From the IMG/VR virus record IMGVR_UViG_3300043409_000433, positions 1 through 35,362 of that record: DNA of 35,362 nucleotides. One strand, written 5' to 3'. The DNA comes from a virus. Each line of letters starts with the position of its first letter. Positions within the stretch are counted from its first letter, which is position 1. The position numbers and the translations under genes are program-made. Positions 1 through 35,362 of this stretch are shown piece by piece. A model generated the notes under the pieces. The model saw nothing but the letters and a program-made list of their open reading frames with translations, made no database searches and was not told the DNA's origin.

Positions 1-791
1 CTACTTCTTTGGTCTTGCTCCAAGCCCAGCAGAAGCTGAACGAGAACGCAGCCGTGATGTCCCCACGTTACGCTACCGTGAACCCTGCTGCTAACGCTGG
101 CTTGGTTGAAGGCATGAAAGGTCTGTTTAATCCTACAGACACTATCAGCAAGCAATTCAAGAACGGCATGATGGGTACTGGTGTGTTGGGCTTTGACGAG
201 ATCAACATGTCTCAGTCTATCAAGCAGTTCACAACCGGCACTCGCGCAGCGACTACTGGCAATTCTGTGACAACCACTGTAACTTCTGAAGGCGCTACTA
301 GCCTTGCTTTGACCATTGGCTCTGGCCTGACAGTTAAAGCCGGCGACGTGTTCACTATTGCTGATTGCTACGCTGTGAACCCACAGACTCGTGAATCCAC
401 TGGTTCGTTGTTCCAGTTTGTAGCTTTGGCCGATGCAACTGCTGTTAGCACTGCTATCACTGTGACTGTTGCGCCTATCTACACCGCCGCTAATGCTTTG
501 GCTACCGTTGACAGCTTCCCTACCGCAGCTAAGGCTGTCGTGTTTGTGGGCGCTGCATCTACTCAGTACGCTCAAAACTTGGTCTATCACAAGGACGCCA
601 TCACCTTTGCAACTGCTGACTTGCTGTTGCCCCAAGGTGTTGACATGGCTGCCCGCGCAGTCCACAACGGTATTTCTTTGCGTATCGTGCGCCAGTACGA
701 TATTAACAATGACCGTATGCCTTGCCGTATTGACGTTTTGTACGGTTTCAGCACAATTCGTCCACAAATGGCCTGCCGCATCTGGGGCTAA
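1..791 (+). CDS. Major coat protein, P22 gp5-like, C-terminal part (5' end outside window)
   Basis: Reading phase begins at base 3 and runs open to TAA at 789-791, about 262 codons. The product is the later part of a P22-type coat protein, which builds the icosahedral shell. The stretch reading SPRYATVNPAANAGLV near the start occupies the place of the FFNPQDY segment of P22 gp5, and the end (IRPQMACRIWG) resembles the ATRPEA region near the gp5 C-terminus. The missing N-terminus matches the gene that begins at 35061, so the two window ends are parts of one gene. The join is not direct: the codon phases at the two ends do not fit, so a short segment is absent. Family assignment rests on similarity plus position between scaffold and gp4-like genes. 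Confidence 0.85.
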   Translation, partial: TSLVLLQAQQKLNENAAVMSPRYATVNPAANAGLVEGMKGLFNPTDTISKQFKNGMMGTGVLGFDEINMSQSIKQFTTGTRAATTGNSVTTTVTSEGATSLALTIGSGLTVKAGDVFTIADCYAVNPQTRESTGSLFQFVALADATAVSTAITVTVAPIYTAANALATVDSFPTAAKAVVFVGAASTQYAQNLVYHKDAITFATADLLLPQGVDMAARAVHNGISLRIVRQYDINNDRMPCRIDVLYGFSTIRPQMACRIWG

Positions 792-798
792 TCTGAAT

Positions 799-820
799 AC
801 CCCTTCGGGGGTTTCATTTT
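799..820 (+). terminator. Hairpin after coat gene, possible terminator or attenuator
   Basis: A 5-bp stem ACCCC/GGGGT (799-803 with 808-812) closes a TTCG tetraloop and is followed by a T-rich stretch, TTTCATTTT. It lies between the coat stop and the next gene. The stem is short, so partial attenuation is more likely than a full stop. Confidence 0.55.
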
Positions 821-845
821 GTAACATCTTTTAAAGGAAATTATC

Positions 846-1250
846 ATGGCATTACCTAATGGTTCTGGTGGCTATCAAGTCGGCGCGGGCAATACAAGCG
901 AAGCGCAACTGATCGTCCAAGGCGCACCTACTGCGATCACCGCAACAACCGCAACCCTAACTGGCGCTCAAATGGCCATCGGGATGATCACCAGCAACAC
1001 TTCGGCTGACACCGTTGTTACGTTGCCTACAGTTGCCGATTTGGAAGCCGCAATTAGCAGCGCCCAAAAAGTCAACGCCGCATTTGATTTTGCAGTTGCC
1101 GTTGACGACACTGCTTATCAATGCACATTGTCTACCGCTACTGGTTGGACCTTGCTCGGTAACATGGTGGTGTTGGAAAACACCGGCGCCTTGTTCCGCG
1201 CTCGTAAAACTGGCGATGGTTCTTGGACTTTGTACCGCATTGCGGGCTAA
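846..1250 (+). CDS. Small virion protein, possible capsid decoration protein
   Basis: 134 residues, preceded by a clear AAAGGA ribosome site. The protein is rich in Thr, Ala and Gly and has alternating hydrophobic patterns typical of beta sandwiches. No catalytic motif is visible. It follows the coat gene directly and is fenced by hairpins on both sides, so it is probably made as a separate abundant cassette. Decoration of the capsid or a head vertex is the simplest guess from position. I do not recognise a named family, and a minor structural or assembly role is equally possible. Confidence 0.7.
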   Translation: MALPNGSGGYQVGAGNTSEAQLIVQGAPTAITATTATLTGAQMAIGMITSNTSADTVVTLPTVADLEAAISSAQKVNAAFDFAVAVDDTAYQCTLSTATGWTLLGNMVVLENTGALFRARKTGDGSWTLYRIAG

Positions 1251-1253
1251 ATT

Positions 1254-1282
1254 AAATGGGGGTCTAAACAACCCCCATTTTT
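1254..1282 (+). terminator. Rho-independent terminator or attenuator
   Basis: A perfect 10-bp stem (AAATGGGGGT, 1254-1263, with 1271-1280) and a 7-nt loop end in a run of Ts. It lies 3 bases after the stop of the preceding gene. It is the best formed of the three hairpins that punctuate the coat region. Confidence 0.75.
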
Positions 1283-1294
1283 AAAGGAAACATC

Positions 1295-1702
1295 ATGCCA
1301 TCAAATACCCAAGCGGTAGGCGTCGCGTATAGCGATCCTGAATTTACAACTATGTACGCAAGCCAAGAAATTGGCTATGCACCTGGCGCACAAGGAACTG
1401 TAACGCAAGCAACCAACAAAGGTACTGGCGTAACTTTAAACAAGTCAGCAGGCAAAATTACCATGAACGCCGCCTCTTTGGCTGGTGGTGCAGCGGTAAC
1501 TTTTACGCTGACTAACAGCACCATCAGCGCAAACGATGTCGTTATCGTTAACGTGTCTGGCGGCGGCACTGCTGGCGCTTACTGGCCTTATGTGTCCAGT
1601 ATGACCACCGGCTCTGCTGTGATCGGATTGTGGAACAGCACTGGCGGCCCATTGGCCGAAGCTGTTGTTCTTAACTTTGCGATTATTCACGGCGCAACCT
1701 AA
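1295..1702 (+). CDS. Small beta-rich virion protein, possible decoration or fibre-tip protein
   Basis: 135 residues with ribosome site AAAGGA. The central part (about residues 45-135) has the pattern KITMNAASL, then a Val/Thr-rich strand, then SANDVVIVNVSGG and a closing LNFAIIHGA. I associate this short beta-sandwich pattern with many phage structural proteins, often at the end of fibres or as head decoration. The N-terminus mentions no signal or membrane segment. Like its upstream neighbour it is bounded by G5/C5 hairpins. Virion role is inferred from position and composition; the exact site is unknown. Confidence 0.7.
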   Translation: MPSNTQAVGVAYSDPEFTTMYASQEIGYAPGAQGTVTQATNKGTGVTLNKSAGKITMNAASLAGGAAVTFTLTNSTISANDVVIVNVSGGGTAGAYWPYVSSMTTGSAVIGLWNSTGGPLAEAVVLNFAIIHGAT

Positions 1703-1705
1703 CCA

Positions 1706-1728
1706 AAAGGGGGCTAATTACCCCCTTT
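1706..1728 (+). terminator. G5/C5 hairpin, possible attenuator
   Basis: An 8-bp stem AAAGGGGG/CCCCCTTT (1706-1713 with 1721-1728) with loop CTAATTA starts 4 bases after the previous stop codon. The U tract is short (TTTCTA), so read-through into the following head genes is expected. It is 5 bases before the next proposed start and could also mask translation there. Confidence 0.55.
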
Positions 1729-1733
1729 CTACT

Positions 1734-1919
1734 ATGAACATTACAATGATTCACCCTGTTCACGGTGCTAAAGTTGCCACAATGGAACTTGAAGCCGAAG
1801 CAGATGAAAAAAATGGCTGGACACGCTACAATCCAGACACGCCTTCTGAACCTGAAGCGGCTCCTGTAAACGTGCTGGAAGTTAAGCGCCGTAGAAAAGT
1901 GACTACTGAAGAGGTTTAA
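1734..1919 (+). CDS. Small hypothetical head-region protein
   Basis: 61 residues from ATG at 1734 (reading MNITMIHPVHGAKV). The open frame extends further upstream, but that part would run through the previous gene's 3' end and the hairpin, so the ATG after the hairpin is preferred; ATG at 1746 is also possible. No strong ribosome site is present. The C-terminus is basic (KRRRK) after an acidic middle. Position between decoration-like and gp4-like genes suggests a head-completion or regulatory role, but I recognise no family. Confidence 0.55.
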   Translation: MNITMIHPVHGAKVATMELEAEADEKNGWTRYNPDTPSEPEAAPVNVLEVKRRRKVTTEEV

Positions 1920-1921
1920 GC

Positions 1922-2635
1922 ATGACAACGTACACCGCTGGCGAACAGATCAATCGGGCGCTTCGGCTCCTTGGCGTGCTTGCTGAAGGTGAGACGCCAT
2001 CTGCCGCGACATCTCAAGACGCCTTGATGGCGCTCAACCAAATGATTGACAGTTGGAACACAGAACGTCTGTCTGTATTTTCCACGCAAGATCAAATATT
2101 TACATGGCCTGCCAGCATTATTAGTCGCACCCTTGGCCCATCGGGTGATTTTATTGGCCTTCGCCCCATTTTGCTTGACGACTCTACTTACTTTAGAGCG
2201 CCCAACAATGTGTCGTATGGCATTAAGTTTATCAATCAACAGCAGTACAACGGTATTGCTGTTAAGACCGTAACGTCCACTTACCCACAAGTAATGTGGA
2301 TCAACATGTCGTTTCCTAATATTGAGATGTACGTTTACCCAAGGCCCACGCAGGACTTGGAGTTTCACTTTGTATCGGTTGAAGAATTAGATCGCCCTGC
2401 TAATTTGTCAACAATTCTGTACTATCCACCAGGCTATCTGCGCGCGTTTACGTACAACTTGGCCATGGAGTTTGCCCCCGAGTTTGGCGTTGAGCCAAGC
2501 CCCCAAGTGCAACGCATCGCCATGACTTCTAAGCGTGACCTGAAGCGCATCAACAATCCTGATGACGTGATGGCTCTGCCTTACGCATTGGTGGCCAACC
2601 GCCAGCGTTTCAACATCTATGCTGGTAACTACTAA
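1922..2635 (+). CDS. Tail accessory factor, P22 gp4-like (head completion adaptor)
   Basis: 237 residues. The N-terminus (TAGEQINRALRLLGVLAEGE) and the following DALMALNQMIDSWNTERL helix match the P22 gp4 type of adaptor, which binds under the portal ring and begins tail assembly. It is longer than P22 gp4 (166 residues), as is common in related phages with an added beta domain (here about residues 80-150). It starts 2 bases after the preceding stop, and its own TAA overlaps the next ATG by one base, so translation is probably coupled to the gp10-like gene. Confidence 0.85.
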   Translation: MTTYTAGEQINRALRLLGVLAEGETPSAATSQDALMALNQMIDSWNTERLSVFSTQDQIFTWPASIISRTLGPSGDFIGLRPILLDDSTYFRAPNNVSYGIKFINQQQYNGIAVKTVTSTYPQVMWINMSFPNIEMYVYPRPTQDLEFHFVSVEELDRPANLSTILYYPPGYLRAFTYNLAMEFAPEFGVEPSPQVQRIAMTSKRDLKRINNPDDVMALPYALVANRQRFNIYAGNY

Positions 2636-4074
2636 TGAAGACGCCGATTCTTGGCTCCACTTATGTCACCCGCAGCGTCAATGCTGCGGATGCCAGAATG
2701 GTCAATCTGTTTCCCGAGATTGTCCCCGAGGCAGGTAAAGAACCCGCGTTTTTAAACCGCGCACCGGGGTTAAAGTTACTTAACACCGTTGGCTATGGCC
2801 CGATTCGTGGCTTGTGGGCTTTTTCCTCAGATGACAGCACAGCTTTTGTTGTGTCAGGAACTGAACTGTACAAGATCAACACTTCCTATGTAGCCACGTT
2901 AATTGGCACAGTGGCGGGTGTTGGGCCAGTCAGCATGGCTGACAACGGCACGCAATTGTTCATTGCGGCCAATGGCCCCGGTTACATTTACAACAACACA
3001 ACCGGCGGCTTTGGCCTAATCGTTGACCCCGATTTTCCCGGCGCTGTGACCGTGTGCTATCTGGACGGTTATTTTGTATTTAATCAGCCTAACAGTCAGT
3101 TAATGTGGATTACACAATTGTTAGACGGCACATCCATTGATCCGTTGGAATTTGTCAGCACTGAAGGTTCGCCCGACGGCTTGGTTGCCGTGGTGTCCAA
3201 CTTTCGCGAAGTGTGGGCGTTTGGTACAAACTCAATTGAGGTTTGGTACGACTCCGGCGCCACAGACTTTCCATTGCAACGCATCCAAGGCGCGTTTAAT
3301 GAATTAGGGTGCGCGGCCCCCTACTCGGTTGCCAAGATGGACAACGGCCTGTTTTGGCTTGGCCGTGACCGCCGTGGTCAAGGTATTGTCTACCGCGCCA
3401 ATGGTTACACTGGCGTGCGCATTTCAACCCATGCGGTTGAATGGCAGATCCAACAATACTCCGATTTGTCAGACGCAATTGGTTACACATACCAACAAGA
3501 CGGCCACAGCTTTTATGTGCTAATTTTTCCAACTGCTAACACCACTTGGGTTTATGACGCGGCAACGCAAGCCTGGCATGAGCGTGCGGGCTTTGTAAAT
3601 GGCTTTTTTACCCGCCACCGTAGCAACTGTCAGATGGCGTTTAACAACAAGATTGTTGTAGGCGATTTTGAAGATGGCAACATTTACGCTTTTGACCTAG
3701 ATGATTATTCAGACAACGGCGACATCCAAAAGTGGCTTCGCACATGGCGGGCGCTGCCAACTGGCACTAACACTTTAAAGCGCACTGCCCAGCATACCTT
3801 GCAACTTGATTGCGAGTCAGGCGTAGGTATCAATTCAGGCCAAGGCGAAGATCCTCAAGTCATGCTTCGCTTTTCAGACGATGGTGGCCACACATGGTCA
3901 AACGAGAGTTGGAAATCCATGGGGAAAATTGGCGAATATTACAAACGTGTAATCTGGCGGCGTTTGGGTATGACGCTAAAGTTGCGTGATCGGGTCTACG
4001 AAGTGTCTGGCACTGACCCCGTGAAGATTGCCATTATGGGTGCTGAACTTATCTTGAGTCCAACAAATGCCTAG
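2635..4074 (+). CDS. Packaged DNA stabilisation protein, P22 gp10-like (tail hub)
   Basis: 479 residues, close to the 472 of P22 gp10. The opening (GSTYVTRSVNAADARMVNLFPEI as a pattern of residues 6-28) and the many short WDG/YNN-type beta repeats fit the Phage_stabilise family, a beta-propeller-like hub that seals the portal channel after packaging. It begins in a TAATG overlap with the gp4-like gene and its 3' end overlaps the next gene by 8 bases, the same order as gp4-gp10-gp26 in P22. Confidence 0.88.
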   Translation: MKTPILGSTYVTRSVNAADARMVNLFPEIVPEAGKEPAFLNRAPGLKLLNTVGYGPIRGLWAFSSDDSTAFVVSGTELYKINTSYVATLIGTVAGVGPVSMADNGTQLFIAANGPGYIYNNTTGGFGLIVDPDFPGAVTVCYLDGYFVFNQPNSQLMWITQLLDGTSIDPLEFVSTEGSPDGLVAVVSNFREVWAFGTNSIEVWYDSGATDFPLQRIQGAFNELGCAAPYSVAKMDNGLFWLGRDRRGQGIVYRANGYTGVRISTHAVEWQIQQYSDLSDAIGYTYQQDGHSFYVLIFPTANTTWVYDAATQAWHERAGFVNGFFTRHRSNCQMAFNNKIVVGDFEDGNIYAFDLDDYSDNGDIQKWLRTWRALPTGTNTLKRTAQHTLQLDCESGVGINSGQGEDPQVMLRFSDDGGHTWSNESWKSMGKIGEYYKRVIWRRLGMTLKLRDRVYEVSGTDPVKIAIMGAELILSPTNA

Positions 4075-4804
4075 CCCTAACGCTACGCCAACGCCAATCA
4101 CGCCTCCCCGAGTGCCGTTGATTGACCCTCGCACAAATCTGATTGACCGTGCTTGGTACATGTTCTTTTTGTCGTTGCTTAACGCGGCCACGATTGTGGA
4201 TGACGGCAATCTTGGCCCAAGTCCTGAGTCTTTAATTGCGTCTTATGACGCGGCGCTTCAAACATTGGCTCAAACTGTAGAAACACAGCCATTGCCGGTT
4301 GATTTAAGCGCTGGCTTGGCGGCATTAAAGCAAGAAGTAGAGACTGCGCCAAGGCTAGAAATTGGAACGATCGCGTCGCAAAATGCCGATAACGTCAATA
4401 TAACTGGCGGCAAAATATCTGGTTTAGTTCCACCACTTCCTACAGCGTCCGGTGGTACAGCTTTGTCTGCATTTACGTCTGGCGGCGCGATGTATGCCAC
4501 ATCTACAACTGCTTTGACCACGGGAACACTACCTGTTGCGTCTGGTGGTACAGGCCAAACAACATTTACTAATGGTCAACTGTTAATTGGCAATACTACG
4601 GGTAATACACTTAACAAAGCCACATTAACCGCAGGATCAAATATTACTATCACTGACGGGGCAGGCTCAATTACAATTAGTGCTAGTTTTTCCACATCAG
4701 GTTCAACTGGTTCTGTAACATTGGCAAAAATTACCGCTTTGGGAACTGATGGTTCTTTGACGTTCTTAAACGGTTTGATTACGGCGTTCACCGCGCCAAC
4801 ATAA
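4067..4804 (+). CDS. Fibre- or needle-like tail protein in the gp26 position
   Basis: 245 residues. The N-terminal ~50 residues are Pro-rich, then a helix (LIDRAWYMFFLSLLNAA) that probably attaches to the tail. The middle is predicted helical (about 60-110). The rest carries collagen-like or fibre-like repeats of the kind PLPTASGGTALSAF and PVASGGTGQTTF, followed by GSNITITDG, a pattern widely seen in phage fibre shafts. In P22 this slot holds the tail needle gp26. The sequence does not resemble gp26 itself, so needle replacement or a second fibre is inferred from position. Confidence 0.7.
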   Translation: MPSPNATPTPITPPRVPLIDPRTNLIDRAWYMFFLSLLNAATIVDDGNLGPSPESLIASYDAALQTLAQTVETQPLPVDLSAGLAALKQEVETAPRLEIGTIASQNADNVNITGGKISGLVPPLPTASGGTALSAFTSGGAMYATSTTALTTGTLPVASGGTGQTTFTNGQLLIGNTTGNTLNKATLTAGSNITITDGAGSITISASFSTSGSTGSVTLAKITALGTDGSLTFLNGLITAFTAPT

Positions 4805-4812
4805 GGAATATT

Positions 4813-5148
4813 ATGACAGTTACCGTCAAAGTCCTCGTACCGGCAAAGTTTGCCGAAAACGCCCAAACAACTCAGTACACCGCAACTGGCGTTACGGCCA
4901 TCATTGACAAGTTTACAGCGACTAACATTACCGCCACGGCGGCCACAATTAGCGTGAACTTGGTTACAGTGACTGGATCTGCGGGCAATACAAACTTGAT
5001 CACCAAGACCAAGACCTTGCAAGCGTCTGAGGTCTACACGTTCCCTGAACTGGTTGGCCAAGTGCTTGGTGCTGGCGACTTTATCAGTACAATTGCAGGC
5101 ACAGGCAGCGCAATTAACATCCGCGTATCTGGCCGTGAGGTAACTTAA
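4813..5148 (+). CDS. Small beta-sandwich virion protein
   Basis: 111 residues, ribosome site AAGGA 6 bases upstream. It is mostly alternating Thr/Val strands with no catalytic residues. Similar short proteins occur in phage tail clusters and may cap or decorate the tail. Its TAA overlaps the ATG of the cupin gene by one base. The resemblance in type to the proteins at 1295 and 33878 suggests a recurring small beta fold in this phage. Function is not established. Confidence 0.65.
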   Translation: MTVTVKVLVPAKFAENAQTTQYTATGVTAIIDKFTATNITATAATISVNLVTVTGSAGNTNLITKTKTLQASEVYTFPELVGQVLGAGDFISTIAGTGSAINIRVSGREVT

Positions 5149-5486
5149 TGATTAACCACCATTTCAGCGCAGGTGTTTACGCCAAAGAAACGCTGATACC
5201 GGCGGGGCATGTGCTTGTCCAACATAAACACAAGTTTAGCCATTTGTCGATCCTTGCCAGTGGCTCCATTGAGTTGATGGTTGATGGCGAATGCAAAGTT
5301 ATTCACGCGCCAGCTTGTTTGACTATTGAAGCAAATAAACATCATGGCGTAAAATCGCTTACAGATGTTGTGTGGTATTGTATTCATGCCACCGATTGCA
5401 CCGATATGAATGAAATTGACGAAGTGTTAATAGTGGCAGGCGATGACACGCAAGCCCGTGAACTGGCCCAGTGCCTTCAGGAGTAA
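5148..5486 (+). CDS. Cupin-domain protein
   Basis: 112 residues with a single cupin barrel. The first cupin motif is seen as H26-K-H28-K-F-S-H32 followed by LASGSIELMVDG (residues 36-47), and a second histidine pair H65-H66 lies in the expected second half. These residues could bind a metal ion. Cupins of this size may be enzymes, sugar-binding or structural. Its place in a run of tail and injection genes, coupled by TAATG to a virion gene, suggests a virion component or an enzyme made late. No substrate can be assigned. Confidence 0.72.
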   Translation: MINHHFSAGVYAKETLIPAGHVLVQHKHKFSHLSILASGSIELMVDGECKVIHAPACLTIEANKHHGVKSLTDVVWYCIHATDCTDMNEIDEVLIVAGDDTQARELAQCLQE

Positions 5487-5489
5487 ATT

Positions 5490-6233
5490 ATGCCATGGTC
5501 GTTTATTATCCCCGCAGCAGTTAGCCTTTTTGGCGCAAGCAAACAAGCAGGCGCTGCTAAAGATGCCGCCGCTACAACCGCTGCGGCTACTGATCAGGCC
5601 ACGCAACTCCAGCGTGAAATGTACCAGCAAACACGTGAAGATCAAGCGCCGTATCGTACGGCTGGCTATAACGCATTAGCTGAGATGCAACGCACGGCGG
5701 GTAATGTACCTGGAGCGTTTAAGTTTGGAAATGAAGACATGTATCGTGACCCAGGCTATGCGTTTCGCTTGTCAGAAGGTCAGAAAGCGCTTGATCGTCA
5801 AGCTGCCGCCCGCGGTGGTTTAATCTCTGGCGGCGCTTTAAAAGCGGCTACTCGATTTGGTCAAGACATGGGTTCACAAGAATATACAAACGCATTTAAT
5901 CGTGCTTTGACTGGGTATAACACTGGCGTAGCTAGCGAAAATCAGCTATATAACCGCCAAGCTGCATTATCTGGTATTGGTCAAACTGCTACTAACTTAG
6001 TTGGTCAAGCTGGTCAGAACTATGGAACGTCTGTAGGTAATGCGCTAATGAATCAAGGCGTTAATGCAGGCAACGCTCGTATGGTCGGCGCTAGTGCTTA
6101 TGGATCTGCTTTGTCAGGTATTGGATCTGCTTACGGTAAAAATCCTGTTAGTTTCGGTAGCTTGTACGGCGGCAGTAATCCCGTTAATTTTGGCGGCAGT
6201 GGTAGCGGCACATTTGGCGAAGGTGACTACTAA
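5490..6233 (+). CDS. DNA transfer (injection) protein, p32/gp7-like
   Basis: 247 residues, with GGAG ribosome site. The N-terminus is hydrophobic and small-residue-rich (IIPAAVSLFGASKQAGAAKDAAA), then a pattern DPGYAFRLSEGQKALD and AAARGGLISGGALKA (residues about 87-120) that I associate with proteins annotated as phage DNA transfer protein p32. The C-terminus is Gly/Ser/Asn-rich. It is the first of three genes in the slots of P22 gp7, gp20 and gp16, which are ejected into the cell envelope with the DNA. Family call is fairly firm; ejection is by analogy. Confidence 0.75.
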   Translation: MPWSFIIPAAVSLFGASKQAGAAKDAAATTAAATDQATQLQREMYQQTREDQAPYRTAGYNALAEMQRTAGNVPGAFKFGNEDMYRDPGYAFRLSEGQKALDRQAAARGGLISGGALKAATRFGQDMGSQEYTNAFNRALTGYNTGVASENQLYNRQAALSGIGQTATNLVGQAGQNYGTSVGNALMNQGVNAGNARMVGASAYGSALSGIGSAYGKNPVSFGSLYGGSNPVNFGGSGSGTFGEGDY

Positions 6234-6235
6234 TC

Positions 6236-7693
6236 ATGGCATCACTTAACTTTGGTATTTTAGATACAAACCTACCTGGCCAGATTGCTGGTAGTGTACA
6301 GCGTGGTCAAGACGAAGCGCTGCGCAATCAAATGGCGCAACAACAGTTAGCGTCAAGCCAACAACAGTTAAAAACTGGTGCGATGCAGCAAGAGTCTATG
6401 CAAATGCAAATTGAGCAGGCAAAGCGTGAGCGCGAAGCGTTGACTAAAATGCAGGCGCAATTTATTGCCAATGGTAAATCGCCCGACATGCGTGCCAATT
6501 TTCAAGAAATGGTGCAATCTGGTATTCCACATTTTATGGATATTGGTATCAAAGGTATGCAAAGTCTTGATCGTCAAGATCGTGTATCTGCCATTCTTGG
6601 TGGCAGCGCTCCTACGGGAATGCCTGCACCCGCCGCCGCACCTATAAATTCTATGATGCGCCAGCCAGCACCTATGCCTGCCGCGCCTACTGAAAATGCG
6701 TTAGGTACTGGTATGTATGGTATGGAACCTACGGCTCCGGCTAACGCTTTAGCCGCTAGGCCATCTGGCGCATATACACCAGTTATGCCTCGCAATGCAT
6801 TAGCTCCTGCGGCTGCCGGTGCACCAGTAATAAACGACATTGAAAACACTTATCGCAAAATTGATCAGCTTCATGCGATTGGTGAGCATGATCTTGCCAA
6901 ATCGCTTGAACAGCGCGTTAAAGATAAATTGCCGCCTACTGCTGTACAAGAATTTGAGTATGCCAAAAAGAATGGTTATCAAGGATCATTTGATCAATTT
7001 AAAACACTTCATGCACCTCGCACCACGGTTAACGTGCCGGTTAATGTCAGCACTGAAAAGAAATACGGTGAGCGGTTTGGTGGTTTGATTGCTGATGCGG
7101 ATGCGGCTAAGTTAAGCGCTGCTGAAAGCGCACCAGCAGCGGCGGCAAATGCTGATCGTATTATTGATTTGATTTCAACTGGTAAAGTTATTACAGGCAC
7201 AGGCGCAAATGTACGTTTGCAAATGGCCAAAGCACTTAACCTTGCTGGTGGCAACGATACTGAGAAAATTCGCAATACTGAAGTGCTCATCTCATCACTG
7301 GCCGAAACAACATTGGGTGCGATTAAGTCATCAAACCTTGGTGCGGGTCAAGGCTTTACCAATGCCGATCGAGATTTCTTGGAAAAAGCCAAGGCCGGTC
7401 AGCTTACATATGACGCAAAATCATTAACTGAGTTGGCTCGATTGTCGCGTCTTGCAGCTGAAAAGAGTGCTGAATCGTGGAATAAACGATCTGCAAGTAT
7501 TCCAAAATCTGCTTTGGAAGGCACTGGTATTTCTACAGAACCAGTGGTTATTCCCCCTCGTAAGACTTCATCTGTAATGAACATTCCCGCTGGTGCACTT
7601 GCTGATTTAAGATCAGGAAAAGGTAGCCCTGAGCAGTTTGATGCAGTTTTTGGCGCAGGCTCGGCAAAACGAATTCTCGGTGAGGGTAAATAA
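6236..7693 (+). CDS. Putative injection/internal virion protein (gp20 position)
   Basis: 485 residues, close to the 471 of P22 gp20. Residues about 15-75 form a Gln-rich coiled coil (many QQ and MQ pairs). Residues about 120-200 are Pro/Ala/Met-rich and likely disordered. The C-terminal part (about 270-430) is helical and Ala-rich with a run of small residues. No enzymatic motif is evident. It begins 2 bases after the upstream stop and ends directly against the next ATG. The role in DNA ejection is inferred from position, size and composition. Confidence 0.65.
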   Translation: MASLNFGILDTNLPGQIAGSVQRGQDEALRNQMAQQQLASSQQQLKTGAMQQESMQMQIEQAKREREALTKMQAQFIANGKSPDMRANFQEMVQSGIPHFMDIGIKGMQSLDRQDRVSAILGGSAPTGMPAPAAAPINSMMRQPAPMPAAPTENALGTGMYGMEPTAPANALAARPSGAYTPVMPRNALAPAAAGAPVINDIENTYRKIDQLHAIGEHDLAKSLEQRVKDKLPPTAVQEFEYAKKNGYQGSFDQFKTLHAPRTTVNVPVNVSTEKKYGERFGGLIADADAAKLSAAESAPAAAANADRIIDLISTGKVITGTGANVRLQMAKALNLAGGNDTEKIRNTEVLISSLAETTLGAIKSSNLGAGQGFTNADRDFLEKAKAGQLTYDAKSLTELARLSRLAAEKSAESWNKRSASIPKSALEGTGISTEPVVIPPRKTSSVMNIPAGALADLRSGKGSPEQFDAVFGAGSAKRILGEGK

Positions 7694-9628
7694 ATGGCTG
7701 ACAATCCGTTTGCTCAATACGCACCTAAGCAAGAGGCTGCGGCAAATCCATTTGCTCAATACGCAACCACTTCGGCAGCTAGTGAGATTCCCGCAGCTCG
7801 CCGTAGTTATTCATTAGGTGAAGTACCATTAGAAGCCGGTAAAAATTTACCTGCAAGCGCTGGTCAGTTTGTCAGCGGTGTGGTGCAGGCTGTCACAAGC
7901 CCCTTACAAACCCTAACAGGTCTTCTTGATTTGGGTGCAGGTGCTTTGCGCAACTCGTTACCTAAAAGCGTGTCGGGCTTTATCGACAAATTTGACTCTG
8001 ACCCTGAGGCTGCTCAACGTGCAAGCGAAGTGGCGTCTGCTGTTGGTGGCATGTACAAAGATCGATACGGCAGCTACGATGCGATCAAACGCACATTTGC
8101 TGAAGACCCCGTGGGTACTGCTGCTGACTTGTCTACCTTGCTGACAGGTGGTGGCGCGGCAGCCAGTAAGTTGGGTGCTACTCAAACTGGTGCTGCGGTG
8201 TCAAAAGCCGGAGCCATGATCAACCCAATGCGCCCAATTGCACCGGTAATTGAAGCCCCATTTAAGTTGGCGGGTAAAGGTATTAGCGCTGTCTATAACG
8301 CCCTTGATCCCAAATCTACAGCATATCTGACTGCCGCGGAAGGCCGTGGCCCAGCGATTGTCAATGCACTTCGTGGTCAAACTGAAATTGTGCCAGGCAG
8401 CCTGCCTACCGCCGCGCAAGCCGCTGCCCCCGTGGGGGCCACTCGGTTTTCCGCAATGGGTGAATCGGCTGCCCGTACTACACCAACACCATTCTTTGAA
8501 CGCGAGCAAGCTCAAAAAGCAGCTCAATTGGCCGCGGTACAGACGGTTGGTAAAACACCAGCGGAACTTAAAGCTGCTGAAGCTGTTCGTAGTGCCACAG
8601 CCAAAGAGTTGTACGGTATTTCTGATCAAGCCTTAGTTCCTGCTGACAAAACATTTACTGGTTTGTTAGATCGTCCATCGATGGACAAAGTAATTGCGCG
8701 TGCAAGCGAGTTGGCTGCTGAGAAAGGTATCCCTTTCCAGATTGGTCAAAACCGCCCAGCTCAGACAATCCCATCGGCTATTTTGAATGCCGAAGGTATG
8801 CCTATGGGTGTAACTACAATCCCCGGAGAAGTGGCCAAGTACCCTGGTAGCAGTCTTCACATGATGAAGATGGCATTTGATGACCTGATCAAAAACCCTG
8901 AGCGTTTTGGCATCGGTGCAAACGAAGTGGGTGCAATCAATTCAACTCGCGGTAAGTTTTTAAATTGGGTTGAAGATAAAGCTCCTGATTACAAAACAGC
9001 ACGGGAAACCTTTGCCGCTCAAAGCAAGCCAATTAACCAAATGCAAGTGGGTCAGTTCCTTGAAGGTAAACTGACTCCTGCGCTTGGTGAAGAGACAGCT
9101 CGATTGCGTGCTGCTGGTTATGCTGGCGCTCTTGATCAAGCTCCCGGCACAATCAAACGTGCTACTGGCCAATCTCGATTCGATGAACTAAGTCAAGTCA
9201 TGACACCAGATCAGATCAAAGTTCTTGAGTCTGTGCGTGCCGATTTAGCCCGAGCCAAGTTAGCTGAATCCCAAGCTGGAGCAGCTCGTGGCGCTGGCCC
9301 AAATGTGAATCTGATGGGCACTGAGACACTGGGTAACGTGCGTGCTCCCAACTTCATCAACAACGTGACCACCGTGGCCAACGACATCCTGCGCCGGTTG
9401 CAAGGTAAGTTGGATCAGAAGTTGGCAATCGAGCTGGCTGCCGAAATGCTTGATCCTGCGGCAGCCGCCGCGGCGCTTGAAAAAGCTCTTGCCCGTCAAG
9501 CTAAGGGTGAAAAAATGGCAGAACCTTTTAGGAAAACTGGCAAAGCGGCATCCACTGTTCTTCGCACCCCCGCAACGATTAACATGCTGGCCCCACAATC
9601 TGAAAATCAAAATGCATTGGCGCAATAA
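7694..9628 (+). CDS. Putative injection/internal virion protein (gp16 position)
   Basis: 644 residues, similar to the 609 of P22 gp16. The N-terminus carries the motif NPFAQYA twice (residues 4-10 and 18-24), a short repeat often seen at the start of large phage internal proteins. The body is Ala-rich and helical, with hydrophobic small-residue stretches around 45-75 and 140-180 that could insert in membranes. It starts immediately after the previous stop and its TAA overlaps the next ATG. A role in DNA delivery across the envelope is inferred from context. Confidence 0.68.
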   Translation: MADNPFAQYAPKQEAAANPFAQYATTSAASEIPAARRSYSLGEVPLEAGKNLPASAGQFVSGVVQAVTSPLQTLTGLLDLGAGALRNSLPKSVSGFIDKFDSDPEAAQRASEVASAVGGMYKDRYGSYDAIKRTFAEDPVGTAADLSTLLTGGGAAASKLGATQTGAAVSKAGAMINPMRPIAPVIEAPFKLAGKGISAVYNALDPKSTAYLTAAEGRGPAIVNALRGQTEIVPGSLPTAAQAAAPVGATRFSAMGESAARTTPTPFFEREQAQKAAQLAAVQTVGKTPAELKAAEAVRSATAKELYGISDQALVPADKTFTGLLDRPSMDKVIARASELAAEKGIPFQIGQNRPAQTIPSAILNAEGMPMGVTTIPGEVAKYPGSSLHMMKMAFDDLIKNPERFGIGANEVGAINSTRGKFLNWVEDKAPDYKTARETFAAQSKPINQMQVGQFLEGKLTPALGEETARLRAAGYAGALDQAPGTIKRATGQSRFDELSQVMTPDQIKVLESVRADLARAKLAESQAGAARGAGPNVNLMGTETLGNVRAPNFINNVTTVANDILRRLQGKLDQKLAIELAAEMLDPAAAAAALEKALARQAKGEKMAEPFRKTGKAASTVLRTPATINMLAPQSENQNALAQ

Positions 9629-9849
9629 TGGATTCACAAGTTTTATTCAACATCGCCGTAAGTTTGGCAGGGTTCTTAGGTGGTTAAGTGTTGAACAACA
9701 TCTATCGCTCAATTGAGCGCTTGGACACGGACGTGCGGGCTATGCCTTTGAACTACGTCACGCGGGACGACTATCGTGCTGATATGCGCGACGTTAAAGA
9801 CATGCTTGGCAAAATCTTTGACAAACTGGACAATAAAGTAGACAAATAA
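9628..9849 (+). pseudogene. Small membrane-anchored phage protein interrupted by an in-frame TAA
   Basis: The frame opened by ATG 9628 (in a TAATG overlap) reads 19 codons with a hydrophobic start, MDSQVLFNIAVSLAGFLGG, then TAA at 9685-9687, then continues in the same frame for 53 codons (VLNNIYRSIERLDTDV onward) to TAA 9847-9849, which again overlaps the next ATG. The two parts look like one 73-residue protein with an N-terminal membrane helix and a charged C-terminal half. Intact relatives, as I recall them, have Trp after the Gly pair. The downstream half could restart at GTG 9688 with AGGTGG just upstream, giving 53 residues. So this may be a broken gene, a split coupled pair or a sequencing error. 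Confidence 0.6.
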
Positions 9850-10163
9850 TGGCCGATGAAAAAGACTCTGCAAAAGGCGCGTTAATTGAAAAGATCACGT
9901 TTGCCCTTCTGCCACTGCTGTTCTCATGCGTGGTGTATCTTATGTCATCTTTGTCTAATCTGGCGCACGAAGTGACCATCCTCAACAGCAAGATTAGCTT
10001 GGTGGTCACCAGCGACAACAAGCAGGCCACCAACACAGGGGCAGAACTAGCGCGTGAACGGTTGCGGCAAGATTTGTCGTTAGAGATCCAAAAGAACCGT
10101 GACGACATCCAATACAACCGCCAAAAGATTGCCATCATTGAAACTAAATTGGAGCGCAAATAA
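9849..10163 (+). CDS. Single-pass membrane protein of the lysis cassette
   Basis: 104 residues. One membrane segment spans about residues 16-35 (ITFALLPLLFSCVVYLMSSL) and is followed by a charged helical region likely to form a coiled coil (about 45-104). It is coupled by TAATG overlaps to the genes on both sides and lies just before the holin. Size, topology and place fit a spanin-like or holin-partner protein, but no lipobox or other diagnostic motif is present, so the lysis role is only inferred. Confidence 0.6.
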   Translation: MADEKDSAKGALIEKITFALLPLLFSCVVYLMSSLSNLAHEVTILNSKISLVVTSDNKQATNTGAELARERLRQDLSLEIQKNRDDIQYNRQKIAIIETKLERK

Positions 10164-10573
10164 TGCTTGGACTAGACGCACTCCTGAACGTGGGCGGCAA
10201 GCTCATTGACAAACTAATTCCAGACCCAGAGGCCAAAGCCAAAGCGCAATTGGAATTGGCCAAGTTGGCGCAGGATGGTGAACTGGCCAAAATGGCCAAC
10301 GACACCAAGTTGTTTGAGGTAGAGCAAGAAAACATCTCAGACCGTTGGAGGGCTGACATGGGGTCAGACTCTTGGCTGTCTAAAAATATTCGCCCTATGG
10401 CCCTTATAGCCATCTTTGTGGCCTATTTTGTGTTCACCATGATGTCAGCCTTTGGATATAACGCACAAGAGTCCTACGTCCAGTTGCTTGGCCAGTGGGG
10501 ACAGATCATTTTCTTGGCTTACTTTGGTGGCCGCACAGTTGAAAAACTTGCAGACATGAGGTCTAAAAAATGA
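10163..10573 (+). CDS. Holin, 3TM (GTA-type) superfamily
   Basis: 136 residues. The N-terminal half is amphipathic and charged (DPEAKAKAQLELAKL). Membrane helices are visible at about residues 77-97 and 105-122, with the typical FGGRTVEK ending near 121-128 and WRADMGSDSWLSKNIRP just before the first helix. This pattern fits the family named holin of 3TMs for gene-transfer release. It would permeabilise the inner membrane and let the neighbouring endolysin reach peptidoglycan. Its last 4 bases overlap the endolysin start. Confidence 0.82.
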   Translation: MLGLDALLNVGGKLIDKLIPDPEAKAKAQLELAKLAQDGELAKMANDTKLFEVEQENISDRWRADMGSDSWLSKNIRPMALIAIFVAYFVFTMMSAFGYNAQESYVQLLGQWGQIIFLAYFGGRTVEKLADMRSKK

Positions 10574-10992
10574 CGCCGCATTTTACGCTTGAAGAACTGA
10601 CACACACAGACCACAGAACATTGGACAACACCCCAAATGAAACTGAACAAGCAAACATTCAAAGACTGGCTGAGTTCCTTGAAGAACTTAAAACCTTACT
10701 TGGCGGTAAACCGATTATGGTCAACTCTGCTTTCCGCAGTAAAGCGGTAAACGATGCGGTTGGCAGCAAAGACACCAGTCAGCACCGTATTGGATGCGCC
10801 GCCGACATCCGTGTGCCAGGCATGACACCAGACCAAGTGGTGCGTGCCATCATTGCCTCAGACCTTGGGTTTGATCAGGTGATCCGCGAGTTTGATCGGT
10901 GGACGCACATCAGCATCCCCAACCAAGCTACTGGATCACCACGCAAACAAGCCCTGATTATTGACAAGGCTGGCACTCGGATGTTTGCGTAG
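10570..10992 (+). CDS. Endolysin, M15-family peptidase
   Basis: 140 residues. The zinc-binding set of the M15 (VanY/peptidase M15_3) family is visible: S70-x-H72-x-x-G-x-x-x-D79 and W111-T-H113, with SAFRS at 53-57 as the conserved upstream motif. These enzymes cut peptide bonds in peptidoglycan. There is no signal peptide, so export would depend on the holin directly upstream. Start ATG overlaps the holin stop (ATGA). The 3' end overlaps the convergent minus-strand gene by 35 bases. Confidence 0.88.
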   Translation: MTPHFTLEELTHTDHRTLDNTPNETEQANIQRLAEFLEELKTLLGGKPIMVNSAFRSKAVNDAVGSKDTSQHRIGCAADIRVPGMTPDQVVRAIIASDLGFDQVIREFDRWTHISIPNQATGSPRKQALIIDKAGTRMFA

Positions 10993-11143
10993 TCTTATAG
11001 TATTTGGCAGGCATCTTGGCATTTTTGTCCAACTGCTTGCGCAGCCATTCAGCGCCGCCAAGCTCTTGTAAGATCATCCAATGCCTATCAGACATTCGTA
11101 TCTGGCGGCCTTTTAATGGCTCAGGTGGTTTGGGTCTAGGCAT
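10958..11143 (-). CDS. Small hypothetical protein at the end of the replication operon
   Basis: 61 residues from ATG at 11143, which overlaps the upstream stop (TGATG) and follows GGAGAAG. Residues 10-45 hold RQIRMSDRHWMILQELGG and a basic helix, a layout that could form a small DNA-binding helix bundle, but I recognise no family. The last codons are Cys-containing (CQPCQ). A longer frame upstream exists, but it would overlap the preceding gene almost completely. It ends inside the 3' end of the convergent endolysin gene. Confidence 0.55.
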   Translation of the reverse strand: MPRPKPPEPLKGRQIRMSDRHWMILQELGGAEWLRKQLDKNAKMPAKYYKTTQTSECQPCQ

Positions 11144-11349
11144 CACTTCTCCTGAGTTGAAGCATGTAGATACGATGTCAGGCGTTTGATCTGCGATTCG
11201 CGGTACTTGCACATCGAATCGGCATATTCTCTGCCAGTCTGGGCTTCTAGTAGCTTGCGCTTGCATTCTTCCAGCTCTTTAAGCGCCAGCATCTCAGCCG
11301 TTGGCACGTCGAACACTGACTTGAAATAGTTTACGGTTTCTCTGAACAT
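11143..11349 (-). CDS. Small coiled-coil hypothetical protein
   Basis: 68 residues, with a strong ribosome site AAGGAG followed by TAATTGTA before ATG. The middle (about 18-60) is a charged amphipathic helix likely to form a coiled coil. No known motif. It is the first gene after a 43-bp gap that follows the helicase gene, and that gap holds the ACACAGTGT palindrome also found upstream of the operon's first gene. Confidence 0.6.
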   Translation of the reverse strand: MFRETVNYFKSVFDVPTAEMLALKELEECKRKLLEAQTGREYADSMCKYRESQIKRLTSYLHASTQEK

Positions 11350-11370
11350 TACAATTACTCCTTGGTTATG

Positions 11371-11390
11371 GTGTTACACAGTGTATCACA
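11371..11390. promoter_or_regulatory. Palindrome with ACACAGTGT core, copy 1
   Basis: The core ACAC-A-GTGT is a perfect palindrome around one base. This 20-bp site agrees at 14 positions with the site at 17883-17902. It lies between the helicase and the last two genes of the minus-strand operon and may be an operator for the operon's ribbon-helix-helix protein. Confidence 0.35.
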
Positions 11391-11392
11391 GT

Positions 11393-12799
11393 TTAATGAC
11401 CTTTGGACTGGCGGTACTCTTTAATTGCGTTCCTAAGTCCCGCTTGCGTAGTAGCCTTGTCGTCTAGTGCCAAGGCTTGCGCTTGATCCAGTGTGTCTTG
11501 GCACATGATCCTGTGGCAAATTACCGGCACACCCTGACCTTGACGGCGCACACGGGCGTTGAACTGCTCGTACAAATCCAGTGACCAGTTGAGGCCGTAC
11601 CACACAAGGATGTGGCCGTTATTCTGTAGGCCGTCAATCCCGTGGCCCATAGATGCTGGGTGGCCTATCATCAAGGCGCAGTCACCCGTTTTCCAGCGGT
11701 GCATGGCGTTGTTAAGCGATGACTCAGACTTGCACTCGGTCAAGTTGATCGGGTCAAGGTGCTTAAACTTCTCCATGATTCGTGCAGCGTCCGAGCGGTA
11801 AGCGTAGGAGCACAGGATTGGTGAGCCTTGGGCTTCGTCAATGATCTCTTCCAGCGCTTCAAGTTTGAGGTCATGCACTGGCTCCCACAGGGGCATTCCA
11901 GCAATCGGATACATGGCCCCGTTAGAGAACTGGAGGCACTTGTTGGTCAGCGATGCCTGGTTAAACGCTTCCACGGTTGTACCGCTGTCAAGGGTCAGGA
12001 AAAACTCCTTTTCCATCTTTTCGTACTTAGCCCGCAGATCGTCAGGCATTTCGATTTCGACATTGTTGATCATCAGGTCAGGTAGCGGGTTGTAATCCTC
12101 AGCGCTCATTTCAAGCGTGATGTCACCTATCAGCTTTTTAATGGTGTCCTCGGTATCCTCATACGGCACTTCTTTGTATGGCCCGACCTTTTTGTAAAAG
12201 CGGGTGCGGAAAGCCGTCTTGGACGTACCCAGCCGCTCACCCTTGTCCACCACGAGGAACTGACCATGCAGATCCTTGTAGCCATTGGAAGCCGGTGTGC
12301 CGGTCAGGCCGGTTGACCAACTGAACTTATCAGCAATCTTTTTAAATGCTTTAACTCTGTTTGTGGCACTGTTTTTCATCTTGCTGATCTCATCCCAAAT
12401 AATCCCGTTGAACGGCAGCGGCTTATCCTTCTTGACAAAATAAGTCTGAATCGTTTCCGATAGCCAGCCAAGGTTCTCATAGTTGATCAGATATACATCG
12501 GCTGGACGCAGCAGAGCACGGGTGCGTTGATCCTTTGTGCCCGTGACCATGCTAAACCGCAGGTGCTTGGTGTGCTCCCACTTCACAGCCTCTTGCCGCC
12601 AGACCAGCCGGATAACCCTGATCGGAGCCACGATGATCACACCCCGCAGGAACTGGGTGCGGATCAAATGAGCCAGGCTGGTCAGCGTGATCACGGTTTT
12701 GCCCAGTCCCATGTCCAGCCACAACATTGAGTTAGGGCGGGTGCACTGGAAGTTAACCGCCTTTTGCTGGTAGCCGTGCAGTAATTCAGGAGTCAACAT
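11393..12799 (-). CDS. SNF2/DEAD-type DNA helicase
   Basis: 468 residues. Superfamily 2 motifs are in order: HGYQQKAV near residues 8-15 (Q-like), Walker A DMGLGKT at 29-35, IIVAP at 55-59, the DExx box WDEIS at 135-139, motif III TGLTGTPASN at 163-172, and motif VI QFNARVRRQGQ in the C-terminal lobe. This is the compact SNF2-like helicase found in many phage replication clusters, where it probably remodels forks or recombination intermediates using ATP. Its start overlaps the VRR-NUC gene by 7 bases, a pairing that is common and suggests joint action. Confidence 0.9.
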   Translation of the reverse strand: MLTPELLHGYQQKAVNFQCTRPNSMLWLDMGLGKTVITLTSLAHLIRTQFLRGVIIVAPIRVIRLVWRQEAVKWEHTKHLRFSMVTGTKDQRTRALLRPADVYLINYENLGWLSETIQTYFVKKDKPLPFNGIIWDEISKMKNSATNRVKAFKKIADKFSWSTGLTGTPASNGYKDLHGQFLVVDKGERLGTSKTAFRTRFYKKVGPYKEVPYEDTEDTIKKLIGDITLEMSAEDYNPLPDLMINNVEIEMPDDLRAKYEKMEKEFFLTLDSGTTVEAFNQASLTNKCLQFSNGAMYPIAGMPLWEPVHDLKLEALEEIIDEAQGSPILCSYAYRSDAARIMEKFKHLDPINLTECKSESSLNNAMHRWKTGDCALMIGHPASMGHGIDGLQNNGHILVWYGLNWSLDLYEQFNARVRRQGQGVPVICHRIMCQDTLDQAQALALDDKATTQAGLRNAIKEYRQSKGH

Positions 12800-13131
12800 T
12801 TTTCAGCCTGATATTTTTTAAACTCATCAAACCGGCGGTTTTTTAAATGATTTGATTCAATAGCAGCATCAATCATGAGATAGCCGTTTACAACATCGTC
12901 AACGATATGCACATCGACATGATGTTGACCTAGTTTGAGATGCTCCCGCATTTGAGCTTCGGTGGGCTTGGCTCCGGTGCGCTTAAATTCAATAAAAAAC
13001 ACAGTGCCATCAGGCAAAATAAACATGCGATCGGGAACGGCCATTCGTGCGGGACTGGTAAACTTGTAAACCAGTAATCCTTTGGATTTGGCATAGTCAC
13101 ATACTTTTGCTTCAATTTGTTTTTCTAGCAT
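12793..13131 (-). CDS. VRR-NUC domain nuclease
   Basis: 112 residues from ATG at 13131; a TTG two codons upstream (13137) is possible. The catalytic pattern of the VRR-NUC branch of PD-(D/E)XK nucleases is present: E3/E7 in the first helix, PD at 33-34, and IEFK at 47-50 (E48 and K50). Family members are Holliday-junction or flap endonucleases. Gene order with an SNF2 helicase and DNA polymerase supports a replication or repair role. The start overlaps the 3' end of a 56-aa gene by 20 bases. Confidence 0.88.
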   Translation of the reverse strand: MLEKQIEAKVCDYAKSKGLLVYKFTSPARMAVPDRMFILPDGTVFFIEFKRTGAKPTEAQMREHLKLGQHHVDVHIVDDVVNGYLMIDAAIESNHLKNRRFDEFKKYQAEKC

Positions 13132-13282
13132 TTTCAATCACCAATGTTCGGTATGCGTCAAGTGCAACGCGCAAATCTTCTTTTAGGGTTTCAATCTCTT
13201 TTTGTTGGTCGTGCAACTTTTCGTTTGCTTCTTCGGCAAAACGTGCAAGGTTGTTGTATTCCCACAATTGAAAACTTGTCAT
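13112..13282 (-). CDS. Small coiled-coil hypothetical protein
   Basis: 56 residues, beginning MTSFQLWEYNNLARFAEEAN. The start ATG overlaps the polymerase stop codon by 4 bases (ATGA), and the 3' end overlaps the VRR-NUC start, so it fills what would otherwise be a 150-base gap. Residues 10-45 form a strongly charged helix (AEEANEKLHDQQKEIETLKE), likely a coiled coil. No family recognised. A small accessory subunit of the polymerase or nuclease is one option, from position only. Confidence 0.65.
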   Translation of the reverse strand: MTSFQLWEYNNLARFAEEANEKLHDQQKEIETLKEDLRVALDAYRTLVIENARKTN

Positions 13283-15135
13283 GCTAGTCCGAGGCAGAGT
13301 TTTTCCACCTCCCGAATGTAATAATCAAAATCCACTGGCAACTTGCCAGCATCCTTGATGTCATTGCAAGGCTGGACACCCCAGCCAGATTCAACGCCAA
13401 TCTTTCGCCATTGACCAGGATTCTTGGCAAGCGGGGGCATCCATTTGAACAGTCGTCCACCGCCCTCAGCAATGTAGTAGCGTGTGATGTTTTGTAGTTG
13501 TGAGGTCACGCCGTCACGCTCGATGGCTAGGTGGCTAGACCGCGGCACTTTGGTGCGAAGCATGAAGTCCATGATGTCTGGCCAGTTGTGCAGCGTTTCG
13601 CGGATCGGTGCGCTCTCGGTCAAAACCTTCTCGGCCACTTTGGCGATCACCAGACCACCGGCGTTTTGATGCCATTCCATATCGTGTTCATAAGCACCTT
13701 TGCGCTTGACGTTCCCATCCTCGTACTGGGCAATGTAGTTATTTACGTCACGGATCATCATTGTCTTGTAAATGGCTTCCTCAAGGTTTAACCCAGTGCG
13801 AAGTTGCCAAGCGGCACGGGCCAGATCCACCAACCACTTGTTTTGACGGGGTACACGCACTGTCAGGCCATCCGTGTTCACTTGGATCAGGCGAAGCCCC
13901 TCGATGTGCATCAGCCCTTCAGCCAGCAGGCACAGCAAAAGCTGGCCGTTGAGCGTAATGGACATGGTGAACAGTGGGTCATAAAACACACTGAAGCGAC
14001 TGTTGCTGTCACCATAGACACCATTAAGTGCCAGCTTAAGCATGGCCGACTCAGCCGACTTCTTAGGATATGTTTTGCGTTGCTCAAACAAGTGCTTATA
14101 AATGCTTACAAACTCTTTCCCCAAATGCTCAGGATGAAATCCATTAGTAATAGCAAGATTTGGATAATAAGAGGTAACGTCCAAGTCAACAATGACATGA
14201 TCAGCATCCGATTCGACCACTTCTGATTCAATGGATCCATGAATACCGCCAAGGCCAAAAACAAAATCGAAGCCATGAACGCGAGCAATAAGATCATTGA
14301 ACACCCCCTTTGTTTCTGTGATTGTCTGCTCTTTCAACCAGTTCAGCACACGGTTAAACTCGGGCGCTTGAAACTGAATCCATGGCAAGATGGCATCTTT
14401 AAGCGCAATCTCTGGCCGTGGGGTTTGACGGGGTGTGCGTCCCTTAGAGCCAAAGTCATAGCAGGCAACACCGGCTTCTTCCAGCTTCATGACGAAGTAA
14501 TCTTTGCCAATCTTGGTGTCATTGTGGTTCATAAAGTCACGGTTGTACTTGGCCGTCAGCTCCTCACGGAACCGGATCATGTCCAGCGTCTTAAAGTAAA
14601 ACGCTTTGGTTTCCCGCACGTCTTTGGCGTTGTAGGACTTAAGCGTCACGATCTGCTCTTTGCCCAGCGCTGTGCCTACGGGGAATGGCAGATCCTCAAT
14701 GGTGTCTGAGCGCATGTTGAACTCCAGCATCTTAAGGCTGGTGGCCCGTGCCTTGTTGTCAAAATGATGGATCTTAAATAGGTCAATCTGCTCAACGTAG
14801 CGGTCACTCGGGTTGACCTGGTGCATCCATTTGCCATTCTCATCGTCATCTTGCGAGTTGATGATAGCCATAGCCTTGTCGTATAGGGTTCGGGCATCTG
14901 ATTTGCCCATGCGAATTAGCGTATGCAAGACGGGGTAGTCGAACCCCAAGTTGTTGTACCCGACCATGCGTGCGTTCGTATCCTTGAGATACTGGAGAAA
15001 TTCAATGATTTCTTTGGAATCGTTGCGGTGGTCGCTGATTTCAAAAGACCAGCATAACGGCGCGTCTGTATGCTCCAGCGCCAGCGTGAAGACGTTGGGG
15101 TAGGTTTCGATGTCATAGACATAATCATTACTCAT
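13279..15135 (-). CDS. Family B DNA polymerase with 3'-5' exonuclease
   Basis: 618 residues from ATG at 15135 (reading MSNDYVYDIETYP); an in-frame ATG 4 codons upstream is less well spaced. Exonuclease motifs: Exo I D8-I-E10, Exo II N61-NLGF-D66, Exo III Y168-NAK-D172. Polymerase motifs: a GGIHG turn at 296-300, motif A D319-VTSYYPN, motif B K367-LALNGVYGDS, motif C NTDG with T421-D422. All acidic residues needed for both activities are present. Short for a family B enzyme but typical of phages. A long structured leader separates it from the upstream single-strand binding protein gene. Confidence 0.9.
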   Translation of the reverse strand: MSNDYVYDIETYPNVFTLALEHTDAPLCWSFEISDHRNDSKEIIEFLQYLKDTNARMVGYNNLGFDYPVLHTLIRMGKSDARTLYDKAMAIINSQDDDENGKWMHQVNPSDRYVEQIDLFKIHHFDNKARATSLKMLEFNMRSDTIEDLPFPVGTALGKEQIVTLKSYNAKDVRETKAFYFKTLDMIRFREELTAKYNRDFMNHNDTKIGKDYFVMKLEEAGVACYDFGSKGRTPRQTPRPEIALKDAILPWIQFQAPEFNRVLNWLKEQTITETKGVFNDLIARVHGFDFVFGLGGIHGSIESEVVESDADHVIVDLDVTSYYPNLAITNGFHPEHLGKEFVSIYKHLFEQRKTYPKKSAESAMLKLALNGVYGDSNSRFSVFYDPLFTMSITLNGQLLLCLLAEGLMHIEGLRLIQVNTDGLTVRVPRQNKWLVDLARAAWQLRTGLNLEEAIYKTMMIRDVNNYIAQYEDGNVKRKGAYEHDMEWHQNAGGLVIAKVAEKVLTESAPIRETLHNWPDIMDFMLRTKVPRSSHLAIERDGVTSQLQNITRYYIAEGGGRLFKWMPPLAKNPGQWRKIGVESGWGVQPCNDIKDAGKLPVDFDYYIREVEKLCLGLA

Positions 15136-15154
15136 TACAATTACCAAGTTGGGT

Positions 15155-15242
15155 GGGGGCTTCGATTTGGTTTCGTCTAGGTAGGGGGGAAAGCCAGAAA
15201 ATCCCTACAGAAACATCCTCGAATGCTGGCTTAACAGCCCCC
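15155..15242 (-). ncRNA. Structured leader RNA with pseudoknot potential ahead of the polymerase gene
   Basis: The 112-base gap between the DUF2815 gene and the polymerase start holds three perfect complementary pairs: GGGGGCT 15155-15161 with AGCCCCC 15236-15242; AAGCCAG 15191-15197 with CTGGCTT 15226-15232; GTAGGG 15181-15186 with CCCTAC 15203-15208. The last two interleave, so together they would form a pseudoknot enclosed by the first. They may instead be alternative folds. The element starts 5 bases after the upstream stop and ends 19 bases before the polymerase ATG. It might control polymerase translation or act as a processing or termination signal. The pairings are seen; the function is inferred. 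Confidence 0.5.
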
Positions 15243-15247
15243 GATTC

Positions 15248-15928
15248 TTATTGACCGCCTAAAAACGAAGGAAGACCTGCAAACGGTGCACTTGGCATCG
15301 CAGGCGCACCTTGAGGCGCAGCACCGAACATTCCAGCCGGAGCAGATGCCACCGGAGCAAACAAGTTAGACGCATCAACGGCCCCTTCACCGAATGCAGT
15401 ATCGTCACCAGCAAATTGAACAGCAATTAGGTCACAGCGGATGCCGCGGCCATGCTTGTTCTCTTGCAACCAAGGTTTAACAGCGGCATTGACTCGGCAG
15501 CCACCGTACATCTTGCGGGCCAACTGCTGAAATGCCATGGTGTTGGCAGGATCAATAGGTGAGCCATCGGGCTGGATCATCTGCGGTGCAGAATCACGGC
15601 CAGCGGTGATAAACACGTTGCCAGCGTAACCATCGTAGGGCAGGAAAGTCTTTTTATTGACCTTCTCATTACCCATACCAAAGCAACGCAGTTTGCGGTC
15701 TTGCTGGATCATTCCCATTACGGTGTTAGCGTGCTCTTTCCACTTCTCCAGTGCCATTGCACCGTAGCGTGCCATGAACTGGGCAAAGCCTGCATGATCC
15801 TGCGGCATCAAGAATTCACAGTTGTAAGAAATTCGTTCTTTACCTGTGGATTCATTGACTTGCTTTTGAGGTTCCGCAAGGTGAGGAAAAGACAAACGAA
15901 CATTTGATAAAAAGATTACTTCGGACAT
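15248..15928 (-). CDS. Single-stranded DNA-binding protein, DUF2815/Enc34-like
   Basis: 226 residues, with ribosome site GGAG and the leader TAAATGTA before ATG. The N-terminal part (VIFLSNVRLSFPHLAEPQ, residues 4-21) and the later MYGGCRVNAAVKPW and GIRCDLIAVQF segments are characteristic of the DUF2815 family, whose member Enc34 has an OB-like fold and binds ssDNA. The C-terminal ~45 residues are Ala/Pro/Gly-rich and flexible. It lies between a DUF2800 exonuclease-like gene and the DNA polymerase, matching a role in coating ssDNA during replication and recombination. Confidence 0.87.
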   Translation of the reverse strand: MSEVIFLSNVRLSFPHLAEPQKQVNESTGKERISYNCEFLMPQDHAGFAQFMARYGAMALEKWKEHANTVMGMIQQDRKLRCFGMGNEKVNKKTFLPYDGYAGNVFITAGRDSAPQMIQPDGSPIDPANTMAFQQLARKMYGGCRVNAAVKPWLQENKHGRGIRCDLIAVQFAGDDTAFGEGAVDASNLFAPVASAPAGMFGAAPQGAPAMPSAPFAGLPSFLGGQ

Positions 15929-15946
15929 TACATTTACTCCATTGAT

Positions 15947-17230
15947 TTACGAAAGCCAAGCGGGAAGCTCGGCGGGGGTTTCAACTGCGCTAAACAGCGG
16001 CGCAGCATTTGTTGTGACAGCTTGGCGGCCATCAGATTCGGGAACAACAGTCAGTTTGCCAGCCATCTTGACCACATATTCCTGCTCCATGCGGGTAAGT
16101 TGTCGGTCAGTAAGCTGAACCTTTGTGCCGTCCTTCTTGTCCCACGTCAGCTTTTCAGCCTTGGCGGGGGTGACGAGTTTAGTTTCATAGATTGCAGACT
16201 TAGGGATGCCCATCTTCACGAGCTTCTCAGCCATCTCAGCTTCAGGTAATGCCCAGGCACGGGAGCCGCGGCCATTGACCAACTTGAGGCCAGCAATGGT
16301 TTGGCCAGCTTCTAGGCGGCGCAGGGCTTCCTTCTCCACACCTTCGAGGAGCTGGCGCATAAGGGGAGCGGCTTCCATGATCTGACGGATCTGGCTATCG
16401 TCCATCGTAGATGGATCTTTGTCAGCGCTTTGCTGCGCAACATCGAGTGTTTGCATTACAGGCTGGAACATGATTCCTACTTCCTTCATTACGTTACTTG
16501 CCAGCGCAGAGCATGAGCCCTTAGCACGGCAGAATTTACATTGACTTTCACCCGGTACAAGCGGTGCATCTGGTTTGTCAGTTGCGGCGGCCTGTGTGAT
16601 GATTGTACCCATGTTTGCAAGTAACTCGGAAACCGTCACAGTGTGCGAGGTGATGGGGTTCATACCGCGCAAAGCCAATTTAGGCTGGATGATGGTCATC
16701 TTCACATAATCAAAGGGATAGGTAGCGTTAACGGGTAGCTTGTAGCCTGCCAACACACCATAAGCGTATTGTTCAAGCTGCATGTTACCTTCGGCGCTAA
16801 CGATACCCATGCCATCTTTGTAGTCGATCAGCTCAAGCGTGTTGCCTGCAATGATCTGAATATCCACTGTGCCAGACAAATCATTGCGGCCAAGCAAATA
16901 AGTAGGGTCTACCCTAATCTCGCTAATGACCTTGCATATCCCGTTTAAAGATTGCTCATTGATGTAGTCATAAGCCAGTCTAACTCGTGCAACTCGACTG
17001 GCTTCAACCATAAACTCACCCTCATGGTCTTTTAACGTCAGACCCATGAAGGCTTCGGGTTCAATTGGAATATCTTTAAAGCACTGTTCAAGCAATGTGT
17101 GGCTGTGTGTGCCGTCAACGGCAGCCGCGCCACTTTCCTGCTCGGGATACTTGGCTTCCTCCCTAATTGAGCCTGGGCACAAAGCCCAGCGGCTACGCTT
17201 AGAGGGAGACAGTTGGGCGTGTGCGCTCAC
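15947..17230 (-). CDS. DUF2800 protein, RecB/Cas4-like PD-(D/E)XK exonuclease
   Basis: 427 residues. Nuclease core: GTHSH at 40-44, acidic strand GTVDIQI at 120-126 with D123, LIDYKDG at 134-140 with D136 and K138, and QLEQYAYG at 151-158. Four cysteines, C18 (in ALCPGS) and C231, C234, C240 (CKFCRAKGSC), match the iron-sulfur cluster arrangement of Cas4/AddB-type nucleases. Such proteins usually degrade DNA ends to give ssDNA for recombination, consistent with the adjacent ssDNA-binding gene. Start ATG overlaps the upstream gene by 4 bases. The C-terminal ~180 residues are a family-specific extension. Confidence 0.88.
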   Translation of the reverse strand: MSAHAQLSPSKRSRWALCPGSIREEAKYPEQESGAAAVDGTHSHTLLEQCFKDIPIEPEAFMGLTLKDHEGEFMVEASRVARVRLAYDYINEQSLNGICKVISEIRVDPTYLLGRNDLSGTVDIQIIAGNTLELIDYKDGMGIVSAEGNMQLEQYAYGVLAGYKLPVNATYPFDYVKMTIIQPKLALRGMNPITSHTVTVSELLANMGTIITQAAATDKPDAPLVPGESQCKFCRAKGSCSALASNVMKEVGIMFQPVMQTLDVAQQSADKDPSTMDDSQIRQIMEAAPLMRQLLEGVEKEALRRLEAGQTIAGLKLVNGRGSRAWALPEAEMAEKLVKMGIPKSAIYETKLVTPAKAEKLTWDKKDGTKVQLTDRQLTRMEQEYVVKMAGKLTVVPESDGRQAVTTNAAPLFSAVETPAELPAWLS

Positions 17231-17673
17231 TTGAGTGCCTCAACACCGGCAAACAACTGTGCATAGTGCTCGGGCTTTACATCGTTGATGTTCTGGTAAC
17301 CCAGACCGGTCAAGACGTTTTGGATCTGCGATCCCTTGGCAGCGCCCAGTGCCTTGTATGAGGCCATCACATAGTCGATCAAGCCTTTGCCGTCAGAGAA
17401 CGGAGCACCAGCTGTTTGAACAGCAACAACAGCTTCCGTTTTAGGCCAGAAAGGGGCATCGGGCATAGCTGGGGCGGCAACCACTGGAGCTGGTGCAACT
17501 TGTACCACAGGGGCTGGTGTTGGCGCAACAGGTGCAACTGGTGCTACATTCATCGCCTTTCCGATTGTGTCAAGACTTTGTCTAGTCATCATCGGTATCA
17601 TGCCTTCGCAGATATTACGGTTAAGTGATTCGATAGCAGCAGTCAGCGCTTCAATCTTGAGTTCTAGTGACAT
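17227..17673 (-). CDS. Hypothetical protein with Pro/Ala/Val linker
   Basis: 148 residues in three parts: an N-terminal helix (about 1-40) beginning MSLELKIEALTAAIESLN, a low-complexity linker rich in VAPVAPTPAP (about 43-75), and a conserved-looking C-terminal helical domain (about 85-148). The linker suggests a two-domain adaptor. It overlaps the regulator gene upstream by 23 bases and the DUF2800 gene by 4, so all three are probably co-translated. No function can be named; an accessory role in recombination is possible from position. Confidence 0.65.
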   Translation of the reverse strand: MSLELKIEALTAAIESLNRNICEGMIPMMTRQSLDTIGKAMNVAPVAPVAPTPAPVVQVAPAPVVAAPAMPDAPFWPKTEAVVAVQTAGAPFSDGKGLIDYVMASYKALGAAKGSQIQNVLTGLGYQNINDVKPEHYAQLFAGVEALK

Positions 17674-17854
17674 ATAACGATTCCTTTGGGATTACGGGGG
17701 GTTGAATTACAAGGCGGTCAGAATTGAACGCTTGCACTATCTCACGAAGAACATCAGACGGCTGTCCGTACTTTTCTGCTCTGCGGTGAAATGCTTTGTG
17801 ATCATTAGGCGTAAGCCTAACGGTCAAAAATTTGGTGAGTGGTTTGGTTGCCAT
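17651..17854 (-). CDS. Ribbon-helix-helix DNA-binding protein
   Basis: 67 residues, with AGGAAAA ribosome site. The beta strand KFLTVRLTPNDHKAF (8-22) followed by two helices (about 17-30 and 33-46, with PSDVLREIVQAF) is the pattern of the CopG/Arc family, whose dimers bind palindromic operators. It is the first gene of the replication operon and sits just downstream of a promoter that contains an ACAC-type palindrome, so autoregulation is likely. It could control other phage promoters too. Confidence 0.75.
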   Translation of the reverse strand: MATKPLTKFLTVRLTPNDHKAFHRRAEKYGQPSDVLREIVQAFNSDRLVIQPPVIPKESLYVTRTQD

Positions 17855-17881
17855 AATTTATTTTCCTGAACGGTTGCACAA

Positions 17882-17911
17882 AGTGTAGCACAGTGTGGTA
17901 CGATTGTACAA
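17882..17911 (-). promoter_or_regulatory. Leftward promoter of the replication operon with embedded palindrome
   Basis: On the minus strand a TTGTAC -35 box (17906-17911) is 18 bases from a TACACT -10 box (17882-17887). The spacer and -10 contain the palindrome-like site 17883-17902 (core CACAGTGT on the plus strand), shared with 11371-11390. The regulator gene starts about 28 bases downstream. Boxes are recognisable but not perfect. Confidence 0.5.
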
Positions 17912-17938
17912 CAGTTTGTAAATAAATTTTTAGCAAAG

Positions 17939-17966
17939 AAAAAGCCCCGGTGTTTAGACCGGGGCT
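17939..17966 (-). terminator. Strong hairpin, minus-strand terminator or leader stem of the primase mRNA
   Basis: A perfect 9-bp GC-rich stem AGCCCCGGT/ACCGGGGCT (17943-17951 with 17958-17966) with loop GTTTAG. Read on the minus strand it is followed by a T-run, as in a rho-independent terminator, which would keep antisense transcripts out of the replication operon. On the plus strand it is only 4 bases from the GGAG ribosome site of the leader peptide, so it may also shape primase expression. Confidence 0.6.
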
Positions 17967-17983
17967 AAAAGGAGTGGCAATTC

Positions 17984-18025
17984 ATGAAACAAATGACAAC
18001 TGCATTGTCAGAAATGATTATATGA
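17984..18025 (+). CDS. 13-codon leader peptide coupled to the primase gene
   Basis: ATG 17984 follows a good ribosome site (GGAG at 17971-17974, 9 bases upstream). It reads MKQMTTALSEMII and ends with TGA at 18023-18025, which overlaps the primase ATG at 18022 as ATGA. The primase start has no ribosome site of its own. This is the classic layout for translational coupling or for a regulatory upstream frame. Too short for a confident protein; there is no poly-His or other amino-acid-sensing signature. Confidence 0.5.
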   Translation: MKQMTTALSEMII

Positions 18026-20496
18026 GCACAGCACCGCAAGTACAACAACATCCTGCATCTGTTGATGCATATATCCGACACGGTTGGTCACTTGTGCCCA
18101 TTCCCGCTGGCACAAAAGGCCCCCGCACTCCAGGCTGGAACCTTAAACCCAATGCTTTAAAAGCACAGGGTGACTTGCCCCAAGGCTTTGGGATTGGTCT
18201 GGCTCACGCCTACTCAGGCACGATGGCTTTGGACATTGATGAGTGGGATAGCACCACCGTAGCACTTAAGCTACATGGGATCGATCTTCAAGAGTTGTAT
18301 GATGCTAACGATGCTGTCATCGTGGACTCGGGCAGGGCTGGTCACGGAAAACTTTTGTTCACGATGCCTTTTGGCCTTACGCTGCCGTCTAAAAAGATCC
18401 TGATCAACGGTGTCACTGCATACGAGCTGCGCTGTGCTACGGCCAACAATCTTACGGTGCAGGATGTTCTGCCACCATCCATTCACCCAGAGACACAACA
18501 GCCTTACCGCTGGGCAGGCAAAGGTCATTGGACACGTTTGCCGGTGCTTCCGCAGCCTTTACTTGATCTGTGGCAAGGTCTGCTGGCGCAAGACAAAGAG
18601 CGCACTATTGGCACAGGCGAGTCAATCGATGCGTCATGGGAAGACATTCGCACGGCGCTCGAAGCCATAAACCCTGACTGTTCCCGCGATGAGTGGGTCA
18701 CGGTGGGCATGGCGCTTAAGTGGGCTGGTGAACAGACAGACCAGCTAGAACCTGCACTTACCCTTTGGAACGACTGGTCAATGCCTTCGGCCAAGTATCC
18801 TGGTGAAGGTCAAATAGTTGCTCAGTGGATGAGCTTTCGCAATGACAAGGCAACTGCTGTCAAACTAGGATCCCTTTTTCACATAGCCAAACAACACGGA
18901 TGGGTGCGCCCTATGCCAGACATTTCCACAATGTTCGCCCAAGTGGAGTCACCCGCTGACCCAAAGTCAGTCATCGTTGACCTGAGGCCAAGGCCACCGA
19001 TGATGGATGTTTCTTTATGGCCAGCCGTCATTGCTAGACGCGCAAATGAGATTGGGCAAACCGTTGGTTGTGATCCCTTAGTACCCTTGTTCGCAGGGCT
19101 TGCCGCGGTGTGTGGTGTTGTTGATGCACGTACTCGGCTTGAGTTGATCAAAGATTTTAAGGTTCCACCGGTTCTGTGGCTTATGACGATCGGTGCACCA
19201 GCAGACAAAAAGACACCAGGTTCTGCGCCTATGCTGGCTCCCTTAAAGCATTTGGAGATTGAAGACCGGCCACGGTTTAGGAAAGAGATGCTCGATTGGG
19301 AAGGGCAAGAGGCCATGTTTGCTTCTAGCAAAAAGGCTTTCCTTGATTTCTCAGCATCACCTGAGGCGTTAATGGACACCAGCCAAGCACCGTCAGTGTT
19401 TGAGCTGCCACCTCAGCCCGTGCCCCTTCGCATCACAGTTGATGACGTAACCAGTCAGAAGTTGGTGCGCTTGGCAGCAGATAGACCCAGAGGGTTATTG
19501 TGTGCTTTAGACGAGATGAATAGCTGGGTGCGTAAACTGACCGACAAGGCCAGCGGTGAAGATCGGTCTGCGTGGGTCAAGGCTTATGAGTCATCTAGCT
19601 ACGAGATGGATCGCGTGGGCAGTGGATCGATTTATGCCGAAAACTTGGCGGTATCGATTTATGGCAACATCCAACCCCGCGTGTTCCGTGAGAATCTGCA
19701 CAACCTGAGCGCAGACGGTTTGGTTCAGCGTTTTGTGCCTTGTATCCTGAACGGTGATCTGACCAAGAAGCCCGTGGAGATTCCCGATTACTTGCTGAAC
19801 AAGGATCAGTGGGAGCAGACCTTGCGCATCGTGTTCGCCCTGCCTGCTATGACTTATCAGCTTAGTCCCGAAGCCAAGGCCGTGTATCAAGAGTTCCAAG
19901 ACTGGTACGACAGCAAGCGCAATGATGAGCGCCTCTTGCAGTCTGACGACACGTTCATGACGGCCTTTGGTAAGTTGGAAGGCTTAACAGGACGTTTGAT
20001 TCTCATGTTCCATTTGGTTGAATCACCCTTCAGTATGGCAGTCAGTGCAGAGCTGACCCAGCGGGTGATCCAATTGGTTCAGTCTTATGTTGTGCCTGCG
20101 TATCGCTATGCCTTGGCCGAGTTAAGCGGCTCATCCAACTTCGACACATGGCTGCGTGACTACATCATCCAACACGCCGATGAGTCAACGATCACCATGG
20201 CTGAGATTAAGCGGTCAGCCCGTAGGCAGATTGAAAAAGTTAACGTGTGGCAACAGGATCAAATGATCTACGGTGCGATGTATCCACTGGAGCAGGGCAG
20301 GTGGGTCATGCGAATGGATGACGGCACACGGGAGAACCAGCACCATGCCCAGTGGGCTATTAACCCTGCGCTAGCTGTGCAGTTCAAGGATCACCGCAAG
20401 GCTGTCATCGATGCCAAACAGCGCCAGCTTGACGAGATTTATAGGCTGTCCAGAAAAGAAAAACCCCGAGTACACGGGGCTGAGTTGTTGGATTGA
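18022..20496 (+). CDS. Primase-helicase: prim-pol, PriCT and DUF3987 domains
   Basis: 824 residues from ATG 18022; the frame stays open further upstream but without a ribosome site, and the ATGA overlap with the leader peptide favours this start. Residues about 10-190 are a bifunctional primase/polymerase domain with the metal-binding pair D71-I-D73 and SGRAGHGK. Residues about 205-300 resemble a PriCT-2 domain (EDIRTALEAINPDCSRDEW). The rest is DUF3987-like, a helicase-related ATPase with a Walker A-like GAPADKKTPGSAP and an acidic LCALDEMNSW. It probably primes and unwinds the phage origin, supplying the DNA polymerase encoded nearby. The only large plus-strand gene in the early half. Confidence 0.85.
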   Translation: MSTAPQVQQHPASVDAYIRHGWSLVPIPAGTKGPRTPGWNLKPNALKAQGDLPQGFGIGLAHAYSGTMALDIDEWDSTTVALKLHGIDLQELYDANDAVIVDSGRAGHGKLLFTMPFGLTLPSKKILINGVTAYELRCATANNLTVQDVLPPSIHPETQQPYRWAGKGHWTRLPVLPQPLLDLWQGLLAQDKERTIGTGESIDASWEDIRTALEAINPDCSRDEWVTVGMALKWAGEQTDQLEPALTLWNDWSMPSAKYPGEGQIVAQWMSFRNDKATAVKLGSLFHIAKQHGWVRPMPDISTMFAQVESPADPKSVIVDLRPRPPMMDVSLWPAVIARRANEIGQTVGCDPLVPLFAGLAAVCGVVDARTRLELIKDFKVPPVLWLMTIGAPADKKTPGSAPMLAPLKHLEIEDRPRFRKEMLDWEGQEAMFASSKKAFLDFSASPEALMDTSQAPSVFELPPQPVPLRITVDDVTSQKLVRLAADRPRGLLCALDEMNSWVRKLTDKASGEDRSAWVKAYESSSYEMDRVGSGSIYAENLAVSIYGNIQPRVFRENLHNLSADGLVQRFVPCILNGDLTKKPVEIPDYLLNKDQWEQTLRIVFALPAMTYQLSPEAKAVYQEFQDWYDSKRNDERLLQSDDTFMTAFGKLEGLTGRLILMFHLVESPFSMAVSAELTQRVIQLVQSYVVPAYRYALAELSGSSNFDTWLRDYIIQHADESTITMAEIKRSARRQIEKVNVWQQDQMIYGAMYPLEQGRWVMRMDDGTRENQHHAQWAINPALAVQFKDHRKAVIDAKQRQLDEIYRLSRKEKPRVHGAELLD

Positions 20497-20498
20497 TC

Positions 20499-20517
20499 AA
20501 GCCCCGCAAGGGGCTTT
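20499..20517. terminator. Bidirectional terminator between convergent genes
   Basis: A 7-bp perfect stem AAGCCCC/GGGGCTT with GCAA loop starts 2 bases after the primase stop and touches the stop codon of the convergent gene. The symmetric A/T flanks allow function in both directions. A second, weaker hairpin (CCCCG/CGGGG, about 20464-20479) lies in the last codons of the primase gene. Confidence 0.7.
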
Positions 20518-20698
20518 ATCGTTTCATGTTGCGTATGTAAACAGCAAAACTGTCAATGGTGTCACGGCCAAATACTTTCATTTTCTCAATTTCTTTGGCC
20601 ACTTCTTCTATTGCGTCATTGCGGATCTTTTCGCTTACTTCGTTAACTTGCACCGTTTGACGTTTGCGCCAGCCTAGAGCTTTTGTCCATGTGTTCAT
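20516..20698 (-). CDS. Small conserved-type phage protein
   Basis: 60 residues. The C-terminal half (VFGRDTIDSFAVYIRNMKR) looks like a pattern found in small phage proteins of proteobacteria, but the role is unknown. The protein is highly charged and helical (EKIRNDAIEEVAKEIEKM). Start overlaps the upstream stop by 4 bases (ATGA). It is the last gene of the leftward accessory operon, ending at the bidirectional terminator. Confidence 0.65.
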   Translation of the reverse strand: MNTWTKALGWRKRQTVQVNEVSEKIRNDAIEEVAKEIEKMKVFGRDTIDSFAVYIRNMKR

Positions 20699-20889
20699 AA
20701 ATAATCCCGTGGTTTTGGTTTATTAAGTTCAATGATTGTTGGGTTAATTAGGTTTTGCGCGTATCTAAGCGCCCGTTTTTCAGCATCGTCGCCAATGGTG
20801 TATTTTTCAACTACCCAGTGAAAGTTATACCAATACTTAGATTCAACAACCCATCCGTCATCGATGTCTTTTCTTATGCGTACTCTCAT
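20695..20889 (-). CDS. Small hypothetical protein
   Basis: 64 residues. It begins MRVRIRKDIDDGWVVESKYW, with several Trp/Tyr residues in the first half suggesting a small beta sheet, then a helix and a Lys/Pro-rich end. No motif recognised. It is linked by 4-base ATGA overlaps to the genes on both sides. Base composition is like the main phage genome, unlike the GC-rich genes further upstream. Confidence 0.6.
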   Translation of the reverse strand: MRVRIRKDIDDGWVVESKYWYNFHWVVEKYTIGDDAEKRALRYAQNLINPTIIELNKPKPRDYL

Positions 20890-21017
20890 AATGGCGCGTC
20901 CTCAAAGTTGTCAGGGTTGAACTTAGGCACTTTATTGCCTTTGTCCTTGGGGTTTGGGAATGGTGGAAATGGCCAAACGGTCATCGGTTGGTTGGAAGCC
21001 TTAGTCAATAGTTTCAT
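20886..21017 (-). CDS. 43-residue Pro-rich hypothetical protein
   Basis: Reads MKLLTKASNQPMTVWPFPPF at the start and is rich in Pro, Asn and Lys; it is probably unstructured. The stop overlaps the next start (ATGA). A GGAAT sequence precedes the ATG. Its first residues KLLTKASNQPMTV copy the last residues of the upstream helix-turn-helix protein (KQLTKAPNQPMTV), because a 41-bp direct repeat underlies both. This suggests the two genes were joined or separated by a recombination event. Confidence 0.55.
   Translation of the reverse strand: MKLLTKASNQPMTVWPFPPFPNPKDKGNKVPKFNPDNFEDAPL
20975..21015. repeat. 41-bp direct repeat, copy A
   Basis: It matches 21051-21091 at 37 of 41 positions, 76 bases apart. 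Here it encodes the N-terminus of the 43-residue protein. A shorter element AGTCAATAG recurs between the copies (21031-21039). The repeat pair lies at the edge where composition changes from the ordinary phage level to the GC-rich block. Confidence 0.8.
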
Positions 21018-21048
21018 GGTTGGATTCCTTAGTCAATAGTTCGATTCC

Positions 21049-21342
21049 TTAAACGGTCATCGGCTGGTTGGGAGCTTTAGTCAATTGTTTCTTAGGCCGT
21101 CCGGCGCTCCTTGTGGGGGCGGCGGCGTCCGGCGGCGTGAGCGCGGCCAGCACGTCGGGCGCGATTGCCTCGAGCGTGCCGAGCACGGCCAGCAGCTGCA
21201 CGGCGGCGGCGCTGGGCGCTCGTTGGCCAGCGGCCCACTTGCGGAAAGTGAAAACGGGCACGCCTAGCAGGCCGGCGGCGCGTGCTTCGCTCAGGCCGCG
21301 GCGCTCGGTCATGGCCAGCAAGTCGGTTTTGAATTGTGTCAT
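21049..21342 (-). CDS. Helix-turn-helix transcriptional regulator
   Basis: 97 residues from ATG at 21342, chosen because AAGGATCCC lies directly upstream; the longer frame would need a start inside the terminator region. Residues about 15-50 hold a helix-turn-helix with SEARAAGLLGVPVFTFRKWA followed by GQRAPSAAAVQLL, the XRE/antitoxin-like pattern in which the FRKW helix contacts DNA. The C-terminus is Pro/Ala-rich, ending in basic GRPKKQ. It is a candidate repressor for the palindromes at 24.3-24.9 kb. It lies downstream of a terminator, so it may have its own promoter or be made by read-through. Confidence 0.72.
   Translation of the reverse strand: MTQFKTDLLAMTERRGLSEARAAGLLGVPVFTFRKWAAGQRAPSAAAVQLLAVLGTLEAIAPDVLAALTPPDAAAPTRSAGRPKKQLTKAPNQPMTV
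21051..21091. repeat. 41-bp direct repeat, copy B
   Basis: Second copy of the repeat at 20975-21015, here encoding the C-terminal residues of the helix-turn-helix protein in the same reading direction. Immediately beyond it (from about 21092) the GC-rich block begins. Confidence 0.8.
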
Positions 21343-21364
21343 GGGATCCTTGAAAAGTAGGGTT

Positions 21365-21391
21365 AAAAAAGCCCCGGCCACTGGGCCGAGG
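21365..21391 (-). terminator. Rho-independent terminator inside the leftward operon
   Basis: On the minus strand an 8-bp stem with one G-T wobble (CCTCGGCC/GGCCGGGG) and CAGT loop is followed by C and six Ts. It separates the 19-residue peptide gene from the helix-turn-helix gene and would lower or stop expression of the four genes beyond. Confidence 0.65.
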
Positions 21392-21407
21392 TAGAGTAAG
21401 GCAGGGT

Positions 21408-21467
21408 TTATAGATCCCAAGCGGCAGCGATCAGGGCCACGATGGCCGCGGCGATCAGGGCGCTCAT
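21408..21467 (-). CDS. 19-residue hydrophobic peptide
   Basis: Reads MSALIAAAIVALIAAAWDL and ends with TAA. Its ATG overlaps the stop of the preceding gene as ATGA, and a terminator follows 16 bases after it. Almost the whole chain could be one short membrane helix. Frames this short arise by chance, but the coupling and the clean end before a terminator support it. Confidence 0.35.
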   Translation of the reverse strand: MSALIAAAIVALIAAAWDL

Positions 21468-21637
21468 GCTGGGGCCGTTAATCGGGCCTCAGCTCGGCCC
21501 TGCTCGATCAGGCGGCGGGCCTCGGCGCGAAAATCCAAGGATTCTGATTCCAGCATGACGCGCAGTGACTGGGCAGGAATTAGATCCCGTTCAAATTGAA
21601 AACCCGCGTTAATGTATTCGGCTTCGGTGTAGTTCAT
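21464..21637 (-). CDS. Small hypothetical protein
   Basis: 57 residues from ATG 21637 (MNYTEAEYINAGFQFERDLI), chosen because it overlaps the upstream TGA by 4 bases; the frame extends 5 codons further. Charged, probably helical in the second half (ESLDFRAEARRLIEQGRAEA). No family recognised. Member of the GC-rich accessory operon. Confidence 0.55.
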   Translation of the reverse strand: MNYTEAEYINAGFQFERDLIPAQSLRVMLESESLDFRAEARRLIEQGRAEARLTAPA

Positions 21638-21885
21638 CGCTCGATCTCCCATAGGTTAACGATTTCGTCAATTGTGGCCAGGGCTTCGGCGGCGGCCCCT
21701 CGGCGTTGCTTCGCGTTCATTGTGTCGCTCGTGCTCTCGGCTATTGCTTCCAGGGCGGCCACGGCCTGCCCTAGTGCCCGCTGCAGGTCGGCGATCCGTG
21801 CAAATTGCCGGGCAGTACCCGGGAACCCTTCCGAGTAGGCCAGCGCTTCGGCCTCGGTGGCCGTTAAATTTTCAAGGTTTATCAT
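21634..21885 (-). CDS. Small helical hypothetical protein
   Basis: 83 residues, starting 4 bases after the stop of the Cys-rich gene. Mostly Ala/Glu-rich helices (LQRALGQAVAALEAIAES and AAAEALATIDEIVNLWEIE). The 3' end overlaps the next gene as ATGA. No motif identified; possibly a small regulator or inhibitor as is common for early phage operons, but this is only by context. Confidence 0.55.
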   Translation of the reverse strand: MINLENLTATEAEALAYSEGFPGTARQFARIADLQRALGQAVAALEAIAESTSDTMNAKQRRGAAAEALATIDEIVNLWEIER

Positions 21886-21889
21886 AATT

Positions 21890-22570
21890 TCAGGCTTTCA
21901 AAATAGGAATGACGCGACGGGCCAGCGCATCGGTTACCCGTGCCCGCGATCCGTGCGCTCGAAACCCAATGATCACGCGGCGATCAGCACGGGCACAAAG
22001 CCCGCAGGTCGCGCACGTTATATCCTCGCGGGTTTGTGCTGGGCATACGATGATTGTCCGGCCCTCTGGGGTTTCCGTCTTCTCCGGCGTATCCATGGGC
22101 ACGATGCAGGTCAGGGGCGCTCGGGATACGTTGGCCAGCGCGTCGGCCTCTCCAGCATCGTCGGCGCTTAGGTTCACCGTGAAGCCCCAGTCAGTGGCGC
22201 ATTGTGCCCAATAGAGCGCTTCTGGGGTTTTCTTGTGGGTGTACGTAAACCCGCGGCGGCCACTGTTGGCCCGTACGATTTCACCCAGGGCGGCGGCGTC
22301 TACCTCTTCGCCGGCGCCGGGTAGATCCCCGGCCACGTTGAACCGCCACAGTTGGCCAGCAGGCAGGGCGGCCACTGATTCGCAAAGCTGGGCGAGCGTG
22401 CCCCCTCGCTGCGCTACTCGATCCCAGCTCATGCGGGTGTAGTAGTCTTCGGCGTAGCAGTCGGCCCGGTAATGGGGGCAGCTCTGGGGGCAGGTTTCCC
22501 GCTGGGAATAAGTCACCGGCAGCGGGCCGGTTTTGCTGTTCGCGGATTTTAAAATGAAGTGATATTTCAT
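21890..22570 (-). CDS. Cysteine-rich conserved phage/plasmid protein of unknown function
   Basis: 226 residues, the largest gene in this operon. Cysteines cluster as ETCPQSCPHYRADCYAED (residues about 25-42) and CATCGLC (about 186-192), suitable for zinc or an iron-sulfur cluster. Between them lie the patterns LWRFNVAGDLPG and RRGFTYTHKK. I recall similar proteins, many without names, on phages and plasmids; some are described as uncharacterised DUFs. It is coupled (ATGA) to the acidic protein upstream. It may be an enzyme, but no active site can be assigned. Confidence 0.7.
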   Translation of the reverse strand: MKYHFILKSANSKTGPLPVTYSQRETCPQSCPHYRADCYAEDYYTRMSWDRVAQRGGTLAQLCESVAALPAGQLWRFNVAGDLPGAGEEVDAAALGEIVRANSGRRGFTYTHKKTPEALYWAQCATDWGFTVNLSADDAGEADALANVSRAPLTCIVPMDTPEKTETPEGRTIIVCPAQTREDITCATCGLCARADRRVIIGFRAHGSRARVTDALARRVIPILKA

Positions 22571-22731
22571 TGCTCATCGCTCCCGTCGTCGGTGTCGGCT
22601 TCGGGTTCGCTCTCATCGTACGGGGCCTCGGGATCCCCAGGCAGGTAGCGCAGCGAGGTTAGCAGGCGGCGCTTAGTTGCTCGGTCTTCACTGGCCAGGG
22701 CTTCGGCCTCATCGTCGTATTCGTAGTGCAT
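22567..22731 (-). CDS. Highly acidic 54-residue protein
   Basis: Reads MHYEYDDEAEALASEDRATK at the start and ends in a D/E-rich tail. Eighteen of 54 residues are Asp or Glu against five Lys/Arg. An AGGT site precedes the ATG, and the stop overlaps the Cys-rich gene start as ATGA. The charge would suit a DNA mimic that blocks a host DNA-binding protein, but small acidic proteins have many roles. No family recognised. Confidence 0.55.
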   Translation of the reverse strand: MHYEYDDEAEALASEDRATKRRLLTSLRYLPGDPEAPYDESEPEADTDDGSDEQ

Positions 22732-22734
22732 GGT

Positions 22735-23013
22735 TTACCTCACATTGATAAGTTGAAAGTGGGAGCGCAGGAACCGGGCCGGATCCGTTGCGTTGAGCTC
22801 GGCGGCCACGGTGTCAGCGGATAGATCCTTGATCCAGCCGTGGCCGTACCAGTGGCCAGCGTTACCCTGCTTGTCCAGGGTGAACCAATTCTCTCCCCAT
22901 TGAACCTCAAGGAAGGTGTGCCCAGCGTCGGCCAGCTCGGCGCAGCGCTTGACAATCTGGGCTTTGCTGGGCCTGCGGCCCTTGAACTCGATCAGCTTAG
23001 GTTGGTGATCCAT
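22735..23013 (-). CDS. Hypothetical protein, 92 residues
   Basis: Starts ATG 23013 after GGGGCAGG. Contains a basic helix near the N-terminus (GRRPSKAQIVKRCAEL) and an aromatic-rich middle (EVQWGENWFTLDKQGNAGHW), suggesting a small alpha/beta fold. It ends 3 bases before the acidic gene. I recognise no family. Confidence 0.6.
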   Translation of the reverse strand: MDHQPKLIEFKGRRPSKAQIVKRCAELADAGHTFLEVQWGENWFTLDKQGNAGHWYGHGWIKDLSADTVAAELNATDPARFLRSHFQLINVR

Positions 23014-23023
23014 GGCCTGCCCC

Positions 23024-23323
23024 TTATGCTTTGCGAGCGCTCACGCGCACGGTATAGAACGCGGCGCCGGTGGCCGTATGCGCCGTGATCAGTTGACGCG
23101 ATGGGGAAAAGTGATCAGCGATGGCGTGCCAGTCGGTTGTATCTTTCCCAGGGCAGTAACTCACCGCGGCCCGGTGCTGGGTTCCTTCAATGGCGGCCTG
23201 CCCTGCTTCGATCAGCACGGCCTTCAATTGATCCTCTTCGGCCTTCAGGTTGGCCAGCTGGGCCTTGACTAGTGCCAGGCGATCAACGGCGGCGGCCAGC
23301 AGTACGGGGTTTTCGTTTTTCAT
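23024..23323 (-). CDS. Conserved-type phage protein, 99 residues
   Basis: The N-terminal third is a helix rich in Leu/Ala/Lys (VKAQLANLKAEEDQLKAVLI), and the C-terminal part has HRAAVSYCPGKDTTDWHAIA and SRQLITAHT. I recall similar small proteins in many phages and mobile elements, near recombination or anti-host genes, with no settled function. Its ATG overlaps the upstream TAA by one base. Confidence 0.62.
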   Translation of the reverse strand: MKNENPVLLAAAVDRLALVKAQLANLKAEEDQLKAVLIEAGQAAIEGTQHRAAVSYCPGKDTTDWHAIADHFSPSRQLITAHTATGAAFYTVRVSARKA

Positions 23324-23610
23324 TATGCGGCCCTCTCGATAGCAGCACGGGCGAGCTTCACGGCGTCAACGATCTCGCCGGTTTTCTCAAGATCTGGGCA
23401 GTGCTCGAGCATGGCCAGCAAAGCGGCGAGTAGGTCAGGGGCGGCGGCCATCAGGCGGGCATTGTGCAGGGCGTCGGCGCTCGTGCTGCGCTTGTCTCCC
23501 TTGACTTTGGCCAGGGGCGCGAAACCCCCAGATTGTGCAGTGACGTTGAATTCTCCGCTTCGGATAGCAGGCCGAGCGAACCAGGGGCCGGGGGTGTGTT
23601 TCAGTTTCAT
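23323..23610 (-). CDS. Widespread small phage protein with HTPGPW and NARLMAAAPDLL motifs
   Basis: 95 residues with CTGGAGAA ribosome site. It opens with HTPGPW (residues 5-10) and has HNARLMAAAPDLLAALL (about 49-65), a pair of motifs shared by a very common family of short phage and prophage proteins of unknown role. Coupled to the next gene by a one-base overlap. Its leader holds tandem GTTAC repeats. Confidence 0.7.
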   Translation of the reverse strand: MKLKHTPGPWFARPAIRSGEFNVTAQSGGFAPLAKVKGDKRSTSADALHNARLMAAAPDLLAALLAMLEHCPDLEKTGEIVDAVKLARAAIERAA

Positions 23611-23640
23611 GATTTGATTCTCCAGGGTTACGGTTACGGG

Positions 23641-23781
23641 TTACAGTGAAAACAGAACGATGAGGACAAAACCCAACGCGGCCAGCAGGGCAGCAGCGCC
23701 GGCCACAATGGTTAGGTCGCTGGGTTCCTCAGGCAGTGGCGCAGGGTTTAATTCGATGTAGTGCAGGTTGTGCTTGTTCAT
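23641..23781 (-). CDS. 46-residue single-pass membrane protein
   Basis: Reads MNKHNLHYIELNPAPLPEEP, then a single hydrophobic helix at about residues 24-46 (TIVAGAAALLAALGFVLIVL) reaching the C-terminus. Ribosome site CCGGAGAA is well spaced. Topology would leave the polar N-terminus on one side of the inner membrane. Possible roles include superinfection exclusion or lysis control; none can be shown here. Confidence 0.6.
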   Translation of the reverse strand: MNKHNLHYIELNPAPLPEEPSDLTIVAGAAALLAALGFVLIVLFSL

Positions 23782-23832
23782 GGTGTGATTCTCCGGTTAT
23801 GGTGGCCCCAGCTTTCACCGGGGCCGGTTTAT

Positions 23833-24024
23833 TTATCGGGTGAGGGCTTCGCGCTCGGCGGCGGCCAGCTCGGCCAGTGCGCGATCAATGACGATGCGTA
23901 GAGCTTCAACGGTTGACGCAGCACGCGCTTCGCGCTCGATTGTGCTCAGGGCCAGCTTGCGAGCTTTGGCGATCTCGTTGGCCTTGTGCAGTGCAATCAG
24001 GGTGGCGGGGTTATTCAAGTTCAT
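23833..24024 (-). CDS. Small helical hypothetical protein
   Basis: 63 residues after a GGGAGAG ribosome site. Nearly all helix-forming (IAKARKLALSTIEREARAAS, then IDRALAELAAAEREALT). Stops 51 bases before the next gene. Starts 3 bases after the stop of the first gene in the operon. No family recognised. Confidence 0.58.
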   Translation of the reverse strand: MNLNNPATLIALHKANEIAKARKLALSTIEREARAASTVEALRIVIDRALAELAAAEREALTR

Positions 24025-24027
24025 GAT

Positions 24028-24228
24028 TCACTCTCCCACGTACATCAGGCAACCGTTGCGCACGGTCAACTCGCCGCTACTGCCTGCGCCTAGATCCTTG
24101 ATCAGCTCGAGGATCTCGCGCTGCGTGCGCTTGCTGCCTGCACGGTGAATAATGGCCACGGTGCGCAGCAGGGCGCTTCTACCGTGGGGCTTTGCTCTCT
24201 CGATCTGGGCTTGTTCAAATTTTGTCAT
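24028..24228 (-). CDS. Small hypothetical protein, first gene of the leftward accessory operon
   Basis: 66 residues, ribosome site TGGAGAA. Basic and possibly winged-helix-like: HGRSALLRTVAIIHRAGSKR then TQREILELIKDLGAG and a final strand pair. It is the first gene behind the near-consensus leftward promoter at 24288-24315, with a leader of about 50 bases containing GTTAC repeats. A DNA-binding role is possible but unproved. Confidence 0.6.
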   Translation of the reverse strand: MTKFEQAQIERAKPHGRSALLRTVAIIHRAGSKRTQREILELIKDLGAGSSGELTVRNGCLMYVGE

Positions 24229-24287
24229 GATGATTTCTCCAGGTTACAGTTACAAATTACGGGCCGGTTTTGTGTGCCGGTGAATGA

Positions 24288-24315
24288 ATTGTAACCCAGT
24301 GGGTGAGCTTGTCAA
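24288..24315 (-). promoter_or_regulatory. Leftward promoter with an operator in its spacer
   Basis: Minus strand: TTGACA (24310-24315), 16-base spacer, TACAAT (24288-24293). The palindrome ACCCACTGGGT (minus strand reading) fills 24294-24304 of the spacer and touches the -10 box, so a bound protein would block RNA polymerase. It drives the accessory operon that begins at 24228. Confidence 0.75.
24294..24304. promoter_or_regulatory. Operator palindrome 1 (ACCCAGTGGGT)
   Basis: Member of the seven-copy ACCC-N3-GGGT family; lies in the spacer of the leftward promoter. Confidence 0.65.
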
Positions 24316-24351
24316 GCACAATCGATAAAATATTTACTAGGTGCTTTCCCT

Positions 24352-24362
24352 ACCCTCTGGGT
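24352..24362. promoter_or_regulatory. Operator palindrome 2 (ACCCTCTGGGT)
   Basis: Second copy, 58 bases from the first; flanked by pyrimidine-rich sequence and not placed in a visible promoter. Confidence 0.5.
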
Positions 24363-24378
24363 TTCCCTGCTTCCCTTG

Positions 24379-24394
24379 GTGCGTCAATTGTGAC
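24379..24394. repeat. 16-bp inverted repeat, left arm
   Basis: GTGCGTCAATTGTGAC is exactly complementary in reverse to 24478-24493, with 83 bases between. The arms contain CAATTG. Function unknown; a protein-binding site pair, cruciform or origin element are possible. Confidence 0.8.
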
Positions 24395-24477
24395 TTGTGG
24401 AAGGAAGAGGGATTCTGGGATTCCTGATTTCTTGTGCCTTTTGAAAAAAGGTGAATCAGCCCCCTCGCCTGCGCGAT

Positions 24478-24493
24478 GTCACAATTGACGCAC
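24478..24493. repeat. 16-bp inverted repeat, right arm
   Basis: GTCACAATTGACGCAC, perfect reverse complement of 24379-24394. It precedes the cluster of four operator palindromes by 25 bases. Confidence 0.8.
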
Positions 24494-24518
24494 TGGCCAG
24501 CTTTCCCCTGCTCCCGTT

Positions 24519-24614
24519 ACCCGCTGGGTGATTCCCTCACCCGCTGGGTTCGCGTGCCCATGGCCAGCGATTCCCTCACCCGCTGGGTGCAGTGAACCCG
24601 TTCACCCGCTGGGT
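24519..24614. promoter_or_regulatory. Cluster of four identical operator palindromes (ACCCGCTGGGT)
   Basis: Copies at 24519-24529, 24539-24549, 24578-24588 and 24604-24614, all with the same GCT centre. Start-to-start distances are 20, 39 and 26 bases, so the first two lie about two helical turns apart. Two copies are followed by the same TCGCGTG and two are preceded by TTCCCTC, pointing to local duplication. Confidence 0.65.
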
Positions 24615-24688
24615 TCGCGTGCTCAGTGGCCTGCGCAGTGGATCACGGCGGCCAGGTGTCACGATGGCCAGCGATCCGGCGGCGCTGG

Positions 24689-24730
24689 GATCCCGATGGA
24701 TCCGCGGCCTGCATCGATCCCGATGGATCC
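24689..24730. repeat. Direct repeat of a GATCC-rich 15-mer
   Basis: GATCCCGATGGATCC occurs at 24689-24703 and 24716-24730, 27 bases apart, followed by a degenerate third unit. GATC sites are dense here, so Dam-type methylation could matter if the host has it. Confidence 0.7.
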
Positions 24731-24884
24731 CGATAAATCCCGCGGCCCGCGATGGCCGGCGGCGCGAAGCAGGATCCGTGCCAGTGTTCCGATGGGGCCG
24801 GGTAGGGCCGAAGGCCGAAGGGGCCCAGACTGGGAGGTATCACGAACAATTTTTTTATTTTTTCAAAGAATCCGTTAACCCGTT

Positions 24885-24927
24885 ACCCAATGGGTTCACT
24901 TGACACCATAGATACTTCTGCTACCAT
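24885..24927 (+). promoter_or_regulatory. Rightward promoter with adjacent operator palindrome
   Basis: Operator ACCCAATGGGT (24885-24895) ends 4 bases before a perfect TTGACA -35 box (24900-24905); 16 bases later comes TACCAT (24922-24927), a 4-of-6 -10 box. It would drive the terminase and virion genes. The layout mirrors the leftward promoter. Confidence 0.5.
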
Positions 24928-25489
24928 CACAACCACTATGGAATCATTAAATCCCGATCCTGTAGGCGCAAATGTCACAATGACCAACGACAACAAAATC
25001 GAGCTACCAGACTGGCTAGACCCTGCGCCTCGCACACTTGCCAAATCACCCCCTGCGGTGAAGTCGTTGGTATTGGCGCAATATGAGCATGTATTCATGC
25101 GAGTCATCGATGAAGTGGCCCATGGCAAGTCTTTGTCGCAGGTGCTCAATGACGATCAGCGACACATCGACTACAACGACTTTTACCGGTGGATCAAAAA
25201 AGATCCAACCCGTAAGCAATTGTTTGATGAAGCCCAGGAGATGCGCACCGAGTTTATGGCCGGCGAGATCATAGAGATTGCCGATGCCGATGACACACTC
25301 GAAGATGTGAACAGATCAAGACTGAAGATCGATACACGCAAATGGCTCATGGGAGCACACAATCGCAAGAAGTACGGAGCGACCACTAACATTGAGATGA
25401 GTGGTGGGATCTCGATACTGGCTGCGCTTGAAGCGGCTAACGCTCGGGTGATTGACTTGGCCGATGTAACCGATGTGCAGGAGAAGTAA
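24890..25489 (+). CDS. terS: Terminase small subunit
   Basis: Longest frame is 199 residues. None of the possible starts (24890, 24938, 24980) has a ribosome site. If the promoter with its -10 box at 24922 is used, the first ATG lies upstream of the transcript, and 24938 or 24980 (MTNDNKIELPDW) is the real start. The C-terminal half has the pattern KIDTRKWLMGAHNRKKYG (residues about 144-161), common in small terminase subunits that recognise viral DNA and regulate the large subunit. Overlaps terL by one base. P22-type phages often carry the packaging start in or near this gene. Confidence 0.82.
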   Translation: MGSLDTIDTSATITTTMESLNPDPVGANVTMTNDNKIELPDWLDPAPRTLAKSPPAVKSLVLAQYEHVFMRVIDEVAHGKSLSQVLNDDQRHIDYNDFYRWIKKDPTRKQLFDEAQEMRTEFMAGEIIEIADADDTLEDVNRSRLKIDTRKWLMGAHNRKKYGATTNIEMSGGISILAALEAANARVIDLADVTDVQEK

Positions 25490-27015
25490 TGCAGACTTTA
25501 AAGTTTTCTCCAGAAGATGAGCAGGTACTAATGGGGCAGCTTTGGAGCGCCCAGATTGCAGACAACCCAGAGACGTTTGTACTTTTTGCGTTTCCATGGG
25601 GGCAGAAGAACACACCACTCGAACACTTCAAAGGCCCGCGGGCATGGCAGCGTAGAACACTTAGGAAGATAGCCGATCACATTAAGGCCAACCGTGGGCA
25701 AATGGACATGGATGCGCTTAGAAGGGCAGTCAGCTCGGGTCGGGGGATCGGGAAGTCGGCGCTGGTTAGCTGGTTAATCCTGTGGATGCTGACCACTCGA
25801 ATAGGTAGTTCCGTCATTGTCTCGGCTAACAGTGAGAACCAGCTGCGCACGGTGACTTGGGGTGAGCTGACTAAGTGGGCAACCATGGCGATCAACTCAC
25901 ACTGGTGGGAACCATCGGCTACTAAACTCGTGCCTGCCGCGTGGCTGACCGAGCTGGTTGAGCGTGATCTTAAAAAAGGCACTCGATACTGGGCCGCGGA
26001 GGGGAAGCTGTGGAGTGAGGAGAACCCCGATAGCTATGCCGGTGTCCACAATCATGACGGGATGATGGTGATTTTTGACGAAGCTAGTGGTATTCCAGAC
26101 ACAATTTGGTCAGTGGCTTCAGGCTTCTTTACCGAGAAGATTTTGGACAGGTACTGGTTTGCGTTTAGTAACCCACGGCGCAATACTGGGTATTTCTTCG
26201 AGTGTTTTAACGCCAAGCGGGACTTTTGGGACACCGAGATTATCGATGCTCGGACAGTTGAAGGCACAGACAAAGGCATCTATGACCAGATTATTGCTGA
26301 GTACGGTGAAGATTCCATACAGGCACGCATCGAGGTCTATGGCGAGTTTCCAGCCTCTGGCGAAGATCAGTTTATCTTGCCCGTTGTGGTCGAGGATGCG
26401 TTTAAACGGCCTAAGTACAAAGACCTGACAGCTCCGATTGTGATTGGTGTTGATCCAGCCCGCGGTGGTATGGACTCAACAGTCATCGTGGTGCGCCAAG
26501 GGCGTGACCTAGTGGCCATCAAACGCTACAAAGGCGAGGACACTATGAGTGTTGTCGGTCATGTGATCGAAGCCATCGAAGAATACAAGCCTGCGCTTAC
26601 CGTGATTGACGAGGGTGGCCTTGGGTACGGGATACTTGACAGATTAACCGAGCAGCGGTACAAAGTACGCGGGGTTAATTTTGGTTGGAAAGCAAAAAAT
26701 CCAATAATGTGGGGTAACAAACGAGCTGAGATGTGGGGTATGATGCGCGAATGGCTCAGGTCAGCCGCAATTCCTACCGACAGACAGCTTAAAGCTGACC
26801 TTGTTGGGCCGACTAAAAAGCCCAATTCCGCAGGTACTATCTTTTTGGAAGGTAAAAAGGAAATGAAAGCACGAGGTATTGCTTCACCCGATGCAGCTGA
26901 CGCGCTTGCCGTTACTTTTGCCTTCCCAATAGCACATCGGGAGTCGCGTGAACACACAACGCGCCGCATTCAATCCGATCGTAGTGTGGTAGCAACATCA
27001 TGGATGGGTAGTTAA
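25489..27015 (+). CDS. terL: Terminase large subunit (packaging ATPase-nuclease)
   Basis: 508 residues. ATPase: Walker A G84-RGIGKS90, Walker B MMVIFDEAS with D197-E198, coupling motif SNPRR near 228-232. Nuclease (RNase H fold): IGVDPARGGMDST at 319-331 with D322 and D329, TVIDEGG at 371-377 with D374, and a late DAADAL motif near the C-terminus. All residues for DNA translocation and cutting are present. It starts in a TAATG overlap with the small subunit and is followed without gap by a small basic gene. Confidence 0.93.
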   Translation: MQTLKFSPEDEQVLMGQLWSAQIADNPETFVLFAFPWGQKNTPLEHFKGPRAWQRRTLRKIADHIKANRGQMDMDALRRAVSSGRGIGKSALVSWLILWMLTTRIGSSVIVSANSENQLRTVTWGELTKWATMAINSHWWEPSATKLVPAAWLTELVERDLKKGTRYWAAEGKLWSEENPDSYAGVHNHDGMMVIFDEASGIPDTIWSVASGFFTEKILDRYWFAFSNPRRNTGYFFECFNAKRDFWDTEIIDARTVEGTDKGIYDQIIAEYGEDSIQARIEVYGEFPASGEDQFILPVVVEDAFKRPKYKDLTAPIVIGVDPARGGMDSTVIVVRQGRDLVAIKRYKGEDTMSVVGHVIEAIEEYKPALTVIDEGGLGYGILDRLTEQRYKVRGVNFGWKAKNPIMWGNKRAEMWGMMREWLRSAAIPTDRQLKADLVGPTKKPNSAGTIFLEGKKEMKARGIASPDAADALAVTFAFPIAHRESREHTTRRIQSDRSVVATSWMGS

Positions 27016-27171
27016 ATGGCAACTAAACCTGGCTTGTATGCCAATATTCACGCAAAACAAGCACGCATTAAAGCGGGTTCTGGCGAAAAGATGAACAAAG
27101 TTGGCAGCAAGGCAGCACCGACAGCCAAAGACTTTAAAGACTCAGCCAAGACGGCTAAGAAAGGTAAATGA
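27016..27171 (+). CDS. Small basic phage protein (51 residues)
   Basis: Begins immediately after the terL stop and reads MATKPGLYANIHAKQARIKA, then GSGEKMNKVGSKAAPTAKDF. Very rich in Lys and Ala. This pattern (YANIHAK, RIKAGSGEKM, APT) is shared by short proteins found between terminase and portal genes in many phages; function unknown. Its stop overlaps the next ATG by one base (TGATG). Confidence 0.75.
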   Translation: MATKPGLYANIHAKQARIKAGSGEKMNKVGSKAAPTAKDFKDSAKTAKKGK

Positions 27172-27314
27172 TGCCACTCGTCAAATCAAAATCACCCGAA
27201 GCCTTCCGCAAAAACGTCAAAGCTGAAGTGGCTGCTGGCAAGCCAGTCAAGCAAGCCGTGGCCATTGCCTACAGTGTCAAGCGCGAAGCGCAGAAACCAA
27301 TGAAGAAAAAATGA
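27171..27314 (+). CDS. Small basic phage protein (47 residues)
   Basis: Reads MPLVKSKSPEAFRKNVKAEV then a conserved-looking AAGKPVKQAVAIAYSVKRE and a Lys-rich end. The pattern SPEAFRKNV...A.GKP.KQAVAIAYS is common in short phage and prophage proteins. Possibly nucleic-acid binding because of its charge. Linked by one- and four-base overlaps to its neighbours. Confidence 0.75.
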   Translation: MPLVKSKSPEAFRKNVKAEVAAGKPVKQAVAIAYSVKREAQKPMKKK

Positions 27315-27544
27315 AAGCACTGCAAGACTGCATCATCATTGAGCGCGATGTGGACAAGCACCCCTTGTTTGTATTGCCTCAGACTGAAAAGCTAGGTACT
27401 GGCATTGCAATTTCAATTGGCCCAAAATGCCTAGACATCAAACTTGGTGACCATGTATACTTCGACGTAGGGCAAGAATTTAAGCAAGATGGCAAAGAAT
27501 ATGTCGTCATGCGTGAGCCTCATATTTTAGGGGTTTTGGAATGA
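27311..27544 (+). CDS. GroES-like co-chaperonin (Cpn10 fold)
   Basis: 77 residues. The order of segments fits the Cpn10 barrel: IIIERD at 8-13, a loop, GTGIAISIGP at 29-38, LGDHVYFD at 45-52, DGKEYVVMREPHILGVLE to the end. The region after IIIERD is where the mobile loop that docks on GroEL would be; it is short here (VDKHPLFVLPQTEKLG). Phage GroES-like proteins help the host chaperonin fold virion proteins, as T4 gp31 does for its capsid protein. Just upstream of the portal gene with an ATGA overlap. Confidence 0.72.
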   Translation: MKALQDCIIIERDVDKHPLFVLPQTEKLGTGIAISIGPKCLDIKLGDHVYFDVGQEFKQDGKEYVVMREPHILGVLE

Positions 27545-29730
27545 ATGATCCTACTGGTATTGTTGCAGCGGCTAACGTAGCTGCTGGCGGTAAGCCTAAA
27601 AAGAGTGCTTCAGATATATTGACAACCGCCCGTTCGCGGTTGGACATGGCCGTCTCCGCTTTGGCCGAAAGCCGCGAAGACGAAATTGACGATCTGCGCT
27701 TTTATGCCGGTTCCCCTGACAATCATTGGCAGTGGCCTGCTGACGTACTGGCCACTCGCGGTGCGGTGCAGGGCCAAACGATTAACGCCCGCCCAACATT
27801 AACAATCAACAAACTGCCGCAGCACGTTCGTCAAGTGACGAATGACATGCGTCAGAACCGCCCAGGCGCGCGGGTTATTCCTGTAGATGACGATGCTGAC
27901 GTGGAAGTGGCAGACATTTTCAACGGCATGATTCGCCACATTGAGTACATGAGCGACGCTGATGTGGCCTATGACACCGCCTGCGAGAACCAAGTTGCAT
28001 ATGGCGAGGGTTACATTACCCTAATGACCGAGTATTGCGACGAAAACACGTTCGATCAGGACATCAAGATTGGTCGCGTGCGCAACTCATTCAGTGTTTA
28101 CATGGATCCATTGATCCAAGACCCAACGGGTGCGGATGCAACGTATTGCTTTATCACCGAAGACCTGACTAAAGCAGAATATGAGCGCCAGTATCCAGAT
28201 GCTGCGCCTATTTCTACCTTGCAGTCCCTCGGTGTGGGTGACCAGTCGATCAGCAATTGGCTCAATGAAGACACAGTGCGTATTGCGGGTTATTACTACA
28301 TCGAATACGACGTAACCAAGCTGAATTTGTACCCTGGCAATCAGTCGGCCTTTGAAGGCACGCCTGAAGACAAGATGCTCAAGGACATGTTTGGCAAGGC
28401 CATCAAGTCGCGTGAGTCTGAGCGCCCACGGGTGATGTACTGCAAGATCAACGGCTACGAAATCCTTGAACAAAAAGAGTGGGCTGGCAAATGGATCCCT
28501 GTGATCCGCGTTGTTGGCAATGAGTTTGAAGTAGACGGTAGGCTATACGTCTCCGGCCTTGTGCGTAATGCCAAGGATGCCCAGCGTATGTACAACTATT
28601 GGGTCAGCCAAGAGGCCGAAATGTTGGCATTGGCGCCCAAAGCCCCGTTCATTGGCTATGGTGGCCAGTTTGAGGGCTATGATGACAAGTGGAAAACCGC
28701 CAACACAAACAACTGGCCATACCTTGAGGTAAACCCTGATGTGACCGATGGCCAAGGCGCAGTCTTGCCTTTGCCCCAACGTGCGCAGCCGCCGATGGCT
28801 TCAACTGGCCTGTTGCAAGCCAAAGCTGGCGCATCTGAAGACATTAAGTCCACAACTGGGCAATACAATGCCTCATTGGGCATGGGAAGCAATGAACGCT
28901 CTGGCAAAGCCATTCTGGCTCGCCAGCGTGAAGGCGACGTAGGTACTTACCATTATGGTGACAACCTGACCCGTGCCGTGCGCCATGTGGCCCGTCAGTT
29001 GGTGGACTTGATCCCCAAGATTTACGACACACAGCGTATTGCCCGCATCATTGGTGAAGACGGCGAGACTAAGATGGTCAAGATCAACCCTGATCAGCCT
29101 CAACCAGTTAACAAGATTGTTAACGAGCAAGGGATTGTGATCGAGAAGATTTACAACCCCGGCGTTGGTAAGTACGATGTGGTGGCCACGACTGGCCCAG
29201 GCTACGCAACTAAACGTCAAGAAGCGCTAGAAGCCATGGCTCAGTTATTACAGGGTAATCCCCAACTGTGGCAAGTGGCCGGTGACTTGTTTGTTAAAAA
29301 CATGGACTGGCCGGGCGCCCAAGAGATGTCCAAGCGCTTTGCCAAGACCATTGATCCCAAATTCTTGTCGGATGGCGAGGATGATCCAGCATTGCAAGCT
29401 GCCCAGCAACAGATTCAGGCCATGGGCGCCGAGATGGAGCAAATGCACCAGATGATCCAAAATGTCGGCAAATCAATTGAGATGCAGGACATGGAGCGCA
29501 AAGATTTTGAGGCTCAGATCAAACTGTATGATGCCGAAACCAAACGTATTGCTGCGGTGCAGGCCGGTATGACTGAAGAACAGATTCAAGACATTGCCAT
29601 GGGTGTTGTTGCTGCGGCCATGGAGTCGCAAAACACAGTCAACCAGATGCCTGAGATGCGCGAAGAATCCATGCCCATGGAAATGCAGCCTCAACCGGAA
29701 ATGATGCCACCACAAGGAATGCCACAATGA
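27541..29730 (+). CDS. Portal protein, P22 gp1-like
   Basis: 729 residues, nearly the same as P22 portal (725). Typical features are an N-terminal helical region (ARSRLDMAVSALAESREDE), DDLRFYAG, and the pattern PTLTINKLPQHVRQVTNDMRQNRP (residues about 86-109), then YGEGYI, and a long C-terminal helical, Met/Gln-rich region (about 620-729) that may form the barrel that extends into the head. The dodecameric ring is the DNA entry gate and docks terminase, gp4-like and gp10-like proteins. Flanked by ATGA overlaps. Confidence 0.92.
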   Translation: MNDPTGIVAAANVAAGGKPKKSASDILTTARSRLDMAVSALAESREDEIDDLRFYAGSPDNHWQWPADVLATRGAVQGQTINARPTLTINKLPQHVRQVTNDMRQNRPGARVIPVDDDADVEVADIFNGMIRHIEYMSDADVAYDTACENQVAYGEGYITLMTEYCDENTFDQDIKIGRVRNSFSVYMDPLIQDPTGADATYCFITEDLTKAEYERQYPDAAPISTLQSLGVGDQSISNWLNEDTVRIAGYYYIEYDVTKLNLYPGNQSAFEGTPEDKMLKDMFGKAIKSRESERPRVMYCKINGYEILEQKEWAGKWIPVIRVVGNEFEVDGRLYVSGLVRNAKDAQRMYNYWVSQEAEMLALAPKAPFIGYGGQFEGYDDKWKTANTNNWPYLEVNPDVTDGQGAVLPLPQRAQPPMASTGLLQAKAGASEDIKSTTGQYNASLGMGSNERSGKAILARQREGDVGTYHYGDNLTRAVRHVARQLVDLIPKIYDTQRIARIIGEDGETKMVKINPDQPQPVNKIVNEQGIVIEKIYNPGVGKYDVVATTGPGYATKRQEALEAMAQLLQGNPQLWQVAGDLFVKNMDWPGAQEMSKRFAKTIDPKFLSDGEDDPALQAAQQQIQAMGAEMEQMHQMIQNVGKSIEMQDMERKDFEAQIKLYDAETKRIAAVQAGMTEEQIQDIAMGVVAAAMESQNTVNQMPEMREESMPMEMQPQPEMMPPQGMPQ

Positions 29731-30089
29731 AAGCCGCAGACTTTATAGGAATTTTGTTCCTAGCCCGTGATGTAACGCACAGTGTTCACCTGAACACCCG
29801 TAGTTACAGTAAGCATGTGGCGCTTAACATCTTTTATGACCGCATTATTGGTGCGGCTGACGACTTTGCCGAAGCCTACCAAGGCCGGTACGGTCTAATT
29901 GGCCCAATTACCTTGAATTCGGCCAAAAAGACGGCTAACGTCATTGAGTTTTTGCAAGACTCACTTGCTGAAATTGAAGCTGCGCGATACGATGTGTGCG
30001 ATAAATCTGACTCATCTCTCCAGCAATTGATAGATAATATTGTTGAGATATATCTTCGCACGCTGTACAAACTGAGGTTCTTAGCATGA
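29727..30089 (+). CDS. DUF5856-like helical protein
   Basis: 120 residues. The pattern LFLARDVTHSVHLNTRSYSKH (about residues 10-30), FYDRIIGAADDFAEAYQGRYG and a final IVEIYLRTLYKLRFL fit a small all-helical phage family I recall as DUF5856. The helical spacing with His, Glu and Asp resembles ferritin-like bundles, but no metal site can be confirmed. Located between portal and tailspike genes with 4-base overlaps on both sides. Confidence 0.72.
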   Translation: MKAADFIGILFLARDVTHSVHLNTRSYSKHVALNIFYDRIIGAADDFAEAYQGRYGLIGPITLNSAKKTANVIEFLQDSLAEIEAARYDVCDKSDSSLQQLIDNIVEIYLRTLYKLRFLA

Positions 30090-32137
30090 CTGTTAATCTT
30101 TCTGCACTAGCTGGCGCAGGGCAACAATTTTTCACAGACGTTGGCGTTCCCTTATCTGGTGGCAAGTTGTATTCGTATGCCGCTGGCACTACAACGCCTC
30201 AAGCAACGTACACAACGGCAGCGGGGACTGTTGCCCATGCAAATCCAATTATTTTGGACTCCGCTGGTCGTGTTTCTACGGGTGAGATTTGGCTGACTGC
30301 GGGAAGTAACTACAAGTTTGTGCTTAAAACAAGCACAGACACTACCATAGCCACTTGGGACAACATCACAGGCATCAACGGCACTGGTATTACATCTAAC
30401 GCTAGTAACGTCCAATATGATCCTGCGGGAACTGGCGCTGTATCTACTACGGTACAAGCCAAATTGCGTCAAACCGTTAGCGTTCAAGATTTTGGCGCGG
30501 TTGGTAATGGCTCAACGGATGACACAGCAGCGTTTCAATTGGCTTTTAATGCTTTGACTTCAGGCGGTGAGTTGGTTATTCCAAATGGAACTTACAAACT
30601 CACATCGACAATCACGGTATCAAATGCAAATGTTTCTGTTTCTTGTTCTGGAACATTGACATGGACAACTCTTGGCGCATCAAAAAATGGTTTGACCATC
30701 AGTGCCAATAATTTTCTATGGGATGGCGGCAGAATATATGGCCCGTCAGTAGGAACTTATGTTGCTAATGAGCGATTTATTTCGATGATTGGAACGTCAA
30801 CATCAAATAGAAAAACAGGTTTAAAAGTTTACAACGCTGAAATTTATTACTTTGGCTCAGTTGGTATTTATACACAATTTGTTGATAACATTATTGTTAA
30901 AAATAACTATATACATGACTGTGGATATGGGGGAGCAATATTTTTGTCTTCCAACTATGGAAACTTTGAAGCTAATAAAGTTAAGAACATCACGCCTGGT
31001 ACGGTTGGCAATATGTATGGCGTATCTCTTACCCATGATTCAACAAATTACTCAATTGATCCCAATGCGGGAACAAAACTAGCAACCAATCCGTTTTGTT
31101 GGGATTGGTACATTGCTGGAAACCATGTTGAAAATAATGCTTGGGAAGGCATTGATTGCCACGGAGGATATGAAATTTGCATTACTGGCAATCATGTCTA
31201 TGCAACCTATGGCGGTATTGCTTGTTCTGGTAGCAGTGGATCAGCGGCAAATTATGCTGGATGGAACAATGTAGTTACAAACAATGTTGTCGATGCGGCT
31301 AACTCAGATGGCACTGCATCTGGATATGAAAACCAAAATTATGGTATCAACTTAAACGGTGGCTCTACAGTTAACCATAAAGATGTTGTGTGTACGGGTA
31401 ATGTAGTTAAAGGACATGGGATTCTTGGAAATCCAAATAACGGTGCAATATTGGCTGTTTACATGACCAACGGCAATATTTCTAACAACATTATTCAAAA
31501 ATGGGGCGCAAGTGGAATTAACATAACTTCTTCTCAACACATAGTTATAAATGGGAATGAATTTCTTGAACTTGGTGGCGCAGCGGCTGGTGAAGAATAT
31601 GCAATTCAAGCGCTAAATACATCTACTTTAGGTAATACATTAACAATTACAAATAATTCAATGTATGCAAATGGCGGGACTGCTGGACGAATTGGTGTTA
31701 ACGCCCCTGTAATTAGTACACTTCCTTATTTCAACGGAAATAATTTTCTTGCCGCAACAGTTGTTCCATTTCTTTTTAGTTCAGCGCCTTTTCTTGTTAA
31801 TTCACAAGATATGCCAATTTATAGAGTGTCTATTTCAAATCCTGGCACAGGTGAAACGATAGATATAGCCGCAATGACTAGGTATTCTAAATTTCAGTTG
31901 TATGTTACATCTGGCGATGCCGCATCAGTTGTTACCAATTTAGTCAATGGAATTGCTTACCAAAATGTATATTTGTATGGCTACACATCTACAACTTGGG
32001 TTTTTAATAGAAGTACCGCTAAATTGTCTGCGGGTACTAATTTCCCAGGCGCACAGTACGCATCATTGGTTTTAGAAAATATTGCAACATCTGGTTCACC
32101 GCAATGGATTGAGATTAGTAGATCAATCAATTCATAA
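30086..32137 (+). CDS. Tailspike with pectate-lyase-like beta-helix
   Basis: 683 residues. Residues 1-110 form a head-binding-like beta domain (GVPLSGGKLYSYAAGTTTPQ and IILDSAGRVSTGEIWL), which attaches the spike to the tail hub. The junction SVQDFGAVGNGSTDDTAAFQ (about 131-150) is the standard start of a right-handed parallel beta-helix, and the rest holds many NN-type turns (for example VVTNNVVDA). Tailspikes of this type bind or cut surface polysaccharide. Residues about 590-683 form a separate C-terminal beta domain, likely for trimerisation. No catalytic pair can be fixed. Confidence 0.82.
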   Translation: MTVNLSALAGAGQQFFTDVGVPLSGGKLYSYAAGTTTPQATYTTAAGTVAHANPIILDSAGRVSTGEIWLTAGSNYKFVLKTSTDTTIATWDNITGINGTGITSNASNVQYDPAGTGAVSTTVQAKLRQTVSVQDFGAVGNGSTDDTAAFQLAFNALTSGGELVIPNGTYKLTSTITVSNANVSVSCSGTLTWTTLGASKNGLTISANNFLWDGGRIYGPSVGTYVANERFISMIGTSTSNRKTGLKVYNAEIYYFGSVGIYTQFVDNIIVKNNYIHDCGYGGAIFLSSNYGNFEANKVKNITPGTVGNMYGVSLTHDSTNYSIDPNAGTKLATNPFCWDWYIAGNHVENNAWEGIDCHGGYEICITGNHVYATYGGIACSGSSGSAANYAGWNNVVTNNVVDAANSDGTASGYENQNYGINLNGGSTVNHKDVVCTGNVVKGHGILGNPNNGAILAVYMTNGNISNNIIQKWGASGINITSSQHIVINGNEFLELGGAAAGEEYAIQALNTSTLGNTLTITNNSMYANGGTAGRIGVNAPVISTLPYFNGNNFLAATVVPFLFSSAPFLVNSQDMPIYRVSISNPGTGETIDIAAMTRYSKFQLYVTSGDAASVVTNLVNGIAYQNVYLYGYTSTTWVFNRSTAKLSAGTNFPGAQYASLVLENIATSGSPQWIEISRSINS

Positions 32138-32172
32138 TCAAATCATTAAACCTATACTAGAGAACTAAAGCT

Positions 32173-33876
32173 ATGGCATCAAGATTTTGGGTTGGTGGTT
32201 CAGGTACTTGGGATAATTCAAGCACCGCTAATTGGTCTGCAACTACTGGTGGAGCGCCAGGCGCGTCTGCTCCAACCAATGCTGATACGGCTACTTTTGA
32301 CGCAAATAGCGGAACTGCGGCAGTTGTAAGTGTTGCTTCTACGGCTGTTTCATCAACAGCAACCGTTAATAAATCTGATATAAATATTTCATTAGCTGCA
32401 AATTCATCTGCTACCGCTTCTTTAAATCTTAATGCAGGAACATTAAGTTTAAATACTTATACATTAACTATAGGTTTTTTTACTTCTGGCGCTGCTACAG
32501 CAAGAACTTTAGCTTTTGGAACAGGTCAAATAAATGTAACTGGAAATAATACAACTGTCTGGGATCAATATAACGCTACAACGCAAATGACAGTTACGGG
32601 GACTCCAAAGGTCAATTTTACTTATTCAGGATCAACAGGAACAAGAACAATACGAGGTGCTACAACACAAGCAGCTTCTATAAGTGTAAATGTTACTGCT
32701 GGTTCAGATATTATTAGTTTAAGTAGTGGATTTCGTTATGTAGATGTTAATTTTACAGGATTTACAGGTACTTGGACTAATACAGGTATTAACGGACTTT
32801 ATGGAAATTTGGTTGTATCAAATGGCATGACTGTCAGTGCTGGTGCTAATGCGATTACTTTTGCCGCTACATCTGGAACACAAACAATTACCACTAACGC
32901 AAAAACATTAGATTTTCCATTGACCTTTAATGGTGTTGGCGGCACGTTTCAATTGCAAGACGCAATGACAATTGGATCAAGCAGAACTGTAACGTTAACT
33001 AACGGCACGCTTGATCTTAAAAATCTAACTTTGACAACGGGGTTGTTTGCATCGTCTGGAGCAGCGGCACGATCTATTGTTTTTGGTACTGGAAACATTA
33101 CTTTAATTGGAAGCGGCACTGTTTGGAATACTGGAACGGTAACAAATTTCAGTTATACAGGCACACCAACGGTTAACATTTCCAACAATTCAGCAACCGC
33201 AACAACTGTAACAACTGGCGCAATGTCTGCGGCACAGGCTTTAAATTTCAACTACACAGTTGGAACTTACACTTTGACAGACACTTCTGCGGTTTACAAG
33301 TCGTTAAATTTTACAGGCTTTACGGGAACAATTCCTAATTCTGTTAGAACTATTTATGGCAGTTTGACTTTGGTTAGCGGCATGACGCTTACTGCTGGCG
33401 CAAATGCAACCACTTTTGCGGCTACATCAGGCACAAACACAATCACAACTGCGGCAAAAACGCTAGATTTTCCATTGACGTTCAATGGTGTTGGTGGCAC
33501 ATTTGCTTTCCAAGATGCTTTGACACAAGGATCAACTAGAGCATTTACCATTACAAATGGCACAGTTCAGTTAAAGGCTAACGCGACTTCTACGGTCGGG
33601 TCATTTGTTGCAAGTAGTACAGCCGTTAAATACTTGCAATCTACAACACCTAGCAGTCAAGCCACAATATCGCAAGCCAGCGGTACAGTATCAGTGTCTG
33701 ATTTAACTATACAAGATTCAAACGCCGCAGGCGGCGCTTCTTGGAACGCATATACTGACTTTGAAAACACGGACGCGGGCAATAATGACGGCTGGAATTT
33801 TAGTTTGTCGCCACCTTATGCTAGTTATGAACCACCGATTATCATAAGATCGTTTACACAACCTCGGAGATTTTAA
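32173..33876 (+). CDS. Repeat-containing appendage protein
   Basis: 567 residues with an N-terminal FWVGGSGTWDNSSTANWSAT pattern (residues 5-24) and a chain of Thr/Ser/Asn/Gly-rich strands. Two long repeats with a 185-residue period are clear: AKTLDFPLTFNGVGGTF and the segment before it (GMTV/TLSAGANA.TFAATSGT) occur in both, and the 5' segment GLFASSGAAARSIVFGTGNI resembles FFTSGAATARTLAFGTGQI. A short C-terminus (PPIIIRSFTQPRRF) is basic. This looks like a beta-solenoid fibre or spike next to the tailspike. A -10-like TATACT lies just upstream. Confidence 0.7.
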   Translation: MASRFWVGGSGTWDNSSTANWSATTGGAPGASAPTNADTATFDANSGTAAVVSVASTAVSSTATVNKSDINISLAANSSATASLNLNAGTLSLNTYTLTIGFFTSGAATARTLAFGTGQINVTGNNTTVWDQYNATTQMTVTGTPKVNFTYSGSTGTRTIRGATTQAASISVNVTAGSDIISLSSGFRYVDVNFTGFTGTWTNTGINGLYGNLVVSNGMTVSAGANAITFAATSGTQTITTNAKTLDFPLTFNGVGGTFQLQDAMTIGSSRTVTLTNGTLDLKNLTLTTGLFASSGAAARSIVFGTGNITLIGSGTVWNTGTVTNFSYTGTPTVNISNNSATATTVTTGAMSAAQALNFNYTVGTYTLTDTSAVYKSLNFTGFTGTIPNSVRTIYGSLTLVSGMTLTAGANATTFAATSGTNTITTAAKTLDFPLTFNGVGGTFAFQDALTQGSTRAFTITNGTVQLKANATSTVGSFVASSTAVKYLQSTTPSSQATISQASGTVSVSDLTIQDSNAAGGASWNAYTDFENTDAGNNDGWNFSLSPPYASYEPPIIIRSFTQPRRF

Positions 33877-33877
33877 A

Positions 33878-34183
33878 ATGACCATGAATATTAAAGCCGT
33901 AACAACTTGTTTCGGTTATCAGCAAATCACAAGTTTAACGGCTTCTTCTGCGTTAACAGTCCCAACTTTGGCGCCAGAAGGTTTAAATGCAAAACCTGTT
34001 TTGGCGTTAATTATTGCCGAAGGCGCTCCTGTACGTTGGAGAGATGACGGGACTGCACCCACTGCTTCGGTTGGTATGCCTATCGCAGTTGGAGTGCCAT
34101 TTCAATATGATGGTGACTTAACAAAAATTCGTTTTATTCAACAATCTTCAAGTGGTATTTTGAACATTAGTTATTACAGCTAA
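33878..34183 (+). CDS. Small beta-rich protein of the appendage module
   Basis: 101 residues, GGAG ribosome site. Strand-like pattern with AKPVLALIIAEGAPVRWRDDG and SSGILNISYY. Similar short proteins occur near phage tail fibre genes and may act as a cap or chaperone. Only one base separates it from the repeat protein. The stop lies immediately before the scaffold promoter. Function inferred from position only. Confidence 0.62.
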   Translation: MTMNIKAVTTCFGYQQITSLTASSALTVPTLAPEGLNAKPVLALIIAEGAPVRWRDDGTAPTASVGMPIAVGVPFQYDGDLTKIRFIQQSSSGILNISYYS

Positions 34184-34184
34184 C

Positions 34185-34213
34185 TTGACAAGCGCCTTCT
34201 TAGCGCATAATCT
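34185..34213 (+). promoter_or_regulatory. Strong promoter for scaffold and coat genes
   Basis: TTGACA (34185-34190), 17-base spacer, TAATCT (34208-34213): a perfect -35 and a 4-of-6 -10 at ideal spacing. It starts one base after the stop of the preceding gene and lies about 48 bases before the scaffold ATG. It would boost expression of the most abundant virion proteins. Confidence 0.75.
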
Positions 34214-34241
34214 AAGAACTGTATCGGCCCAGTTGACCGAG

Positions 34242-34255
34242 GAATCCAAGGATTC
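34242..34255 (+). promoter_or_regulatory. Small hairpin over the scaffold ribosome site
   Basis: GAATC-CAAG-GATTC forms a 5-bp stem with a 4-base loop; the loop and right arm contain AAGGA, the only plausible ribosome site for the scaffold gene (ATG 34262). It could tune scaffold translation. Confidence 0.35.
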
Positions 34256-34261
34256 ATTGAA

Positions 34262-35038
34262 ATGACTGAAGAAGTCCAAGCCCTAGCGGAAGTAGACTCC
34301 GCGCCAACCACGGATGTGACGGCCACACCTGAAGTTGTTGAAAGTACGCCGGAAGTAGCTGAAACACAGCCTGCCAAGACATTCTCGCAAGAGGAACTTG
34401 ACGCTGCTATTGGCAAACGCCTCGCAAGAGAGCAACGTAAGTGGGAAAGAGAACAAGCAAATCGGTCTGCGGAAACGCAAATCGTGAAAGCCGCCCCGTC
34501 AGCATCCGTTGACCAGTTTGAAAGCCCTGAAGCCTATGCGGAAGCACTGGCCTATCAGAAAGCCGAAGAATTGATCGCCAAACGTGAAGCGGCCAAGCAG
34601 CAATCGCAAGTTCTTGAGAGCTATCACGATCTTGAAGAAGAAGCTAGGACTAAGTACGACGACTTTGAACAAGTTGCATACAACCCTAAACTTCCAATTA
34701 CAAACGTGATGGCAGAAACGATCCAGTCTTCGGACGTTGGGCCTGAGTTAGCGTACTATCTCGGCTCTAATCCAAAAGAAGCAGATCGCATCTCGCGTAT
34801 GTCGCCATTGAGCCAGGCGAAGGAAATTGGGAAAATTGAGGCCAAATTGGTTTCAGCGCCCCCAGTTAGAAAAACGACATCTGCGCCAGCGCCGATTTCA
34901 CCTGTCACCGCACGCTCCGCTGGAGTGTCGGCTTATGACACTACTGATCCACGGTCTACCAAGTCCATGAACGCATCAGAGTGGATTGAGGCCGAGCGCA
35001 AACGACAAGTGAAAAAGTGGGAAGCACAGAACCGCTAA
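34262..35038 (+). CDS. Scaffolding protein
   Basis: 258 residues, acidic and disordered at the N-terminus (EEVQALAEVDSAPTTDVTAT), followed by helices rich in Lys/Glu (IGKRLAREQRKWEREQANR; AYQKAEELIAKREAAKQQ) and a basic C-terminal tail (ERKRQVKKWEAQNR). The composition, size and place directly before the coat gene match P22 gp8 and other scaffolds, which use a basic C-terminal helix-turn-helix to bind coat. No sequence signature proves it. Confidence 0.8.
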   Translation: MTEEVQALAEVDSAPTTDVTATPEVVESTPEVAETQPAKTFSQEELDAAIGKRLAREQRKWEREQANRSAETQIVKAAPSASVDQFESPEAYAEALAYQKAEELIAKREAAKQQSQVLESYHDLEEEARTKYDDFEQVAYNPKLPITNVMAETIQSSDVGPELAYYLGSNPKEADRISRMSPLSQAKEIGKIEAKLVSAPPVRKTTSAPAPISPVTARSAGVSAYDTTDPRSTKSMNASEWIEAERKRQVKKWEAQNR

Positions 35039-35060
35039 TTTTTTTTAAAGGACTTTTAAA

Positions 35061-35362
35061 ATGTCAAACAGTATTCTGACGATCGACATGATCACAAGAA
35101 AATCTCTCGAAATCCTCGAGAACAACCTTGTGATCACCCGTAACGTGAACCGCCAGTACGACGACAGCTTTGCTGTTGAAGGTGCTAAGATCGGTTCAAC
35201 CCTGCGTATCCGTTTACCTGACCGCGCTCTGGTAACTGACGGCGCCGCCCTGCAAGTTCAGGACGACAACGAGCAGTTCACCACTTTGACCGTTGCCAGC
35301 CAAAAGCACATCGGTGTCAACTTCACATCTGCTGAATTGACCATGCAATTGGATGACTTCGC
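35061..35362 (+). CDS. Major coat protein, P22 gp5-like, N-terminal part (3' end outside window)
   Basis: ATG 35061 follows AAAGGAC. About 100 codons are present, beginning MSNSILTIDMITRKSLEILE and including VTRN-type and SKIGSTLRI-like strands, to the window end in LTMQLDDFA. The start resembles P22-type coat proteins (DEIIETI / LTEEL helices then a strand pair before FTSAELTMQLDDF, the counterpart of the gp5 DDFFQLRADDL area). The remainder appears at 1-791. Confidence 0.85.
   Translation, partial: MSNSILTIDMITRKSLEILENNLVITRNVNRQYDDSFAVEGAKIGSTLRIRLPDRALVTDGAALQVQDDNEQFTTLTVASQKHIGVNFTSAELTMQLDDF

Follow-up and report, generated by a model that had tools for sequence, protein, structure and literature searches.

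The Palindrome Region and Its Genomic Setting

The window, by which we mean the whole stretch of DNA that was analysed, is an entire virus record of 35,362 bases from a freshwater-type virus of bacteria. Its nearest named relatives are the phage DSL-LC05 (proposed 'Luchaoviridae'; 76% TerL identity), which is known from a metagenome only, and a Manatee Spring podovirus. A coat protein gene is apparently split over both ends of the record, which looks like a circular or permuted genome that was cut open; a search for a terminal repeat at the window ends found none. Rfam RNA families and tRNAs were also sought in the window, and none were detected.

The region studied here consists of ~660 bp of non-coding DNA, in which seven palindromes sit between the first leftward gene (24028-24228) and the gene of the terminase small subunit, terS. 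To the right lie terS (Sf6-like), terL, and the gene for a P22-like portal, and a GroES-like (Cpn10) gene is found between terminase and portal at 27311-27544. The leftward side starts with small early genes, including one for a helix-turn-helix (HTH) protein, followed by a divergent pair of replication units. The rightward unit encodes a Prim-Pol/DUF3987 primase, and the leftward unit encodes a ribbon-helix-helix (RHH) protein, an exonuclease, an ssDNA-binding protein, a polymerase (PolB-type exonuclease match), and an SNF2 helicase. The features that bear on the regulation of this region are listed in Table 1.

Table 1. Positions of the observed and proposed regulatory features in the window.
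Feature	Position	Strand	Basis or remark
Terminase small subunit gene, terS	24938..25489	+	PHROG 1482 and Pfam Sf6_terminase; start inferred from relatives
Leftward early operon under P_early, includes the regulator gene	20516..24228	-	Gene direction; convergent with the primase gene
P_early, TTGACA-16-TACAAT	24288..24315	-	Layout repeated in 41 distinct contexts of relatives
Operator 1 (candidate)	24294..24304	.	Fills the spacer of P_early and abuts its -10
Operator 2 (candidate)	24352..24362	.	Distance to operator 1 is ~59 bp in many relatives
Operator 3 (candidate)	24519..24529	.	Middle cluster
Operator 4 (candidate)	24539..24549	.	Middle cluster
Operator 5 (candidate)	24578..24588	.	Middle cluster
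Operator 6 (candidate)	24604..24614	.	Middle cluster
Operator 7 (candidate)	24885..24895	.	Upstream of P_late; centre 48 bp from the terS ATG
P_late, TTGACA-16-TACCAT with TG extension	24900..24927	+	-10-to-ATG spacing kept in 76/77 relatives
Intrinsic terminator directly before the regulator gene	21372..21391	-	Like hairpin in relatives
Proposed regulator, 97-aa Xre-type HTH protein	21049..21342	-	Recognition helix 30-38 with K35; covariation with sites
RHH protein, disfavoured as binder	17651..17854	-	No diagnostic column

A Repeated Palindrome Conserved in Related Viruses

Seven copies of ACCCNNNGGGT lie in the region (positions in Table 1), where an earlier note on this DNA had described them and with the three-base centres listed there. 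That note had noticed no copy elsewhere in the window; this did not hold, as exact copies are also present at 8106, 19485, 20056, and 28121. The window thus contains 11 copies, compared with 0.26 expected from shuffles and a maximum of 2 in 100 shuffles, which rules out a chance origin of the palindromes. The four additional copies also exceed the shuffle expectation in number, but they are all intragenic and scattered, and we claim no role for them. Among all 4-3-4 palindromes in the window, the ACCC type is the most repeated, by more than twofold.

The centre had been described as the sole variable part of the site. It does vary, but within limits: R-N-Y predominates among 453 distinct sites drawn from 90 related regions (~97% at either flank of the centre), and for this reason we write the candidate operator as ACCC-RNY-GGGT. 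In the same set, neighbouring sites show a weak 10-bp periodicity (R ~0.26). Because this inter-site phasing is weak, we do not claim a looping geometry.

The palindromes recur in dozens of related virus contigs, in 5-11 copies upstream of terS. A TerL-based search gathered 80 related contigs, the relatives being metagenomic contigs, and in about half of these the 5-11 ACCC sites are located 600-1300 bp before terL, while the remainder have none or few. Counting over the whole genome and its relatives, which had been proposed as a check, therefore found the palindromes both above chance and conserved. Spacing inside the middle cluster varies among relatives. DSL-LC05 carries six ACCC sites together with a similar gene order and a homolog of the regulator. 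All long records with the site cluster have the replication module and the RHH gene in common, and nearly always the HTH gene as well; the site-free long records (G025, G026, G030, G033, and MW202483) are devoid of the HTH gene, the RHH gene, and a matching replication module.

The Early Leftward Promoter and the Terminator Before the Proposed Regulator Gene

A near-consensus leftward promoter with copy 1 in its spacer had been proposed, and we find it as described at 24315-24288 (P_early). A site placed between TTGACA and the -10 box, and abutting the latter, was found in 41 distinct contexts in relatives. In several other relatives, the early site is instead directly upstream of the -35 box and shares the first T of TTGACA (GGGTTGACA). 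A site within the -35/-10 spacer is a repressor arrangement and suggests that the early promoter would be repressed through it, whereas a site directly upstream of -35 is ambiguous and could activate. Ahead of the first leftward gene, the early leader (24229-24290) contains a small hairpin (CCGGCACACAAAACCGG) as well as recurring GTAAC words, both of which are widespread in relatives.

The gene of the proposed regulator belongs to the leftward operon, ~3 kb downstream of P_early, and is directly preceded by a predicted intrinsic terminator. Of the 97 corresponding upstream regions in relatives, 76 have a hairpin with a T run, whereas at control positions (~90 regions) such a hairpin was found in 0-1 regions upstream and 5-7 downstream. 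With a terminator at this place, expression of the regulator would require either read-through or a promoter that overlaps the hairpin, and the terminator may act as a timer that delays the regulator.

The Late Rightward Promoter and the Helical Phasing of Its Candidate Operator

As claimed previously, copy 7 ends at 24895, 4 bases ahead of a TTGACA box at 24900 that faces the terminase genes. In 76 of 77 distinct relatives, 9-10 nt separate the end of the associated TAnnnT box from the terS ATG, and the TG extension is present in 56 of these 77. Shine-Dalgarno-like words before terS are found in just four of them, and the other 73 have no ribosome-binding site. Given this proximity of the -10 box to the ATG and the scarcity of Shine-Dalgarno words, the terS mRNA is probably leaderless or nearly so, with the start at 24938. 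The CACT word before the ATG served as search anchor and hence is no evidence in itself. Another ATG, at 24890, which falls within copy 7, is not the terS start.

The distance from the centre of the nearest exact site to the terS ATG takes only certain values in relatives: 48-50, 57-61, 68-70, or 78 bp, with three outliers at 86-102 bp, of which the distances 90 and 102 pass over a nearer one-mismatch site (e.g., CCCCAATGGGT). The intervals 51-56 and 62-67 are empty. At a period of 10.5 bp, the Rayleigh R is 0.82-0.86 across all de-duplication levels tried; with 33 sequences of <65% identity, R is 0.85 (Z ~24), and the observed value was not attained in any of 5000 smoothed nulls. The terS tree calls for a minimum of 26 switches between turn classes, none of them out of phase, and for the two main turn classes at least 10-12 changes are forced by well supported branches. 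The window (L004) and its close relative L005 are themselves one turn apart. Because the turn classes are wide, the claim of phasing leans also on the two empty intervals. This hopping of the late operator by whole turns would be a clean natural example of a face-of-helix constraint.

The last site is always upstream of the late -35 box and overlaps neither -35 nor -10. Since it moves by whole turns and always keeps to this side of the promoter, its geometry suggests a contact with RNA polymerase, and thus activation of the late promoter from the upstream site; phased repression by looping is another possibility. In some phages the late -35 box is near consensus and would need little help, which counts against activation. 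Just before the late operator is a stretch at 24841-24867 (CACGAACAATTTTTTTATTTTTTCAAA) that is kept in relatives and may be a UP-like element or a DNA-unwinding stretch.

Covariation of the Proposed Regulator with Its Candidate Sites

The earlier note had named the HTH protein, together with the RHH protein, as a candidate binder of the palindromes. The domain of the HTH protein is of the HTH_31/Xre type, and the structure prediction, which is confident for residues 1-68, places K35 in helix 30-38. Two long records, G015 and G019, carry both the HTH and the RHH genes and have almost no ACCC sites; their intergenic regions contain AGCC-N3-GGCT sites and ACCC/AGCC hybrids, the AGCC-type sites lying at unchanged positions, 60 and 48 bp from the terS ATG. 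One residue of the recognition helix follows this difference when the HTH proteins are aligned: all ACCC-type phages have K there, G015 has H, and G019 has N. Three or more ACCC sites accompany 68 distinct K-type regulator sequences, but not one of the seven distinct sequences with H or N. For nine K-type sequences the count of exact sites is below three; most of these come from contigs truncated before the region or have sites in which the outer A/T is degenerate (e.g., G023). A relaxed search recovered sites of the form XCC-RNY-GGX', in which K goes with X = C, and H/N mostly with G or with a mixture.

This residue also stands out within the protein. Among 13 invariant columns of the HTH protein, K35 is the sole one changed in both AGCC-type long genomes, compared with 0 of 17 invariant columns in the RHH protein and 0 of 42 in TerS. 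In the larger shared proteins, a few columns are also changed in the AGCC-type genomes, as divergence predicts. Two near-identical contigs, L041 and L043, lack ACCC sites and have A at the K35 position, in a helix that is altered elsewhere too (GVTKSALYAW). ACANTGT occurs 10 times in L041, where 3.7 copies would be expected, and seven of the copies fall at -1303 to -575 relative to terL; a third operator code, ACANTGT with A, is only suggested by this.

Protein and sites thus appear to have changed together across related viruses, although the independent swaps of specificity are few, with two or three events. This covariation of the recognition helix favours the HTH protein as the binder and does not extend to the RHH protein. 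The matched pairs would form a natural series of regulator and operator variants, in which it can be tested how a regulator with many sites shifts its specificity while its function is kept.

A Proposed Early/Late Switch and Its Alternatives

We consider it probable that the ACCC-RNY-GGGT palindromes are operators of the 21049-21342 protein, through which it would repress the early promoter and activate the late one. Early in infection, host RNA polymerase would fire the leftward promoter, and the terminator before the regulator gene would hold back synthesis of the regulator. Once accumulated, the regulator would bind operator 1 between -35 and -10 and shut the leftward promoter. Binding of operator 7 upstream of the late -35, on a helix face that allows contact with RNA polymerase, would activate the rightward late promoter and lead to expression of the terminase and virion genes. 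A probable role of the middle cluster is to aid cooperative loading or looping. The first reading of the locus had left a choice between an immunity and an early/late switch; conservation, promoter geometry, and phasing all point to the latter.

The same protein and sites could act as a pure repressor of both divergent promoters, in a Cro-like manner or for copy control, the phasing then serving looping. Many sites in one region, an early site in the promoter spacer, and the weak 10-bp inter-site periodicity would all fit such a role, but we think it unlikely, as the late site always stays clear of both -35 and -10 and moves only by whole turns just upstream, which is the pattern of an activator; moreover, the late genes would have to be on while the early protein is abundant. 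More doubtful still is a reading as a replication origin, in which the repeats would serve as iterons, the HTH protein would be the initiator or would regulate the origin, and the AT-rich stretch at 24841-24867 would melt. An origin would account for ~660 bp of non-coding DNA in which repeats, an AT-rich stretch, and other elements, among them an inverted repeat at 24379-24493 and CCCCCTCGCCTGCGCGATGTCAC, are conserved in many relatives. However, the sites keep constant places at the promoters and are in phase with the late start, the spacing of the cluster varies, and known iteron initiators are far larger than this regulator. An origin, or another regulator, may nonetheless share this region with the switch.

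Binding by the RHH protein is very improbable. Its gene does accompany the site cluster in all long records and is missing from those that lack the sites and the module, but this co-occurrence is common to the whole replication module. Furthermore, the sites of G015 became AGCC, yet its RHH beta-strand, KFLTVRLT, is identical to that of the window, and no column of the RHH protein is diagnostic. We give the least credence to a lysogeny immunity region with operators of a prophage repressor, even though divergent promoters with multiple operators resemble such regions and an early gene of DSL-LC05 is annotated as 'repressor protein C.' Immunity is unlikely because no tyrosine or serine integrase (PF00589, PF00239) was found in the window and 14 long related records (15 in total), although both families were found in control genomes, and no long repressor gene was seen. 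The earlier note was therefore right about the missing integrase, but not about the missing partner repressor, since a candidate regulator is encoded inside the leftward operon. A scan of this regulator against the genomes of 84,980 prokaryote species gave two weak partial matches and no host, which also argues against a prophage repressor.

Relation to Known Regulators

MqsA was the first match in a PDB profile search with the regulator (3fmy, E 9e-5), a significant similarity of the domains in which K35 aligned to MqsA Arg101. Foldseek with the predicted regulator model returned HigA2 (5jaa, 5j9i) and MqsA, the best fold match being to HigA2-type Xre antitoxins, with weak E-values (best 0.02). 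MqsA (YgiT) binds ACCT-N3-AGGT through Asn97 and Arg101 (PMC4901048; also PMC4894380, PMC5422877), a 4-3-4 palindrome like ACCC-N3-GGGT here, and Arg101 corresponds to K35. The two differ in that the virus has K for R, CCC/GGG for CCT/AGG, a phage gene, and many candidate operators. In addition, the N-terminal zinc domain of MqsA is lacking in the viral protein, which has 97 aa, an HTH from ~residue 13, and no Cys-rich N-terminus. A toxin gene was sought beside the regulator: the four nearest genes are without a Pfam match and no HigB-like neighbour was found; an unknown toxin may still be among them.

The regulator p4 of phage phi29, whose promoters are A2c/A2b and A3, represses early promoters (title of reference 30 in PMC11476376). 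It is an early gene product, and its four sites lie between the start of the early A2c and that of the late A3; at A3 it binds upstream of RNA polymerase and stabilises it (PMC11476376). It has a DNA-binding motif of its own, the N-hook (title of reference 29 in PMC11476376). What the two would share is several sites for a single early protein, set between divergent promoters for early and late genes, with the binding here being putative; the differences are the Xre-type protein and its 11-bp ACCC-RNY-GGGT sites, of which there are about seven. PDB searches with the regulator listed MqsA and HigA2, and no p4. By analogy, the nearest mechanism would be the early/late switch of phi29 p4, with an unrelated DNA-binding domain of the HigA/MqsA type.

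In phage lambda, the small HTH proteins CI and Cro act through multiple operators on divergent promoters. Our case differs in that no integrase was found in the 15 records, the decision would be early/late and not lysis/lysogeny, and one regulator is seen and not two. Promoters, repressors, and palindromes go unmentioned in the DSL-LC05 paper, and literature searches among open-licence papers found no account of such a switch. The broader reading, which we give an even chance, is that of an undescribed switch spanning the lineage, in which an antitoxin-type Xre protein turned into an early repressor and late activator. At least two rewritings of its code (ACCC with K, AGCC with H or N, and perhaps ACANTGT with A) would have taken place, each affecting the sites of a genome as one set, while the late operator hops by whole turns and the regulator's own gene is timed by a terminator. 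Such a switch would give a common group of uncultivated aquatic phages a transcription programme that is simple and can be tested.

Other Elements of the Non-coding Region

Between operators 2 and 3 lies a perfect 16-bp inverted repeat (24379-24394 and 24478-24493, 83 nt apart), which may belong to an origin or be the site of a second regulator. The same may apply to CCCCCTCGCCTGCGCGATGTCAC (24459-24482), which is kept in many relatives, as is the AT palindrome before it.
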